A DNA stretch of 64,000 bases. Origin: Microcella alkaliphila (GTDB taxonomy: Bacteria; Actinomycetota; Actinomycetes; Actinomycetales; Microbacteriaceae). Both the position numbers and the translations under genes were made by a program. The notes below the pieces were generated by a model. It was not told the DNA's origin and made no database searches. It was given only the letters and a program-made list of their open reading frames with translations. Below are positions 1 through 64,000 of the stretch, piece by piece (the first letter of the stretch is position 1; every line of letters begins with the position of its first letter). Location of the stretch: assembly GCF_004216855.1 (NCBI RefSeq), contig NZ_SGXT01000011.1, forward strand, positions 1-64,000. Direction: 5' to 3'.

Positions 1-1
1 C

Positions 2-82
2 TTCGACAACTACCGGCTGCGGATCCTGCTCGCCGCCGGCGGCCACAAGCCCTGGCGAACAGCCCCTACCCCCGCTTCATGA
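2..82 (+). pseudogene. C-terminal tail of an insertion-sequence transposase (gene cut by window edge)
   Basis: The first frame reads FDNYRLRILLAAGGHKPWRT and then stops at 80-82. A motif of the form (F)xNYRxRxLLxxGG near the extreme C-terminus is characteristic of DDE transposases, most likely ISL3-type; that assignment is from memory of the family and is not certain. The stop codon overlaps the end of the minus-strand helicase fragment, so the two broken genes abut with no room for a normal terminal inverted repeat. This suggests a deletion or recombination junction rather than a clean insertion. Whether the upstream part of the transposase is intact cannot be seen. Confidence 0.5.
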
Positions 83-839
83 CGAAGAGCCCGTTTACGT
101 GCGCGAAGAACTCGGGCCAATCAGTTGGATAGGAGTGGTCATTGACGAGGGTGTCCTGAGCCTCTTGCAGACGCTTGCCTTCGTTCTCGTAGGCGGTTTG
201 CTCGGATGCGGTGAAGTCGACGCCGACGAGGGCGAGCCGGAAAGGAGCGACGACACCCTCTTCGCGGGCCTCTCCGTAGCCGTAATCCACGAGCACGGGG
301 CCGAAGTAGGGGGCGAGATGGCGCTCGACTCCGTCGTCGAGTTGGCGTTCGTAGCTACCCGAGAGAGCGAGTCTCCGCTCGTACTGACCCCTGAGCGCCA
401 AGGAGAAGCTCTCTGACCCGTAGCGGTGGGCCTCGTCAGCGATCAGGAGGCCGAGGCTGGTTGGGAGGATCTCACGACGATGTGCGGACTGCACCGTCGC
501 CACAACCACATCGTGGTCGCGCAGGTCGTCGTTGCGGCCGCCGCCGACCGCGCCGATGCGAATGCCCACGAGGTTCTCGCGGAGAACTTTTTGCCACTGC
601 TGCAGTAGTGAATCTGACGGTACGAGAATGAGGCTCTTTCCGGCGTGCTGCCATGTGGTGTGAACGGCAGCGACTCCTACGAGGGATTTTCCGGACCCCG
701 TAATTGCCTTTACGACGCCCTGGTACTTGTTGTCTTCCCACATGCCATAGGCGCGTTTCTGCCACGCGCGCAGCGGGCGGCCACGGTAGGTCGGCTGGTC
801 TGCAAGTGGGTCGTAATATTCGTCGTCATTGTCGAGCAC
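66..839 (-). CDS. 3'-truncated superfamily II DEAD/DEAH helicase
   Basis: This 257-residue product carries only the first RecA-like domain of an XPB/UvrB-like superfamily II helicase. A Q-motif-like segment RPLRAWQKRAY lies at residues 21-31, Walker A AITGSGKS at 45-52, the DEAH box at 135-138, and a motif III-like LALSGS around 157-162. The second RecA domain with motifs IV-VI is missing: after residue 250 the reading frame runs into the transposase tail and stops. Family members are usually more than 500 residues, so the gene is broken and the product should lack helicase activity. The start is a GTG at 837-839. The 131 bases upstream, to the next gene at 971, contain no other gene. Confidence 0.75.
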   Translation of the reverse strand: MLDNDDEYYDPLADQPTYRGRPLRAWQKRAYGMWEDNKYQGVVKAITGSGKSLVGVAAVHTTWQHAGKSLILVPSDSLLQQWQKVLRENLVGIRIGAVGGGRNDDLRDHDVVVATVQSAHRREILPTSLGLLIADEAHRYGSESFSLALRGQYERRLALSGSYERQLDDGVERHLAPYFGPVLVDYGYGEAREEGVVAPFRLALVGVDFTASEQTAYENEGKRLQEAQDTLVNDHSYPTDWPEFFAHVNGLFVMKRG

Positions 840-970
840 CCTGAAGTCACCTCACGTCGTTGTGGTTTCGTTCAGGCTAGGGTGCCGCGCAGACATTCAT
901 CGATGACTCGCGTGCCAGCGGCATTTTGGGCGGCGCGACCGTGGCAGCAGTCTTCTAACCGCGGCGACTC

Positions 971-2539
971 CTAATTGTCCTGATCGTGACCCAGGCGAGT
1001 CAGAAACTTACTGACCTGGCGCGAAAGCGTCGTCGATTCCAGTCCGTGGAAGGCCGTCTCAATTTGCCTGAGCGCGGAAGCGAGGCGCTTTTCATCGTCC
1101 GAAAGTGCCTCTTCGAATTCTGCCTTCAGGAGGAAGCTGTGCGAATCCGTCGCTTTGCAGATCACCGCGTCGAGGAAGATCTCGAGCGTGCGTCCGGCGT
1201 TCGGCACGTCTCCGCTGTCATCTCGCGCGTTCATCGCCACCGTTGAGAGTTGGCCGCTCCAGAGGGCGTCGTGCAGGGGGTCGCGCGACATCGTGAGTGC
1301 GGTCGCCGCAGGGCCGGTAGTCGAGGTACCGACGGCGCGGCGAACGTCGTGCACGATCTCGTGGAAGTGGTCGTCGCGCAGGCCGAAGCCGACGAACAGC
1401 AGGTGGCGGGTCATGAGCGTGGCCTTCACCAGCGCGCTGAGGGCGCCGCGCTCCGAGTTGAAGCCCAGGTAGTCGTCGCGGGTCAGCACGATCGTCGACG
1501 GGTCGGTGACCGTGCCGTGCAGCTTCAGCAGCCAGCTCTCGGGGGTCGAGTCCGTTCCCGGAATCACGCGCCGGGGCTTGCCCGCGTCGGCGCACGCAAA
1601 CTCGAACAGTTCGTCGTAGTTCAGGGTGATCGCCTGTTCTGACTCGAGAGATGCGAGCAGGGCGGGCGCCAGGCCGTAGCGGGGGCGCTCGACGATCGAG
1701 GCGATCGCGCGCTGGAAGGCGGGGCCAGCATTCGTGCCGTGAGTCTGCTCGAAACGCATGCGCAGATAGGCGGCCTGGTCGAGGGGGCTAGTTCCGACGC
1801 GGGTGATACTCGCGAGCTCGGCCCCGTCGAGCCCAGCCTCTGCGCCGAGCGAGCTGATCAGCTCATCCCAGGTGGGGGCGCCCGCGCTGACGCTCACGCC
1901 GGCGCCGAGGAACGGAACGAGGCGGCCATCGCGGGCGATTGCGGCAAGTCGGTGGGCGTGGTCGATCAGATGCTCGGGCAGGGCGCCGGCGAGCGCACCG
2001 TTTTGCTGGCGGCGGCGTTGCGCGAGGGCGAAACTCGGCTCAGAGGCGAACACGAATGCGAGGTCGACCTCGTAGCGGGCGGCCAACTCTCTCGCCTCCG
2101 CATGCAGGGCATCGAAGATCGCGCCTCGGCGGTTAGCGCCGCCACCGCCGGCCGTGCCGAAGAACGGCAGCGCGAAAAGGGGGAGCGGGCGCGTGCGTGG
2201 TCGCGAAGCGGTTGCGGCCACGGCCTCGGCCACGAACGCCCGAAGCGCCGGGAAAAGTTCGGCGGGCTCGTCGAAGCCGTGCAGCGGCACAGCCGTGGCG
2301 ATGATGCGCGGGGCGTCGGGCTCGTCGACTGCCGGCGCGAGAGCTGCGGCGAGGCGGTCACCCACGCGCAGTGCCATGAGATCAGTTGCCTGCAGTTGTT
2401 CCGCGAGCGTCGGCAGAGCGTCGCGCCAATGCTGCTTGACGTTGATGCGCTGGTCGGTGGGCAGCAGCCAGGCGTCGCAGGCAATACGGGTGAGGTCACC
2501 CTGCACGACGAAGACGTGAGGGGCGGGGGTGTCGGCCAT
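971..2539 (-). CDS. SIR2-family protein with N-terminal macro-like domain
   Basis: The 522-residue protein has two parts. Residues 8-30 begin VFVVQGDLTRIACDAWLLPT, which resembles the opening of a macro (ADP-ribose-binding) domain. Residues 205-400 form a SIR2_2-type domain: FLGAGVS at 210-216 (NAD-binding loop), TLNYDE at 305-310 with the conserved Asn307, KLHGT with His341, and LLFVGFGLRDDHF near 380-392. SIR2 domains of this kind commonly hydrolyse NAD+ in anti-phage proteins; the macro-like region would bind ADP-ribose products. Both functions are inferred. The gene ends next to the truncated helicase and lies 33 bp downstream of the NrtR-like gene on the same strand, so the two may be co-transcribed. 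The macro call is weaker than the SIR2 call. Confidence 0.8.
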   Translation of the reverse strand: MADTPAPHVFVVQGDLTRIACDAWLLPTDQRINVKQHWRDALPTLAEQLQATDLMALRVGDRLAAALAPAVDEPDAPRIIATAVPLHGFDEPAELFPALRAFVAEAVAATASRPRTRPLPLFALPFFGTAGGGGANRRGAIFDALHAEARELAARYEVDLAFVFASEPSFALAQRRRQQNGALAGALPEHLIDHAHRLAAIARDGRLVPFLGAGVSVSAGAPTWDELISSLGAEAGLDGAELASITRVGTSPLDQAAYLRMRFEQTHGTNAGPAFQRAIASIVERPRYGLAPALLASLESEQAITLNYDELFEFACADAGKPRRVIPGTDSTPESWLLKLHGTVTDPSTIVLTRDDYLGFNSERGALSALVKATLMTRHLLFVGFGLRDDHFHEIVHDVRRAVGTSTTGPAATALTMSRDPLHDALWSGQLSTVAMNARDDSGDVPNAGRTLEIFLDAVICKATDSHSFLLKAEFEEALSDDEKRLASALRQIETAFHGLESTTLSRQVSKFLTRLGHDQDN

Positions 2540-2572
2540 GGCAGCTCCGTCGCGGTGGGGGTTGTCTTGACC

Positions 2573-3238
2573 CTATCGACGCGGGTCGGGTGTGCGGCGG
2601 AACAGCCGCGCTGGCTTGCCGCGGGTGCCGCGCGAGAGCTCGCCGGTGTCGGTGAGCAGCGGCTCCATGCGACGGCGGAAGGCGTCGCGAGGGAGGCGCT
2701 CTCCGGCGATCGCCTCGTGCAGCGTTTGCAGCTCGCGCAGGGTGAAGGGCTCGGGCAGCAGGGGGCGCGGGTCGGGGCGGTCGGCGTACTCGGCGCGCAG
2801 GGCGTCGACCGCGAGCTCGATGATCTCGGCGTGGTCGTACATGAGCGGCAGGGTGCGCGCTGACCCGACGGCCGTGGGGTGGGCTAGGCTCGCATCCAGG
2901 GTGAGATCGCGCGCCGGAACCACGTCAAGGTGCGCCACCGACAGCACCCAGCCGCGCGTGTCGCGGCCCGGCGCGTCGAAGACCCGCAGCTGGCGGGGCT
3001 CGAGGCCCGAGATGCCGCACTTCACCCGCAGGCTGCGCAGCACCGCGTCGCGCAGCGTCTCGCCCTCGTGCAGGAAGGTTCCGGGTAGGGCGGGGCGGTC
3101 GCCCGACTGCACGAGCACGACCGACAGGGCTCTGTCGGCCACCGTCAGCAGGGCCGTGTCGACCGCGACCGACGGGCGCGGGTAGTCGGTCAGGGCGCGC
3201 GAGGGGGCCTCCGAGTTCGCGGGATGTTTGGGCTGCAC
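2573..3238 (-). CDS. nrtR: NrtR-type regulator (degenerate Nudix domain plus winged helix)
   Basis: This 221-residue protein has a Nudix fold at residues 20-140 and a C-terminal winged-helix segment (about 145-215) rich in Arg and Lys. This layout is typical of NrtR, which represses NAD metabolism genes and senses ADP-ribose-type ligands. In the Nudix box the catalytic REUxEExGU region reads RSLRVKCGI (68-76), so the metal-binding glutamates are lost and a hydrolase role is unlikely. The start is a GTG at 3236-3238 with a GATAAT -10 hexamer six bases upstream, so the mRNA is probably leaderless. It is divergent from the ARPP-1-like gene and probably controls it together with the ADP-ribosyl genes nearby; the target assignment is inferred from position. 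Confidence 0.8.
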   Translation of the reverse strand: MQPKHPANSEAPSRALTDYPRPSVAVDTALLTVADRALSVVLVQSGDRPALPGTFLHEGETLRDAVLRSLRVKCGISGLEPRQLRVFDAPGRDTRGWVLSVAHLDVVPARDLTLDASLAHPTAVGSARTLPLMYDHAEIIELAVDALRAEYADRPDPRPLLPEPFTLRELQTLHEAIAGERLPRDAFRRRMEPLLTDTGELSRGTRGKPARLFRRTPDPRR

Positions 3239-3244
3239 GTGTCG

Positions 3245-3313
3245 ATTATCGCGCTTCCGCGCTAAATGTCGGTGGTCACTCCTAACCTCTTTTTAGAGCG
3301 CAGACGCGCTAAA
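3245..3313. promoter_or_regulatory. Divergent control region with repeated GCGCTAAA boxes (candidate NrtR operator)
   Basis: GCGCTAAA occurs at 3259-3266 and again at 3306-3313, and an imperfect inverted partner TTTAGAGCGC lies at 3292-3301. The minus-strand -10 box of the regulator (GATAAT, 3250-3245) borders the first copy. The second copy runs into the AAAGGAGG ribosome-binding site (3311-3318) of the plus-strand gene. The layout fits autoregulation plus control of the divergent gene; the binding protein is inferred. Confidence 0.5.
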
Positions 3314-3323
3314 GGAGGACGCC

Positions 3324-4295
3324 ATGATCGAACTACACCGGATGCACGTGGGCCGCGGAATCGCCGACGGCCCCGTCACGCTCTTCCCCGTCTGGATCGA
3401 CGTGCCCGCCGTCACCGGCATCGACTGGCGGCCCACCGCCGTCGCCTACCGCGAGTTCGACGGGGGAGCCTCGGTGTCGACCCTCACCGCCCAGGCGGTC
3501 GGGCTGCGCCCCGCCATCGCGCTCGACGGCGACCTCGCCGAAGGCGGCTGGCAGACCCGCATGGTCGCGCGCAGCGTGCTGCTGGGCGCCGGGCAGACCG
3601 CGAAGCTGCCGGTGCTGTGCGTCGAAGAGGGGCGCTGGGGTGGGCTCAGCGACGAGCTCGTCGGGCGGGCGCGCCGGGCGACGCCCGCCGTGCGGGCTGC
3701 CACCTACGGCGCGGGCGACGCTCAGCAGAGTGTCTGGGCTCAGGTGCGCGAGTTCGAGCAGCTCGTGGGCGGCGCGGGCGTCTCGGCCACCCGGTCGCTT
3801 GCACACCACCTCGACGCCCTCGACGGCCTCGGTGACGGGCTGGAGGTGTGGCAGCCGACGGGCCTCGAGCCGCTCGGCGCGCGCCCCACGGTGATCGACG
3901 GCCAGCGCGGCGTGGTCGTCGGCATCGGCGGCCGCATCGTTGGGGCCGAGCTCTTCGCCTCCACCGTCGCGCTCAAATCGCGATGGGCGGGCATCATCGA
4001 CGCCGCCCGCCTGGATGCGCGGCGCGTGTCGCCCGCCGCAACTCCCGCTGAACAGGCCCGCCGTTTTGCGCGTCGACTTGAGCAGGTTGGGATCGGGCGC
4101 GACGTCTATGCGCCGGGCGGGCTCTCGGTCGCGCTCGAGACCCGCGACGAGCGGTACGCGGGGCGCGGCATCGCGCTGTCGTCACCGGCGGCGACGTCGG
4201 AGGGATCTAACTCGACCGCGCTCAGCGGTGACGAGCGGATGCTGCACCTGGGCGTCGTCGACCTCGCGCATCCGATGTTCGCGTTGGCGGCGTGA
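3324..4295 (+). CDS. Probable ARPP-1 family protein (ADP-ribosylglycohydrolase/phosphatase-associated)
   Basis: The 323-residue soluble protein has no signal peptide or membrane segment. Its start (ATG) has a strong AAAGGAGG site five bases upstream. The sequence (GPVTLFPVWID near the N-terminus, AVAYREFDGGASVSTLTAQ, then GGRIVGAELFAS in the C-terminal half) looks like the family named in Pfam for association with ADP-ribosylglycohydrolases and rhodanese/phosphatase-fold proteins (ARPP-1). I identify it by recall, not search. Its biochemical role is not established. The neighbours fit: a divergent NrtR-like regulator and, about 900 bp downstream on the same strand, an ADP-ribosylglycohydrolase fused to a phosphatase-like domain. 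The Fic gene pair lies between them on the opposite strand. Confidence 0.65.
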   Translation: MIELHRMHVGRGIADGPVTLFPVWIDVPAVTGIDWRPTAVAYREFDGGASVSTLTAQAVGLRPAIALDGDLAEGGWQTRMVARSVLLGAGQTAKLPVLCVEEGRWGGLSDELVGRARRATPAVRAATYGAGDAQQSVWAQVREFEQLVGGAGVSATRSLAHHLDALDGLGDGLEVWQPTGLEPLGARPTVIDGQRGVVVGIGGRIVGAELFASTVALKSRWAGIIDAARLDARRVSPAATPAEQARRFARRLEQVGIGRDVYAPGGLSVALETRDERYAGRGIALSSPAATSEGSNSTALSGDERMLHLGVVDLAHPMFALAA

Positions 4296-4318
4296 CCGGG
4301 GTGTGCGGTTGGACGCCT

Positions 4319-4942
4319 CTAGAGCATCTCGATCGTCGGCAGGAAGTCGGTGAGGGGCTGAGGGTCACGATCACGGTCGTATTGCCGAAGAAGACCGATG
4401 TATTCGGCCTTGTCGATCGCCCAGTCAAAAGTCTCGACCGACGACGGGCCCTGGGTGGCCAAGTAGACGAGATCAGCCAGCAGGCGAGTGGAGCGACCGT
4501 TGCCGTCGGTGAATGGGTGAATGCGCGTGAGTTCGGCGTGCGTGGCAACAGCAACCGTCTTGGCGGCCCAGTCGTCGGTGTGGCTCCAGCGGTAGGCGAT
4601 TGTTTCCAGCGACGCGCGCACCTCTTCGGCGATGCGCTCAGGGGCGATGCCGATCGACAACTCTCTGTTGCGGTATCGGCCTGCCCACTGCCACAGGTCG
4701 CCGTAGAGCTCCTTATGGAGATCGCGCACGAAGTAGTCGGTGAGCAGTTCGTCGAGCGTGAGCCGGTTGTCGAGCACGGCCGTCACATGGGCTACCGCGA
4801 CCTCGGCGTAGATCGCTTGCTCGAGGTCAAAGACCTCCGACTTGAGGGGTACAGAGCCGAGGCGCATCGCCACGTCGGGCAGGAGGGCGTCCCACTCGTC
4901 GCCATCGAGGGGCGTCTCGCCATACCCGGGCTCGAGGGTCAT
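4319..4942 (-). CDS. Fic family AMP-transferase (toxin)
   Basis: The 207-residue protein carries an intact Fic motif HPFTDGNGRSTR at residues 142-153. It has the catalytic His, the acidic Asp, the glycine anion hole and the final Arg, so it should transfer AMP from ATP to target proteins. The flap region GRYRNRELSIG is at 88-98. No inhibitory (S/T)xxxE(G/N) helix is obvious in the protein itself, consistent with regulation by a separate antitoxin. Its ATG overlaps the stop codon of the 52-residue gene upstream (ATGA), the usual arrangement for a translationally coupled toxin-antitoxin pair. It ends 23 bp from the convergent ARPP-1-like gene. The target protein is unknown. Confidence 0.85.
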   Translation of the reverse strand: MTLEPGYGETPLDGDEWDALLPDVAMRLGSVPLKSEVFDLEQAIYAEVAVAHVTAVLDNRLTLDELLTDYFVRDLHKELYGDLWQWAGRYRNRELSIGIAPERIAEEVRASLETIAYRWSHTDDWAAKTVAVATHAELTRIHPFTDGNGRSTRLLADLVYLATQGPSSVETFDWAIDKAEYIGLLRQYDRDRDPQPLTDFLPTIEML

Positions 4943-5097
4943 CCGGCAGCGGTGCGTCGATCTCGCAGAAACTGTTCCGCCCGAGGGGACCGCACGAAGC
5001 CGTCAGGAACGTCGCGGCGCTCGAGACGCGCCGACTCGCGGGCCGATCGTTCGACTGCGCGCCGGATGACGGCCGCGTCAACTTTTCTGCGTTCCAC
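4939..5097 (-). CDS. Small Fic-associated antitoxin (52 residues)
   Basis: A GTG at 5095-5097 follows an ideal GAGGAGG ribosome-binding site eight bases upstream. The frame encodes 52 residues starting VERRKVDAAVIRRAVERSAR and ends in a TGA that overlaps the Fic ATG. An in-frame stop shortly upstream limits any longer version. Residues 22-27 read SARLER. VbhA-type antitoxins block Fic with a helix containing (S/T)xxxE(G/N); Ser22 and Glu26 fit this, but the following residue is Arg rather than Gly or Asn. The protein is Arg-rich and probably helical. The coupling, size and position make an antitoxin role likely; the inhibition mechanism is inferred. Confidence 0.7.
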   Translation of the reverse strand: MERRKVDAAVIRRAVERSARESARLERRDVPDGFVRSPRAEQFLRDRRTAAG

Positions 5098-5208
5098 GTC
5101 GGGCGCCTCCTCGTCCCGTCAGGGTACTCCTCTACGCGATGAGACCGCAGCACGTCGCGTGACCGAATGTCAGACCTCACCGCTAGACCAGACCCTCAGG
5201 AGACGCCC

Positions 5209-6771
5209 ATGACCGCACCTCGCATCACCCCCGCCCTCACCGACCGCGCTGTCGGGGCGCTCGTCGGCACCGCCGCCGGCGACGCGCTCGGCGCCGGCTA
5301 CGAGTTCGGGCCGCCATTGGCTGACGACGCGCCCGTTGGCATGATCGGGGGCGGCAGCTTCGGCTGGGCTGCGGGGGAGTGGACCGACGACACCTCCATG
5401 GCCGTGCCCATCGCGCGGGCTGCCGCGCGCGGGGCCGACCTGCGCGACCCCTCGACGCACGACGAAATCGTCGCCGCGTGGATCGACTGGGCGCGCACCG
5501 CCCCCGACGTCGGGGTGCAAACCCGATCGGTGCTGAGCGCCGCCGGTGCGCTCGGCGGCGACGCGGCGGCTGCTCGGCGCGCGGCCCAGCAGCTGCACGA
5601 GCGCACCGGGCGCAGCGGCGGCAACGGCTCGCTCATGCGCACCGCGCCCGTCGCGCTCGCCCACCTCGGCGACCCCGACGCCATCGCCGACGCGGCACGC
5701 GCCATTAGCGGCCTCACCCACTACGACGACGATGCGGGCGACGCGTGCGTCATCTGGTCGGTCGCCATCGGGCACGCCATCGTCACGGGCTCGCTGTCGA
5801 TCGACGTCGGCATCGACGCGCTACCCGCCGAACGCCGCGGCCGCTGGGCCGGGCTCGTTCGCGAGGCCGAGCAGTCGCAGCCGCGCGACTTCGACCGCAA
5901 CGGCTGGGTCGTGCACGCGCTGCAGGGAGCCTGGTCGAGCATCCACCATGCGGGCGTCGCCGTGCTCGAAACGGGGGCTCCGCGCGCGACCGCGCTGCGC
6001 GACGGCCTCGAACGCGCGGTGCGCGGAGGGCGCGACACCGACACGGTCGCCGCTATCGCCGGCGGGATGCTCGGCGCCGTACACGGGGCATCGGCCACGC
6101 CCGCCGCCTGGCGGCGGCTCATCCACGGCTGGCCCGGTCTCGACACCCGCGGCCTCACCGAGCTCGCCGTGCAGGCCGTGCGCGGGGGAGAGCTCGGTAC
6201 CGGTGACTGGCCGCTCGGCGAACGCATGGACTACGCGGGGTGGGGTGCGCGGGCGACGCTCACCGCGCATCCGCACGACGAGGGGGTACTGCTCGGCTCG
6301 ATCGTCGACCTCGACGCGGTTCTCGACGGCAGCGCCGGGGTGCAGGTCGACGTGGTCGTGTCGCTGTGCCGGGTGGGGCGGGCGCAGCGGGCCGAGACCC
6401 ATGTGGAGCAGTGGCTCATCGACGATCCGACCGACGGGCTCAACCCCAACCTCGACTTTGTGTTGGCCGACACGGTCGACGTGATCGCCGAGCTGCGTGG
6501 TGAGGGGAAGACCGTGCTCGTGCACTGCGTGCAGGCGCAGAGCCGCACTCCGTCGGTCGCGGCGCTGTATGCCGCGCGGCAGTTTGGCGTTGGGGTCGAC
6601 GAGGCGTTCAATGCGGTGGGCCGCGCTGCCGGGGGCGCGACCGCAGGCCTTCCTCGTCGAAGCGGTGCGGCGACTTGCCAAGCAGGCGTGATTGCTTATC
6701 GGCGAGGCTTGCACAGCGCTGAGCGGAAATTGCCCAATGTCGGGGCAACCGTCTACGCTGAGAGGCGGTAG
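5209..6771 (+). CDS. ADP-ribosylglycohydrolase fused to dual-specificity-phosphatase-like domain, frameshifted at its end
   Basis: Residues about 10-345 form an ADP-ribosylglycohydrolase (DraG/ARH) domain: GTAAGDALGAGYEF, the metal-binding WTDDTSM near 58-64, SGGNGSLMRTAPVAL, and GGRDTDTVAAIAGG near 272-285. It should remove ADP-ribose from proteins or related substrates. Residues about 350 onward form a phosphatase-like domain with the Cys-x5-Arg loop HCVQAQSRTPS near 439-449. After AFNAV (near 6620) the frame goes wrong. The next frame carries the expected family ending ALPGARPQAFLVEAVRRLA and stops at 6689-6691, whereas the annotated frame runs on to 6771 with unrelated residues. One base is missing around 6612-6625, or the read is in error. 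The ATG at 5209 has AGGAGA five bases upstream and is preferred over the in-frame ATG at 5167. Confidence 0.85.
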   Translation: MTAPRITPALTDRAVGALVGTAAGDALGAGYEFGPPLADDAPVGMIGGGSFGWAAGEWTDDTSMAVPIARAAARGADLRDPSTHDEIVAAWIDWARTAPDVGVQTRSVLSAAGALGGDAAAARRAAQQLHERTGRSGGNGSLMRTAPVALAHLGDPDAIADAARAISGLTHYDDDAGDACVIWSVAIGHAIVTGSLSIDVGIDALPAERRGRWAGLVREAEQSQPRDFDRNGWVVHALQGAWSSIHHAGVAVLETGAPRATALRDGLERAVRGGRDTDTVAAIAGGMLGAVHGASATPAAWRRLIHGWPGLDTRGLTELAVQAVRGGELGTGDWPLGERMDYAGWGARATLTAHPHDEGVLLGSIVDLDAVLDGSAGVQVDVVVSLCRVGRAQRAETHVEQWLIDDPTDGLNPNLDFVLADTVDVIAELRGEGKTVLVHCVQAQSRTPSVAALYAARQFGVGVDEAFNAVGRAAGGATAGLPRRSGAATCQAGVIAYRRGLHSAERKLPNVGATVYAERR

Positions 6772-6806
6772 CGAAGGGTGAAAAAGACCTTTGAGCGCCG
6801 ATTCGG

Positions 6807-6832
6807 AAAGCCCGCGCGAGAGCGCGGGCTTT
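6807..6832 (+). terminator. Rho-independent-type hairpin after the ARG-phosphatase gene
   Basis: An 11-bp perfect stem AAAGCCCGCGC / GCGCGGGCTTT closes a GAGA loop 35 bp after the stop. It separates the NAD-related cluster from the DUF3800 gene. Only a short T stretch follows. Confidence 0.75.
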
Positions 6833-6862
6833 CGTGTCGGTGGTGGTTGACATAGTGGCGTC

Positions 6863-7768
6863 ATGCTCTTGGCCTACATCGACGAAGTCGGCGAGACCGG
6901 CGCCTTCGTATCCAAGGCGCACCCCCGCTACAACACCAGCCCCGCATTCGGCTACGCGGGCTTTGTCGTGCCGGCTGCTGAGGCACGCCGCTTCGGCATG
7001 TGGTTTACGGAAGAAAAGAGAAGACTCTTCCGAACGGAGATAGCGCAAAGTAGCGCGCCCGACCAGTGGGAACGCAAGGGCTCGATGATCTTTCGAGAGA
7101 CGACGCTACAGAGGTACCCGCAGCAGCTTCGTGTCTTCAACGCATTAGTACGCAGGCTGCGAAGCATTGGTGGAAATCTCTTCTTTTATGTCGACGAGAA
7201 GCCGATCGGCACTCCGAAACAGACTCGCCTCGATACGGTCTCTCGCGAATCTGCAGCGATGAAGGAAACCTTGAATCGACTGGCGCGGCACGCTGAGGGC
7301 CGAGAGAGCAGCCTCCTCGTGCTGATGGATCAGGTCAATGAGAAGCAGCGAATCGACCGCATGCCAACACTGTACGCACACATGTTCAGTCGCTCGAACG
7401 AGTTCGAGGAGATGAAGCGCATCGTCGAGCCTCCCATGCACATCGACAGTGCAGTGAGTTCCAACATTCAGTTTGCCGACTGGGTCGCCGCCAGCCTCTC
7501 GCGCGCAATCGACTACCAGCTGGTTGAGGAATCGGAGCACGCGTGGATAACGGGATACGCGGCTGAATCGTTGCGCGGGTCGTTCACCAAAGAGTCAAAG
7601 CTGCACCTGTGGCAGCGAGGCGTCGGCGACATCCACCATTCCGCTGCACTGAAGCCAGAGCGCCCGTTGTATCCGAAGGTCGGAGGACAGCGAGTCTCGG
7701 CGGGGATACCGGATGCTGCCATTCGCAAGTTGCGCGCTGCCGCAGAGCGGCGCGGTGACACGAGCTAG
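6863..7768 (+). CDS. DUF3800 domain protein
   Basis: This 301-residue soluble protein starts MLLAYIDEVGETG. An acidic IDExG opening is the hallmark of DUF3800, which has an RNase H-like fold and is frequent in prokaryotic defence and mobile regions. Further conserved-looking acidic positions are YVDEK near 110, LVLMDQVNEKQR near 152 and QFADWVAASLSRAIDY near 205, which together could form a metal site. The function is not established for the family. It has its own promoter region after a terminator. Its GC and codon use look slightly lower than the neighbours (for example more AGT, TTG and AAA codons), compatible with horizontal acquisition. Confidence 0.7.
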   Translation: MLLAYIDEVGETGAFVSKAHPRYNTSPAFGYAGFVVPAAEARRFGMWFTEEKRRLFRTEIAQSSAPDQWERKGSMIFRETTLQRYPQQLRVFNALVRRLRSIGGNLFFYVDEKPIGTPKQTRLDTVSRESAAMKETLNRLARHAEGRESSLLVLMDQVNEKQRIDRMPTLYAHMFSRSNEFEEMKRIVEPPMHIDSAVSSNIQFADWVAASLSRAIDYQLVEESEHAWITGYAAESLRGSFTKESKLHLWQRGVGDIHHSAALKPERPLYPKVGGQRVSAGIPDAAIRKLRAAAERRGDTS

Positions 7769-7834
7769 CGTCGTGCTCGTCGAATGTTGGCGCTGTGAAC
7801 TCCCGACGAGGAGCCGCCTCGAACCCCACAATCG

Positions 7835-8040
7835 TCAACCCGCTGACCGGGCGTGGGGGGCGTTGAGCAGCGCCTCGCTCCACGCGAGCTGGCGGCAGAG
7901 TCGGAGGTGGCAGCGCTCGCCATCTCGGTGCCTGCCGCCAGCGGTGCGGCGGCTCGCGCGGGCGTGGCATCGAAGGATGGGCTGCGCCGCCTCCCTCACA
8001 GCCAGGAGGTCGCTCACGGCATCACCGGGTTGTGGGGCGA
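7835..8040 (-). pseudogene. Decayed partial copy of the unknown gene at 11640-12239
   Basis: The 310 bp between 7769 and 8078 has no intact gene. Bases 7864-7901 match 11995-12032 at 34 of 38 positions. On the minus strand both encode a segment with the core RQLAWSE(A/V)LL. Weaker resemblance (DLLAV versus DLIAV) continues upstream, but no full frame survives. The relation places a damaged copy of this gene beside the first vapBC-like module and the intact one beside the second, supporting a segmental duplication. Boundaries are approximate. Confidence 0.45.
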
Positions 8041-8078
8041 GGCGCCACGTACTGCCGGAAAAGGCGCACGGTGGCGTC

Positions 8079-8495
8079 ATGACCGGACGCTTTCGCACCA
8101 TCGCCCCGCCCGACAGCACCTTCATCAACGACGCCGACCGGCAATTCATCGAAGCACTGGGCCCGGCCATACGCCGTCAACTGTGGCTGCGCTTCGACAC
8201 GCCCGGTGCCGCCACCAAAGGCGTGGTCATTCAGCTCGACCAGCTGCCCGCGGCCGCTCCGCCAGAAGCGGCAGCCAACCTGACGAATGTCATGGCGGCG
8301 CTCGTCGAGCAGGGCAACCACACGAGCGTGACACCCGTGCTCGAACGCCGCGGAGGGCCCCAGCCCACCGCGCGCGACCGGGAATGGATGCGCGCAGTCC
8401 GCGACGCGGCCGAACGCGTGGGACTCGACATTGGCCTCGTGCTCATCAGTCACAGCCGGGGAGTTCGCGCATACGCCCAGTATCCCGATGGTTAG
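8079..8495 (+). CDS. Small hypothetical protein
   Basis: The 138-residue protein begins MTGRFRTIAPPDSTFINDAD. It has no signal peptide, membrane segment or recognisable catalytic motif, and I do not recognise the family. The middle is alanine- and proline-rich; the C-terminal 40 residues look like a helix followed by a short beta region (LDIGLVLISHSRGVRAYAQY). The ATG choice is tentative because the frame is open much further upstream across the remnant region. Its stop overlaps the promoter of the first vapBC-like module. Confidence 0.5.
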   Translation: MTGRFRTIAPPDSTFINDADRQFIEALGPAIRRQLWLRFDTPGAATKGVVIQLDQLPAAAPPEAAANLTNVMAALVEQGNHTSVTPVLERRGGPQPTARDREWMRAVRDAAERVGLDIGLVLISHSRGVRAYAQYPDG

Positions 8496-8514
8496 TCCAC
8501 TAAACTTAGTCCGC
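8491..8514 (+). promoter_or_regulatory. Promoter/operator of vapBC-like module 1
   Basis: TTAGTCC occurs as a direct repeat at 8492-8498 and 8506-8512, with a TAGTnnACTA dyad over the first copy. TAAACT (8501-8506) is a good -10 hexamer eight bases before the ATG, so the transcript should be leaderless. Almost the same sequence precedes the second module at 12551-12574, so it is probably the autoregulatory site. Confidence 0.6.
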
Positions 8515-8748
8515 ATGAGGGTACAGGTGAACGTGCACGAGGCGAAGACGCGCATGTCTGAGCTGCTCGCGCGTGTCGAAGCGGGTGACGAGGTGATCAT
8601 CGCCCGCGCAGGCCACCCCGTCGCGACCCTCGTGGCCATCGCCGAGCCGACCGCACGCGAACTCGGGTTCGTCGAGGGCTTCACCCTGCCTGACTCATTC
8701 TTCGAACCGTTGCCCGACGACGAAGTTTCCGTGTGGGAGGGGGCGTGA
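8515..8748 (+). CDS. Phd/YefM-type antitoxin, module 1
   Basis: The 77-residue protein has the Phd/YefM DNA-binding N-terminus VNVHEAKTRMSELLARVEAG at residues 5-24, followed by EVIIARAGHPVATLV. The acidic, flexible C-terminus (FFEPLPDDEVSVWEGA) is the part expected to wrap the toxin. It should bind the upstream TTAGTCC repeats and neutralise the PIN-domain protein encoded next. The start is chosen because it aligns with the second module and sits directly after the -10 box. The stop codon overlaps the start of the toxin. Confidence 0.88.
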   Translation: MRVQVNVHEAKTRMSELLARVEAGDEVIIARAGHPVATLVAIAEPTARELGFVEGFTLPDSFFEPLPDDEVSVWEGA

Positions 8749-9143
8749 CCCGGGCGCTGCTGCTCGACACCCACGTCCTCCTGTGGGCGCTGACGCAGCC
8801 CGAGAAACTGACAGCTCGGGCTCGGTCGCTCCTCGCCGACCGGAAAGTCGATCTCGTCGTTTCAGCGGCCAGTGCGTGGGAGATCGCGACGAAACACCGC
8901 AGCGGAAAACTGCCGGGAGTCGAACACATCATGAGCGACTTCGAGCAACACGTCGATCGGCTGGGTGCGCAATCGCTCTCAACCTCCCCAGCTCACGCCC
9001 TCGCCGCCGGACAACTCGACTGGCACCACCGCGACCCCTTCGACCGCGTGCTCGCCGCTCAGGCCCAGCTCGAACAGCTGCCCCTCATGACGGCCGACCC
9101 CGTGTTCGCCAGCTGCAACGACCTCACGGTCATTCCTTCGTGA
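8745..9143 (+). CDS. VapC-family PIN-domain ribonuclease toxin, module 1
   Basis: This 132-residue PIN protein shows the expected acidic residues: Asp in LLLDTHVLLWAL near the N-terminus, Glu in SAASAWEIATKH, Asp in DPFDRVLAAQA and Asp in MTADPVFA. The pattern HHRDPFDR suits the Sll0205-like subgroup of PIN toxins paired with Phd-type antitoxins. It would be an Mg2+-dependent endoribonuclease when freed. The start is a GTG that overlaps the antitoxin stop (GTGA); an in-frame GTG four codons earlier is possible. Confidence 0.88.
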   Translation: MTRALLLDTHVLLWALTQPEKLTARARSLLADRKVDLVVSAASAWEIATKHRSGKLPGVEHIMSDFEQHVDRLGAQSLSTSPAHALAAGQLDWHHRDPFDRVLAAQAQLEQLPLMTADPVFASCNDLTVIPS

Positions 9144-9173
9144 TGTGGCGGGGGCACGGCAAAGGGCAGACTG

Positions 9174-9995
9174 ATGCCCATGCGTCGAAACGCCGCGCTC
9201 CGGCTGAACCCCGCCCTCACCGTGATGCTGAACGGGCTCGAAGACACCCCATACGGTGACGAGTTTCGGCAGAACGCGGTCACCCTGTCGACCGAGCTGC
9301 TGACACAGCCGCGGCCCGAGCCGCGCGCGGTGCTCGCGCCGTTCCTGTGGGTGCTTGAGCGCGCATCCGGAGCCGGTTTACCGCTCACCGCCGCCGGCTA
9401 CCTGAAGCCGGCCGACGCGCGCGAACTGGGCGCGCTGCTGCCGGCTATGCGCGAGTATCCGTGGAGCGGCGCCCGAGAAATCGACGCCCACCCGGTGCTC
9501 GCATTTCGCGAAAACCTGCGAGACGTCGGCCTGGTGCGCAGATACAAGGGAACCCTTCGGCTCACCCGCCGCGGGCGGGAATGTGCCGCCAACCCGGACC
9601 AGCTGTGGCGACACCTCGCTGACACGCTCATCGGTGACTGGGCGACCTTCGATGGGCAGGGCGCCGCCACGATCCTCGTGTACGCGGGCACCACGGAACG
9701 CACCGTGCGCATGACGCGCATCGCGCGCATCCTCGACGCCCACGGGTGGCGCACGGAGGGTGGTGGCACGCTCGACGATCGCAACGTGTACCCCGTCTGG
9801 AATCGACTCTGGAGCGTCCTGGCCGCCGTCGGCACACCCGACCGCGAGGCCCCCGACGATGAATTCCTGCCGCGGATACCGGGAAGCGCCGCGCGGGCCC
9901 TGATCAGAGACGCGTTGTTCGAGATTGTGACCGACGTCGAGGAGCCCGACACCGGTGTGGCTCTTAAGCGGGGCGGGTACCGGCCCATTAGATAG
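9174..9995 (+). CDS. Hypothetical protein with a pRiA4b ORF-3-like C-terminal region
   Basis: In this 273-residue soluble protein, residues about 68-150 (LPLTAAGYLKPADARELG, then RENLRDVGLVRRYKGTLRLT and RGRECAANPDQLWRHLA) resemble the C-terminal part of actinobacterial proteins annotated as plasmid pRiA4b ORF-3 family. The N-terminal ORF-3 domain itself is absent. The rest has no recognisable motif. An AAAGGG stretch seven bases before the ATG is a plausible ribosome-binding site. Function is unknown; the family is common on mobile DNA, in line with its place between two toxin-antitoxin modules. Confidence 0.6.
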   Translation: MPMRRNAALRLNPALTVMLNGLEDTPYGDEFRQNAVTLSTELLTQPRPEPRAVLAPFLWVLERASGAGLPLTAAGYLKPADARELGALLPAMREYPWSGAREIDAHPVLAFRENLRDVGLVRRYKGTLRLTRRGRECAANPDQLWRHLADTLIGDWATFDGQGAATILVYAGTTERTVRMTRIARILDAHGWRTEGGGTLDDRNVYPVWNRLWSVLAAVGTPDREAPDDEFLPRIPGSAARALIRDALFEIVTDVEEPDTGVALKRGGYRPIR

Positions 9996-10035
9996 GGACG
10001 CGGCAGTGTGGTGCAACCCGAACGGCGTGATGCAT

Positions 10036-10061
10036 TTAGCGTATGTTTTTCGCGACGCTAA
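10036..10061. promoter_or_regulatory. Inverted-repeat operator of hipBA
   Basis: TTAGCGT (10036-10042) and ACGCTAA (10055-10061) form a dyad with a 12-bp spacer, flanked by GCA and TGC. It lies 30-55 bp before the HTH gene, in an AT-richer stretch than its surroundings that also contains TATTAT (10075-10080). The placement fits autorepression by the HipB-like protein. Confidence 0.6.
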
Positions 10062-10090
10062 CGTGCTTAATGTGTATTATTGGAGACATT

Positions 10091-10399
10091 ATGGCGAATG
10101 TACGACGTCCCACACCGTTCGCTGTTCAGTCGGCGGCGGCTCAAATCGGTGCGCACGTGGCGACGTGGCGAAAGATGCAGCGTCTGACCGCTCAACAGGT
10201 CGCTGAACGCGCCGGTGTGTCGCGCTCCAGCCTCTCGAAGGTGGAAAACGGAGACCCCAGCGTCGGGTTCGAGACGATTCTGCGCATCAGCCGGGCACTC
10301 GGCATTCTGCAGCAGTGGGAAGACGCACTCGACCCACTCGCGACCGATCTCGGGCGTGCCCGCGCCGAAGAACGCCTGCCGAAACGCGTTCGCTCATGA
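10091..10399 (+). CDS. HipB-like XRE-family antitoxin/repressor
   Basis: The 102-residue protein has a lambda-repressor-type helix-turn-helix at residues 20-75: WRKMQRLTAQQVAERAGVSR, then SSLSKVENGDPSVGFETILR. It should bind the inverted repeat upstream and hold the HipA kinase inactive. The ATG at 10091 is chosen because GGAGA lies a few bases upstream and because this gives the normal HipB size. An upstream in-frame ATG at 10043 would start inside the operator. Its stop overlaps the hipA start (ATGA). Confidence 0.85.
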   Translation: MANVRRPTPFAVQSAAAQIGAHVATWRKMQRLTAQQVAERAGVSRSSLSKVENGDPSVGFETILRISRALGILQQWEDALDPLATDLGRARAEERLPKRVRS

Positions 10400-11631
10400 C
10401 AACGATCACCGCCCATCTTGAGCTCGACCCCGGCGAGAAGCCCGTTGACGTTGCGACTCTGTACTCACAGGTCAGACGTCGTGCGGTCTCCTCGAGCCTG
10501 CGCTATACCGATGCGTACGTAGCAAACCCGCGCGCGTACGCCCTTGAACCGTCGCTTCCGGTGACTGGTACCACCCAACCTCTCGACTCGGTATTGCCCC
10601 GCAGTTGGGCCGACGCCGCTCCCGACCGCTGGGGCAGAACCCTCATCGAACGGCAGTGGAGGGCACACGCGGGCGGAGCAGGCCACCACGGGCGCGACGA
10701 CCGAGACTATCTGTTGGCTGTCTCTGACCTCACCAGGCAAGGAGCCCTGCGATTCCGTCGCGCCGATTCGACCGCATTTCTCGCCGACGCCCCCATCGTG
10801 CCTCCGCTCATCGAGCTACCGCGCCTGCTGCGCGCATCCGATGCGGTCGTCAGAGACAGCGATGACCTCGCCGCTGTCAAAGAACTGCTGGATGCGGGTA
10901 CCGGCTCTCTGGGCGGCGCGCGACCGAAAGCATCCGTACGCGACGGAACCGACCTCTACATCGCCAAGTTCCCGAAGCCCGACGAAGACCGAGACGTCAT
11001 GCTCTGGGAATCGATCGCGCTCACCCTCGCCGAGCGGTGCGGGGTAGTCGTACCCGCCAGGAGACTGCTGCCCGTAGGCGGACGCCACGTGCTCGCAATC
11101 AAACGATTCGACCGATCAGGTGCGCGCCGCATCGGCTACATCAGCGCCCTCACCCTCACTCGTGGTCGCGACGGCGAACTTGGTGACTACCTGACGATCA
11201 CCGATGAATTGGCAGCGCACGGGGAGCGCGTGGCACTCGATCTCGAACAACTCTGGCTGCGCATCGCCGTCGGGGTCGCCCTGCACAACACCGACGACCA
11301 CCTGCGCAACCACGGATTCCTCCGCGGTCGCACAGGGTGGAGCCTCGCCCCCGCCTTCGACATTAACCCCGAACCCGACACTGCGCAGCGGCATGCGACG
11401 GCCCTGGGCGGACGTGACACAACGCTGGGGATGGCGACCGAACTCATCGCACTAGCGCGTAGCTTCGGTCTGTCTGAACCTGTGGCCCGCGAGCGGTGCC
11501 GTCGCGTTGCCGGCGCCATCTCCGACTGGCGCGCGGTCGCCGGGGCGACGGGTGCAGCATCCGGGGAAGTCGAGCGAATGAGCGACGCGATCGACAGCGG
11601 GGTTGCCGCGCTCCGCCAGGCTGCGCAGTAA
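10396..11631 (+). CDS. HipA-like serine/threonine kinase toxin
   Basis: At 411 residues this is near normal HipA length. Seen in order are the N-terminal Couple_hipA-type segment (residues 1-110), the nucleotide-binding loop GGARPKASV near 174-182, IAKFPK with the ATP-contacting Lys, the catalytic loop HNTDDHLRNHGFL near 297-309 with Asp and Asn, and FDIN near 325-328 as the metal-binding DFG equivalent. Family members phosphorylate aminoacyl-tRNA synthetases (GltX in E. coli) and cause growth arrest. All key residues appear intact. The gene overlaps the HipB-like gene by four bases and is followed within 10 bp by the convergent unknown gene. Confidence 0.88.
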   Translation: MTTITAHLELDPGEKPVDVATLYSQVRRRAVSSSLRYTDAYVANPRAYALEPSLPVTGTTQPLDSVLPRSWADAAPDRWGRTLIERQWRAHAGGAGHHGRDDRDYLLAVSDLTRQGALRFRRADSTAFLADAPIVPPLIELPRLLRASDAVVRDSDDLAAVKELLDAGTGSLGGARPKASVRDGTDLYIAKFPKPDEDRDVMLWESIALTLAERCGVVVPARRLLPVGGRHVLAIKRFDRSGARRIGYISALTLTRGRDGELGDYLTITDELAAHGERVALDLEQLWLRIAVGVALHNTDDHLRNHGFLRGRTGWSLAPAFDINPEPDTAQRHATALGGRDTTLGMATELIALARSFGLSEPVARERCRRVAGAISDWRAVAGATGAASGEVERMSDAIDSGVAALRQAAQ

Positions 11632-11639
11632 GCATCCCG

Positions 11640-12239
11640 TCAGCGTTCCCCGCGGCGCTCGACGCGGTTCATGAACGCGAGCACCTCATCGAACAGGTTC
11701 GGCTTGCGTGACCCGTGGTGGCCGAACCGGCGCCAGTCGTCGCCCCACAGGTAGATCGTGCCGCTCGCGTGGCGGCGCACCGCCGGATGCTCGGGGCCGT
11801 GCCCCGACGCCTCGCGCGCCGCCGCCACCCGCGTCACCGCCTCGCGGATCGCCCGGTACGTCTCATGGTCGATGCCGACGCGGTCGAACGAGAACGCGAC
11901 CGCGTGCCAGTCGCGGAAGATAACCGGTTTGCCGGCGGCCGGGCCGCCGCGCACCAAACTCATCGCGAAAACGCTGGCCGCGCGCGGGGGAGCGGTGAGC
12001 AGCACCTCGCTCCATGCGAGCTGGCGCCAGAGCGACAGGCCCGCCCACCACACCGCGACCCGGTCAGCGGCGAGCCGTTGCTCGGGAGTGTGTCCGGCGG
12101 ACCGGTCGACCGCGATGAGATCGACGAAGGGCTCGTGAAGCGCGAGTCGCTCGGCGAGCCCGGGCGGCAGGCCTGACGCGGCAGGAGCGTCGGGTTCGGG
12201 CGGGGCGGCAGGGGCGTCGAAGTAGGCGTCGTTGGGCAT
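11640..12239 (-). CDS. Hypothetical protein (intact paralogue of the remnant at 7.8-8.0 kb)
   Basis: The 199-residue soluble protein has an Ala/Pro-rich N-terminus (about 35 residues) and no signal or membrane segment. The conserved-looking core is LSLWRQLAWSEVLL near residues 75-88, then IFRDWHAVAFSFDRVGIDHE and a His/Arg-rich C-terminus with GTIYLWGDDWRRFGHHG. I do not recognise the family. The ATG has GGAGG six bases upstream. The gene is convergent with hipA, and its 5' leader contains a notable hairpin. A decayed copy lies beside the first vapBC-like module. Confidence 0.6.
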   Translation of the reverse strand: MPNDAYFDAPAAPPEPDAPAASGLPPGLAERLALHEPFVDLIAVDRSAGHTPEQRLAADRVAVWWAGLSLWRQLAWSEVLLTAPPRAASVFAMSLVRGGPAAGKPVIFRDWHAVAFSFDRVGIDHETYRAIREAVTRVAAAREASGHGPEHPAVRRHASGTIYLWGDDWRRFGHHGSRKPNLFDEVLAFMNRVERRGER

Positions 12240-12260
12240 GGTGAACCTCCGTGTCGTGCA

Positions 12261-12281
12261 GATGGAGGTCGTGCCTCCATC
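12261..12281 (-). promoter_or_regulatory. Leader hairpin that competes with the ribosome-binding site
   Basis: In the mRNA of the gene at 11640-12239, GATGGAGG and CCTCCATC form an 8-bp stem with a 5-base loop about 22 bases before the ATG. The descending arm GACCTCC can instead pair with the ribosome-binding region GGAGGTT just downstream. The two pairings exclude each other, which could switch translation. The remaining gene-free stretch 12282-12550 shows no gene or clear site. Confidence 0.35.
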
Positions 12282-12550
12282 GACGTGACCGGCCCGGGCG
12301 GGTCGGTCGGTTCTTCCCCTGGGGCACCCCGGTCGATGGACGGGGTTGCCGGGCAGCCGGCCAGGTACCGACAGCTGCCACTCGTGAACCAACAACGAGC
12401 CTTGCAGAGACCGCCGACATTCGCAGCGCTGGCGACGTCTGCTCTTCACAGGGCGATCCATCCCGGCGCGCTCACGGTTCTCGGCCTTGGGCCCGCCTAG
12501 CGTCTGGGCGATTGCGTCACTGTGGGGGCATGGTCGAGCCACATCGCAGA

Positions 12551-12574
12551 GTTAGTCCACTACACTTAGCCCGC
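12551..12574 (+). promoter_or_regulatory. Promoter/operator of vapBC-like module 2
   Basis: This is near-identical to the site at 8491-8514: TTAGTCC followed by CACTACACTTAG. The -10 hexamer TACACT (12561-12566) is eight bases before the ATG, predicting a leaderless transcript. The second TTAGTCC has become TTAGCCC. Confidence 0.6.
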
Positions 12575-12808
12575 ATGAGGCTGCAGGTGAATGTGCACGA
12601 GGCGAAGACCCGAATGTCAGAGCCTCTTGCCCGCGTTGAGGCAGGTGACGAGGTGGTAATCGCGCGCGCCGGCCACCCTGTCGCAACCCTCGTGCCGATT
12701 GCCGTGCCCGCAGAGCGCTCTCTGGGCTTTGTCGAGGGATTCCAGGCGCCCGAATCGTTCTTCGATCCGCTGCCCGACGATGAACTAGCTGCGTGGGACG
12801 GCCGGTGA
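12575..12808 (+). CDS. Phd/YefM-type antitoxin, module 2
   Basis: This 77-residue paralogue of the antitoxin at 8515 is identical at 60 of 77 positions by my count. The DNA-binding N-terminus VNVHEAKTRMSE is kept, but residue 17 is Pro where module 1 has Leu (MSEPLARVEAG), in the first helix of the fold. That could weaken DNA binding or dimerisation. The toxin-binding C-terminus (FFDPLPDDELAAWDGR) differs only conservatively at most positions, so cross-neutralisation of the two toxins is possible. Its stop shares bases with the toxin ATG (TGATG). Confidence 0.87.
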   Translation: MRLQVNVHEAKTRMSEPLARVEAGDEVVIARAGHPVATLVPIAVPAERSLGFVEGFQAPESFFDPLPDDELAAWDGR

Positions 12809-13203
12809 TGTCGGCCGCGTTGCTCGACACTCATGTGCTGCTGTGGGCACTTGCCGAGCCCGAAAAGCTGTCCGCTCAGTCGCGGGCGCTCCTGTCGGAC
12901 CGCCACGTCGACCTGTGGGTGTCAGCGGCCAGCGCGTGGGAAATCGCCACCAAGCACCGCATCGGGAAACTACCGGGGGCAGCTCGCATCGTCGCTGACT
13001 TCGATGAACACCTCGAACAGCTCGGGGCTCACCCGCTGTCGGTCACGACAGCGCACGCTCTGCGCTCCGGTTCCGCGCAGTGGGATCATCGAGACCCATT
13101 CGACCGGGTGCTCGCCGCGCAGGCAGAACTCGAGAGGCTGCCCTTTATGACCGCTGACCCGGTCTTCGCGAGCCGACCCGAGAACACGGTGGTCCCCGCC
13201 TGA
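12808..13203 (+). CDS. VapC-family PIN-domain ribonuclease toxin, module 2
   Basis: This 131-residue paralogue of the toxin at 8745 retains the PIN acidic residues in LLDTHVLLWAL, SAASAWEIATKH, HRDPFDRVLAAQ and MTADPVFAS. It differs mainly in the central helices (for example GAARIVADFDEHLEQLG) and in the last ten residues. The ATG overlaps the antitoxin stop. It ends 31 bp before the RecB-like nuclease/helicase gene. It should be an Mg2+-dependent RNase; RNA specificity cannot be read from the sequence. Confidence 0.87.
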   Translation: MSAALLDTHVLLWALAEPEKLSAQSRALLSDRHVDLWVSAASAWEIATKHRIGKLPGAARIVADFDEHLEQLGAHPLSVTTAHALRSGSAQWDHRDPFDRVLAAQAELERLPFMTADPVFASRPENTVVPA

Positions 13204-13234
13204 GTATGTCGGTGCTCGCCGATAGCGTTGCCGC

Positions 13235-16200
13235 ATGTACCTGATCGATCGCGCCGACGGCTCTCGGCTGCTCGTCACCTCCGCGAGCGACCTGAAGACG
13301 GCCGCCGAGTGCGAGTTCGGCTTCGCGCGCCGCGTCGACGCGCTACTCGGCCGCATCGAGGCTCTCGACGAGCCGCTCGACGCGATGAACGAGCGCACCA
13401 TCCTTCTGGGGTACGCGCACGAGGCGCGGCTGATCGAGCAGCACCGGGCACACGGATCACTCGTCGAAATCGACCGGCCCGCCCGCGGCATCGATGGGAT
13501 GCTCGCGGCCCAGCAGGCGACCCTCGACGCGTTGCATGCCCGCACCGACATGGTCGTGCAGGCAACGTTCTTCGACCCCGAACACGGCCCCGACGTGGCG
13601 CCCGGCGTCGGCCTGGGCTTCGTCGGCTACGCCGACTTTCTCGAACACCGCGGCGACGGGGTTTACCGGGTGCTCGACTCGAAGCTTGCCCGCCGTGCCA
13701 AAGTCACCGCGCTCATGCAACTGGCGGCATACGCGGACCAGCTCGAGCGGCTCGCAATTCCCGTCGACAGCGAAACAGGGCTGATCCTCGGCAACGACGA
13801 GCTGAGCATCCACCGCCTCGCCGACATCGCGCCCGTGCACCGCCGCCAACGCGAACGGATGCACGCCCTCCTCCGCGACCGCGCTCGCGCCGCCGACGTG
13901 GTCGCCTGGCGCGCCCCCGGCCTGAGCCACTGCGGCAAGTGCGTGTGGTGCGCCGACAGCATCGCCAGCCACGACGACGTGTGGCAGACCTACGGGCTGC
14001 GCGGCGGCCAATGGCAGAAGCTCGGCGACGCCGGGATCACCACCATGACCCACCTCGTCGACAGCGCCGGTGCCGTCGCGGGCATCCCGCAGCGCACCCT
14101 CGACGGCCTGCGCGCGCAAGCCGCCCTGCAGTTGCGCGCCGACGCCGGCGACCGCGTGCCGCCCGTCGAACTGATCGACGCCTCCGCCCTCGACGCCCTG
14201 CCCGCCCCGAGCCCCGGCGACCTGTACTTCGACTTCGAAGGCGACCCGCTGTACACCGAAGACGGCACCGGCTGGTGGGGCATCGACTACCTGTTCGGCG
14301 TTATCGACCGCGACGACGCCTTCACCGCCTACTGGGCGCACACCTTCGCCGACGAACGTGCCGCGCTCATCGCCTTCCTCGACGACGTCGACCGACGGCT
14401 CGCCGAGCACCCCGACCTGCACATCTACCACTACGCGCCCTACGAGAAGACGCACCTGCGCCTGCTCGCCGCGCGCCACGGCGTAGGCGAAGACACCGTC
14501 GACCGGCTGCTGCGCGACGGCGTGCTCATCGATCTCTATGCCGTCGTCAAGCGCGCGCTGCGCATCGGCAGCACCAGCTACTCGATCAAGAAATTCGAAC
14601 CTCTGTACTGGCCCGAATCGCGGCTCGGCTCCGCCGTCACCGCCGGCGACGACTCCGTCGGCGAGTACGTGCGCGCCCGCGAGCTGCGGATCGGCGGCCA
14701 GACGGCCGACGCGCAACAGATCCTCGACGACATTGCCGACTACAACCGCATCGACTGCGTCAGCACCCGCAAACTCGACCAGTGGCTGCGCGCATACCCG
14801 CGCGGGCGCGGCGATGATAGCGGGGGAGCAGACGGCGACAGCGCGGGCGACGGCGACGAGGGGGCGGGCGCCGACCCCGACGCGGCCGACCTAGATGCGG
14901 CCAACGCCGATGCGCCGGGAGCGGTCGACGACCGCATCATCGAGACCTCGCCCCTGCACGACGACCTCACCCGCCTCGCCGCGAACCCCGACGGCAGCCC
15001 CGCGCTCGAACCCGATCGCACCGCCGAACAGCGGCTCTACGCCTACGCGGCCGCCGCCATCGACTACCACCGACGCGAACACAAAACCTACTGGTGGGCC
15101 CACTTCGACCGACTCTCCAGCTCTCTAGACGAGTGGGCCGACACCCGAGACGTCTTCGTCGTCGACCCCGACCAGCCCGTCACCCAAACCGACTGGGGCA
15201 TGACCGGCCGGCAACGCCTGCCCCGCCGCCAACTGCGGCTGCACGGGCAGTGGGCGCCCGGAAGCCGGCCCACCATCGGCGGCCGCAGCGGACCGTTCGC
15301 CGTGTACGAGCATCCCGCGCCGCTGCCCCTCAACCCCCGCGACCCGCTGAGTCGGCCCGCCCGCTCAATCAGCGTCGACGCCGCCGGAGACGACTGGGTC
15401 GCCCTCACCGAAACCCTCGCCACCGACCCGCGCACCGGCGAGCCCGTCAACGAGTACGGCGACCTGCCCGCCGCCCTCACGCCCGCCCCGCCTCCCGACC
15501 CCGGCAAACAGGTCGACGCGATCCACGAGTGGGGTGCGCGCCTCGTCACCGCCCACCCCGAGCTGCCGCGCGACGCCGTCGTCGACCTCCTGCTGCGCCG
15601 GCCACCGCGCACACGCGGCAACGTAGGGCTCGCCGCCGTTACGGCCGACGAGCACGGTGAACCCGACCGCATCCGCGTCGTTACCGACAGCCTGCTCGCC
15701 CTCGACCACAGCTACCTCGCCGTGCAAGGCCCGCCCGGCACCGGCAAGACCTACCTCGGCTCGCGCGTCATCGCCCGCCTCGTCGCCGACCACGGCTGGC
15801 GCGTCGGCGTCGTCGCCCAAGGGCACGCCACCGTCGAACACGTGCTCGACGCCGTCGTCAGCGCCGGGCTCGACGGGGCGCACGTCGCCAAAGCCCCGAA
15901 GACGGGGGCCGACCCCGCGCAGTACGCCACCGCCGAGTGGACCGTACTCGGCCGCGCCGACCAGCTCGCCGCGTGGACCGCCGAACAGCCGCGCGGCTAC
16001 GTCATCGGCGGCACCGCGTGGGACTTCGCCAACCCCAGCCGAGTCGGCCGCGACAGCCTCGACCTGCTCGTCATCGACGAAGCCGGCCAATACGCGCTCG
16101 CCGCCACCATCGCCGCGAGCGTCAGCGCCCGCAACCTCCTCCTGCTCGGCGACCCGCAGCAGCTGCCGCAGGTGAGCCAGGGCACCCACCCCGAACCCAT

Positions 16201-16882
16201 CGACGGATCCGCCCTCGGCTACCTCACCGACGGCCACGACGTGCTCCCCGCCGAATACGGGTACTTCCTCGCCGAAACCCGCCGCGTGCATCCCGCGCTC
16301 GCCGCCCACGTCAGCGACCTCTCGTACGAGGGCCAGCTGCACGCCCACCCGAGCGCCGCCCGCCGCCACCTCGAGGGGCTCGCCCCCGGCATCCACGCGC
16401 ACCCCGTCACCCACCACGGCAACGCCACCGAGTCGGCCGAAGAGGCCGCCGCCGTCGTCGCCCTCGTCGACCGGGCCATCGGGCTCGGGTGGACCGACCC
16501 GACCGATCGTCGGGTCGCGCGGGGCGATGCCCCGCGCCCGCTCACCGCCGCCGACATCATCGTCGTCACGCCGTACAACGCCCACGTGCACGCCGTGCGC
16601 GACGCCCTCGACGCCGCCGGGCACACCGAGACGCGCGTTGGCACGGTCGACAAGTTCCAAGGCCAGGAGGCCGTGATCGCCATCGTCACCCTTGCCGCCT
16701 CCAGCGCCGCCGACGCGCCCCGTGGTCTCGACTTCCTGCTCAACCGCAACCGGCTCAACGTTGCCATCTCGCGCGCCCAGTGGGCCGCCCACATCGTGCA
16801 CTCACCCGCCATCGCCGACCACCTGCCCCACACCCCGGCAGGGCTCGGCGAACTGAGTGCGTTCCTCCGCCTCATCGACTGA
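13235..16882 (+). CDS. TM0106-family RecB-like nuclease fused to a DNA2/UPF1-like helicase
   Basis: This is a very large protein of 1,215 residues. The N-terminal third is a RecB-type (PD-D/ExK) nuclease: VLDSKLARRAK near 146-156 and MQLAAYADQLE with the following motif. A cysteine near residue 29 (AAECEFGF) plus HCGKCVWC at 232-239 give the four cysteines of an iron-sulfur cluster. Around 330 YFDFEGDP begins an RNase H-like domain of the YprB type. An acidic Asp/Ala/Gly linker spans about 525-565. The C-terminal helicase has Walker A GPPGTGKT near 832-839, DEAGQ near 948, GDPQQLPQ, and FQGQEAVI with LNVAISRAQ. A TAGCGT -10 lies six bases before the ATG. It is likely to act in DNA repair or phage defence; the substrate is unknown. 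Confidence 0.87.
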   Translation: MYLIDRADGSRLLVTSASDLKTAAECEFGFARRVDALLGRIEALDEPLDAMNERTILLGYAHEARLIEQHRAHGSLVEIDRPARGIDGMLAAQQATLDALHARTDMVVQATFFDPEHGPDVAPGVGLGFVGYADFLEHRGDGVYRVLDSKLARRAKVTALMQLAAYADQLERLAIPVDSETGLILGNDELSIHRLADIAPVHRRQRERMHALLRDRARAADVVAWRAPGLSHCGKCVWCADSIASHDDVWQTYGLRGGQWQKLGDAGITTMTHLVDSAGAVAGIPQRTLDGLRAQAALQLRADAGDRVPPVELIDASALDALPAPSPGDLYFDFEGDPLYTEDGTGWWGIDYLFGVIDRDDAFTAYWAHTFADERAALIAFLDDVDRRLAEHPDLHIYHYAPYEKTHLRLLAARHGVGEDTVDRLLRDGVLIDLYAVVKRALRIGSTSYSIKKFEPLYWPESRLGSAVTAGDDSVGEYVRARELRIGGQTADAQQILDDIADYNRIDCVSTRKLDQWLRAYPRGRGDDSGGADGDSAGDGDEGAGADPDAADLDAANADAPGAVDDRIIETSPLHDDLTRLAANPDGSPALEPDRTAEQRLYAYAAAAIDYHRREHKTYWWAHFDRLSSSLDEWADTRDVFVVDPDQPVTQTDWGMTGRQRLPRRQLRLHGQWAPGSRPTIGGRSGPFAVYEHPAPLPLNPRDPLSRPARSISVDAAGDDWVALTETLATDPRTGEPVNEYGDLPAALTPAPPPDPGKQVDAIHEWGARLVTAHPELPRDAVVDLLLRRPPRTRGNVGLAAVTADEHGEPDRIRVVTDSLLALDHSYLAVQGPPGTGKTYLGSRVIARLVADHGWRVGVVAQGHATVEHVLDAVVSAGLDGAHVAKAPKTGADPAQYATAEWTVLGRADQLAAWTAEQPRGYVIGGTAWDFANPSRVGRDSLDLLVIDEAGQYALAATIAASVSARNLLLLGDPQQLPQVSQGTHPEPIDGSALGYLTDGHDVLPAEYGYFLAETRRVHPALAAHVSDLSYEGQLHAHPSAARRHLEGLAPGIHAHPVTHHGNATESAEEAAAVVALVDRAIGLGWTDPTDRRVARGDAPRPLTAADIIVVTPYNAHVHAVRDALDAAGHTETRVGTVDKFQGQEAVIAIVTLAASSAADAPRGLDFLLNRNRLNVAISRAQWAAHIVHSPAIADHLPHTPAGLGELSAFLRLID

Positions 16883-17005
16883 CGCGGCCGCGGACGCTCC
16901 TTCACACAGGTCGGAGGCTGAACACCCGTCCACCTGTGTCCGCGCGGGGCGTCAGTGCGCACAACTAGCTGGCACGCTCGCCACATGCCGATCCCGACAA
17001 CACGT

Positions 17006-17023
17006 GTTATACCGAGTTATACT
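17006..17023 (+). promoter_or_regulatory. mazEF promoter with direct-repeat operator
   Basis: GTTATAC is repeated at 17006-17012 and 17016-17022, ten bases apart (one helical turn). The second copy contains the -10 hexamer TATACT (17018-17023), six bases before the antitoxin ATG. The transcript is probably leaderless, and the repeats are the likely ribbon-helix-helix binding site. Confidence 0.6.
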
Positions 17024-17029
17024 GCCCGC

Positions 17030-17299
17030 ATGAAGACCGCGATATCGCTGCCTGATGAGCTCTTCCAGCGTGTCGAAGCTGCCCGAGCGCAGGACGGCAC
17101 GGGCCGATCAGAATTCTTCGCCGAAGCTGCGCGGGCGTACTTGCAGCAACGCGAGTCCGAGCGGCTCCGGGAGGAAATCGACGCGGCGATCACGGCGATC
17201 GCGGCCGATCCCGACGGTAACGACGATGACAACACGTCCGAGATCGTGGCCTACTCGATGCAGCGGTGGGCACAGCTCAGCGAGGATGAGGGCTGGTGA
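17030..17299 (+). CDS. MazE-like ribbon-helix-helix antitoxin
   Basis: The 89-residue protein begins MKTAISLPDELFQRVEAARA, a classic ribbon-helix-helix DNA-binding N-terminus, followed by GRSEFFAEAARAYLQQ. The C-terminal part is acidic (DPDGNDDDNTSEIV) and likely binds the toxin. The start follows a near-consensus -10 by six bases and is the only sensible one for this fold. The stop overlaps the toxin start codon. Confidence 0.87.
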   Translation: MKTAISLPDELFQRVEAARAQDGTGRSEFFAEAARAYLQQRESERLREEIDAAITAIAADPDGNDDDNTSEIVAYSMQRWAQLSEDEGW

Positions 17300-17637
17300 T
17301 CAGCAGGGGAGACATCTGTTGGGCCGACTTGGGGCCGGTCATCGATCACGCGCCAGCGAAACGTCGCCCTGTGGTCGTCGTGCAGAGTGACATCTTCACG
17401 CACACCTCGATCGGAACGATCGTGGTCGTAGCCATGAGCAGCAAACTGGGACGCGCCCGACTGAGGGGCACGGTGTTTGTTCCGAAATCAATCAGTGGTC
17501 TGGAACGCGACAGCATGGTTGTGCCGACCGAGATCATCACCGTCGATCGTTCCCGCATGGGGCAGCCCGTGGGACGACTTCCGCGGCCCCTGCTCGACGA
17601 GCTCGATGCCGGACTCCGGCTGGTCCTGAACCTGTAG
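17296..17637 (+). CDS. MazF/PemK-type endoribonuclease toxin
   Basis: The 113-residue protein has the PemK/MazF fold: RGDICWADLGPVIDHAPAKR at the N-terminus with the catalytic-loop Arg and the KRRPVVVVQ strand, then TIVVVAMSS, and VVPTEIITVDRSRMGQPVGR with the conserved Thr-Glu. These toxins cleave RNA at short sequence motifs. It starts at a GTG that overlaps the antitoxin stop (GTGA). It is the last toxin-antitoxin module of the accessory island. Confidence 0.88.
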   Translation: MISRGDICWADLGPVIDHAPAKRRPVVVVQSDIFTHTSIGTIVVVAMSSKLGRARLRGTVFVPKSISGLERDSMVVPTEIITVDRSRMGQPVGRLPRPLLDELDAGLRLVLNL

Positions 17638-17708
17638 TCCGGGGCGGTTCTGCCTGACGACCGCCTCGCACGACACCCGCACTCAGCCGCCCGCGCTACC
17701 GTGGACGG

Positions 17709-18506
17709 ATGCCCACGAACGTTCGCCCGAGCATCCCGCGCATCGTCGCCGGGGTCGCGGCCGACTACGCGTACGTGCTCGGCCGCCGCCTCACCGCCAC
17801 CCTGAAGCCCCGCGCGCCGCTGCCCGGAGACGGCACCCCGCCCGGCAGCAGGGGACGCCCCGTCGTCATCCTGCCCGGCATCTTCGAAAGCTGGCACTAC
17901 CTCGAACGCATCGTCGAAGCCCTCTCCGCCGCCGGCCACCCCGTCTACATCGTCGGCGACATCGGCATCAACGGTCGGCCCATCCCCGCCACCGCCCGCC
18001 GCGTCTACCGCTACCTCGTCGCCCACGACCTGCGCGACGCGATCCTCGTCGCCCACTCCAAAGGCGGGCTGATCGGCAAGCACGTCATGTTGCACGACGC
18101 GCAGGTGAACCCGGGCGCCAACCTGCCCGGTCGCCGCCGCGTGGCCCACCTGATCGCTGTCAACACTCCCTGGCGGGGCAGCGAACTCGCCCGCTACGGC
18201 GTCGGAGCGTGGCGCGAATTCGCGCCGCGCCGCCCCGTCATGGCACTCCTCGCAGCCGAAAGCGACGTGGATGCCCGCATCACCGCCATCGACTCGGCCG
18301 TCGACCAGTACGTGCCGCGCGAATCCGCGCCCGCCGCGGCCACGCGCATCCCCGTGCCGCTCGTCGGGCACTTCCGGGTGCTGGCGCACCCGAGCGTGGT
18401 CGCCCTGATCGTGGACCGCGTGCGCGAGGTGACGCGGGCTCGCGGCGGCGTGCCGCCCCGCACCCGCGTCAGCTACCCCGGTGTAGGAATTCCTACAGCC
18501 GAGTAG
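17709..18506 (+). CDS. Alpha/beta-hydrolase, lipase-like
   Basis: The 265-residue protein has the strand-loop PVVILPGIFESWHYL near 50-64 (oxyanion-hole region), the nucleophile elbow AHSKGGLIGKH near 115-125 with Ser, a later Asp, and a His near GHFRVLAHPSV at about 221. This pattern suits lipases and PGAP1-like esterases with GHSxG-type elbows (here AHSKG). There is no clear signal peptide. TACCGT lies six bases before the ATG, so it is probably leaderless. The substrate is unknown. Confidence 0.75.
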   Translation: MPTNVRPSIPRIVAGVAADYAYVLGRRLTATLKPRAPLPGDGTPPGSRGRPVVILPGIFESWHYLERIVEALSAAGHPVYIVGDIGINGRPIPATARRVYRYLVAHDLRDAILVAHSKGGLIGKHVMLHDAQVNPGANLPGRRRVAHLIAVNTPWRGSELARYGVGAWREFAPRRPVMALLAAESDVDARITAIDSAVDQYVPRESAPAAATRIPVPLVGHFRVLAHPSVVALIVDRVREVTRARGGVPPRTRVSYPGVGIPTAE

Positions 18507-18513
18507 TCGCGGG

Positions 18514-18999
18514 CTACTTCGCCCCGCGCTCCTCCGGGTCCGACCGCTCCTCGGTCTCGTCGTTCACCCACTGCCCCTCGGCAAGGTAGGCGAGCCGGCG
18601 CAGCGCCTCGCGGTTGCGCAGGTCGAGCGGCGGATCGGTCAACAGTCGCGGCACATACTGCAGGGGCCCGCGCACCGCCCACTCGTGAATGCGCACCACG
18701 CACCCCTCCGCGTGCGGCCGCGTCTCCACCACAATGCGGGCCTCGCCGATCGGCCAGCCCTTCGCCTGAAACACGGCGCGCTTCGGCGCATCCCACTCCA
18801 CGACGACCGTCTCGTCATCGATCACCGCCGGCCAGATGCCCACCGAGTGGTTGATCCGCGAACCCACCTCCGGCCACTCCTCGTCGACGTAGCGCATGCG
18901 GGACGCGCCGACCACCCACGAGGGGTAGGTCCACCCGTCGGCGAGCACCGCGAACACCGCCTCGGGCGGGCATCGGAACAGCCTCGTCGTCGTCGCCAT
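18514..18999 (-). CDS. SRPBCC-fold protein (polyketide cyclase/START-like)
   Basis: This 161-residue protein opens MATTTRLFRCPPEAVFAVLA, the usual first strand and helix of the SRPBCC fold, continuing with YPSWVVGASRMRYVDEEWP and GSRINHSVGIWP. Members form a deep cavity for hydrophobic ligands. Its ATG overlaps the stop of the FAD oxidoreductase upstream (TGATG), so the two are translationally coupled and probably act on related lipid or isoprenoid molecules; that link is inferred. The C-terminal 30 residues are charged. Confidence 0.75.
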   Translation of the reverse strand: MATTTRLFRCPPEAVFAVLADGWTYPSWVVGASRMRYVDEEWPEVGSRINHSVGIWPAVIDDETVVVEWDAPKRAVFQAKGWPIGEARIVVETRPHAEGCVVRIHEWAVRGPLQYVPRLLTDPPLDLRNREALRRLAYLAEGQWVNDETEERSDPEERGAK

Positions 19000-20534
19000 C
19001 AGTGCGTCCCCTCCGTCAGATCGATCGCCGAGCCGGCGACCCCCAGGTGCGGCAGCGCCGTCACCCCAAACTCATTCCTCAGCGCACTGCGCGCCGCGTA
19101 CGCACCCGCCAGACCGTGCACGCCCGGCCCCGGCGGCGTCGCCGACGAGCACAGGTACACGCCCGGCAGGGGAGTGCGCCACGGATCCACCGCCAGCCGC
19201 GGACGCGCCGCCAACTGCCACAGCGTCGCCGCGCCCGTCGCAATATCGCCGCCCACGTAGTTCGGGTTCTGGTGCTCCATCTCCACCGCCGAAAAACTCG
19301 CGGATGCCCGGATCACGTCCCGGAACCCCGGCGCGAACCGCTCCACCTGCCGCGTGATCGCCTCCGTCTGATCGACCGTCGAACCGTGCGGCACGTGCGT
19401 ATATGTCCACAGCACGTGCTGCCCGTCGGGCGCCCGCGAGTCGTCCACGATGGACGGCTGCGACACCAGCACGTACGGGTTCGACGAGTGCCGTCCCGCC
19501 GCCACGTCGCGCTCGGCCGCCGCGATCTCCTCCCGCGAGCCTCCGAGGTGCAGCGTCGGGGCCGACCGCAACTCGGGGTCGCGCCACGGCACTGGGCCCG
19601 ACAGCGCGAAGTCGACCTTCGCGACGGCGTCGCCGTGACGGTAGGCGAGCATCCGACGAGCGAACCAGGTCGGCAGCGCGCCCCCTGCGAGCTCCACGAG
19701 CGCGCGGGGCGTCACATCCAGCAGCACGGCGTCGGAGGGCGGCAGCTCGGCGAGCGAGCGCACCGGGTGGTCGGCGACCACCTCGCCGCCGTGGGCGACC
19801 AGGTCGGCGACCAGAGCATCCACGATCGACTGCGAGCCGCCGCGCGGAATCGGCCAGCCGCCCGCGTGCGCCGCCGTTGCGAGCGCGAGCGCCGTGCCGG
19901 CCGTCGCGAGGCTCGGCATGGGCCGCACCGAGTGGGCCGCCACCCCCGCGAACAGCGCGGGGGCGACCGCGTCGCGGAAGCGCAGGTTCCAGGCGGGAGA
20001 GCCCTGCTCGAGCGCCCGCACCCCAAACATCGCGGTCGTCACGGGATGCGCGGGGATGCGGAGCAGGGACGACCCCGTGAACTGCGCCACCTCCCGCGCG
20101 CGCTCGACCAGCGGCTCGAACAGCGCGTGCCAGGCGTTGCCGTCGCCGGCAGCGAAACCCCCGCCCGGCAGCGGGATGCCCGTCTCGTCGAGCCGGTCGG
20201 CCGTGTCCTCCAGGCTGCGGAAGGCGATGCCCGCGGGGCGGTCGTCGAGCGGGTGGGCGTACGAGATGTCGGGCGTGATCAGGTCGACGCGCTTGTGAAG
20301 CTCGAACTTGCGAAAAAAGCCTGACGCGACCGCGAGCGGATGCACGGCGCTGCCGAGGTCGTGACGGAAGCCGGGAAGGGTCAGCTCACCGGTGCGGGCG
20401 CCGCCGCCGACCGTGTCGGCCTGCTCGAACACGGTGACCCGCACGCCGGCGCGGGCGAGCAGCACCGCCGCGGCGAGACCGTTGGGGCCCGAGCCGACCA
20501 CGACCGCCGTGTGGGTGTCACGCGAAAACGCCAT
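18999..20534 (-). CDS. FAD-dependent oxidoreductase of the phytoene desaturase/CrtI type
   Basis: At 511 residues this is the usual length. The dinucleotide-binding motif VVVGSGPNGLAAAVLLARAG is at about 11-30, followed by VTVFEQADTVGGGARTGELT, the GG-loop of the amine oxidase/CrtI superfamily. The C-terminal FAD contact is YLCSSATPPGPGVHGLAGAY near 470-490. It may be a carotenoid desaturase or isomerase-like enzyme, or a general phytoene-dehydrogenase-related oxidoreductase. No crtB or crtE lies nearby, so a carotenoid role is not supported. It is coupled to the SRPBCC gene. Confidence 0.8.
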   Translation of the reverse strand: MAFSRDTHTAVVVGSGPNGLAAAVLLARAGVRVTVFEQADTVGGGARTGELTLPGFRHDLGSAVHPLAVASGFFRKFELHKRVDLITPDISYAHPLDDRPAGIAFRSLEDTADRLDETGIPLPGGGFAAGDGNAWHALFEPLVERAREVAQFTGSSLLRIPAHPVTTAMFGVRALEQGSPAWNLRFRDAVAPALFAGVAAHSVRPMPSLATAGTALALATAAHAGGWPIPRGGSQSIVDALVADLVAHGGEVVADHPVRSLAELPPSDAVLLDVTPRALVELAGGALPTWFARRMLAYRHGDAVAKVDFALSGPVPWRDPELRSAPTLHLGGSREEIAAAERDVAAGRHSSNPYVLVSQPSIVDDSRAPDGQHVLWTYTHVPHGSTVDQTEAITRQVERFAPGFRDVIRASASFSAVEMEHQNPNYVGGDIATGAATLWQLAARPRLAVDPWRTPLPGVYLCSSATPPGPGVHGLAGAYAARSALRNEFGVTALPHLGVAGSAIDLTEGTH

Positions 20535-20606
20535 CCGACAACGCTAGTGAGCGTGGGGCCTTCGTGCAGGCCAGTCTCAGGGTTGTTGGAGGTTTGCGGG
20601 CACGGA

Positions 20607-21617
20607 TCAGTCCTCGGAGAACCACGCGATCCACGCGTCACGCAGGGGGCCCGCCGGCGCGCCCTCGGGCCACTGCCACGAGATGTGCGCGCGCACCGCC
20701 TCGCGATCCGTGCGAAAGCGACGGGCGAGCATCCGCCGTTCGGGGTCGGTGAAGGCGAACGGTGCGGCGCCCGCGAGGGCCGCGTCGTCGGCAGCGCGGC
20801 GAACCTCCGCGAGCTGCGCATCGGTGCGACGACGAACCCCGGGCACCCAGCCGACGCGGGCGCGTCGACGAGCGAGGCCCGCGATCGCGGCCAACGCCTC
20901 CCGGCTGGGCGGGGGCACGACGGCGGCGGGGCCGTCCGTATCCGCGGCCGGGCTGGCGGCATCGGGGCCGAGCGTCGCCACCAGCGCATCGACGGCCGAA
21001 CCGCGAGACACCGGCGTGACGAGTACGCGCACCTCCCCGTCCGGGTCTGCCCACCGCCGCAGCAACTCGGCATAGCGGTGCTCGTGGGCGCGCTGGTCAC
21101 TGGCGAGCGCCGCGCGTGCCGTGAGCGTCGTCTCCCCGGTCTGCTCGGCGAGTCGCACCGACTGGGCGAGAGCGGCCGCCAGCGCGTCGTCGGGGCGGCG
21201 GACGGGCAGCACGACGTCGACGCTGTCGGCAACGGTGCGCATTTCGCGGCGCAGCCCCGACGGGTCGGCGAGCCACGCGGCTCCGGGGGCGACAAGCACG
21301 AGTGTGTGGGCGCCCGCGTCTCGGGCGTCGTCGGCCACACGGCGCAGGCGGTCGCGCACCACCTGGCGTGCCTGAGGGGGCCGGGCGCGCAGCGCCCCGA
21401 GGCCGTCAGTCGGGCGGCTGGCACCCGACAACTCGACGAGTTCTGGGTGCACGGTGATGCGGTCGGCCATACGTCCGAACCACGCCGCATCGAGCGGGTA
21501 CACCACGCCCGCCGGCAGGGAATCGGTCGCCGCGCGGGCACTCAGCTCAGCGGCCAGCGACGAGGCCGCCGTCCAGCGGGGTGCGAGTACGGCGACAAGG
21601 CGCAACGGTGCGGTCAC
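20607..21617 (-). CDS. Hypothetical protein
   Basis: A soluble protein of about 336 residues starting near VTAPLRLVAVLAPRW. It has no P-loop despite an opening hydrophobic strand, no signal peptide and no membrane segment. HTLVLVAPGAAWLADP near 100 and VRVLVTPVSRG near 200 look like parallel strands of an alpha/beta fold. The C-terminus (about 285-335) resembles a helical region often seen after such folds: FTDPERRMLARRFRTDREAV. I do not recognise the family. A GTG at 21615-21617 is chosen; an in-frame TTG at 21627-21629 is possible. Confidence 0.6.
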   Translation of the reverse strand: MTAPLRLVAVLAPRWTAASSLAAELSARAATDSLPAGVVYPLDAAWFGRMADRITVHPELVELSGASRPTDGLGALRARPPQARQVVRDRLRRVADDARDAGAHTLVLVAPGAAWLADPSGLRREMRTVADSVDVVLPVRRPDDALAAALAQSVRLAEQTGETTLTARAALASDQRAHEHRYAELLRRWADPDGEVRVLVTPVSRGSAVDALVATLGPDAASPAADTDGPAAVVPPPSREALAAIAGLARRRARVGWVPGVRRRTDAQLAEVRRAADDAALAGAAPFAFTDPERRMLARRFRTDREAVRAHISWQWPEGAPAGPLRDAWIAWFSED

Positions 21618-21665
21618 TCCCTGAGTCAATCACGCGTCGACGGCCGCGGCAGCACCGTTTCCGCG

Positions 21666-23081
21666 TCAGTTCTCGAGTTCGGCCGGCAGGCCGGCAAGCT
21701 CAAGGGAGTATTCGATGGCACCGTTGATGCCCGCCCACCGAACAGTGATCAGCCCCACGACCGACCCCGCGTCGTCCAGTGCGTCGCAGCGGAAGGTAGA
21801 TCCAATGCGAGCGTCAGCGGAGTCGGGGCACAAGACCTGCGCCACGAGAGCCTCGCTTGCCAGGTCTGCCGTGATGCGAGATTCGACGGCCCTCATTTCG
21901 GCGATCGTTGCTGACCGCGGAACGACGAACGGCGCGGCGATCACGAGTGAGGTGATGACCACCGATGTCGCGATGAATACCCACAGTGGCGCGGTTCCCT
22001 TGCCCGATTCGCGGACGACCCGGACGGTGCGTGCGATGAGGTAAATGAATGGACCAAGGAGGATCCACCACGCGGACGCTCGATGCGTGTGACCGAGACT
22101 CACGAGTCGTCTCCGGTCGATGACCACCGCGACGATGAGATAGACCACGCTGAGAACCGAGATCGCCGCGAGTGACCCGCCGAGCACCAGCAGGTTTCGC
22201 TCAGCGACGAGCACAGGCAGGGCCGCCACGTTACCCGCAGTCAGAGCGACGCCAAGCAGTGTCATGACCACAGGGACGACGAGCGGGCTGACTGCGAGCA
22301 TCCACCCCCCGACCGTCGAAGATCGGCTCGGAGCGGGCGTGCGAGCAGGTGCCGACCGTGCCCAGTTGCGCCCCATCGGCTCATAGTCGACGGATGCCAG
22401 CTCGGCCGCAGACTGCGGAACAGCGAAACTCGGCGGCGGCGCCCAGGCGGCGTCTACGGGTGATTGAGCTGAGGGGGCGGCGGTCGGTGCACTGCCGACT
22501 GCTGACGCGCGCGGCGGCGACGCGGCCGACGCTGCGGACAGGGCCGACGACGCGAGTGCGCGTGTGTCAACCGGCCCGGGATTGAGCGGCACGACCCCCG
22601 TCGGTCCCGTCGACGACGGCACGATCATCCCGGCAGTTCGGGTCTCACTGGGGCGCTGTTCGACCTGCTGCACGACCGGCACGCCGAAAGTCACGTCGGA
22701 ATCAGCGCTGTCCGGAGCGGAGCTGTCGGCGCTCGTCGACGACCCAGCCTCGAGGGCACGTCGCTCACGACGCGTGAGCATCTGCGCACCTGGAGGAGGA
22801 GCGGTGCGCAAGTCGTCCGAACGCGTCGTGCCGACGGGCGTCTGCATCATGACGCCTCGAGGTTGCGCATCGGCGGGCGGGGGCATCGTCACTGTCGAAT
22901 CGCCAGCGACGGCGTCGTTGCTGGCACCGATGTTCACGCTGACAGCCATCGCAGGAACGGTCAGCGCCGCAGCGGGCAGTGGCTGACGGTGTTCCGTCCA
23001 CCCGGTGCCGTCCCACCAACGCATGAACGACGAATCAGGCGCGTCGGGATACCACCCTGGTATCGGCGTTTGCTCTCCCAT
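21666..23081 (-). CDS. DUF2510 membrane protein with DUF4333-like C-terminus
   Basis: The 471-residue protein has three parts. Residues 6-34 are a DUF2510 motif (GWYPDAPDSSFMRWWDGTGW). A long disordered Ala/Ser/Pro-rich stretch follows to about 245. Four hydrophobic segments between about 255 and 380 are likely membrane helices. The C-terminal extracytoplasmic domain has CPDS and FRCDA cysteines, resembling DUF4333. Such proteins are common in actinobacteria but their role is unknown. It is the first of four DUF2510 paralogues in this window and shares a CCCC-N-GGGG palindrome upstream with two others. Confidence 0.75.
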   Translation of the reverse strand: MGEQTPIPGWYPDAPDSSFMRWWDGTGWTEHRQPLPAAALTVPAMAVSVNIGASNDAVAGDSTVTMPPPADAQPRGVMMQTPVGTTRSDDLRTAPPPGAQMLTRRERRALEAGSSTSADSSAPDSADSDVTFGVPVVQQVEQRPSETRTAGMIVPSSTGPTGVVPLNPGPVDTRALASSALSAASAASPPRASAVGSAPTAAPSAQSPVDAAWAPPPSFAVPQSAAELASVDYEPMGRNWARSAPARTPAPSRSSTVGGWMLAVSPLVVPVVMTLLGVALTAGNVAALPVLVAERNLLVLGGSLAAISVLSVVYLIVAVVIDRRRLVSLGHTHRASAWWILLGPFIYLIARTVRVVRESGKGTAPLWVFIATSVVITSLVIAAPFVVPRSATIAEMRAVESRITADLASEALVAQVLCPDSADARIGSTFRCDALDDAGSVVGLITVRWAGINGAIEYSLELAGLPAELEN

Positions 23082-23141
23082 GCACAGACCCCCCTGAGCG
23101 ATGCTGACGAAAGCCTAGGCACTGAGTGGGTCTCACGGATA

Positions 23142-23156
23142 CCCCCTCTATGGGGG
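23142..23156. promoter_or_regulatory. CCCCC-N5-GGGGG palindrome upstream of a DUF2510 gene
   Basis: CCCCC TCTAT GGGGG lies 61 bp before the DUF2510 start and 31 bp before the divergent CPBP-like gene. A TAGGCT -10 for the minus-strand gene sits at 23112-23117. Related palindromes precede two other DUF2510 genes (36345-36358 and 39702-39714). Confidence 0.45.
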
Positions 23157-23186
23157 AATCTGAGCCGCATCTGCGACGATTGCCTC

Positions 23187-24029
23187 ATGCCCGCCGCCGC
23201 TCCGATCGCCCCGACGGACTCCCTTCCGATCCTCAGCGCCAAGCTGATCCCCGCCGCCATCGTCGCGACGAGCGCCATCGTGCTGTTCGGTTTCGAGAAC
23301 CGGGTCGTCGGCTACCCCTGGCTTCTCGCGGGTTTGATCGTTGCGTACGTGGTCGACCGCGAACTGATGCGCGACCTCGGCATCATCGCGGCGGGCCTCA
23401 TCGTGGTGAGCACGGTGAGCGTCAAGGCCGACATCTCGTGGCCCAACTTCTTCCTGCTCGGGTTCGTCTTGAGCCTCGCCGTGGCCGTGCCGTTCGTGCT
23501 CGACCGATTCGTGCTGAAGCGTCGCGTGATCCGCTTCCCCTGGCGCGGCGGCCAGAAGTGGCAACCGTGGGAGAAGTCGTACCTCTTCGCCGTGCCGTTC
23601 CTCGGCTGGCTGATCCTGCCGTTCTACTTCATCCAGTCCGGCTCGTACCAAAACTGGCCTGCGGTCAGCGAGTTCAGCGAGGTGGCGCGTCTCTTCGTCG
23701 GCGTCAATGCGGTCGGCATCTGGGACGAGCTCTTCTTCATCTGCACCTGTTACGTGCTGCTGATGCGACACTTCCCGCTGCTGGTCGCCAACATCCTGCA
23801 GGCGATTATCTTCGTCAGCTTCCTGTGGGAGCTTGGCTACCAGGCCTGGGGCCCGCTCATGACGATCCCCTTCGCCTTGCTACAGGGCTGGATCTTCCAC
23901 CGCACCAAGTCGCTCACCTACGTGATCATCGTGCACCTGCTGTTCGATCTGGTCGTCTTCCTCGCGATCGTGCACGCCCACAACCCGGGGGTGCTCCCGT
24001 TCTTCCTGATCGAGGCCCCCGGGTCGTAG
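23187..24029 (+). CDS. CPBP/CAAX-protease-like membrane protein
   Basis: This 280-residue protein has about eight hydrophobic helices. It carries VGIWDELFFICTCYVLLMRH near residues 177-196, matching the first active-site motif of CPBP (Abi/CAAX protease) proteins, where EExxxR is usual; here it is DELFFIC with Asp in the first position and no Arg at the expected spacing. Later HLLFDLVVFL gives the HxxxD/N-type motif. Glutamyl protease activity is therefore doubtful. CPBP proteins process prenylated or peptide substrates and can give bacteriocin immunity. The ATG at 23187 gives the N-terminus; upstream lies the shared palindrome. Confidence 0.7.
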   Translation: MPAAAPIAPTDSLPILSAKLIPAAIVATSAIVLFGFENRVVGYPWLLAGLIVAYVVDRELMRDLGIIAAGLIVVSTVSVKADISWPNFFLLGFVLSLAVAVPFVLDRFVLKRRVIRFPWRGGQKWQPWEKSYLFAVPFLGWLILPFYFIQSGSYQNWPAVSEFSEVARLFVGVNAVGIWDELFFICTCYVLLMRHFPLLVANILQAIIFVSFLWELGYQAWGPLMTIPFALLQGWIFHRTKSLTYVIIVHLLFDLVVFLAIVHAHNPGVLPFFLIEAPGS

Positions 24030-24383
24030 CGCGCCGCGTCAGCCCGTGGCGCGGTCGGTCGCTCCGCCGTCCGTGCCGAGCGGATGATTTCCGTCGTCGG
24101 GATTCGCGTGATCGGTCATGCGCCCCACCCGGGCACGCACACGCCCGGGCCCCCAAGCGATTATCAGGTCACGCTCAGCCCTCGATGGACGCCGTGCAAT
24201 CGAACGTGCCCGCATCGTCGGAGAAGCCGGAGCCCGGTGAACGTGAGGCGCGGCTGGGGGTCACGGCTCTCGGCGTACGTCCCCGCCGCGATAACCGCGA
24301 GAGTACTCGCGTTCTCATCACTGTCGGCCAGGCCGATATTGACTTTTTCACGGAATTCGACGGAGGAGCACGTTGTGGTGTGC
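24030..24383. other. Intergenic stretch without a supported gene
   Basis: The 354 bp lies between the convergent CPBP-like gene and the ABC ATPase gene. It holds a 7-bp hairpin (CCCGGGC/GCCCGGG, about 24128-24149) without a T-run, which may help terminate one of the converging transcripts. A 26-codon minus-strand frame (24039-24119) lacks a good ribosome-binding site. I see no RNA gene. Confidence 0.4.
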
Positions 24384-25445
24384 CTAAACTTCGATCAGAC
24401 GGTTCTCGCTCGCGGGATCGAAAAGGTGAAGTGCCCCCGGACGAACACTTAGGTCGACCAATGCGCCGACGGGAAGGTCGGCGAGGGCCGCGGCGTCAAC
24501 GACGCTCGTGAGCCGGTCATCGCTCGCATCCAGGTGCACAATCGCGCGAGGGCCCAGCAACTCGACGAGGGCGACCTTGGCCGTGCCGGTGGGGCTCGGC
24601 GAGAGCGTTAGGTCATCGGGTCGCACTCCGAGAATCACCGCGTCGTGGGCGGGCGTTGAGCCCACGGCGATGCGGCTTCCGCTGGGAGAGGTGAACGCGC
24701 CATCGGCTATGGTGCCGCTCAGGATGTTCATTTTCGGACTGCCGACGAAGGTGGCGACGAAGACGCTGTTCGGCCGAGCATAGATCTCGTCCGGTCGTCC
24801 TGACTGCGCCACCCGACCGTCGCGCATGACGACCATCCGGTCAGACATCGTCATCGCCTCCTCCTGGTCGTGGGTGACGTACACGGCGGTGATGCCGAGG
24901 CGCCGCTGAATCTGCAAGAGCTCGAACCGGGTCTCCACTCGCAACTTGGCGTCGAGATTGCTAAGCGGCTCGTCGAACAAAAACACCGCAGGCTGACGGA
25001 TGATCGCACGCCCGATCGCGACGCGCTGTTGTTGACCTCCCGACAGATCTTTCGGTTTGCGCGAGGTTAGTGCGCCGAGACCGAGTGAGTCGGCCACGTC
25101 TTGAGCGCGACGGAGAGCATCCGCCCGCCGCGTCTTGGTTGCGCGCAGCGGAAACGCGATGTTTTCGAGCACAGTGAGATGCGGGTACAGGGCATAGTTT
25201 TGAAAGACCATGGCGATGTCACGATCTCTTGGCTCGAGCCCGTTGATAACGCGCCCGTCGATCATGATCTCGCCGCCGCTGATTTCCTCCAGGCCGGCGA
25301 GCATGCGCAGCGAGGTCGACTTGCCGCAACCCGACGGGCCGACGAGAACAGTGAGCGAGCCATCCGGGAAGACGATGTCAACGTCGTCGACGATCACCGT
25401 TGATCCGTACTTCTTCCGAACCTTGTTGAAGCGCACCTCTGCCAT
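24384..25445 (-). CDS. Sugar ABC transporter ATP-binding protein (UgpC/MsmK type)
   Basis: At 353 residues it shows Walker A GPSGCGKST near 37-45, the signature LSGGQQQRVAIGRAI near 133-147, Walker B FLFDEPLSNLDA and the switch His in YVTHDQEEAMTMSDR. The C-terminal third (after about 235) is a TOBE/OB region typical of CUT1 carbohydrate importers (MalK/UgpC). It energises the two permeases encoded upstream on the same strand. Some actinobacteria use one shared ATPase; here the importer has its own. It is the last gene of the operon. Confidence 0.93.
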   Translation of the reverse strand: MAEVRFNKVRKKYGSTVIVDDVDIVFPDGSLTVLVGPSGCGKSTSLRMLAGLEEISGGEIMIDGRVINGLEPRDRDIAMVFQNYALYPHLTVLENIAFPLRATKTRRADALRRAQDVADSLGLGALTSRKPKDLSGGQQQRVAIGRAIIRQPAVFLFDEPLSNLDAKLRVETRFELLQIQRRLGITAVYVTHDQEEAMTMSDRMVVMRDGRVAQSGRPDEIYARPNSVFVATFVGSPKMNILSGTIADGAFTSPSGSRIAVGSTPAHDAVILGVRPDDLTLSPSPTGTAKVALVELLGPRAIVHLDASDDRLTSVVDAAALADLPVGALVDLSVRPGALHLFDPASENRLIEV

Positions 25446-25467
25446 TGCGACGAACCTCTCGTGAGAA

Positions 25468-26286
25468 TTAGAACTTGACGGCGCCGCCGCTGATGCCCTG
25501 CACCAGTCGACGCTGGATGAAGAAACTCGCGATGACCACCGGAACCACCGCGATGATGATGGCCGCGCTCATCGCGCCCAGTTCGACGCCGCGGAACGTG
25601 TTGAAGGCAGCAATCGCGACGGGCAAGATCGTCTCCTGCGTGGGGGCCAGTATGAGCCCGTAAAACATGTCGTTCCAGGAGAGTGTGAATCCGAAAATCG
25701 CGGCCGCGCCGATGCCGGGCAACACCTGCGGCAGAACGACCATCCGGAAGGCGGCGAATCGCGAGAAACCGTCGACCCGCGCCTGCTCTTCGAGTGAGCG
25801 GGGCACCGCGTCAAAGAACCCAATGAGAAACCAGGTGATGACGGGGAGCACAAAACTCAGGTGGGCAAAGATCACGGGAATGTAGGTGGTGTCAAGCCGC
25901 AGGGCGTATGCCATCGTGAGGAAGGGGAACACCAGCACAGCGGGCGGCAATACCTGTGCCGCAAGAATGCCGAACCGGGTCGCTGATCCTCCGGTCTTGT
26001 AGGCCGAGATCGCGTATGCACCCATGGAACCCGCGACGACGCTGATGGCGACGGTGATTGTGGCGACCATCGCGCTGCGCCCGGCGGCGTCAAGCACGCC
26101 AGCCTCGAGCACGCGAGCCCAGTTGTCTAGATTCGGGGCAAACAGCACGAGCCCGGGATCGTTGAGTTGAGCTGGCGACTTAAAGCTCGCCAGCGCCACC
26201 CAGAGCAGCGGAAGAGTGACGGTCAGGGCAGCCACCCAAAGAAGGAGCGCTCGGGCAACACTCCAGAGGTTAGTTCGTCGGGTCAT
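25468..26286 (-). CDS. Carbohydrate ABC permease, MalG-like
   Basis: The 272-residue inner-membrane protein has six predicted helices. The EAA loop EEQARVDGFSRFAAFRMVVL near 178-197 docks the ATPase. The N-terminus is charged (MTRRTNLWSVARALLLWVAA), followed by the first helix. It overlaps the upstream permease by four bases (ATGA), so the two subunits are made in equal amounts. With the MalF-like partner it forms the channel for an undetermined sugar. Confidence 0.92.
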   Translation of the reverse strand: MTRRTNLWSVARALLLWVAALTVTLPLLWVALASFKSPAQLNDPGLVLFAPNLDNWARVLEAGVLDAAGRSAMVATITVAISVVAGSMGAYAISAYKTGGSATRFGILAAQVLPPAVLVFPFLTMAYALRLDTTYIPVIFAHLSFVLPVITWFLIGFFDAVPRSLEEQARVDGFSRFAAFRMVVLPQVLPGIGAAAIFGFTLSWNDMFYGLILAPTQETILPVAIAAFNTFRGVELGAMSAAIIIAVVPVVIASFFIQRRLVQGISGGAVKF

Positions 26287-27146
26287 CGTGGAGCGCTCCT
26301 CTGGAGTCGACGGAACAGGATGACAATGAGGGTCATGACGATCGCCAGGAGGACGAAGGCGACCGCCGAGGCCTCACCGAGGCGGAAGAACTGAATACCG
26401 GTTTGGTAGGTGAAGTACTGGATGGTCTCTGTCTCGATACCAGGCCCGCCGCGGGTTGTGGCGTAGACGTACTCAAATACCTTGAGGGCATCTAGTGAGC
26501 GCAGCAGGACGGCCACGGTGAGCACTGGTGTGAGCAGCGGCAACACGACACGGCGGAAGGTATACCAGGCGCTTGCGCCATCGACCTTCGCCGCCTCAAT
26601 CGGTTGCCGGGGAATCGACTCTAGACCCGCCAGGAGTAGCAGCACCATGAAAGGTGTCCACTGCCATACGTCGATAAGGGCGAGAGTCATCAGGGCATTG
26701 CCCGGGCCGAAGAAGTCGATCGAGATGCCGATGCTGCGTAGTGCTGCTGGAATCGCACCAAGTTGATCGTTCAGGAGGAAGCGGAAGGTGAGGCCCACCG
26801 CTATCGGGGTGATGAACATGGGTGCGAGCAGCATTGCTCGAGTGAGGTCGCGTATCCACTTCTGCTTCTGCAGGGCGAGAGCGATGGTGAGCCCGAGCAC
26901 CGTCTGGAGGGCAACCGCGACAATCACGTAAGCTAGCGTGTTCGAGAATGCGTTCCACATGCGCGGATCAGTCAAGACGAACAGATAGTTCTCGAGTCCG
27001 ATGAAGTTGGGGGCTCCGCGACTCGTCAGCCGGTAGTCGGTGAGGCTCAGGTACAGGGCATAGCCGAGAGGAAACCCGACAGCGACGCCGGTGATGGTCA
27101 ATACCGGGGCGAGCATCGCCCAACGGAAGCTCATCGTTGATGTCAC
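26283..27146 (-). CDS. Carbohydrate ABC permease, MalF/UgpA-like
   Basis: The 287-residue membrane protein has six helices. The EAA loop reads IEAAKVDGASAWYTFRRVVL near 185-204. The opening segment (RWAMLAPVLTITGVAVGFPL) is the first membrane helix. It lies 36 bp after the binding-protein gene and overlaps the MalG-like gene. It forms a heterodimer with that protein in a CUT1-type importer. Confidence 0.92.
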   Translation of the reverse strand: MTSTMSFRWAMLAPVLTITGVAVGFPLGYALYLSLTDYRLTSRGAPNFIGLENYLFVLTDPRMWNAFSNTLAYVIVAVALQTVLGLTIALALQKQKWIRDLTRAMLLAPMFITPIAVGLTFRFLLNDQLGAIPAALRSIGISIDFFGPGNALMTLALIDVWQWTPFMVLLLLAGLESIPRQPIEAAKVDGASAWYTFRRVVLPLLTPVLTVAVLLRSLDALKVFEYVYATTRGGPGIETETIQYFTYQTGIQFFRLGEASAVAFVLLAIVMTLIVILFRRLQRSAPR

Positions 27147-27182
27147 TGCCGGGTTTCCTTTCTCGAAATGGACGGTGCTTGT

Positions 27183-28487
27183 CTAGCGCTGGATGCGCTC
27201 GACGGCGGCCTGTGCGTCGGCCAGAGCCTCTTCGACGGTCTTGGTGCCGGCGACCGCCTCGCTGAGCTCGGTACCGACGGCTTGAATCATCTCCTCGCCG
27301 CCAAGGCCCTGCGAGAGCGGGGCAGCGTCTGAGAGGATCGCGATGATTGCCGCGTAGTAGTCCTCGCCGAATCCGGACTCAAGGACAGTCGGGTTGCTCA
27401 GCGTACTTTCGCGGATGGCCGCACCACCGGCGACGACACGCTCGACGTCCACCGCGGGCGAGGTGATCCACGCCGCAAACGCCCAGGCGGCGTCAGAAGC
27501 TGCGGAGTTCGCCGGGATCGCCCAGCTCCAGGAACCGAGAACTTGCTTCCCACCGGGCATTGGCGCAAGAGCAAATGAGCCAGCGAGTTCACCCGAGGCA
27601 CCGTCGGGGTCGTTGAGGCCCGGGAGGTTCCAGTTGTAGCTAATCATCGACGCCGACTGGCCACTCGACACCGAACGGAATGCCTCGTCAAATGCCCAGT
27701 TCGAGCTGTTCGCCGGAGCCGCCGTCGTGAACGCCTCGATGTAGGCATCAAGCGCGGCGGCCGCCTCCGGAGTATCGAGAGTGGGGTTACCCGTCTCGTC
27801 GTAGATCGAGCCGCCGGCCGCGAACAGCCAGTTCGCCCACTCTTCGAAGATCTTGTATCCGCGCTGCGGCTGCATCGCGATTCCCGCGCGGTCACTCGTA
27901 GTGAGCTGCTGAACGTTTGCGACAAGCTCGTCCAGTGTGTTCGGCACGGCCATGCCGGCCTCGTCATAGAGGTCGGTGCGGTACAGGTAGCCGAGAGCGT
28001 AGTTGTAGAACGGCACTCCGTAGCGAACGCCCTCGACCTCGGTGATGTCGACTAAGGGCTGGAAGAAGTCTTCCGGCTGGTAGTCGGTCGTCGAGTCGAT
28101 GCGTGCGTCGAGCGGCTCCAAGAAACCGGCATCAACGAAGTCGTCCATCCACGGGTTGTCCACAACAATCAAGTCGTAGGCGGGCTCGCTTGACTGGAAC
28201 GACGCGATCAGCTTGTCGCGCATCTGGTCGAACGCGAGCGTCTCGATCTCGACCTCGATGCCGGGGTACGTCTCATTGAACGAGGCGACCAAGTCGACGA
28301 CGATGTCGGTGTCGGGAACGCTCTCCATCAGGATCCGAACGGTGCCCTCCGTGTCGGCAGGGATGTCTCCCAAGCCTGACGAGTCCGGAGCATCCACTCC
28401 TCCGGATCCCGCGCATCCCGAGATCGTGAGAGCGAGTGCTGCTGCGAGGCCCATGGAGGCCAGAAGTCCTCGGCGTCGAGTACTCAT
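27183..28487 (-). CDS. Sugar-binding lipoprotein of the ABC importer
   Basis: The 434-residue protein has an Arg-rich N-terminus (MSTRRRGLLASMG), a hydrophobic core and the lipobox TISGC, so it should be exported and lipid-anchored at Cys25. The mature part is a family 1 extracellular solute-binding protein (YDLIVVDNPWMDDFVDAGFL, YGVPFYNYALGYLYRTDLYD, and aromatic residues for sugar stacking). It delivers the substrate to the permeases encoded next. The ligand cannot be read from the sequence; the neighbouring dehydrogenase and FGGY kinase suggest a polyol or pentose. Confidence 0.92.
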   Translation of the reverse strand: MSTRRRGLLASMGLAAALALTISGCAGSGGVDAPDSSGLGDIPADTEGTVRILMESVPDTDIVVDLVASFNETYPGIEVEIETLAFDQMRDKLIASFQSSEPAYDLIVVDNPWMDDFVDAGFLEPLDARIDSTTDYQPEDFFQPLVDITEVEGVRYGVPFYNYALGYLYRTDLYDEAGMAVPNTLDELVANVQQLTTSDRAGIAMQPQRGYKIFEEWANWLFAAGGSIYDETGNPTLDTPEAAAALDAYIEAFTTAAPANSSNWAFDEAFRSVSSGQSASMISYNWNLPGLNDPDGASGELAGSFALAPMPGGKQVLGSWSWAIPANSAASDAAWAFAAWITSPAVDVERVVAGGAAIRESTLSNPTVLESGFGEDYYAAIIAILSDAAPLSQGLGGEEMIQAVGTELSEAVAGTKTVEEALADAQAAVERIQR

Positions 28488-28544
28488 GGGGTCACTTCCT
28501 TTCTGTGTTGGTTGGTGCAGGGGTAAATCGCTCAGGGTGAGCGA

Positions 28545-29315
28545 TCAGTCCATGTAGGCGCCGCCGTTGACCGACAGCGATTCGCCGGTGATGAACGCGG
28601 CGTCATCGGAGAGCAGGAACGCAACCCCGCGGGCGACGTCATCCGGGGTCTGCAGTCGACCGAGCGGCGTGGCTGCCACCCACGCGTCGCGCACAGCCTC
28701 GGGAGTCGAGCCGCTCAGCGCGGCCTCCCAGGCAAGCTCGCGTTCCTGCATGGCCGTCGCAACAAACCCAGGGCAGACGGCATTCACGGTGATGTCGTTC
28801 TCGGCGAGCTCGAAAGCCATCGCCTGTGTCAGGCCAATGACACCGAATTTCGAGGCGACGTAGTCGGCCAGAAAGGGTACCCGGCCTTGCTTGCCCGCCA
28901 TCGACGCTGTGTTTACGATACGCCCGGCGCTGCTAGTCCGGATCATTGCCCGTGCAGCGGCCTGGCCGCAAAGAAACACGCCTTTCAGGTTGACGTCCAG
29001 TGTCAGGTCGAGCTTCTCGCGCGGAATGTCGACGAAGCGTTCCATGAACGAAACGCCCGCGTTGCTCACCCAGGCGTCCAGTCCGATGGTGTCGGCGATC
29101 TCATCGGCAACGCCCTGGGCTGCGTCGCCGTCGGTGACGTTGAGCTGGCGGCTGAGGTGCGCCTGGCCAGCAGCGGTCGAGAGCAGGAGACGGGTCTCAG
29201 TTGCCGCGGCCTCGTTCACGTCAGTGGCTACGACCGTCCAGCCACGTTCAGCGAGCATGACGGCCATGGCCCGCCCGATGCCCGAGCCGCTTCCAGTTAT
29301 GACGACAGTGCTCAT
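28545..29315 (-). CDS. Short-chain dehydrogenase/reductase
   Basis: At 256 residues this is classic SDR length. The NAD(P) motif VVITGSGSGIGRAMAVML is at 4-21, NAG at about 87-89, a Ser near SMAG, and the catalytic YVASK near 155-159. An acidic residue at the end of strand 2 (VVATDVNEA) favours NAD+ over NADP+. It probably oxidises the imported sugar alcohol or its derivative. The ATG at 29313-29315 overlaps the kinase stop (ATGA), so the frame upstream of it is not used. Confidence 0.9.
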   Translation of the reverse strand: MSTVVITGSGSGIGRAMAVMLAERGWTVVATDVNEAAATETRLLLSTAAGQAHLSRQLNVTDGDAAQGVADEIADTIGLDAWVSNAGVSFMERFVDIPREKLDLTLDVNLKGVFLCGQAAARAMIRTSSAGRIVNTASMAGKQGRVPFLADYVASKFGVIGLTQAMAFELAENDITVNAVCPGFVATAMQERELAWEAALSGSTPEAVRDAWVAATPLGRLQTPDDVARGVAFLLSDDAAFITGESLSVNGGAYMD

Positions 29316-30799
29316 AGGTATGCCTTTCGCGCGAGTGAGTGGGAGAACGGTTCGAGGGCGGCACCGAGCTGGCGCCACTCCTCATAGGCCTCGTCATACC
29401 GTGAGGCCGCGGCGGAGTCGGGATACACGGTGGGGCCCAGCGAGATGTATCGGTCGACATCGGTCCACGCATCCAGCAGGCCGACGCCGATTGCCGCGAT
29501 CACGGCTGCGCCGAAGGAGGCGCCGGGATGGTCGACGATCGGGTGCATCTCGGTGCCCAGCACATCGGCATGGATCTGCTTCCAGAGCTTCGACTTCGAG
29601 CCACCATTAGTCACCATTGCTCGGGTGAGCGGCAAGCCGAGCTGACCGAAGACCTCCGCGTGATGCCGGAAGCCGAAGGCGATCGACTCGAGCACCGCCC
29701 GATACATCGCACCTCGAGAGGTTCCGAGGTGCAGTCCGACGAATGCGCCCCGCAGGTCAGGGTCATGTAGTGGGCTTTTCTCGCCGAGGAAGTAGGGCAA
29801 GCAGTACAGACCCGCCGCCGATTCAGTGGCGGCCTCATCGTCGAGCCTCAGAAGCTCGGCGCCGCCGGCCAGGGTCTGGAACCATCGGATAAGACTGCCC
29901 GAAGTCGCCATGCACCCGTTCGGCAACCACAGGCCGGGCACGGGGTGGGCATCGAGATACAGCCGCTCATCGACCAGGGGCGCGTCGCTCGCCACTAACA
30001 CGTCTCCTGCACCGCCGAGCTTTACCAGCCAGTCCCCCGGAGCCCTCACGCCAGCGGAGTAGGCCGAGAGCACATGGTCGGCGCCGCCGACGACGAGAGG
30101 GATGCCGATGGGGAGGCCGGTGCGGTTTGCCATCTCGGCCGAGAGCGAGCCGACCACGGTGCCGGGCTCGACGACTTCCGGAATCATGGTGTCATCGATC
30201 TGTGCCGACGCGAAGGCTTCGGTGAATCGCTCACCCGTGACGGTGAACAGGCCCGACTCGAGTGCCCAGTTTCGTTCGACGTGGGGACGAGCGCCGAGAC
30301 GCGTGAGAACCCAGTCGTAGCTACCGACGACAAAGCGAGTGCGCATCCACAGGTCTGGTTCATGAACCTGCAACCAAAGGAGAGTGGGGGCGACCGATTG
30401 CTGGCTAACGGCACTTCCCGTCGTAGTGACAGGGTCGAAGGGCGCGAGACCGCGCGCGACGTCAGCGATTTGCTCAACAGCCCGTGCGTCGCTCTGCAGT
30501 ATTGCACGGCGTAATGGAACACACCGATGGTCGAGTGGGATGACGGCGGGCACCATACCCGTGGTCGATATTGCGGCGACGCGGCGCGGGTCGACACCGT
30601 GGTGCGCGATCAGCTCGCCGATAGCGGTGATCGCATTGTCGATCCACTCTGCGCCGTCCGCTTCGGCCATGCCCGGCCCATCGGTGTGGGCCTGAACACT
30701 GCGACTCACCGCGATCAAGCGGCCGTCTGCCGCATCGAAGGCGACGACTTTGGTTCCGGTCGTGCCAATGTCGATGCCGAGAGTGACGGTTGCGGTCAC
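29312..30799 (-). CDS. FGGY-family carbohydrate kinase
   Basis: The 495-residue two-domain kinase has the phosphate-1 motif LGIDIGTTGTKVVAFDAADG at the N-terminus. GGADHVLSAYSAGV near 242-255 marks the adenosine region, and NGGSKSKLWKQIHADVLG near 395-412 is the FGGY C-terminal motif. These enzymes phosphorylate sugars such as xylulose, ribulose, gluconate or erythritol. The exact substrate is unclear; xylulokinase- or gluconokinase-like are both possible. It starts with a GTG overlapping the stop of the DeoR-family regulator. Confidence 0.9.
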   Translation of the reverse strand: MTATVTLGIDIGTTGTKVVAFDAADGRLIAVSRSVQAHTDGPGMAEADGAEWIDNAITAIGELIAHHGVDPRRVAAISTTGMVPAVIPLDHRCVPLRRAILQSDARAVEQIADVARGLAPFDPVTTTGSAVSQQSVAPTLLWLQVHEPDLWMRTRFVVGSYDWVLTRLGARPHVERNWALESGLFTVTGERFTEAFASAQIDDTMIPEVVEPGTVVGSLSAEMANRTGLPIGIPLVVGGADHVLSAYSAGVRAPGDWLVKLGGAGDVLVASDAPLVDERLYLDAHPVPGLWLPNGCMATSGSLIRWFQTLAGGAELLRLDDEAATESAAGLYCLPYFLGEKSPLHDPDLRGAFVGLHLGTSRGAMYRAVLESIAFGFRHHAEVFGQLGLPLTRAMVTNGGSKSKLWKQIHADVLGTEMHPIVDHPGASFGAAVIAAIGVGLLDAWTDVDRYISLGPTVYPDSAAASRYDEAYEEWRQLGAALEPFSHSLARKAYL

Positions 30800-31596
30800 G
30801 TGAGGCGTCCCGTCTCTTGTGCGGTCGGTGGCTGTACGCAGACAACGTTCACGCCTGCTGCGTGTGCGCTGCGAAGGGTCGGGTGGTCGGGGTCGCCGTC
30901 GGTGACCAGCGTGTCGAGCTCGGCAAGCCCGGCGATCTTGACCAGCTGCACTTTGCCGAGTTTTGATGAGTCCGCGACGACGATGATGCGCTGGGCAGAG
31001 CGCACTGCCGAGCGCTTCACATGTGCCTCGGAGTAGTGGTAGTCGGTCACCCCGGCGGCGCTCTCCACGCCCGCGACTCCCATCACAAAGGTGCTGGCGT
31101 TGAATCGCTCGAGGCTCTCCTGGGCGCCGGGTCCGATCAGGCTCAACTCACCGGGGCGGAGCTGGCCGCCGGTGACGAATACCTCAGTGTCGGTTTCGCT
31201 GCTGAGCTCGGTGGCCACCAGCAGGCTCGGTGTGACAACCGTGACTGACAGGTGTCGGGCGCGAATCTCGCGGGCCACCGCAAGCGCAGATGACCCGCTG
31301 TCAATGATGACCGTTTCGCCCTCGTGCAGGAAGTCGACCACTGCTGAGGCAATGTGGGCCTTCTCGGTTGCGGCAAGGGCGGCGCGTGAATCGAAGGACG
31401 GCTCAGCGGCCGCCGCACCAACTGAGATTGCGCCGCCCATGACGCGACGAAGCACACCCTTAAGTTCGAGTACCTCAACGTCGCGCCGGATCGTCATCTC
31501 GGAGACGCCCAACTCCGTCGCCAAGGTCGTGAAGTCAATCTCGCCTTTGTCGAGCACGCGTTGCTCGATCAGCGCTCGTCGCCGTTGAACTGACAT
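30796..31596 (-). CDS. DeoR/GlpR-family transcriptional regulator
   Basis: The 266-residue protein has an N-terminal DeoR winged helix: MSVQRRRALIEQRVLDKGEI, with LATELGVSEMTIRRDVEVLE as the recognition part. The C-terminal DeoRC sensor (from about 75) has the sugar-phosphate loop VIIDSGSSALAVAREI. It is first in the sugar operon and probably binds the 17-bp palindrome 21 bp upstream, with a phosphorylated intermediate as inducer (inference from family behaviour). Confidence 0.9.
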   Translation of the reverse strand: MSVQRRRALIEQRVLDKGEIDFTTLATELGVSEMTIRRDVEVLELKGVLRRVMGGAISVGAAAAEPSFDSRAALAATEKAHIASAVVDFLHEGETVIIDSGSSALAVAREIRARHLSVTVVTPSLLVATELSSETDTEVFVTGGQLRPGELSLIGPGAQESLERFNASTFVMGVAGVESAAGVTDYHYSEAHVKRSAVRSAQRIIVVADSSKLGKVQLVKIAGLAELDTLVTDGDPDHPTLRSAHAAGVNVVCVQPPTAQETGRLT

Positions 31597-31616
31597 GAGA
31601 CCACAGTAGGGGCAAA

Positions 31617-31633
31617 GTGTTATCGAATAACAC
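31617..31633. promoter_or_regulatory. 17-bp palindrome, candidate DeoR operator
   Basis: GTGTTAT CGA ATAACAC has perfect 7-bp arms. It lies between the divergent regulator operon and the BtpA/SgcQ-like gene. A second, weaker dyad TTACA TTTC TGTAA follows at 31642-31655. The placement can control both directions. Confidence 0.65.
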
Positions 31634-31779
31634 CCCCTCGGTTACATTTCTGTAAAAAGTTCCCAATACGCCAGGAAGTGTGCGAACATTTCACAACGCA
31701 GCGTCGCATCGTGTGCTGACGCGCACTCGATTCCCCATCCCGACACCCAAGCCCGTCGGGCAGCAGATAAGGAGCCTCA

Positions 31780-32598
31780 ATGACCACCTGGTTGGACGAC
31801 ATCTTCGCGGTGAAGAAGCCTGTGATCGCGATGCTCCACCTTTCGGCGCTTCCGGGTGACCCTGGGTACGACGCTGAAGCCGGCCTCGACGCGGTGATCG
31901 CTCGCGCCCGCCAGGAGTTGCACGACCTGCAATCTGGTGGCGTCGATGGCGTGATGTTCTCGAACGAGTTCAGCCTTCCGTACCTCACGCAAACCGAGCC
32001 GATCACGGCCATCACCATGGCGCGCATCATCGGCGAACTTCGGTCTGAGATCACGGTGCCTTTCGGGGTGAACGTGCTGTGGGATGGCCGAGCATCTATT
32101 GATCTCGCAATGGCGACGGGAGCCCGTTGGGTGCGCGAGATCTTCACCGGCGTTTACGCCAGCGACTTCGGCCTCTGGAACACGAACGTGGGGGAGGTCG
32201 CCCGTCACCGAGCTCGGATCGGGGCGGCCGGGGTCAAGCTACTGTTCAACATTGTTCCTGAGTCGGCCACCTACCTAGCGGCGCGGGACCTGGAATCGAT
32301 CGCCAAGACCACCGTCTTCGCTACCTTGCCGGACGCGCTGTGTGTCTCGGGCGCAACCGCGGGGGCGCCGACCGACACTCAGGCGCTCTCGATCGTCAAG
32401 AACGCGGCTGGCGCCGTGCCTGTGTTTGTCAACACGGGTGTGCGAGCTGAGAACATTAGCGAACAGCTCACTATCGCCGATGGCGCCGTAGTTGGCACGT
32501 ACTTCAAGCGTGACGGCCGTTTCGAGAGCCAGGTTGATCCTGTTCGAGTTGCCACCCTCATGAGTGCGGCACGCGAGTTCCGCGCGACGATCTCCTAA
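31780..32598 (+). CDS. BtpA/SgcQ family protein (TIM-barrel)
   Basis: The 272-residue soluble protein has the typical BtpA/SgcQ features: KPVIAMLHLSALPGDPGYD at the N-terminus, GGVDGVMFSNEFSLPYL, VNVLWDG, then TGVYASDFGLWNT and GAVVGTYFKRDG near the end. The family has a TIM-barrel fold; it was named for photosystem I biogenesis in cyanobacteria and for the enteric sgc sugar operon, and its enzymatic role in sugar loci is not settled. AAGGAG lies upstream of the ATG. Divergent from the sugar operon and sharing its control region, it is probably an enzyme of the same pathway. Confidence 0.85.
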   Translation: MTTWLDDIFAVKKPVIAMLHLSALPGDPGYDAEAGLDAVIARARQELHDLQSGGVDGVMFSNEFSLPYLTQTEPITAITMARIIGELRSEITVPFGVNVLWDGRASIDLAMATGARWVREIFTGVYASDFGLWNTNVGEVARHRARIGAAGVKLLFNIVPESATYLAARDLESIAKTTVFATLPDALCVSGATAGAPTDTQALSIVKNAAGAVPVFVNTGVRAENISEQLTIADGAVVGTYFKRDGRFESQVDPVRVATLMSAAREFRATIS

Positions 32599-32729
32599 GC
32601 GTCCCGCCCAAGCATTCAGAGATTCGGGATGCTCGCGTTGCGTCGACACGCCATCCGAGCATCCCGAAGCGTCATGGGGAGCCTGTGGCTGGCAGGGGCG
32701 ACTCTCGCCGATGCGGCAGACTCGACCGG

Positions 32730-35402
32730 GTGAGCCTGATCGAGTCGATGCCGAAGCCCTACGAGGCGGGCGCGGCCTTCGACGCGATCGCGAACTGGGC
32801 GGCCGACACGGGCAGGCCGCTCTACCCCGCGCAGGAGGAGGCGATCTTCGAACTCGTCGCCGGAGCGCACGTGGTGCTCGCGACCCCGACCGGCAGCGGC
32901 AAGAGCCTCGTCGCCGTCGCTGCCCACGCGATCGCGCTCGCCCAGGGGCGCCGCAGCTACTACACGGCACCGATCAAGGCGCTCGTGAGCGAGAAGTTCT
33001 TTCAGCTGGTCGACATCTTCGGCGCGGAGAACGTTGGAATGGTCACCGGCGACAGCGCCGTCAACGGCGACGCTCCGATCATCTGCTGCACGGCCGAGAT
33101 CCTCGCCAACCAGGCGTTGCGGTCGGGCAACGCGCTGGACGTGGGCCACGTCGTCATGGATGAGTTCCACTACTACGCCGATCCGGAGCGCGGATGGGCG
33201 TGGCAGGTGCCGCTGCTCGAACTGACCGGCACGCGATTTGTGCTGATGAGCGCGACGCTCGGCGACGTGAGCGCGATCGCGAGCGACCTCGAGAGGCGCA
33301 CCGGGCATCCCGTCAGCGAGGTCACGCACACCGAGCGGCCGATCCCGCTGTCGTACGAGTACGTGCGCACGCCTGTGCACGAAACGGTGGAAGAACTGCT
33401 CGAGGAGCGACGCGCTCCCGTCTATGTCGTGCACTTCAGTCAGGCCGCGGCGATGGAACGCGCCCAGGCGCTGTCGAGCATCCGCGTCATCAGTCGCGAA
33501 CAGCGGGACGAGATCGCCCGCGAGCTGGGGGAGTTCCGCTTCACCACCGGTTTCGGGCAGACCCTCAGCCGCCTCGTGCGCGCAGGCATCGGCGTACACC
33601 ACGCCGGCATGCTGCCGAAGTACCGACGGCTCGTGGAGGTGCTCGCCCAGAAGGGGCTGCTGAAGGTCATTTGCGGCACCGACACGCTCGGCGTCGGCAT
33701 CAACGTGCCCATTCGCACGGTTCTGCTGACGGCGCTCAGCAAGTACGACGGGGAGAAGACCCGCCACCTCACTGCGCGCGAGTTTCACCAGATCGCGGGG
33801 CGGGCGGGCCGTGCCGGCTTCGACAATGAAGGTTTCGTCGTCGTGCAGGCTCCCGAGCACGACGTCGAGAACGCGCAGGCCCAGGCGAAGGCACAGAAGG
33901 CCGGGGCGAGCGGCAAAAAGGTGAAGAAGTCGCCCAAAAAGTCGGCACCCGCCGGCAGCGTCGTGTGGACAGAGAAGACATTCGAGCGCCTCGTCGCCGC
34001 ACCGCCCGAGCCGCTCGAGAGCCGCATGCAGGTGTCAGCGGCGATGCTGATCAACCTGATCGCGCGCGGGGGAGACGTCGTTGCCCACGCCCGCGCGCTG
34101 CTCACCGAGAACCACGAACCGCCGCACCGCCAGCGCGAGCTCGTGCGTCGCGCGCTCGGCATCGCCAAGACCCTCGTCACTGCCGGCGTCGTCGAGATCG
34201 TGCGCCCGCCCAACTCTCGTGTCAACAACTCAGGACTAACGGCCGAGGATGGTGCTGATGAGCCCCGGACGGCCGGGTCGCTACGCGGTAGTCCTGAGTT
34301 GTTGACACCCGAGGTGCGGCTGACCGTCGATCTGCAGCCGAATTTTGCCCTCAACCAGCCCCTCAGCCCGTTCGCCCTGTCGGTGATCGGGATGCTCGAC
34401 CCGGCAGACACCGTCGGCTTCCGGCGCGACGACACGGGCTCGGCGAACGGCCTGCTCGGCACGGGTCACTACGCGCTCGACGTGGTGAGCGTCATGGAGG
34501 CGACGCTCGACAACCCGCGCGCCGTGGTTGCCCAGCAGCAGTTCCGCGCCCGAGGCGAGGCTGTCGCCCAGATGAAGGCCGACGGTATCGAGTACGACGA
34601 GCGGATGGAGCGGCTCGAGACCGTCACACACCCGCAGCCGCTCGCCGAGCTCCTCGAGGAGGCGTTCGAGGGCTTCGCAGCCGCCCAGCCGTGGATTCGC
34701 GATGTTGAGCTCAAGCCGAAAAGCGTCGTGCGTGACATGTTCGAGCGCGCGATGACGTTCGGTGAGTACGTCAGCTTCTACCAACTGCAGCGCAGCGAGG
34801 GCGGGCTGCTTCGCTACCTGAGCGACGCTGACCGGGCCTTGCGCCAGACGGTGCCGCCGGAGGCGATGACCGACGAGCTAACCGACATCGTCGAGTGGCT
34901 GCGCGAGCTCGTGCGCCAGGTCGACTCGAGCCTGCAAGACGAGTGGGAGGCGCTGACGCAGGCGGCCCACGCGGCAACGCCCTCCGCGCCGAGCGACACG
35001 CCCGTGACGCCGCCGCCCCCGCCCGACGTCACCACGAACCGCCGGGCCTTCACCGTGCTCGTACGCAACGAGCTGTTCCGCCGCGTGCAGCTGGCCGCGC
35101 GCGAGGCGGATGACGAGCTCGTCGCACTTGACCCCGACGCCGCCTGGCCCGAGGCGCTCGACGCCTACTTCGCCGAGCACGACGACATCGGCATCGACGC
35201 TGCCGCGCGGGCGACGGCGCTCGTGCACATCGATGAGAACCCCGCGGATGCTCGCCCCGGCGAACGCGTCTGGCGCGTTCGTCAGGTGCTCGCCGACCCG
35301 GCGGGCCACCACGACTGGGGCATCGACGCGGTCGTCGACCTCGACGCGAGTGCCGAGGAGGGCGTCGCCGTCGTGCGTGTACTCGGGCTCAGTCGCCTGT
35401 AG
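32730..35402 (+). CDS. SKI2/Mtr4-like superfamily II helicase with DUF3516, carrying an in-frame 90-bp repeat
   Basis: This protein of about 890 residues has Walker A ATPTGSGKS near 49-57, the DEFH box VVMDEFHYYADP, motif III SATLGD, and motif VI HQIAGRAGRAGF near 354-365. A basic stretch (KKVKKSPKKS) follows near 410. The C-terminal half is the DUF3516 region with FALNQPLSPFALSVIGMLDP and VVRDMFERAMTFGEYVSFY. Members resemble RNA/DNA-unwinding Mtr4 and Ski2 proteins. Between EIVRPPN and VRLTVDL, residues about 497-527 (RVNNSGLTAEDG ... SPELLTPE) are encoded by a palindromic 90-bp element. The start is a GTG at 32730, where homologues begin MSLIE; a GTG at 32685 and an ATG at 32748 are alternatives. 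Confidence 0.87.
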   Translation: MSLIESMPKPYEAGAAFDAIANWAADTGRPLYPAQEEAIFELVAGAHVVLATPTGSGKSLVAVAAHAIALAQGRRSYYTAPIKALVSEKFFQLVDIFGAENVGMVTGDSAVNGDAPIICCTAEILANQALRSGNALDVGHVVMDEFHYYADPERGWAWQVPLLELTGTRFVLMSATLGDVSAIASDLERRTGHPVSEVTHTERPIPLSYEYVRTPVHETVEELLEERRAPVYVVHFSQAAAMERAQALSSIRVISREQRDEIARELGEFRFTTGFGQTLSRLVRAGIGVHHAGMLPKYRRLVEVLAQKGLLKVICGTDTLGVGINVPIRTVLLTALSKYDGEKTRHLTAREFHQIAGRAGRAGFDNEGFVVVQAPEHDVENAQAQAKAQKAGASGKKVKKSPKKSAPAGSVVWTEKTFERLVAAPPEPLESRMQVSAAMLINLIARGGDVVAHARALLTENHEPPHRQRELVRRALGIAKTLVTAGVVEIVRPPNSRVNNSGLTAEDGADEPRTAGSLRGSPELLTPEVRLTVDLQPNFALNQPLSPFALSVIGMLDPADTVGFRRDDTGSANGLLGTGHYALDVVSVMEATLDNPRAVVAQQQFRARGEAVAQMKADGIEYDERMERLETVTHPQPLAELLEEAFEGFAAAQPWIRDVELKPKSVVRDMFERAMTFGEYVSFYQLQRSEGGLLRYLSDADRALRQTVPPEAMTDELTDIVEWLRELVRQVDSSLQDEWEALTQAAHAATPSAPSDTPVTPPPPPDVTTNRRAFTVLVRNELFRRVQLAAREADDELVALDPDAAWPEALDAYFAEHDDIGIDAAARATALVHIDENPADARPGERVWRVRQVLADPAGHHDWGIDAVVDLDASAEEGVAVVRVLGLSRL
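34219..34308. repeat. 90-bp palindromic element inserted in frame in the helicase gene
   Basis: A perfect 20-bp inverted repeat, GTGTCAACAACTCAGGACTA at 34219-34238 and its reverse complement at 34289-34308, brackets a 50-bp spacer. The total of 90 bp is exactly 30 codons. The one open frame avoids the TAA, TAG and TGA triplets present in the arms. The same 20-mer occurs six times at 49046-49357, where the inner pair has the same 50-bp spacing. Confidence 0.9.
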
Positions 35403-35423
35403 GCGGGTGAACCGCCCTAGTCG

Positions 35424-36239
35424 CTAGGTGGCGACCGCGGATGCGAGTGCATCAACGAATGGTGCGATGACGACCGCGTGCGCGACGACGCAAACACCTA
35501 AGGCAATCGTGCTTGTCGTTCGCCGGTATCGCAGCACGGTGACGCGGGCCGCGAGGTATCCCAGAGGCCCGAGAAGCAACCACCACGGCGACGGTCGACG
35601 GCCGTGCCCCCAGGCGCGGAGCGCTGCTCGGTCTCGAATGGCCCAGGTAATCAACCAGAGCGCGAGCAGTGCTAGACCGAGTGCGAAGGTCGCGCCGACG
35701 GGCACCGCGGCGGGGAATAGCTGCCCTGCAGGAGCGGTCAGCACGAGCAGCAAGGGTGCGAGGGCGAGCGACCAGAGAGCGAATCCTGCTGCGCGATCAG
35801 GGACGAACTCGGCGGCGCGGCTCTCACGCGCCGCTGCGCCACTTCCCAGCGCCGCGGCTGACGACGGTGCCGTGAGCGAGGGGGGCGAGTGGGGGGCGAC
35901 GGAGGCCGGTAGGGGCGAGGCCGGTGTCAGCGAGCCGGGCGCGGTGTACGGATACGGTGCGGCCGCCGAAGGTTCGGCCACGTCGTTGATCGTCTGCGCG
36001 ATCATGGGAGCGCCCGTGTACGGCGGAACCCGTGTCTGGCGATTGTCGCGGGGGTCGCCGTCACGGGCAGCACCGTCTCGACGGCCAGCCATTCCCGTGA
36101 AACGCTCTTCGATCTCGGCGTACGGCACGACGGGTTTGGGCCGGGTGTGATGGGTCCAACGACGGCCATCCCACCAGCGCAGGCTGAGGGCGACGTGCGG
36201 GTCGTCGTACCAGCCAGGGTCGGGTCTGTGGTCGCTCAT
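35424..36239 (-). CDS. DUF2510 membrane protein
   Basis: This 271-residue protein has DUF2510 at residues 7-33 (DPGWYDDPHVALSLRWWDGR), a Pro/Ala/Ser-rich middle (about 75-145) and four hydrophobic segments from about 155 to 265, including LRAWGHGRRPSPWWLLLGPL shared in outline with its paralogues. Unlike the copies at 21.7 and 37.9 kb it lacks the DUF4333-like cysteine domain and ends in the membrane. The role is unknown. A CCCC-N5-GGGG palindrome lies 106 bp before its start, with a TAGACT -10 at 36303-36308. Confidence 0.72.
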   Translation of the reverse strand: MSDHRPDPGWYDDPHVALSLRWWDGRRWTHHTRPKPVVPYAEIEERFTGMAGRRDGAARDGDPRDNRQTRVPPYTGAPMIAQTINDVAEPSAAAPYPYTAPGSLTPASPLPASVAPHSPPSLTAPSSAAALGSGAAARESRAAEFVPDRAAGFALWSLALAPLLLVLTAPAGQLFPAAVPVGATFALGLALLALWLITWAIRDRAALRAWGHGRRPSPWWLLLGPLGYLAARVTVLRYRRTTSTIALGVCVVAHAVVIAPFVDALASAVAT

Positions 36240-36344
36240 GAGGAGCTTTCGGGACGTCGGGCCGCCGTCGCAGTGTCGCGACAGCGTCGGGTGGGTGAGC
36301 CCAGTCTAGAGCGCGAGCGGTCGTCCCCGTCGAGGTCGGCGAGA

Positions 36345-36358
36345 CCCCCACTTTGGGG
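36345..36358. promoter_or_regulatory. CCCCC-N5-GGGG palindrome upstream of a DUF2510 gene
   Basis: CCCCC ACTTT GGGG lies 106 bp before the DUF2510 start at 36239 and 36 bp upstream of a TAGACT -10 box (36303-36308, minus strand) within CTAGACTG, the same -10 context found before the copy at 37885-39594. Confidence 0.45.
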
Positions 36359-36368
36359 CATTGATTGC

Positions 36369-36668
36369 TCAGGAGACGACGTCGATCATCCGCCACACGG
36401 TGGGCGTGAGGTCGGGGTAGTCCAGCGCGATTTGCCTCAGCAGCCGGTAGTGGCGTGCTGGGCTCGGAAGGCGGCCCCCATCACGCTCGATAGCTGCTGC
36501 CCTGAGGGTCCAGACGACGAGCTCGTCGACCGTCGGCAGCTCGGTCATGAAATCCCACGGATCCTCTCCGCGGCGAGCTCGCTCCATAATGACTGTTTCG
36601 CGCTCGTCGTGAGCTTCAGCGCGGAGGACTTCCACACTCGCGCCCCGCGCTCGAAACTGCTCAGTCAC
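36369..36668 (-). CDS. Small hypothetical protein
   Basis: The product is about 99 residues from a GTG at 36666-36668. It is Arg/Glu-rich (FRARGASVEVLRAEAHDERE) with a C-terminal helix-rich half (ARHYRLLRQIALDYPDLTPT). There is no motif or membrane segment, and I do not recognise it. TATTCT (36680-36675) lies six bases before this GTG, favouring a leaderless start here over the ATG 15 codons upstream. It lies among DUF2510 genes, on the same strand. Confidence 0.5.
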   Translation of the reverse strand: MTEQFRARGASVEVLRAEAHDERETVIMERARRGEDPWDFMTELPTVDELVVWTLRAAAIERDGGRLPSPARHYRLLRQIALDYPDLTPTVWRMIDVVS

Positions 36669-36730
36669 TCGAAAAGAATACGGGGCACGGGTGATCCTGG
36701 CGGCGGGGCGCACCCCGCCGCCAGGATGAT

Positions 36731-36765
36731 GGCCGCGCGACTAAAGGGGGGACAGTCGCGCGGCC
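36731..36765 (-). terminator. Strong hairpin directly after a DUF2510 gene
   Basis: A perfect 12-bp stem GGCCGCGCGACT / AGTCGCGCGGCC with an 11-base loop starts 3 bp beyond the stop codon of the gene at 36769-37572. It has no T-run, as is common for GC-rich actinobacterial terminators. Confidence 0.65.
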
Positions 36766-36768
36766 CGT

Positions 36769-37572
36769 CTAGAGGGCGGTGACGGCCGAAAGTTGAGTCA
36801 GCCAGCCGGGATCAACGAGCGTAACCGTGACAACGACGGTGGCCTGCAATGCGCCCCAGGTCACCAGGGCAGGCCAGGGTGACGCGCCGGTTGCTCGACC
36901 AGTGAGGATGCCGCGCACGCCGACGTACACCGGCGGCAGGACGAGTGCGACGATCCAGGGGACGGTGCGGAGGTGACCGGCGGCAGACAGCTGGCGAGCA
37001 TCTTGTGATGCGAGAGCGGCGTAGAGCACGAAGGGCAGTGCTATACCGAGCCACATGGTGGTCTGCGGGGCTGACGAGGCGGGAAGCTGAGCCACCACCC
37101 ACTGCAGCACGAGCACCTGCGTGATGGGCATTGTCGCGATCAGCCAGAGAGACGCGGTGTGGGCTCGGGTTGGGCCGGAAGGCACCTCACGGTGTCGTCC
37201 GTGTGCCTGCTGCGGTGCCGCGAGGTGCGCTGCGACGGGCGCCGTGCGGTGCGCCGGAGTGCTCACTGACGCGGGCGACGCCGAGTGCAGTGACATAGTT
37301 TCCGCGATCGATGCAGCTTCCTTGCGCAGGTGCGTCGGTGAAATCGCCGCCAACCGCAGCGTGTCAATGGTGGTCGGTGAGATGTCGGGACTCTCGGGAA
37401 CAGTGACGCTCCAGGGTGAGCGAACGCTTGTCGGAGTCTCGCCAATGAGCGCGGCGTGGTGCGTCCAGCCGTGGCCGTCCCACCAGCGGCGGTGCGTCGG
37501 CTGACCGTTCTCATCCGCGCTGAGCGGGTCGGCGTACCAGCCTGCCGGCACCCGAACTGCCGTCGTTGTCAT
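36769..37572 (-). CDS. DUF2510 membrane protein
   Basis: The 267-residue protein has DUF2510 at residues 10-36, with a longer loop than its paralogues (GWYADPLSADENGQPTHRRW). A linker of about 100 residues and four hydrophobic stretches (about 135-262) follow. No cysteine-bearing extracytoplasmic domain is present. A hairpin follows immediately, so the gene is probably a single transcription unit. I see no clear CCCC-N-GGGG palindrome in its upstream region, unlike the other three. The function is unknown. Confidence 0.72.
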   Translation of the reverse strand: MTTTAVRVPAGWYADPLSADENGQPTHRRWWDGHGWTHHAALIGETPTSVRSPWSVTVPESPDISPTTIDTLRLAAISPTHLRKEAASIAETMSLHSASPASVSTPAHRTAPVAAHLAAPQQAHGRHREVPSGPTRAHTASLWLIATMPITQVLVLQWVVAQLPASSAPQTTMWLGIALPFVLYAALASQDARQLSAAGHLRTVPWIVALVLPPVYVGVRGILTGRATGASPWPALVTWGALQATVVVTVTLVDPGWLTQLSAVTAL

Positions 37573-37884
37573 TGCATTTCCCCCAGATCCCGGTCCCCCG
37601 ACCGGGTTCGTGATCGCCCGTAGCCCCCCGGCTACCGGTGTGTGTCGCGCGTGTTCGGGACTGCGCGACCGGCATTCGCGTCACTTTCGTACCGGGTATT
37701 CGGCGTCGAGTGCGGCGTGGATGCCGTCGATATTCAGTTGTGGTGTGGTGTGTACATCCAGTGTCTCCGGCGGTGTCAGATTTCGCGAGTTTTGGGCGGT
37801 CGTGCCCTTCGCTTTCCGAACGCCGGGGGTACCCGGGTGTCACGCTGTTCCGTTGTGCTGTGGTGCGAGGTCTCGCGCCGTGGC
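37573..37884. other. Intergenic stretch between two DUF2510 genes
   Basis: This 312-bp gap contains the promoter region of the downstream minus-strand gene. GGTCCCCCGACCGG near 37590 is shared with the leader of the gene at 37885-39594 (near 39627). No gene or RNA is evident. Confidence 0.4.
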
Positions 37885-39594
37885 TCAGCGCGAGAATCCG
37901 AAGACGCCCCAGTCGTCGACCTGCCACGCGATCCAACCGTTGGCACGCTGGAGGCTGACGGTGACGATGAAGGCCTCACCGGACGGGTTGACGGCCGGGC
38001 AGCGTAGCTGCTGGCCGATGAACAGGGGCGGCGTGGCGGGGCACGTCGCAGTGAGGTTCGCGCCGATCGAGCGGCTCGTCGACGAGATCGTCTGGTTCGC
38101 CTGCTCGGCGAAGACGCCGGGGAACGACGCGATCACGAGACCCGGAACAGCCAAAATGGATGCTCCCATCAGGCCGGTGAGGAGCAGCCAGACCGCGACG
38201 GGGCCGAATCCGACGCCGGAGACGCGGCTCAGGCGCACGGCCCGCACGATGAGGTACACGATCGGACCGGCGAGGGCCCACCAGCCGCTGGCCGGGCGGT
38301 CGAGCCCGAGGCGGCCGAGACGGCGGGCGTCGAGAAGCGCGAGCACGACGACGATCGGCAGCGGCCCCAGCCAGATTCCCGCCATCATGGCGAGGCTCGG
38401 GCCGGTCGCGAACGCCGACACGACGAGCAGGCTGAACAGCAGCTGCAGCATGGGAAGCAGGGCGATGGCCCACGCCTCGACGGTGTGAAGACCTGCGACC
38501 CCGGCGGGCGCGCCCGCCGCGAGTGCTCCGCGACGGCCGGCGGACACCGGCGCATCGCCCGCGGTCTGCGCATAGCCCGGAGCGCCCGGTGCGCTCCCGA
38601 AGCCGGGTGCCGACGCCGAGCCGTAGCCGGGGACGCTGCCGTAGCCGGGAGCCGACCCGAACCCGGGTGCGGAGCCGAACCCGGGGGCCGAGCCGTAGCC
38701 CGGTGCCGAGCCGTAGCCCGGTGCGTACGGGTGCGGCGTGCTGCCCGCGAGGTTCTGGGCGGCGGCACTTCCGGGAACCGAGGCCGAGGGCATCCCAGTG
38801 ACGGAGGCCGCTGAGGCGACGCTCGCCTGGCTGCTGGCCGAATTCACGCTGGAGCGCGCCGAGCGGGGCTCAGCGGTCATCTCGTCCCGGTTGACGGGAA
38901 CCCACGGTGAGGCCGCCGGCGACGTCGTGCCGGCTCCGGTCGCGGCCGTGGCCGAGCTCACGCTCGGGTCGGTGAACGCGGCGGCGGCGAAGGCGTCCGC
39001 GGCGTTCGATGCGGGGCGCGATGCCTGCGGGGGAGCGTTGTCCGCTCCCGGCGTGCCGATCGACTCGGTCGGCCGGACGGTGGCTGCCGCGGCGCGGGCC
39101 TCTGCCTCGCGGCGCTCGGTCTCCACGCGCTCTGCCTCGAGACGGGCGGCTTCGACACGCTCCTGTTCTCGGCGGGCCTCTTCGAGACGTTCCTGTTCGG
39201 CGCGCGCTTCGGCGATCTTGCGGGCGCGCTCGGCTTCCTCACGGGCGGCGGCTGCCGCGGCCGCAGCAGCGGCGGCCGCGTCGGCGTCGGTCACCTTTGC
39301 GTCGGCGACGGGCGGGGCGAGCTGACGCAACACCTGCGCGGTGGGCTGCTGTGCCGGCTGGCTGTCGTTGACGCCGCCGTCGACGGGAGTGCTGTCGGCC
39401 GACTCGGCGCTGCGCCGATCACGGCGACGCGGAAGGTCGTCGTCGGCGTAGACGGTCTCGGTGGGCACCATCGGCTGGCGCGCGTCGGAGACGTGCTCGG
39501 TCCACGCGTGGTTGTCCCACCAGCGAAGCTGCGGAAGCCCCAAGGGGTCGGGATACCACCCTGCAGGTACGCGCCCGTATTCGTCGTCTGCCAC
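37885..39594 (-). CDS. Large DUF2510 membrane protein with coiled coil and Gly-Tyr repeats
   Basis: This 569-residue protein starts at a GTG. DUF2510 is at residues 7-33. Residues about 107-170 are a run of alanines followed by a charged Glu/Arg coiled coil (AREEAERARKIAEARAEQER). A disordered region follows with about eight near-repeats of GYGSAP/GFGSAP (about 295-345), encoded by 18-bp repeats at roughly 38600-38735. Then come four membrane segments and an external domain with CPATPP and LRCPAV, resembling DUF4333. The repeats could mediate self-association at the membrane; this is inference. A CCCC-N4-GGGGG palindrome precedes it. Confidence 0.75.
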   Translation of the reverse strand: MADDEYGRVPAGWYPDPLGLPQLRWWDNHAWTEHVSDARQPMVPTETVYADDDLPRRRDRRSAESADSTPVDGGVNDSQPAQQPTAQVLRQLAPPVADAKVTDADAAAAAAAAAAAAREEAERARKIAEARAEQERLEEARREQERVEAARLEAERVETERREAEARAAAATVRPTESIGTPGADNAPPQASRPASNAADAFAAAAFTDPSVSSATAATGAGTTSPAASPWVPVNRDEMTAEPRSARSSVNSASSQASVASAASVTGMPSASVPGSAAAQNLAGSTPHPYAPGYGSAPGYGSAPGFGSAPGFGSAPGYGSVPGYGSASAPGFGSAPGAPGYAQTAGDAPVSAGRRGALAAGAPAGVAGLHTVEAWAIALLPMLQLLFSLLVVSAFATGPSLAMMAGIWLGPLPIVVVLALLDARRLGRLGLDRPASGWWALAGPIVYLIVRAVRLSRVSGVGFGPVAVWLLLTGLMGASILAVPGLVIASFPGVFAEQANQTISSTSRSIGANLTATCPATPPLFIGQQLRCPAVNPSGEAFIVTVSLQRANGWIAWQVDDWGVFGFSR

Positions 39595-39701
39595 GATGTA
39601 TCGCCCCCGAGTTCGAGCGCCGATCCCCCGACCGGCTGTGTGCAGTCTAGGGTTGCGAGGCTCTTTCGACTAGACGGATAGGTCCCCCCAGTACGAGTGT
39701 G

Positions 39702-39714
39702 CCCCTTTTGGGGG
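39702..39714. promoter_or_regulatory. CCCC-N4-GGGGG palindrome upstream of a DUF2510 gene
   Basis: CCCC TTTT GGGGG is 108 bp before the GTG of the large DUF2510 gene. The minus-strand -10 box TAGACT (39651-39646) again lies in CTAGACTG. A second C-run (39684-39689) sits between them. Confidence 0.45.
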
Positions 39715-39734
39715 TACTCGACACGTGTCGTTGA

Positions 39735-40577
39735 TCACAGCGCGGTGGCGGCGTTCGCGAGTGTGTGGCGCAGCCACGCGTCGCGCTCATCGTCGCGCAC
39801 GAGCACGGGCCCCTCCACCCAGCGCTCGACCGCGCGGGCCCCGTGAAGGGCGCTCAGCACCCACAGGCTCGCTCCGGCCAGCTCGCCGACGGTGGGGCGG
39901 GCCTCGTCGACCGCGAGCCCGTGCGTGCGGGCGGCGTCCCGCACGAGACGCTCCGTCACACTGGGGATGCGCGGGGCCGGCTGCCCTATGACCGCCAGGC
40001 GCCCGTCGCGCGCGATGAGCAGGGAACTGTAGGCGCCCTCGACGGGGCGGCCCCGGGCATCCACGATGACGGCCTCATCCGCACCGGCGAGCTGTGCCTG
40101 CGTGCGCAGCGCGGCAAGCCGTTCGAGGTCGGGGCCCTTCACGCGGGGCGTGCGGCGCGGGTCGTGGGCCGCCGTCGCCACGGTGATCGCGGCGAGGCCG
40201 TCGCCCGTGACGATCGGCGGGCTCGGGCGCACGAGTAGCCGAAACTCGCCGCGCTCGCGCCGCTCCAGGCGGGGGAACAGGGCGGGATGCTCGGGATCGG
40301 CCGCCACGATCGCGCGCAGTGCCGCCTGCGCATCGTCCCAGAAGGCGGAGGCGCGCTCCAGCTCGCCAGGACCGGTGATCGCCGCGCTTGCGAGGAAGCG
40401 CTCCCGGTGGTGGGCAACGCCGCGGATGCGCCCGCGGTCCAGTCGAAACGAGTCGGCGACGGCAACCTCGCCCTGCCCTGGGTCGCACCAGTCAACCGTG
40501 GTGAAGGCGCGCGTGGTGCCCGCCGCGTCGGGGTGCCACACGAGGGTGCTGCCGATCGCCCCGCCGCCCGCGCCCAT
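39735..40577 (-). CDS. pabC: Aminotransferase class IV, probable aminodeoxychorismate lyase
   Basis: The 280-residue protein of the branched-chain aminotransferase fold has VKGPDLERLAALRTQAQLAG near 148-167, with the Lys expected to hold PLP, then ADEAVIVDARGRPVEGAYSS and the phosphate-cup region IPSVTERLVRDAARTHG near 210-226. As PabC it would release 4-aminobenzoate and pyruvate from aminodeoxychorismate for folate. The assignment is supported by the divergent pabB-like neighbour. The ATG at 40575-40577 is chosen because a TAGGCT -10 box lies seven bases upstream. The frame remains open far into the antisense of the neighbour, which is not used. Confidence 0.8.
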   Translation of the reverse strand: MGAGGGAIGSTLVWHPDAAGTTRAFTTVDWCDPGQGEVAVADSFRLDRGRIRGVAHHRERFLASAAITGPGELERASAFWDDAQAALRAIVAADPEHPALFPRLERRERGEFRLLVRPSPPIVTGDGLAAITVATAAHDPRRTPRVKGPDLERLAALRTQAQLAGADEAVIVDARGRPVEGAYSSLLIARDGRLAVIGQPAPRIPSVTERLVRDAARTHGLAVDEARPTVGELAGASLWVLSALHGARAVERWVEGPVLVRDDERDAWLRHTLANAATAL

Positions 40578-40590
40578 ACACTTCAGCCTA
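40577..40590. promoter_or_regulatory. Face-to-face leaderless promoters of the pabC/pabB pair
   Basis: Only 12 bp separates the two start codons. Plus-strand TACACT (40577-40582) is seven bases before the pabB ATG. Minus-strand TAGGCT (40590-40585) is seven bases before the pabC ATG. Each -10 box overlaps the first base of the opposite start codon. Confidence 0.65.
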
Positions 40591-41990
40591 TGGCGAGGGG
40601 ACCCCGAACGGTGCGCGTGCACCGCATCGACCTCGGCGCTATCGATGACCTCGAAGCACTCGCCGCACTCGTGCACGCCGCCCCCCGCCGATTCACGCTC
40701 GACGCGGTGGAACGCGAGGCGTCGGCGGCCGACCCGCTCGGCGTCGCGTGGCTCGACTCGGGTCGGGATGCGGACCACGGCCGCAGCGTGCTGGCGGTCG
40801 GCTCGCGGGTGACCCTGGGGCGAGGCGAGACCCTGTCCGGCCTGCAGACCGCGCTTGCCGCGCAACGCGCGTCGCTCGCCGCCGCGGGTGAGTTCCCGTC
40901 GCCGCTTGGGCTCATCGGCTGGTTCGGCTACGAGCTGCGCGACGAGACCATGGGCGCGACGGTGCCGGGCGTTGCCGACGCGCACCGAGCATCCTGGATG
41001 CGCGTGGATGCGGCGCTCGTGCGCGACCACGCGACCGGGCGCGGTCAGCTGGTCGCGTTCGCCGCCGATGCGGATGCGGACGCCTGGGCCGAGCGGGTGC
41101 GCGCGCTGATCGACGAGTCGGCTGAGCACTCGCCGGATGACCCGCCTGCGCCGCCCGTTCGGGACGTCCGATGGCGCGACACCGACGACCACTACGCCGA
41201 GCTCGTGCGCCGGTGCCTCGCCGCCATCCGTGACGGGCAGGCCTACCAGCTGTGTCTGACGAGCGCGGCACAGGTCACTGACCCCGGCGACCCGGTCACG
41301 ATCTACCGACGCCTGCGCCGTTCGAGCCCCGCGCACCACGGCGCGCTCATCACGATCGGCGGCATCAGCCTGCTGTCGGCGAGCCCGGAGACCTTCCTCA
41401 CGGTCGCCGACGGTCAGGTGACGACCCGACCCATCAAGGGCACGCGCCGCCGCGGGGCGGATGCCGCAAGCGACGCACAGTTGGCCCGCGAGCTCGCGGA
41501 CGACGACAAAGAGCGCGCCGAGAACCTGATGATCGTCGACCTCATGCGCAACGACCTGCAGCGAGTGTGCGACGTCGGCACCGTCACTGTCACCGGTCTC
41601 CACGAGGTCGAAACGTACGCGCATGTGCACCAGCTGGTGTCAACGGTCACGGGCCGGCTGCGGGCCGGGTTCGACGCCCTCGACGCGGTGGCAGCCAGTT
41701 TCCCCGCCGGGTCGATGACGGGCGCCCCCAAGCGTCGCGCCGTCGACCTGCTCGGCGAGTGGGAGCGTGCGCCCCGCGGCATCTATTCGGGCGCATTCGG
41801 GATGCTCGGGGCTGACGGGTCCGCCGACCTCGCGATGGTCATCCGCTCGATCGTCATCGCCGACGGTGTCGCGACGGTGGGGGCGGGCGGCGGCATCACG
41901 GCGCTCAGCCAGCCAGAGGCGGAGACCGAAGAGATGCACCTGAAGGCGCGCGCCCTGCTCGCCGCGCTCGGTGCCAGAGAAGGCGACTAA
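40590..41990 (+). CDS. pabB: Aminodeoxychorismate synthase component I (chorismate-binding)
   Basis: The 466-residue protein has a N-terminal region (LGLIGWFGYEL near 106) and the C-terminal chorismate-binding domain: SASPETFL, PIKGTRRRG near 277-285, RAENLMIVDLMRNDLQRVC near 307-325, AGSMTGAPKRRAVDLL and GAGGGITALSQPEAE. Together these place it in the PabB/TrpE family; the divergent pabC-like gene favours PabB, though an anthranilate synthase cannot be excluded. It converts chorismate plus glutamine-derived ammonia to aminodeoxychorismate. No glutamine amidotransferase subunit is fused or adjacent. The leaderless start is the ATG at 40590. Confidence 0.82.
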   Translation: MARGPRTVRVHRIDLGAIDDLEALAALVHAAPRRFTLDAVEREASAADPLGVAWLDSGRDADHGRSVLAVGSRVTLGRGETLSGLQTALAAQRASLAAAGEFPSPLGLIGWFGYELRDETMGATVPGVADAHRASWMRVDAALVRDHATGRGQLVAFAADADADAWAERVRALIDESAEHSPDDPPAPPVRDVRWRDTDDHYAELVRRCLAAIRDGQAYQLCLTSAAQVTDPGDPVTIYRRLRRSSPAHHGALITIGGISLLSASPETFLTVADGQVTTRPIKGTRRRGADAASDAQLARELADDDKERAENLMIVDLMRNDLQRVCDVGTVTVTGLHEVETYAHVHQLVSTVTGRLRAGFDALDAVAASFPAGSMTGAPKRRAVDLLGEWERAPRGIYSGAFGMLGADGSADLAMVIRSIVIADGVATVGAGGGITALSQPEAETEEMHLKARALLAALGAREGD

Positions 41991-42050
41991 CCTGGGACGT
42001 CGGGTCACTGCGCCCCGACAGCCACCCCACTTTTCGCGATTGAGAGCCCC

Positions 42051-44636
<2,586 letters not shown>

Positions 44637-44661
44637 CGGGCGCGTCCGGCGGGTGCCGCGT

Positions 44662-44720
44662 GCGTCCCCCACAGGGACGCCTCGGGATGCTCGTCCCCGA
44701 TTGAGCGGGCGGGGCCCGCT
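44662..44720 (+). terminator. Two hairpins after leuS, candidate terminator
   Basis: GCGTCCC/GGGACGC (44662-44680, 5-base loop) and AGCGGGC/GCCCGCT (44704-44720, 3-base loop) lie in the gap before comEA. No T-run follows either. They may terminate leuS transcription or only attenuate it. Confidence 0.4.
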
Positions 44721-44750
44721 GACGGGGTGGTCGCCTCGTAGCCTCGCCGC

Positions 44751-45557
44751 GTGCATCCGCCCGATTCGATCGCCGCATCGACCCGCGGTGAGCGCGAAGC
44801 GGCCGGGGTGGCGGGTCTGTCGAGCACGGCAGTCGAGCCGCCGCGCCGCTCGGCACGCGTGCGCGCGGCCGTCAGCGGCACCGTCGTGCTCGTGCTCATC
44901 GGGTTCGGAGCCGCTGTTGTTGCGTCGATCGTGACCCCGGGTGGCGAGCGCGTCACCGTGGGGCAGAGCGCGGCGGCCGGGTCGCCCTCCGGGCACGGTG
45001 ATCGCGACGAGACGGGCGATCGAGGTGAAGGGCCCGGCGACGACGGAGGGGGCGAGGGTGCGGCAGGGGATGGTGCAGGCCTAGCGGGCGCACCGGCTGC
45101 ACGGGCCGTATTCGTTCACATCACCGGCGCGGTCGAGTCCCCGGGCGTTGTCGAGCTGTCCGAGGGCGCCCGCGTCATCGATGTCGTCGCCCGCGCCGGC
45201 GGCGCGGCCGACGACGCTGACCTGGCCGCGGTGAACCTCGCCCGCGAGATCGTCGACGGCGAACAGATCCACATCCCCCGAGTCGGAGAGCACCCGCCCG
45301 ATGCGCCCGCGGCCGGCCCCGGGTCCTCGGCGTCCGGCGGTGGTGCGGGCGGCACGGCCGCGGGCGGCGTTGTCAACATCAACACGGCCGCCTCTGCCGA
45401 GCTCGAGACCTTGCCCGGCGTGGGCCCGGCACTGGCCGGGCGCATCATCGCCTGGCGCGAGCAAAACGGGCCCTTCCGCAGCATCGACGAGCTGCTCGCC
45501 GTGTCGGGCATCGGTGAGAAGACCCTGTCGGGCTTCCGCGACCGGGTGGGCATCTAG
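44751..45557 (+). CDS. comEA: ComEA-like competence DNA-binding protein
   Basis: The 268-residue protein has an N-terminal membrane anchor (TVVLVLIGFGAAVVASIV near 44-61) and a Gly/Asp-rich linker (about 75-115). A SLBB domain follows (FVHITGAVESPGVVELSEGA near 122-141), and then a C-terminal helix-hairpin-helix pair (VVNINTAASAELETLPGVGP and SIDELLAVSGIGEKTL). It captures incoming double-stranded DNA at the cell surface. It starts with a GTG and its stop overlaps the comEC start (TAGTG). Confidence 0.92.
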   Translation: MHPPDSIAASTRGEREAAGVAGLSSTAVEPPRRSARVRAAVSGTVVLVLIGFGAAVVASIVTPGGERVTVGQSAAAGSPSGHGDRDETGDRGEGPGDDGGGEGAAGDGAGLAGAPAARAVFVHITGAVESPGVVELSEGARVIDVVARAGGAADDADLAAVNLAREIVDGEQIHIPRVGEHPPDAPAAGPGSSASGGGAGGTAAGGVVNINTAASAELETLPGVGPALAGRIIAWREQNGPFRSIDELLAVSGIGEKTLSGFRDRVGI

Positions 45558-47878
45558 TGCGAGTCCTCGATGCTCGGCTGGCCATTCCTGCCGGGGTCGC
45601 GTGGGTCGGGGCGCTCGTGCTCATCGGGGTGAGCCGAGACGTCGTCGTGCCGGTCGCCTGGAGCGTCGCCACCGCGGCGATCGCGCTGTCGCTCGCAACT
45701 TGGTGGTCCCTCCGGCGGACCCGTTCCGCCGTCCCGTCCCTGCTCGCGCTCGCCCTGATCGCCGGGGCAGTGGGGCTCGCGGCACCGGCGCGAACGCCCC
45801 CGGCGCTCACCGACGCGCTGGACGGTGCGCCGACTGAGCTCGTCGTGCAGTTGGAATTGACGGCGACACCCGAGACGACGACGGTGCCCGCGCGAATCGT
45901 CGGCGTCGTGCAGTCCGAGGGTGCGGTCGCCCGCGTCTCGGTGCCGGTGCGGCTGTTGTCGATCGACGTCGATCGCCGCACGCCGCTCGGCACAACGCTC
46001 GTCGGAACCGGCCGACTGATCCCCGTGGGAGCGGGCGACGGACGCGTCGCCCTCGTCCGCGTTATCGGCGCGTGGACTCCCACCCGCGACCCGCCGCCAC
46101 TGCTTGCCGCGGGCGATGCGCTGCGCGAGCGTTTCCTCGCCCTGATGGAACAGTTCGGCGGCGACGGCGCCGTTCTTCTGCCCGGCCTCGCCATTGGCGA
46201 CACCTCGGAGGTGCCCGACGACCTCGACCTCGCCATGAAGCAGAGCGCCCTCAGCCACCTGACGGCGGTCAGCGGAGCCAACTGCGCGATCGTCGTCGGC
46301 CTCATTCTCGGGCTCGGAGGCATCCTGCGCTGGCCCCGCTGGGTACGCATCACGATCGCGCTGGCCGCGCTCGGCTTCTTCGTGGTTCTCGTGACGCCCG
46401 AGCCGAGCGTCATTCGTGCGGCGATCATGGCGACCGCCGTGCTGCTCGCGACACAGGTGGGAAGGCCCGTGCACGGCCTGCCCGTGCTCGCGCTCGCCGT
46501 GATCGGCATCATCGTGCTCGACCCGTGGATCGCGCGGCAGTACGGCTTCGTGCTGTCAGTGCTCGCCACCGCGGCTCTTCTTGTGCTGGCTGGCCCCATC
46601 GCCGACCGGCTGTCGGCAATCATGCCGCCCGCGATGGCTCTCTGGGTTGCGGTGCCTCTGGCGGCCCAGCTCGCGTGCCAACCCGTGCTCATCCTGCTGC
46701 AGCCCGAGGTGCCGGTGTGGGGTGTCGTCGCGAACATCCTGGCCGCGCCCGCCGCGCCCGTGGCGACGGTCGTCGGGATGATTGCCTGCGTGCTGGCCCC
46801 GGGCATCCCGTGGGTGGCGACGGTTGTTGCGGCGATCGCGTGGGTGCCGTCGGCGTGGATTGCGGGCGTCGCGCGCGTGAGCGCGGGCATGCCGGGGGCG
46901 CTCGTGCCCTGGCCCGAGGGCGCGCTCGGCGCGACACTGCTGGCCGTGCTGACCGGGCTGGTACTCATCGCGTGGCGAGTGCCCGTGGCGCTCGGCTCGC
47001 AGCGCTTTCGCCGACGACTCGTTGCGGCAGGGCTCGTCGCGGCGGTCATCACGCTCGGGGTGACGGCGGGGCGCGACGCGCTGACCCGGATCGCCGTTCC
47101 TACCGACTGGGTGATCGCCCAGTGCGACGTCGGGCAGGGTGACGCTGTGCTCGTTCGTGATGGTCCGCTGACGGTGCTGATCGACACCGGCCCGACCGCC
47201 GAGGCGCTCGGGGAATGCCTCGACGTGCTGCGGGTCGACCAGGTCGACGTGTTTCTCATCAGCCATTTCGACCTCGACCATGTGGGCGGAGTCGAGGCGA
47301 TCCTCGGACGGGTCGCTGCCGTCTGGACGGGGCCCGTCGGTCGCGACGCTGACCAAGCGGTACTGGATGCTCTCATCGCCTCGGGTGCGGAGGTCCACGA
47401 CGTGCGCCAGGGCGACGTCCTGCAGCCCGCCGACGCGCGCTGGGAGGTGTTGTGGCCGCCCGACCACCGGGGCGTGGCGCCCGGAAACGACGCGAGCGTC
47501 GTCGTCGACGTGCGGTTCGGTGCCGGGTGTCCGCAGTGTCCCAGCCTCCTGGCCCTGGGGGACCTCGGCGAGTCGGTGCAGCGCACCATGATGGCGACGG
47601 CCGACGTGCGGCCCGTCGACGTGGTGAAAGTGAGCCACCACGGGTCGCCCGACCAGTTCGACGAAGTGTACGCGCGCGCTGGCGCTGCGGTGGGCCTCAT
47701 CGGAGTGGGGGCCGACAATTCCTACGGGCATCCGGCCGCGTCGGTCATCGACGCGGTGGTGAACGCCGGCGGTACGGTGAGCCGATCCGACCTGCACGGA
47801 CTCGTTCTCGTCGGCGCCGACGAGGACGGCCTGTGGGTGTGGCACGAGCGGCCCGGAGGTGTCGCAGCCGATCAGTAG
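45557..47878 (+). CDS. comEC: ComEC/Rec2-type DNA-uptake channel
   Basis: The 773-residue polytopic protein has about ten hydrophobic helices. The competence domain contains SHLTAVSGANCAIVVGLILG near 234-253. The C-terminal metallo-beta-lactamase-like nuclease domain has CDVGQGDAVLVRDG, LISHFDLDHVGGVEAILG near 572-589, and VVKVSHHGSPDQF. It translocates single-stranded DNA and probably degrades the other strand. Length and motifs are complete, so natural transformation machinery may be functional, although no comG-like genes are in view. Confidence 0.93.
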   Translation: MRVLDARLAIPAGVAWVGALVLIGVSRDVVVPVAWSVATAAIALSLATWWSLRRTRSAVPSLLALALIAGAVGLAAPARTPPALTDALDGAPTELVVQLELTATPETTTVPARIVGVVQSEGAVARVSVPVRLLSIDVDRRTPLGTTLVGTGRLIPVGAGDGRVALVRVIGAWTPTRDPPPLLAAGDALRERFLALMEQFGGDGAVLLPGLAIGDTSEVPDDLDLAMKQSALSHLTAVSGANCAIVVGLILGLGGILRWPRWVRITIALAALGFFVVLVTPEPSVIRAAIMATAVLLATQVGRPVHGLPVLALAVIGIIVLDPWIARQYGFVLSVLATAALLVLAGPIADRLSAIMPPAMALWVAVPLAAQLACQPVLILLQPEVPVWGVVANILAAPAAPVATVVGMIACVLAPGIPWVATVVAAIAWVPSAWIAGVARVSAGMPGALVPWPEGALGATLLAVLTGLVLIAWRVPVALGSQRFRRRLVAAGLVAAVITLGVTAGRDALTRIAVPTDWVIAQCDVGQGDAVLVRDGPLTVLIDTGPTAEALGECLDVLRVDQVDVFLISHFDLDHVGGVEAILGRVAAVWTGPVGRDADQAVLDALIASGAEVHDVRQGDVLQPADARWEVLWPPDHRGVAPGNDASVVVDVRFGAGCPQCPSLLALGDLGESVQRTMMATADVRPVDVVKVSHHGSPDQFDEVYARAGAAVGLIGVGADNSYGHPAASVIDAVVNAGGTVSRSDLHGLVLVGADEDGLWVWHERPGGVAADQ

Positions 47879-47898
47879 GCTGGCGGGGGAGGACATCG

Positions 47899-48942
47899 AT
47901 GGCACGAGCGAAGGCACCCGCGCGCGGGGGGTCGGGGCGGTCTGCCGCCGCGCGCATCCCGCAGCTGGCGTGGCACGAGGTTCGCCCCGCGCCGATCGTG
48001 CTCATCAGCGGTACCGAAGGGTTCCTCGCCGACCGAGCCCTGCGCATCCTGCGCGACGCGTTGCGCACAGAAGACCCGGCCCTTGAGGTGCACGACGTCG
48101 ACGCTGCGGCCTATGCGCCCGGCGAACTGTTGACGCTCGCAAGCCCGTCGCTGTTCGGCGAACCGCGCCTCTTGCGCGTCACGAACGTCGAGAAGATGAC
48201 GGACGCCTTCCTCGAGGAGGCGCTGGCGTTTCTGGAAGAGCCTGCCGACGGTGCGGTCGTCGCGTTGCGTCACGCCGGAGGAGTGCGCGGCAAGAAGCTG
48301 CTCGACGCGATTCGCGCGGGCACCGGCGACGGCGTGGAGGTGGTGTGTGCCGAACTCAAGCGCGAGTCTGACCGTGCCGACTTCGCCGCGGCCGAGTTCC
48401 GGCACGCGGGTCGCGCCATCGCCCCCGTCGCATTGCGTGCGCTCGTCGCCGCCTTCGCCGACGACCTCGGCGAGTTGGGGGCCGCCTGCCAGCAGCTGAT
48501 CGCCGACACCGAGGGTGACATTTCTGCCGACATCGTGCAGCGGTACTACGGCGGGCGGGTCGAAGCGACCGCGTTCGCCGTCGCCGACGCCGCCATCGCC
48601 GGCCAGCTCGGGCAGGCACTCTCGCTGCTGCGGCACGCGCTCGACACCGGCGCCGACCCCGTGCCGATGGTTGCCGCGTTCGCGATGAAGCTGCGCACCA
48701 TGGCGAAGGTCGGCGGAACCCGCGGCTCGGGCGGCCAGATCGCCTCGCAGTTAGGGCTCGCGCCGTGGCAGGTCGACCGCGCGCGGCGCGACCTCCAAGG
48801 GTGGGACGAGGTGGGACTCGGCCGCGCCATCCTGACGGTCGCCGAGACCGACGCCGCCGTGAAGGGCGCAAGCCGCGACCCGGTCTTCGCCCTCGAGCGC
48901 CTCGTCACCCTCATCGCCGACCGGGGCCACCCCCGCGGCTGA
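47899..48942 (+). CDS. holA: DNA polymerase III delta subunit
   Basis: The 347-residue protein follows comEC, as in many bacteria. IVLISGTEGFLADRALRILRDAL begins the first AAA+-like domain (about 33-55), with DVDAAAYAPGELLTLASPSLF shortly after; FADDLGELGAACQQLIADTEG marks the middle domain and MKLRTMAKVGGTRGSGGQI the C-terminal collar domain. It opens the sliding clamp as part of the clamp loader. The ATG at 47899 has GGGGGAGG about 6 bases upstream. Frames extending further 5' overlap comEC and are not used. Confidence 0.92.
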   Translation: MARAKAPARGGSGRSAAARIPQLAWHEVRPAPIVLISGTEGFLADRALRILRDALRTEDPALEVHDVDAAAYAPGELLTLASPSLFGEPRLLRVTNVEKMTDAFLEEALAFLEEPADGAVVALRHAGGVRGKKLLDAIRAGTGDGVEVVCAELKRESDRADFAAAEFRHAGRAIAPVALRALVAAFADDLGELGAACQQLIADTEGDISADIVQRYYGGRVEATAFAVADAAIAGQLGQALSLLRHALDTGADPVPMVAAFAMKLRTMAKVGGTRGSGGQIASQLGLAPWQVDRARRDLQGWDEVGLGRAILTVAETDAAVKGASRDPVFALERLVTLIADRGHPRG

Positions 48943-49045
48943 CCCCCGCTTCGCGCGCTTCCCGCACCGACTGGGGACACCCCGCGCTCGACCCCTCGCC
49001 GACGCGCGCGCCCTCGACGCCTGTCCAACCCCTATGCGCGCCCTG

Positions 49046-49357
49046 GTGTCAACAATTCAGGACCAACGCGCGAACCCGCTGCCTCCGCCCGCCCCCGCGC
49101 GTGTCAACAACTCAGGACTAACGCGTGCAGCTCTTGCGCTCACCCCGGCAACCCTCGTGTCAACAACTCAGGACTAGCGGGTCCGTTCCTGCCGAGGTAG
49201 CGGGATACAGACCCGCAGAACCTCGCTAGTCCTGAGTTGTTGACGCTGCCGCGTCGGGCGGTCCTGCGGCGCGCGCAGCGCTAGTCCTGAGTTGTTGAAA
49301 CCGCGGGTGGGGGAGCCTGCGGGGCGCCGGCCGCCGTTAGTCCTGAGTTGTTGACAC
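49046..49357. repeat. Mirror-symmetric array of six 20-bp repeats
   Basis: Three copies of GTGTCAACAACTCAGGACTA run forward (49046, 49101, 49157), then three run reversed (starting 49227, 49282, 49338). The start-to-start spacings are 55, 56, 70, 55 and 56 bp, so the array is symmetric about 49,202. Copies 2, 3 and 6 are perfect; copy 1 has two changes, copies 4 and 5 one or two at one edge. The 35-36-bp gaps and the 50-bp centre are unrelated in sequence. No gene is present in 48943-49530. Confidence 0.9.
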
Positions 49358-49389
49358 GCGCGGGCGCGTCGGGGCAGCACTCCGCCGTA

Positions 49390-49461
49390 CACACAGCGCC
49401 GTGCCCCGCACACAGCGCCGTGCCCCGCACACAGCGCCGTGCCCCGCACACGGCGACGCCC
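49390..49461. repeat. 19-bp tandem repeat
   Basis: CACACAGCGCCGTGCCCCG is repeated three times without change (49390-49446) and continues as a degenerate partial copy. It lies between the mirrored array and the rpsT terminator. Confidence 0.85.
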
Positions 49462-49476
49462 CCCCCGAACACAGCG

Positions 49477-49509
49477 AAGCGCCCCGGGGCGGTAAGCCCC
49501 GGGGCGCTT
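49477..49509 (-). terminator. rpsT terminator hairpin
   Basis: A perfect 14-bp stem AAGCGCCCCGGGGC / GCCCCGGGGCGCTT closes a 5-base loop 22 bp beyond the rpsT stop. A T-run is missing, but the stem is very stable. Confidence 0.8.
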
Positions 49510-49530
49510 CAGCGTGCGTGTGGGTACGAC

Positions 49531-49791
49531 CTAGAGGGCCGCGACCTGCTTCGCGATGGCCGACTTGCGGTTTGCGGCCTGGTTCTGGTGGATGACGCCC
49601 TTGCTGACCGCCTTGTCGAGCTTCTTCGACGCGACCTTGAGCGCGGCGGTCGCCGCCTCCTTGTCGCCCGCCGCGATCGCCTTGCGCGTGCTGCGCACGG
49701 CGGTCTTGAGCTCGCTCTTGACGGCCTTGTTGCGTTCCTGGGCCTTCAGGTTGGTCTTGATGCGCTTGATCTGCGACTTGATGTTCGCCAT
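49531..49791 (-). CDS. rpsT: 30S ribosomal protein S20
   Basis: The 86-residue protein matches S20: [20 protein letters not shown], then [19 protein letters not shown], and [20 protein letters not shown] at the C-terminus. It is highly basic and binds 16S rRNA early in assembly. The ATG at 49789-49791 gives the standard N-terminus; the frame continues upstream but is not used. In most relatives I recall, rpsT lies next to lepA; here 4 kb separates them. Confidence 0.97.
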
Positions 49792-49931
49792 GACTGTCTT
49801 TCTTCGAGTGTGTACGGGATGAGCAACCGGTCGTGGGGTGTGCCTGACGGCGAACTGAGCCCGGTCGCGTTCCGTGCCGGAAGAGAGAGGGCTTCCTGGC
49901 ACGCAAGCCAATCCAGAATCCTAGCAGGGCT

Positions 49932-50555
49932 TCACGCACCCGTCCCGCCCTGCCGCGCGTGCAAGGCCCGTAGCCCCACGATGAGTGCGTCGAGCCCCAC
50001 TTCGAAGGCGCGGCGCGCGCCCGCCGACTCGATGTTTTCCGCATCGAGCGCTGCGCGTAGGGCTGGCAGGTCGGGCGGTGTTGACTCGCCGGAGAGCAGG
50101 TCGTCGGGCGCGACAATGTCGAGCGCTGAGCCGAGAATGTGGGCCTCAATGGTGCGCATCACGGCGACCGCGTCGCGCGTCGGCCAGCCCTGCCTTACGA
50201 GCGCCGCGACGACGCGCTCATACATGCGCAAGGTTGACTCATCGCGGATGGGTGTGGTCGCGAGGAGGGGAATGACGTTCGGATGCGAGGAGAACGCCGC
50301 CAGGTACGACCGGCTCCACGCCACAATCGCGTCATCCCACGGCTGATCGGTGAACGCGCTCGTGTCGATGTCAGCGACGATGACGGCTCGCAGTTCTTCG
50401 ATGAGTTCGGCGCGATTGTGAATGTGGTTGTAAAGCGACGACACCTGGCGATTCACACGTGCGGCAAGGCTGCGCATGCTGAGGCTCTCGGCGCCCCGTT
50501 CGTCGACAAGCTGCAGGGCCGCCGTCACCAAATGGAGCTTGGTTAATGTCGCCAT
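49932..50555 (-). CDS. TetR-family transcriptional repressor
   Basis: At 207 residues it shows an N-terminal TetR helix-turn-helix: LHLVTAALQLVDERGAESLS and MRSLAARVNRQVSSLYNHIH at about 8-46. The C-terminal ligand domain has the TetR_C look (WDDAIVAWSRSYLAAFSSHP). It is divergent from an amidohydrolase and probably represses it and the downstream permease through the palindrome at 50578-50596. The inducer is likely the substrate of the amidohydrolase or a related compound. Confidence 0.88.
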   Translation of the reverse strand: MATLTKLHLVTAALQLVDERGAESLSMRSLAARVNRQVSSLYNHIHNRAELIEELRAVIVADIDTSAFTDQPWDDAIVAWSRSYLAAFSSHPNVIPLLATTPIRDESTLRMYERVVAALVRQGWPTRDAVAVMRTIEAHILGSALDIVAPDDLLSGESTPPDLPALRAALDAENIESAGARRAFEVGLDALIVGLRALHARQGGTGA

Positions 50556-50577
50556 GGGTGTAACGTTATCCCACCGC

Positions 50578-50596
50578 TTACGAACACTGTTCGTAA
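50578..50596. promoter_or_regulatory. TetR operator palindrome
   Basis: TTACGAAC ACT GTTCGTAA has perfect 8-bp arms around a 3-bp centre. It lies 22 bp from the repressor start and 48 bp before the amidohydrolase. Size and symmetry suit a TetR dimer. Confidence 0.75.
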
Positions 50597-50644
50597 AGCG
50601 GGCCTTTACCCCACCTCAATGACGCGGAAGGCGAGGAGTAGCTG

Positions 50645-52288
50645 GTGTCCGAAGTCCTGTATTACGGCGGCACGATCTGGCTCGGAGAATCGCGAGGCAC
50701 GACCGATGCGGCGCTCAGTCGAAACGGGGTGATCGTCGCTCTGGGCGCGGACGCCCTCACCGAGGCACAGTCAACAATCGAGCACGTCGACCTTGCCGGA
50801 GGGTTCCTGATGCCGTCGTTCGGAGACGGCCACGCGCATCCCATTTTTGGCGGCCTGGAGGCCGAGGGCCCGGCGATCCGCGGCTGCACGAGCGTTGACG
50901 AGATTGTTGAGGCGGTGCGTCGCTATGCCGCCAACCATCCCGAGCTCGACGTGATTCGGGGTGCGTCGTACGACCCCACCCTGACCTCCGACGGCGTGTT
51001 TGATGCCCACTGGCTCGATGTTGCCGTGCCTGACCGGCCCGTGGTGCTGCGGGCGAGTGATTACCACACGGTGTGGTGCAACTCGCGGGCTCTCGAGCTA
51101 GCGGGCATCACGGCCGAGACGCCCGAGCCCGAATTGGGCGAGATTCCGCGCCGCGCCGATGGTAGCCCGGTGGGCACGCTGCGCGAGTGGGGCGCCGTCG
51201 AGCTGCTCACGAACGCGGTTGAGCACCCGCCGATCGAGACCCGAGTGCGGGCGCTCGAGCGCGCCGGTCAGTACTTTCTTGAGCGCGGCGTGACGTGGGT
51301 GCAAGACGCGTGGGTCGAGCGAGCTGACGTTGACGTGTACGTGGCAGCGGCGCGGGCCGGACGCGTTCCGCTGCGCATGAATCTGGCTCACTACGCCGAC
51401 CCGCGCCGCTTTCCGGCGCAGCTGGCCGAGATGCGGGATGCCCGTGCCGAAATCGAGGCGTCCGGCTCGTCACTGCTCACCGCCAACACCGTCAAGTTTT
51501 TCGCCGACGGGGTGATTGAGAACGAAACCGGTGCCCTGCTGGAGCCGTACTGCTCGGCACTTCACTCGCACGGCATGGAGGTATGGGGGGCAGAGCGGCT
51601 CGCCGACGCCGTCGCCGCGGTGGACGCGGAAGGGTTCCAGATTCACATTCACGCGATCGGTGACGCCGCGGTGCGCCAAGCCCTAAACGCGATCGAGCAC
51701 GTACAGCAGGTCAACGGCGAGCGCGACCGCCGGCCGGTCATCGCACACGCGCAGCTGGTTGACCAGACCGATCTGAACCGCTTTGCCGAGCTCGGCGTTA
51801 TCCCGACGCTGCAGCCGCTGTGGGCGCAACTCGACGCGCTCATGACCGCGCTGACGATGCCGCGCCTTGGCCCCGAACGCTCGGCGCGACAGTACCCGAC
51901 GCGCACACTACGTGACAGCGGCGCGCGGGTCGCGTTCGGCTCCGACTGGCCGGTGTCGTCGGGAGATCCCCGTGACGGCATCGCCGTAGCCACCTCCCGT
52001 CAGACGCCCGCGGGCGACCCCGCCGGTGGGTGGATTCCGGAGGAGACCCTGCCGATTGAGTCCGCTCTGTCGGCCTACACGCTCGGAGTCGCCTATCAGG
52101 CGTTCGCTGACCACACTGACGCCCCGTGGGGCGTCATCGAGGTGGGCGCGAGCGCCGACCTCGTCTGGCTGGCGCGTGACCCGCGCGCCGTCACGCCCCT
52201 CGACCTGCCAGCGGTCGAGATCCGGCAGACCTACCTTGCTGGCGAGCCTCGCATCACCCCGAGCCGCAACGGCGCGGCCGAGAGTTGA
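50645..52288 (+). CDS. Amidohydrolase 3 family (YtcJ-like) metal-dependent hydrolase
   Basis: The 547-residue protein has the metal-binding FGDGHAHPIF near 59-68 (HxH), HIHAIGDAAVRQALNAIEHV near 334-353, an RPVIAHAQLVD His and the final Asp in FGSDWPVSSGDP near 434-445. Family members cleave amide bonds in N-formyl or N-acyl substrates. It starts with a GTG at 50645. The permease gene follows at 15 bp on the same strand, so substrate uptake and hydrolysis are likely coordinated under the TetR repressor. Confidence 0.85.
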   Translation: MSEVLYYGGTIWLGESRGTTDAALSRNGVIVALGADALTEAQSTIEHVDLAGGFLMPSFGDGHAHPIFGGLEAEGPAIRGCTSVDEIVEAVRRYAANHPELDVIRGASYDPTLTSDGVFDAHWLDVAVPDRPVVLRASDYHTVWCNSRALELAGITAETPEPELGEIPRRADGSPVGTLREWGAVELLTNAVEHPPIETRVRALERAGQYFLERGVTWVQDAWVERADVDVYVAAARAGRVPLRMNLAHYADPRRFPAQLAEMRDARAEIEASGSSLLTANTVKFFADGVIENETGALLEPYCSALHSHGMEVWGAERLADAVAAVDAEGFQIHIHAIGDAAVRQALNAIEHVQQVNGERDRRPVIAHAQLVDQTDLNRFAELGVIPTLQPLWAQLDALMTALTMPRLGPERSARQYPTRTLRDSGARVAFGSDWPVSSGDPRDGIAVATSRQTPAGDPAGGWIPEETLPIESALSAYTLGVAYQAFADHTDAPWGVIEVGASADLVWLARDPRAVTPLDLPAVEIRQTYLAGEPRITPSRNGAAES

Positions 52289-52302
52289 AAGGACTCACCG
52301 CC

Positions 52303-53721
52303 ATGACTACCCCTACCCCTCACGCATCCGGCACGGATGGAGCACCCGGAGCACACGTCCGACTGCGACGCGTCTTGAAGGTTCCGTCGCTCGTTCTGTT
52401 CGGTCTCGTCTACATGGTGCCGCTCACCATCTTCACGACGTACGGCATCGTGACCGAGTTGACCGGCGGTCGCGTGCCGATGGCGTACGCCATCACGCTC
52501 GTCGCGATGCTGTTCACGGCTCGTTCATACGCGCGCATGGCGATAGCGTTCCCGTTTGCCGGCTCGGCCTACGTGTATTCGCAGCGTAGCTTCGGGCCCG
52601 GCGTCGGCTTCCTCGCCGGTTGGTCGCTCATGCTTGACTACCTGTTCTTGCCGATGATCAACTACCTCGTCATCGGTATCTACCTGAACGCGGCCTTCCC
52701 CGACGTGCCGAACTGGGTCTTTATTCTCGCCACGATCGCCCTGGTCACGGTGCTGAATGTGATCGGAATCGTGTCGGTGGTGCGCGCGAACTTCGTGATT
52801 ATCGGCGTGCAGGCGCTGTTCATCGTCGTCTTTGTCGCCCTCGGCATCGGCAAACTTAACGGCGGCACGGTCGACCTCGCGGCGCCGTTTACGGGCGACG
52901 GTTCAGTTGACGGTGTCACGGTGCTGTTCGCTGGCGCTGCGATCCTGTGCCTCTCCTTCCTCGGCTTCGACTCGATCTCGACGCTCGCGGAGGAGGCGAA
53001 GGACGCCGGCCGCTCGGTTCCTCGCGCCATCATCATCACGACCCTCAGTGCGGGAGTCATCTTCATCGGCCTGTCGTGGCTGTCACAGGTGGTATACCCC
53101 GAGAACGACTTCGCCGACGTCGACTCGGCCGCCCTCGATGTCATGACGGCCGCCGGCGGCGAGTTCCTCGCGGCGTTCTTCACGGCGGCCTACATCGCCG
53201 GCGCGACCGGCTCGGCGCTGACCTCGCAGGCGTCGGTGTCGCGCATCCTCTATTCGATGGGTCGCGACGGCGTGCTGCCGCGGCGCTTCTTTGGTCGCCT
53301 TTCGGCGCGCTTCCGCACCCCGGCACGGGCAACGTTCGTCGTCTCGGCCGTGTCGCTGCTGGCGATGGTCATCGACCTGGGGCTGCTCGCCGAGATGATC
53401 AGCTTCGGCGCGCTCATCGCGTTCTCGGTCGTCAACCTGTCGGTCATCAAGCATTACTACGTCGACCGGAAGGAGCGGTCCGCAAACCAGCTGCTCAGCA
53501 ACCTGATCCTGCCGTTCATCGGGTTCTCGTTGACAGTGTGGCTCTGGACGAACCTGTCAGGAAGCACGTTCATCGTCGGCGGCCTCTGGATGCTCGGCGG
53601 CGTGATTCTGCTGGCGATCGTCACGCGCGGCTTCCGTCAGCGCGCCCCGATGCTCGACCTGTCCGAGGTCGAGGCGACGACGGAGACCGACGCAGTGTCG
53701 ACGGTGCGCGCGGCCGTCTAA
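52303..53721 (+). CDS. APC-superfamily amino-acid/amine permease
   Basis: The 472-residue protein has 12 predicted membrane helices. [20 protein letters not shown] near 26-45 is helix 1, and GILTxxG-like sequences give way to [20 protein letters not shown] near 222-241, the conserved APC motif, and [20 protein letters not shown]. It may import the amide or amine that the upstream hydrolase acts on, or export its product. The ATG at 52303 has AAAGGA upstream. Confidence 0.88.
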
Positions 53722-53774
53722 GGGCGCTCGGCCGGGGGCGGGCGGTTCGTGAGGGCGTGAGAGGATTCAGTGAC

Positions 53775-55643
<1,869 letters not shown>

Positions 55644-55648
55644 GCGCC

Positions 55649-56320
55649 ATGCCGGCGACTGCCGACCGTCCACCGGTGACGTACGCCGCCGTCGGCGCGA
55701 CGCAGGCGCCCGACCTGATGACGTTCCCGCCACGCGGGTTCCGTCCGGCCGCCTACACCGCGCGCATCGGCCACGGTGAGAACCGGTGGGCGTACGCGGT
55801 CGAAGGGATTCTCGATGGCGGCGTGTACCGCGGTGCTGGCATGACGGTGCGGTACCGGCCGGCACCTGACCAGATCGCCGCCGACGGGTACACCCCGGTC
55901 GGATTTGACGACGACGGCGAGCCGGTCGAGCCGGCCGAGCTGTCGCCGGCCGAGCAGGTGTTCACGGCCGATGGTCGCCCCCTGTTGCGTCCGGCCGACG
56001 AGATCACGGTCGGGCTCGGCGTCGGCGACGCGCTCTGGTTTCCTCTGCCGACCCGAGTGGTGCTGCTCGAGCAGGCAGAGTCCCGCATGACGCTCGTGAT
56101 GGGCACCCTGCCCGGACACGTTCTGCGCGGCGAGGAATCGTTCACCCTGGAGCGAGCATCCGATGGCTCCGTCTGGCTGACCGTGCGCAGCTTCGCGCGC
56201 CCAGCCCACTGGTGGCTGTGGCCGGCATGGCCCGGGATGCTCGTGGCGCGCCGCCTGATCGCCGCCCGGTTCTTAAAGACCCTCGCTGGGCCGATTCCCA
56301 CCCGCGAGGGGTCACAATGA
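55649..56320 (+). CDS. DUF1990 family protein
   Basis: The 223-residue protein begins with VTYAAVGATQAPDLMTFPPR and contains RIGHGENRWAYAVEGILDGG near 37-56, features of DUF1990. A central Glu/Asp-rich insert is present (DDDGEPVEPAELSPAEQV). A predicted membrane-adjacent segment near the C-terminus (WWLWPAWPGMLVARRL) follows. The function is unknown. It lies five bases after lepA and overlaps the next gene by four bases, so the three are probably co-transcribed. Confidence 0.82.
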   Translation: MPATADRPPVTYAAVGATQAPDLMTFPPRGFRPAAYTARIGHGENRWAYAVEGILDGGVYRGAGMTVRYRPAPDQIAADGYTPVGFDDDGEPVEPAELSPAEQVFTADGRPLLRPADEITVGLGVGDALWFPLPTRVVLLEQAESRMTLVMGTLPGHVLRGEESFTLERASDGSVWLTVRSFARPAHWWLWPAWPGMLVARRLIAARFLKTLAGPIPTREGSQ

Positions 56321-56784
56321 CGAGCGTGTCTGATTCGGCTGTCGCTCCGTCTCGTGTGAACGGTTTTACGCGCGTCCTTGTCGCCGTGTACGGCATTCTC
56401 GCGTTGGCCGCGACGGGTCGGTCGTTCTACCAGATCGCGACGAAGTTCGAGGAGGCGCCGCTCGCGTACTCCCTGTCCGCGGTCGCGGCGGTCGTGTACA
56501 TCCTGGCGACGGTGGCTCTCGTGGCACCGGGGCGCGGGTGGTTTCGCGTCGCATGGCTCGCGATCGGCTTTGAGATGGTCGGCGTCGTCGCGGTTGGCAT
56601 CGTGAGCATCGCGATTCCGGAGCTGTTCCCGGCGGACACGGTGTGGTCGCAGTTCGGTCGCGGCTACGGTTTCGTGCCGCTCGTGCTGCCGATTCTGGGG
56701 CTGTGGGCGCTGTCGCGTACTGCCCGCGCGAGTCGCCGCAGCGACGCGCGCGACGCGGCCGAGTCTGCCGAGGTGTCGTCGTGA
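56317..56784 (+). CDS. Small membrane protein
   Basis: The 155-residue protein has four hydrophobic helices (ILVAVYG-type segment near 22-38, SAVAAVVYILATVALVA near 54-70, WLAIGFEMVGVVAVGIVSIA near 80-100, VPLVLPILGLWALS near 118-132). Its ends are charged, and the C-terminus is Arg/Ala-rich. I do not recognise the function. The ATG overlaps the DUF1990 stop (ATGA), and its own stop overlaps ribF (GTGA). Confidence 0.75.
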   Translation: MTSVSDSAVAPSRVNGFTRVLVAVYGILALAATGRSFYQIATKFEEAPLAYSLSAVAAVVYILATVALVAPGRGWFRVAWLAIGFEMVGVVAVGIVSIAIPELFPADTVWSQFGRGYGFVPLVLPILGLWALSRTARASRRSDARDAAESAEVSS

Positions 56785-57746
56785 CCGACCAGCGTGTGGT
56801 GACCGGCATCGAGGCTCTGCCTCGAGATGGCTGCCGTTCCGCGGTCACGATTGGCAAGTTCGATGGCGTGCACCTCGGCCACCAGCGGGTGTTGGAGCGC
56901 TTGTGCGACGAGGCGGCCGAGCGCGGCATCGACCGCACGGTCGTGATCACGTTCGACCGCAACCCGCTCGAGGTGCTGCGCCCCGAGGCGGCACCGCTGC
57001 CGCTCATCAGCATTGCCCAGAAGACCGAGGCTCTCCTTCAGGCGGGCGTCGACCTCGTCGTGGTGATCCCATTCACTCCCGAGTTCGCGGCGCTCGCCCC
57101 CGACCGCTTCGTCGATGACGTGCTCGTGTCGGGCCTCAGTGCCGCCTGCGTGTTGGTCGGCTCCGACGTGCGCTATGGCGCGAACGGCGCCGGCACGCTC
57201 GAGACGCTGCGCGCCGCCGGCGAGGCCCACGGGTTCGATGTGGCCCTGGTCGACGATGTGTGCGTGTCCGACGGCGAGCGCATCTCGTCCACGGGCATCC
57301 GCCGCCTCTTGGAGGTCGGCCACGTCGCCGAAGCCGCCGCCGCGCTGGGACGCCTCCCGCGCATCCGTTCGCTCGTCGTGCCCGGGCACCAGCGGGGGCG
57401 CACGCTCGGCTACCCGACGGCGAACCTCGCGCACGGCGCGGAAGGGTTCATTCCCGCCGACGGGGTCTACGCCTGTTGGATGCACGTGAACGGCGAGCGC
57501 TTCGGCGCGGCCGTCTCGGTCGGCAACAATCCGACGTTCGGTGACGTGCCCGAAAAGACCGTCGAGGCGCACGCCATCGACGTGACCGTTGACCTGTACG
57601 GCCAGACGGTCGAGCTGGAGTTCGTGCGGTTCATCCGCGGCATGCGGAAGTTCCCGAACGCCGAGGCGCTTGCCCACCAGATGGGCGTCGACGAGCTCGA
57701 GATCCGCGAGGTGCTGGGGCTTCCGGCGGAGCCTCAGGCCTCGTAG
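56781..57746 (+). CDS. ribF: Bifunctional riboflavin kinase/FAD synthetase
   Basis: The 321-residue protein has an FAD-synthetase domain (AVTIGKFDGVHLGHQRVLER near 21-40, VIPFTPEFAALAPDRFVDDV) and a riboflavin-kinase domain with GHQRGRTLGYPTANL near 210-224 and DGVYACWMHVNGERFGAAVS. It makes FMN and FAD. The GTG at 56781 overlaps the upstream stop. It converges with the next gene; their 3' ends overlap by 13 bp. Confidence 0.95.
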   Translation: MTDQRVVTGIEALPRDGCRSAVTIGKFDGVHLGHQRVLERLCDEAAERGIDRTVVITFDRNPLEVLRPEAAPLPLISIAQKTEALLQAGVDLVVVIPFTPEFAALAPDRFVDDVLVSGLSAACVLVGSDVRYGANGAGTLETLRAAGEAHGFDVALVDDVCVSDGERISSTGIRRLLEVGHVAEAAAALGRLPRIRSLVVPGHQRGRTLGYPTANLAHGAEGFIPADGVYACWMHVNGERFGAAVSVGNNPTFGDVPEKTVEAHAIDVTVDLYGQTVELEFVRFIRGMRKFPNAEALAHQMGVDELEIREVLGLPAEPQAS

Positions 57747-58420
57747 TCGTCCTCGTCCTCGTCGTCGCGTGGGCGCCGGGGTCGCGGCTGCGGCTCGGGA
57801 AGTTCGTCGGGGATACCTTCGCGTCCGGCGAGAAACAGCACGATGCCAGCGCTCGTCGCGTACAGCGGACGACCGGCCCCCACCTGCCAGCCGCCGTCGA
57901 CGGCGCGCATGGCGCGGGCGGTGATGACGGCGCGCCGCTCGGTCGGAACCCGCAACGCTAGGTCGAGCGCGACGGCGCCGAGGTCATGCGGGTCGACCGT
58001 CAGCGGCACGGTGTGACGGGCCGCGATGTCGAGGGCGACGACGACGATCTCGCTGAGGGCTTGCACCGAGGTGGGGCGCTCACTCGCGGTACGCGCCGCC
58101 GCCTCGACGCGAAGGACCTCGGGGAGAGCGGTCGTGTCGAGAGCGGCGAGCTCGTCGCTGGGTGCGTCGACCACGCCGACGACCGCGAGGAGGCGCTGCC
58201 AGCGCGACCAGCGCATCCGGGTGAGGGCGATGCGCAGCGCGCGGTCGACGGTCACGTCGGCGCGCGCGGTGTCGGCCATGAGCAGGTCGGGGCGCGCGGT
58301 GAGCACGTCGGCGAGGGCCGTCAGCACGGCCGCCGTTGCCGCCGACCGGTCGCCCGTGACGGCCGACTCGTCGCGGCGCGGGCGGTTGCTCAACGGCAGG
58401 TGCCGGGCCCAATCGCTCAC
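57734..58420 (-). CDS. Hypothetical acidic-tailed protein
   Basis: The 228-residue protein opens MSDWARHLPLSNRPRRDES. The middle is a mostly helical alpha region (VTVDRALRIALTRMRWSRWQ, DLGAVALDLALRVPTERRAV). The end is a Pro/Arg stretch followed by an acidic tail (PRDDEDEDDYEA). There are no recognised catalytic residues. TACAGT lies six bases before the GTG at 58418-58420, giving a leaderless start. Role unknown. Confidence 0.6.
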   Translation of the reverse strand: MSDWARHLPLSNRPRRDESAVTGDRSAATAAVLTALADVLTARPDLLMADTARADVTVDRALRIALTRMRWSRWQRLLAVVGVVDAPSDELAALDTTALPEVLRVEAAARTASERPTSVQALSEIVVVALDIAARHTVPLTVDPHDLGAVALDLALRVPTERRAVITARAMRAVDGGWQVGAGRPLYATSAGIVLFLAGREGIPDELPEPQPRPRRPRDDEDEDDYEA

Positions 58421-58426
58421 CGTTCC

Positions 58427-58463
58427 ACTGTAGGCGTTCGTGATGGGCGGGCGGCCGTAGGCT
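58427..58463. promoter_or_regulatory. Compact divergent leaderless promoters
   Basis: Minus-strand TACAGT (58432-58427) serves the acidic-tailed protein and plus-strand TAGGCT (58458-58463) serves the CynX-type transporter. The two start codons are only 50 bp apart. Confidence 0.55.
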
Positions 58464-58470
58464 GAGCGTC

Positions 58471-59703
58471 GTGCCCGGCGCATCCTCCTCGACCGCAGGC
58501 CGCCCGGTCGCTCCGGGCGTGTTCTTCGCTGTCGTTGCGATTCTGCTGCTCGCGGTGAACCTGCGCACCGGCGTTGGCGGGCTGTCGCCGTTGGCATCGA
58601 CGATCGGTGAGGAGATCCCGCTGTCAGCCGCGAGTCTCGGCGCACTCGGCATCGCGGCGCCGCTCGGGTTCGCGCTCGCCGGCGTGCTCGCCCCGTCGGC
58701 CGCGCACCGGTTCGGGCTCGAGCACACGCTCGTCGCGGCACTGGTCGCGATGATTGCCGGACACCTCGTGCGTGCGGTCGCTGCGGACGTTGCCATGCTT
58801 CTGGCGGGAAGCCTGATCGTTCTGCTGGGAGCCGGCTTCGGAAACATCCTGCTGCCGAGCGCCGTGAAGCGTTACGCGCCGCAGCGCATCGCCGCGCTCA
58901 CTGCCGCCTACGGCACCGCGATGTCGATCGGGGCCGCCCTGCCGCCGCTCGTCGCCGTGCCGATCGCGGTGGGCGCCGACTGGCGCGCATCCCTGGCTGT
59001 ATGGAGCGTCGTCGCGGTCGCCGCGCTCGTTCCGTGGATCGTGCTTGCCGTGCGCGCTCGTCGCGTCGCGACGCACGACGGCGACACCCCACGAGCGCCG
59101 GATGCTCGGGGCGCGGTCGCGCTTGCCCGCTCGCGCACCGTCTGGGGCATCACCATCGGGTTCGGTCTCTCGAGCGTGTCGGCGTACGCGCTGTTCGCCC
59201 TGTTGCCGGAGGTGCTGCGGGAAAGCGCCGGCGTGGGGCCAGCGGTCGCCGGTGCGCTCGTCGCGCTGTTCGGCATCCTCGGGCTGCCGCTCGCGTTGAC
59301 CGTGCCGGGGCTCACGGCGCGGCTGCGCACGCCCACTCCGCTGCTTACCGCCGCGACCGTGCTGTTCGGCGTCGGCTGGGGCGGGCTGTGGCTGGCGCCC
59401 GCGCTCGCGCCCGTCGTGTGGGTCGCGGCGATCGGGCTCGGGCAGATCGCGTTCCCGCTGGGGCTGACGCTCATCGGCCTGCGCACCCGCACTGACCGAA
59501 GCGCCGCCGCCGTCAGCGGGTTCGTGCAGACGGTCGGCTATCTGGCGGCCGCTGCGGTGCCTCCTGTATTGGGTCTGCTGCGGGACACGTCGGGCTCCTG
59601 GTCCGCCTCGATGGCGCTCATGACCGTCCTCACGGTAGCGACGGCGACGGCAATCCCGCTCCTGCGGCGTGCGCGCTACGTCGACGACGAGATCGCGCGC
59701 TAA
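58471..59703 (+). CDS. MFS transporter, CynX/NimT type
   Basis: The 410-residue protein has 12 predicted helices. The N-terminal segment VAILLLAVNLRTGVGGLSPL near 22-41 carries the (V/A)NLRxxxxxxxP motif of the cyanate/nitroimidazole (CynX/NimT) subgroup, followed by GIAAPLGFALAGVLAPSAAH. A second half follows a short loop (about 190-215). The substrate is unknown. It starts with a GTG and its end overlaps the convergent ROK gene by four bases. Confidence 0.85.
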   Translation: MPGASSSTAGRPVAPGVFFAVVAILLLAVNLRTGVGGLSPLASTIGEEIPLSAASLGALGIAAPLGFALAGVLAPSAAHRFGLEHTLVAALVAMIAGHLVRAVAADVAMLLAGSLIVLLGAGFGNILLPSAVKRYAPQRIAALTAAYGTAMSIGAALPPLVAVPIAVGADWRASLAVWSVVAVAALVPWIVLAVRARRVATHDGDTPRAPDARGAVALARSRTVWGITIGFGLSSVSAYALFALLPEVLRESAGVGPAVAGALVALFGILGLPLALTVPGLTARLRTPTPLLTAATVLFGVGWGGLWLAPALAPVVWVAAIGLGQIAFPLGLTLIGLRTRTDRSAAAVSGFVQTVGYLAAAAVPPVLGLLRDTSGSWSASMALMTVLTVATATAIPLLRRARYVDDEIAR

Positions 59704-60638
59704 CCGACCTGCTCGCGGTGGTGGATGAGCGCCGCCGCTCCGATCAGCGGCCCCTCACCACTCAGCCCGCTCGCGACGACGCGGGTGCTCGTCACGAAGC
59801 CGAAGTCGCTGTGCCCCGCGACGGTGCGGGCGACGATGTCGATGTAGTCGTCGGCGACGTGCGAGAAGCCGCCGCCGATGGCGACGACGTCGAGGTCGAG
59901 CAGTGCCGACGTCGACGCGATGGCCTGGCCGACGGCGGTCGCCGATCGCTCGATCGCCGCGCGTGCGATGGGGTCGCCGCCACGCGCGCTCTCGGCGAGC
60001 TGCTCGCCGGAGTCCCCGGCCCAGCCGTTCCGGCGCGCCCAGGCGACGGTGCGCGGGCCCGAGGCGACGGCCTCGAGGCACCCGCGTGCACCACAGGCGC
60101 ACTGGTCATCGTGACCGGCGACCTGCACGTGGCCGATGTGTCCGGCATTGCCCGAGGGCCCGCCGTGGGTGCGCCCGTCGAGCAGCAGGCCGCCGCCGAC
60201 GCCGGTCGACACGACCATGCCCATGACGTTGTGCTCGCCCTGGGCCGCACCCACCCACGTCTCGGCGAGGGTGATGGCGATGCCGTCGATGCGGGTCACG
60301 ACCGGCACGTCGGGCACGAGCGAGGCGACCAGATCGCCGAGCGGATACCCGCGCCAGGCGGGCAGGTTCAGAGGAGACACCCGGCCGTCGGAACCGACGA
60401 GCGGGCCCGCGGAGCCGATCCCGATGCCGACCACGCGGTCGTGGCGAGTCGCGTCGACGAGCGCGCCCACAGCATCCTGAACAGCCTCGGTGACGCTGCG
60501 CGCGAGATCGTCGCTCGTCGCGGCCTGGCCGGACGGCCGGCGGTGCCGCGATCCGGGCAGAACCGAGCCGGTCGGGTCAACGATGGCGGCTTCGACTTTG
60601 GTGCCGCCGAGGTCGACGGCGAGGGCGTAGTCGGTCAC
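59700..60638 (-). CDS. ROK family sugar kinase/regulator
   Basis: The 312-residue protein has the ATP-binding VDLGGTKVEAAIVD near 8-21 and the zinc-binding CACGARGCLEAVASG near 180-194 (CxCGxxGCxE), plus GMVVSTGVGGGLLLDG. There is no N-terminal helix-turn-helix, so a glucokinase-like enzyme rather than a repressor is likely. It would phosphorylate a hexose or amino sugar; the substrate is not evident. The divergent regulator and deoC operon lies 156 bp away. Confidence 0.85.
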   Translation of the reverse strand: MTDYALAVDLGGTKVEAAIVDPTGSVLPGSRHRRPSGQAATSDDLARSVTEAVQDAVGALVDATRHDRVVGIGIGSAGPLVGSDGRVSPLNLPAWRGYPLGDLVASLVPDVPVVTRIDGIAITLAETWVGAAQGEHNVMGMVVSTGVGGGLLLDGRTHGGPSGNAGHIGHVQVAGHDDQCACGARGCLEAVASGPRTVAWARRNGWAGDSGEQLAESARGGDPIARAAIERSATAVGQAIASTSALLDLDVVAIGGGFSHVADDYIDIVARTVAGHSDFGFVTSTRVVASGLSGEGPLIGAAALIHHREQVG

Positions 60639-60794
60639 CCGCTCAGACTACCGATTCGCGCGAACCTGCTCATGTGAGCAGACACGCAACAAATGTTGGT
60701 GGATGCGCGAAGGGAGCAATAGCGTGGACGAACGGGGCGCTCGCCCCGCCGCCACCCCGCGCCGTACACCGCGCCCCATCGCCTCGGAGGGACC

Positions 60795-61823
60795 GTGCCG
60801 CTCGACACCAGCGACAGCGAACTGCTCGCCGTGCGGGCGGCCGAGCTCTACTACGAAGAGAACAAGACCCAGGACGAAATCGGCGCGATCTTGCGCATCA
60901 CCCGCTGGAAGGTCGGGCGCTTGCTCGCCCAGGCGCGTGAGCGCGGCATCATCCGCATCGAGATCGTGCACCCGCGGGCGCGTCGGCTGGGGCTCGAGCG
61001 CGACCTGGCCGCGCAGTTCGGGCTCAAGGACGCGGTGGTCGTTCCGGCGCCGCTCGACGACGTCGAACTGCAGTCCCGGGTCGCCGAGGCGGCGGCCGAC
61101 TACCTCGTCAGCATGCGGCCAATTCCGCGGCTGCTCGGCCTCAGCTGGGGCCGCACCCTGCACCAAGTGGCCGAGGCGCTGCCCGTCGGCTGGTCGACCG
61201 GGGTCAACGTGGTGCAGCTGAACGGAGGAGTGAGCCTCTCGAAGCGGCCGGGAACCGCGGCGGCCACCGCGACGATGATCGCCCAGAAGGCCGGCGGTCA
61301 GGCGACCCTCTTGCCGACTCCGGCCATCCTCGAGCGCCTCGAGACCAAGCTCGCCATCGAGGGCGATCGCACGGTCGGCGGCGTCGCCCAGCTCGCCCGC
61401 ACCGCGAACGCCTACCTGTATTCCGCCGGCCCGGCCGACACCAGCTCGGTGCACGTCGACAGTGGCTACCTGACCGCCGACGACATTAACCGCCTCGTCG
61501 ACCTCGGCGCCGTCGGCGACGTGCTCGGCCGGTACATCACCGCCGAGGGCGAGATCGCCGACCCCGAGCTCGACGCCCGCACGCTTGGCCTCGGCCTCGA
61601 TGAGCTACGCGCCGCGACGACGAGCATCCTGGCCGTCGGGGGCGAGACGAAGCACCCGGTTGCCCGCGCGATCGTCACGCACGGCCTCTGCTCGGTGCTC
61701 GTCACCGACGAGCACACGGCCCGATTCCTGCTCGGCCGCGACCGCGATGCCGACCGCGACGCCGACCTCGACCACTCGACCGACTCGACGCCTTCCACCG
61801 CACCGCGAGAGGACACCCCATGA
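60795..61823 (+). CDS. SorC/DeoR-type sugar-binding transcriptional regulator
   Basis: The 342-residue protein has an N-terminal helix-turn-helix (ELYYEENKTQDEIGAILRIT, then RWKVGRLLAQARERGIIRIE) and a sugar-binding domain of the SorC family (LLGLSWGRTLHQVAEALPVG, NVVQLNGGVS). It begins with a GTG. Its stop overlaps the deoC start (ATGA), so it probably controls deoC and the aldehyde dehydrogenase in response to a deoxyribose phosphate. The C-terminal Asp/Arg-rich tail (DRDADRDADLDHS) is unusual. Confidence 0.88.
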   Translation: MPLDTSDSELLAVRAAELYYEENKTQDEIGAILRITRWKVGRLLAQARERGIIRIEIVHPRARRLGLERDLAAQFGLKDAVVVPAPLDDVELQSRVAEAAADYLVSMRPIPRLLGLSWGRTLHQVAEALPVGWSTGVNVVQLNGGVSLSKRPGTAAATATMIAQKAGGQATLLPTPAILERLETKLAIEGDRTVGGVAQLARTANAYLYSAGPADTSSVHVDSGYLTADDINRLVDLGAVGDVLGRYITAEGEIADPELDARTLGLGLDELRAATTSILAVGGETKHPVARAIVTHGLCSVLVTDEHTARFLLGRDRDADRDADLDHSTDSTPSTAPREDTP

Positions 61824-62833
61824 CCATCGACCACCCGGTCGCCCTGGCACCCGCTGAGCGCGCCGTTCGGCTGCTCGGCGGCGACCTGACCGAGAAGGCG
61901 CTCGCGCTGCACCTCGACGGTCTCGCCGGCGTCGACGCTGTCGGCCTCGAGCAGCGCGCCGCGGGGCTCGCGACTCGCTCGATCAAGACCAGCTCGAAGG
62001 CGTGGGCGCTCGACACGATCATCCGCACGTGCGACCTGACGACCCTCGAGGGCGCCGACACGCCCGGCAAGGTGCGCTCCCTCGTCGCGAAGGCCGTCAC
62101 CCCTGACGCCACCGACCCGACAACGCCGCGCGTCGCGGCGGTCTGCGTCTACGGCGACATGGTACCGTACGTCGTCGAGGCGCTCGGCTCGCTGCACGGC
62201 GACCCGGATGCTGGCCTCGTCTCGGTCGCGGCCGTCGCCACCGCCTTCCCCTCCGGTCGCGCGAGCCTCGACATCAAGCTCGCCGACACCCGCGAGGCGG
62301 TCGCCGCCGGGGCCGACGAGATCGACATGGTCATCGACCGTGGAGCCTTCCTCTCGGGCCGCTACGGTCTCGTCTTCGACCAGATCGTCGCCGTCAAGGA
62401 AGCCTGCCGTCGCCCCGACGGCACGTACGCGCACCTCAAGGTGATCCTCGAAACCGGCGAACTCGTGACGTATGACAACGTCAAGCGCGCCTCGTGGCTC
62501 GCGATTCTCGCCGGTGCCGACTTCATCAAGACGTCTACCGGAAAGGTGAGCCCCGCGGCGACCCTACCCGTCACGCTGCTCATGCTGGAGGTCATTCGCG
62601 ACTGGCACCGGCTCACCGGCGAGAAGGTCGGAATGAAGCCGGCCGGCGGCATCCGTGCCTCGAAAGATGCCGTTCGCTACCTCGTCACCGTCGCCGAGAC
62701 GGTCGGCGAAGAGTGGCTGACGCCGCACCTGTGGCGATTCGGGGCGTCGAGCCTGGTCAACGACGTGCTGCTGCAGCGCCAGAAACTGCGAACCGGTCAC
62801 TACAGTGGCCCCGACTACGTGACGGTGGACTAA
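61820..62833 (+). CDS. deoC: Deoxyribose-phosphate aldolase, long form
   Basis: The 337-residue protein contains IIRTCDLTTLEGADTPGKVR near 69-88, VATAFPSGRASLDIKL near 139-154, EIDMVIDRGAFLSGRYGL near 173-190, HLKVILETGEL (Schiff-base-type region) and FIKTSTGKVSPAATLPV near 235-251 with the catalytic Lys. This matches the longer, eukaryote-like DERA rather than the 220-260-residue E. coli type. It cleaves 2-deoxyribose-5-phosphate to acetaldehyde and glyceraldehyde-3-phosphate. The aldehyde dehydrogenase next door can oxidise the acetaldehyde. Confidence 0.92.
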   Translation: MTIDHPVALAPAERAVRLLGGDLTEKALALHLDGLAGVDAVGLEQRAAGLATRSIKTSSKAWALDTIIRTCDLTTLEGADTPGKVRSLVAKAVTPDATDPTTPRVAAVCVYGDMVPYVVEALGSLHGDPDAGLVSVAAVATAFPSGRASLDIKLADTREAVAAGADEIDMVIDRGAFLSGRYGLVFDQIVAVKEACRRPDGTYAHLKVILETGELVTYDNVKRASWLAILAGADFIKTSTGKVSPAATLPVTLLMLEVIRDWHRLTGEKVGMKPAGGIRASKDAVRYLVTVAETVGEEWLTPHLWRFGASSLVNDVLLQRQKLRTGHYSGPDYVTVD

Positions 62834-62836
62834 CCC

Positions 62837-64000
62837 ATGAGCTTCCTCGAGTATGCCCCTGCTCCCGAATCCACGAGCATCCTGAACCTCAAGAGCGAGT
62901 ACGGGCTCTTCATCGACGGCGAGTTCGTCGACGGTTCGGGTGAGGTCTTCGACACGATCTCGCCCGCGACCGAAGAGGTCATCGCCCGCATCGCGCAGGC
63001 CGACGCGTCCGACGTCGACCGCGCCGTCGCGGCCGCCCGCCGCGCCTACGACCGCACGTGGTCGCGCATGTCGGGTAGCGACCGCGGCAAGTACCTTTTC
63101 CGCATCGCGCGCCTCGTGCAAGAGCGCTCGCGCGAGCTGGCCGTCGCCGAGAGCCTCGACAACGGCAAGCCGATCCGTGAGACGCGCGACGTCGACGTGC
63201 CGCTCGTCGCCGCCTGGTTCTTCTACTACGCCGGCTGGGCCGACAAGCTCGAGTACGCCGGCCTCGGGCCGAACCCGCGATCGCTCGGCGTCGCCGCGCA
63301 GGTGATTCCGTGGAACTTCCCGCTGCTCATGCTCGCGTGGAAGATCGCGCCGGCCCTCGCCGCCGGCAACACAGTCGTCATCAAGCCGGCCGAGACCACG
63401 TCGCTCACCGCGATGCTGTTCGCCGAGATCCTGCAGCAGGCCGACCTCCCCGCCGGTGTCGTCAACATCGTCACCGGCCCGGGCTCGACCGGTCAGGCGC
63501 TCGTCACGCACGACGACGTCAACAAGGTCGCCTTTACGGGCTCGACCGGCGTGGGTCGCATGATCGCCCGCCAGGTCGCCGGCTCGTCGAAGAAGCTGAC
63601 GCTGGAGCTCGGGGGGAAGGCCGCGAACATCGTCTTCGACGACGCAGCGATCGACCAGGCCGTGGAAGGCATCGTCAACGGCATCTTCTTCAACCAGGGT
63701 CACGTCTGCTGCGCCGGCAGCCGCCTGCTCGTGCAAGAAAACGTGCACGACGAGGTCGTCGACAAACTGAAGTACCGCCTGTCAACCCTGCGCCTCGGCG
63801 ACCCCCTCGACAAGAACACCGACATCGGCGCCATCAACTCGGCCGCGCAGTTGGAGCGCATTCGCACGCTCAGCGACACCGGCGAAAACGAGGGAGCCGA
63901 GCGCTGGCAGCTCGACTGCACGATCCCCGAGAAGGGCTTCTGGTTCCGGCCGACGATCTTCACGCGCGTCTCAGCCGCCCACACGATCGCCCGCGAAGAG
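62837..64000 (+). CDS. Aldehyde dehydrogenase, 3' end beyond the window
   Basis: The first 388 residues are present with no stop. Seen are VIPWNFPLLMLAWKIAPALA near 156-175, FTGSTGVGRMI near 234, LELGGKAANIVFDDA near 256, and NQGHVCCAGSRLLV near 287-300 with the catalytic Cys. It most likely oxidises acetaldehyde from the aldolase step to acetate using NAD+. It starts three bases after deoC and is part of the same operon. Completeness of the C-terminus cannot be judged. Confidence 0.9.
   Translation, partial: MSFLEYAPAPESTSILNLKSEYGLFIDGEFVDGSGEVFDTISPATEEVIARIAQADASDVDRAVAAARRAYDRTWSRMSGSDRGKYLFRIARLVQERSRELAVAESLDNGKPIRETRDVDVPLVAAWFFYYAGWADKLEYAGLGPNPRSLGVAAQVIPWNFPLLMLAWKIAPALAAGNTVVIKPAETTSLTAMLFAEILQQADLPAGVVNIVTGPGSTGQALVTHDDVNKVAFTGSTGVGRMIARQVAGSSKKLTLELGGKAANIVFDDAAIDQAVEGIVNGIFFNQGHVCCAGSRLLVQENVHDEVVDKLKYRLSTLRLGDPLDKNTDIGAINSAAQLERIRTLSDTGENEGAERWQLDCTIPEKGFWFRPTIFTRVSAAHTIAREE

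Follow-up and report, generated by a model that had tools for sequence, protein, structure and literature searches.

What is the mirrored array of short repeats between holA and rpsT in Microcella alkaliphila, and what holds its copies in register? To address this question, we analysed a window of 64,000 nucleotides (the whole stretch of DNA under study, here called the window) and followed the repeat into related genomes. A motif scan with the 16-mer STCNACAAYTCAGGAS reproduced exactly the six-copy mirrored array with start-to-start steps of 55, 56, 70, 55 and 56 bp that the initial annotation had described, in the orientation +++--- (Table 1). The arms are 16–18 bp long and non-identical; compared with GTCAACAACTCAGGACTA, the copy at 49048 differs at two positions and the copy at 49284 at one. 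Taken as 16-mers the arms leave gaps of 39, 40, 54, 39 and 40 bp, and as 20-mers gaps of 35, 36, 50, 35 and 36 bp. The four outer gaps are dissimilar, with 12–20 matching positions per 39–40 in the pairings tested, which bears out the earlier view that gap lengths are conserved and gap sequences differ. Two further parts of that description also hold: the inner pair has the same 70-bp geometry as an element within a helicase gene, and the array lies between two convergent genes, as the ORF ends and strands of holA and rpsT confirm. The window contains eight matches at up to three mismatches, compared with 0.01 expected in shuffles. A 19-bp unit (CAGCGCCGTGCCCCGCACA), repeated in tandem approximately four times, adjoins the array at 49375-49450. 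A tRNA scan of the 64-kb window returned none, and the sole Rfam match in it was a SAM-IV riboswitch elsewhere, at 12278-12389 (- strand, 69.8 bits).

Table 1. Features of the array and of the helicase element (window coordinates)
Feature	Position	Strand	Basis
Arm 1 (GTCAACAATTCAGGAC)	49048..49063	+	motif scan
Arm 2 (GTCAACAACTCAGGAC)	49103..49118	+	motif scan
Arm 3, inner pair, left	49159..49174	+	motif scan
Inner-pair spacer, 54 bp, without CGACACGCCG block	49175..49228	.	block in 0/13 elements of the window's genome (G000)
Arm 4, inner pair, right; 70 bp from arm 3	49229..49244	-	motif scan
Arm 5 (TTCAACAACTCAGGAC, one mismatch)	49284..49299	-	motif scan
Arm 6	49340..49355	-	motif scan
holA ORF (DNA polymerase III delta, C-terminal domain PF21694; putative start)	47452..48942	+	domain match
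rpsT ORF (ribosomal protein S20)	49531..49911	-	gene match
Helicase element, left arm; read in frame as VNNSGL	34221..34236	+	motif scan, translation
Helicase element, right arm, 70 bp from left	34291..34306	-	motif scan
Helicase gene (Pfam DUF3516/DEAD) carrying the in-frame element	32685..35402	+	Pfam

Analysis of the window's genome (G000; 2.69 Mb in 20 contigs) revealed 40 sites matching TCAACAACTCAGGACTA with up to two mismatches, 20 on each strand, and none matching the reversed control. Thirty-eight of the 40 lie within 90 kb (C1:34222-124458) and two on another contig, and 20 of 39 sites are packed into 14.5 kb, from just after leuA to just after a DsbA-like gene (named by reading its protein sequence). 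Sites of the form STCNACAAYTCAGGAS with up to one mismatch are carried by 24 of 26 Microcella genomes, seven of the 26 being below 90% complete, at 11–56 sites per genome compared with 0–1 for the reversed control; the two site-poor genomes are G006 with one site and G008 with none. Among named records, the arm matches M. putealis, M. alkalica and Yonghaparkia sp. Root332. In the wider family, exact matches were found in 14 of 299 genomes, six of which are Microcella (13–44 sites) and the other eight of which hold 1–4 sites. Exact single-arm matches occur in 20 and 8 viral contigs, and the inverted pair in none of them. The species differ in arm type, with GTCAACAACTCAGGAC in G000, G013 and G014, GTCGACAACTCAGGAC in G019, GTCGACAACTCAGGAG in G009 and G018, and CTCCACAAYTCAGGAG (the CTCC type) in G001, G004, G005, G007, G010, G012, G016 and G020.

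Mapping of the sites in 12 genomes (up to one mismatch) showed that most or all of them lie in the orthologous region: 38/41 in 90 kb in G000, 37/38 in 85 kb in G014, 35/36 in 69 kb in G019, 31/32 in 75 kb in G023, 27/27 in 99 kb in G021, 26/32 in 91 kb in G012, 37/56 in 114 kb in G004 (19/56 outside the region), 24/33 in 60 kb in G016 (28/33 if the contig is circular), 30/30 in 100 kb in G002, 31/32 in 100 kb in G013, 17/17 in 80 kb in G009 and 18/18 in 100 kb in G018. In G016:C1, rpsT is found near both contig ends (14004 and 2652170), probably reflecting an untrimmed circular overlap. The core genes common to the region in nine genomes, including the site-free G008, are leuA, nadA, nadB, nadC, a nifS-like gene, recO, uppS, glyS, lepA and rpsT, and no other repeat was found in 120 kb of G008. 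Besides the cluster, the CTCC-type genomes G004, G012 and G016 carry scattered pairs, and the sites of the fragmented CTCC-type draft G001 lie on several contigs among the matches listed. At two of nine outlier loci in G004, transposase-like ORFs that share a segment (L117:4720-6471 and L119:4679-6235, both on the - strand, read from protein) are found near scattered inverted pairs, at distances of approximately 710 and 220 bp.

Kindred elements were observed in the genus g72, where the arms GTYCNCAAYTCAGGAS stand 70–71 bp apart and are mostly intergenic. The two g72 genomes searched carry 24 and 73 arms, spread over several contigs, and many of the elements contain inverted CGGCGTGTCG/CGACACGCCG-like blocks, often as two copies beside the arms (by eye). 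A different arrangement was seen in G338, of another genus, in which six arms in the same direction and one reversed arm (two mismatches) lie within approximately 1 kb (L141 5456-6416), upstream of a LigA-like gene (read from protein) and in longer repeated surroundings, unlike the usual inverted pairs.

Comparison of the elements revealed a rule of orientation and spacing. Within one unit, the arms face inward. In the sets scanned, the site groups were +- (116), ++- (7), +-- (7), ++-- (6), +-+- (4), +++--- (2), +++- (2), +-+-- (2) and ++ (2), with four other forms seen one time each, besides 46 solitary sites; three G021 groups are counted twice here and were removed for the neighbour-distance counts. 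For inverted neighbours within 150 bp, 152 of 154 distances fall in 70–71, 80–83, 92–94 or 103–104 bp, and for tandem neighbours 45 of 48 fall in 33–36, 44–46, 54–57 or 67 bp, many of these distances being from orthologous and hence non-independent elements, and the windows having been set after viewing the data. Divergent neighbours, which belong to different elements, gave nine distances with no phase. The best period (computed with the G021 duplicates) is 11.16 bp for inverted and 10.59 bp for tandem neighbours. With the middle of the invariant ACAAYTCAGGA as reference point, inverted arms are approximately 67.5, 78.5, 89.5 and 100.5 bp apart, corresponding to 6, 7, 8 and 9 turns of 11.2 bp, and tandem arms stand at 3, 4 and 5 turns. 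Among 15 orthologous elements, 58 comparisons against the shortest form gave differences of 0–2 bp (36), 11–12 bp (21) and 34 bp (1). The period of inverted neighbours matches the in vivo value of 11.08–11.60 bp per helical turn that was fitted to LacR looping data, as given in passages of PMC1762422. The genus-wide steps of approximately 11 bp support the suggestion of the initial annotation that the geometry spaces protein on one face of the helix. At the array locus itself, the arm patterns across species are +++---, ++--, ++-+- and +-+-, with none in some species, and so the number of arms varies at this place. The irregular spacing and orientation by which the annotation would have put the symmetry down to chance were absent from the relatives.

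The same spacing bears on readings based on nucleic acid structure. Nested hairpins or a large cruciform had been considered for the array, and whole-turn spacing with free sequence points away from both RNA and cruciform. It is also quite improbable that the elements are bidirectional transcription terminators or 3'-end RNA hairpins. Inverted arms would give a strong RNA stem, and several elements do lie between convergent genes, including holA/rpsT, others in the cluster and approximately 8 of 15 scattered loci (by eye), for example between parC and parE (read from proteins) in G012. The predicted RNA fold of the array is indeed strong (z -11), because any inverted repeat gives such a fold. 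Against this reading, no T-run terminator was found in 48800-49700 (0 compared with 0.5 in shuffles, for this array only), and rpsT has a separate, perfect 15-bp hairpin just downstream (49476-49510), perhaps its own terminator. The 23 site-bearing intervals of the cluster comprise 6 within genes, 11 tandem, 4 convergent and 2 divergent, where holA/rpsT is scored as tandem since an antisense ORF replaced holA and one tandem interval holds only a two-mismatch G008 match; the background gaps of G000 longer than 60 bp comprise 20 tandem, 5 convergent and 6 divergent, and the cluster therefore has no strong convergent-gap bias. In addition, the length of an RNA loop need not obey helical turns, the conserved arm letters exceed what pairing needs, arm pairs occur inside the coding sequences of nadB and the nifS-like gene at distances of 208–374 bp, and G008 retains the genes without the elements. 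The idea of a bidirectional terminator raised in the initial annotation thus finds no support.

To characterise how the elements change, we compared arms and spacers between genomes, beginning from the arms found in the first genome of each pair. Arm identity exceeded spacer identity in G000/G014 (98.0 vs 83.3%), in G000/G013 (91.5 vs 58.7%) and in G012/G004 (96.5 vs 66.3%; 13 of 14 arrays aligned). In the G012/G004 spacers, 8 positions are gapped vs 759 aligned. The G000/G013 spacers at 95722 and 97795 keep their length at identities as low as 44%; in this pair, 84 arm and 245 spacer positions are gapped, mostly where the arm number differs or the element is missing. Spacer sequence drifts, and spacer length is mostly kept. 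When carriers were compared with the site-free G008, the recO-uppS interval aligned without gaps, and substitutions in G008 stand in place of both arms and the central block that G012 has there. Across 14 arrays of G012 vs G008, one such case is clearly substitution-only, three are one-sided, and ten are gapped in or beside the element. In the C4 pair, an ungapped alignment sets the left arm of G000 opposite a non-site in G014, and the right arm is ambiguous. These alignments show that some arms appeared or were lost in place by substitution. Other changes involve copying: G014 carries a 45-bp tandem duplication of a whole arm unit (44/45 identical), two loci in G004 share near-identical spacers (50 bp, 98%), as do two in G012 (60 bp, 97%), and the helicase gene of G000/G014 acquired an entire 87-bp element in frame, in place of which G013, G004, G008, G009 and G012 have short linkers. 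The notion of stepwise growth by nested insertion is borne out in part, by arms added outside an inner inverted pair, by the tandem copy and by the helicase gain.

This copying, together with the intergenic position of many elements, would fit a small non-autonomous mobile palindrome of REP/BIME or MITE type, still living or left as relics, that multiplied locally and has no host function. According to passages of PMC2817692, some bacteria likewise have their REPs concentrated less than 200 kb from their rayt gene. We nevertheless consider this origin unlikely as a full account. The linked REP-associated tyrosine transposase that the initial annotation had envisaged was not found, as Y1_Tnp (PF01797) matched in 0 of 26 genomes and in 5 of 14 controls. 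Moreover, spacers are mostly unrelated to one another, arms are gained or lost by substitution at some fixed places, spacer length is retained though the sequence is lost, and length changes between orthologues are of whole turns. The conserved interior of a MITE or transposon end is likewise missing, with spacers unrelated except in a few recent copies and those of CTCC-type genomes sharing mainly a 10-bp block. A mobile origin can explain the copying and not the remaining points, and it is compatible with binding sites if the copies were co-opted.

Elements inside genes provide a further view. Arms lie at orthologous places within nadB in 8/8 carriers compared, within the nifS-like gene in 6/8 and within nadA in 4/8. 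Analysis of the nifS-like gene indicated that six codons align without gaps across all nine genomes; the arm is present in six carriers (one with a mismatch) and absent from G008 and from the carriers G002 and G012. These codons read VDADGV in G008/G012 vs VNNSGL, VDNSG. or VDNAGR in the six carriers. The second nifS-like arm is located in a stretch of variable length. At the orthologous loci compared, coding ones included, the arm types switch in concert between species. The retention of sites inside genes and the concerted switching suggest a trans-acting factor. Another reading takes the arms as operators of a transcription regulator whose regulon chances to lie here, for example in NAD synthesis, as the arms in nadB, nadA and the nifS-like gene might suggest. 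We regard this as highly improbable, as the genes of the region are functionally unrelated (leuA, glyS, rpsT, holA, the helicase gene and others) and divergent gaps are few (2 of 17 intergenic site-bearing intervals).

In some species the elements contain a third block. The spacers of CTCC-type genomes hold CGACACGCCG in either direction, mostly 20–21 bp from one arm and 35–36 bp from the other. The long side measures 47 or 59 bp in two G004 elements of greater length. The block (up to one mismatch) is found in 20/23 elements of G004, 14/15 of G012 and 14/15 of G016, compared with approximately 0.3 and at most 3 in shuffles, and it stands at other offsets in three of these 48 elements (two in G012, one in G016). 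It is absent from G014 (0/12) and G009 (0/6), as from the window's genome, and rare in G013 (2/12), G002 (1/11) and G018 (1/7). A comparison with three shuffles showed no clear core k-mer in GTC-type genomes beyond GC-rich ones. In E. coli BIMEs, an IHF site is located between REPs, and the tripartite elements here recall them.

We also determined where the cluster lies on the chromosome. A search with a dif-like consensus (up to three mismatches) gave a single putative match per genome in 6 of 6. The cluster is 39–129 kb from this putative dif in G000, 70–156 kb in G014 and roughly 240–360 kb in G002, G004, G016 and G021. In the single-contig genomes G004, G014, G016 and G021 (2.6–2.8 Mb), the cluster is approximately 1.09–1.26 Mb from dnaA. 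The variable distance (approximately 39 to 360 kb) makes a dif-centred domain doubtful; the cluster goes with its genes rather than with dif.

Whole-turn spacing with free sequence suggests that a protein grips the double-stranded DNA from one face, and the crowding of approximately 40 arms into 90 kb of ordinary core genes makes a local nucleoprotein role likely; since the crowding is regional, this role would be structural rather than gene-by-gene regulation. We therefore think it probable that the arrays are clusters of binding sites for a predicted sequence-specific double-stranded DNA-binding protein and perhaps organise a chromosomal domain. The sites, their orientation and whole-turn steps, the better conservation of arms than of spacers, the in-place changes, the concerted switching and the crowding are observed, and from them we infer the protein, the loops it would form and what the domain does. 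Two or more protein units would bind facing 16-bp arms and make contact over a short loop or wrap of 6–9 helical turns, so that the whole-turn spacing would be held and the DNA between the arms would be free to change. Further arms could join outside the inner pair in more whole turns. Some 40 arms would then build a local nucleoprotein structure that bridges, loops or compacts a domain of the chromosome, in a matS/MatP- or centromere-like manner.

Several observations weigh against the binding-site reading, namely the variable dif distance, the element gained as a block, the near-copy spacers, the out-of-region sites in CTCC-type genomes and the spread of g72 arms over contigs, as well as the gapped arm and spacer positions of G000/G013, the single clear substitution-only case among the 14 G012 arrays, the two carriers (G002 and G012) without nifS-like arms and the third block missing from G000, G014 and G009. 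Nor did a search of the region return a cognate gene shared by all the carriers examined and lacking in the site-free G008. A P-loop kinase-like gene (read from protein) at C1:83558-84145 of G000 has elements on both sides, and an arm supplies its last codons and stop (STTQD*). As a cognate it was rejected because the regions of the carriers G002, G004 and G012 gave no match; it is found in G000, G013, G014, G009 and G018, and the region of G008 gave no match either. A cognate role for a LacI-type gene next to outlier elements in G004 and in genus g72 was unconvincing.

As a tentative extension of the binding-site reading, the elements may represent an actinobacterial chromosome-domain system unrelated to MatP, in which a predicted protein would sit on phased inverted arms, a second factor would act at the central block in some species, and a structural or segregation domain of 90 kb would result. 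Its specificity would drift between species, taking all sites along, genic ones too, and two site-free species would apparently have lost it. If the proposal is true, Actinobacteria gain a directly testable regional system of chromosome-organising sites that are known to the base, with a rule predicting that half turns fail and whole turns are tolerated. Sister species with and without sites would permit a search for the protein, evolution itself would measure the in vivo helical repeat, and the family would offer a clear example of many sites changing sequence together. Among the matches listed, the open-access literature did not describe repeats of this kind from Microcella or Microbacteriaceae, and searching it with four 11-mer core strings gave none relevant by title.

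Comparison with known systems places the elements closest in form to several families of short sites. REP/BIME elements, as described in passages of PMC2817692 and PMC3733652, are similarly short inverted units with regular spacing, often downstream of genes, proposed as host-protein sites and sometimes intragenic. The inverted, largely extragenic layout is shared, with 17 of 23 site-bearing intervals being intergenic, and a C or T frequently precedes GTC (CGTC/TGTC-like). The elements here differ from REP/BIME in having no Y1 transposase, no REP-type hairpin per unit, far fewer copies and a largely region-bound distribution, and in having whole-turn spacing, free spacer sequence and some arms arisen by substitution. 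By eye, the 16-bp arms have at most 3–4 complementary end positions and no 8–9-bp stem, and so lack the REP hairpin tagged GTAG or CGTC at one end; a hairpin within the arm was rejected, the ends being non-complementary in G009/G018 (GTCG..GGAG). The matS sites, 13 bp in length, number 23 in the 800-kb Ter macrodomain of E. coli (PMC3330122). Like matS/MatP, the present system places tens of short sites in one chromosomal region, which here may lie on the terminus side, and it differs in sequence, in its phased inverted pairs, in its extent of approximately 90 kb, in its variable dif distance and in the lack of a MatP homologue (PF06303 matched in 0 of 26 genomes, with a control match only in E. 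coli, 1 of 14). LacR forms loops of 6–8 turns in E. coli (passages of PMC5081198), and LacR-type loops resemble the present elements in being short and in their in vivo helical step of approximately 11 bp (passages of PMC1762422). Those loops serve single promoters, whereas dozens of elements extend over 90 kb here. P1-type parS consists of inverted ParB boxes flanking a central IHF bend within approximately 80 bp, in a phase-dependent manner. Inverted boxes to either side of a central block are common to both, and the present elements differ in being chromosomal and many. To our knowledge, no described system combines confinement to one region with helical quantisation and concerted drift; families of short inverted protein-binding or repeat sites are themselves an already known kind.
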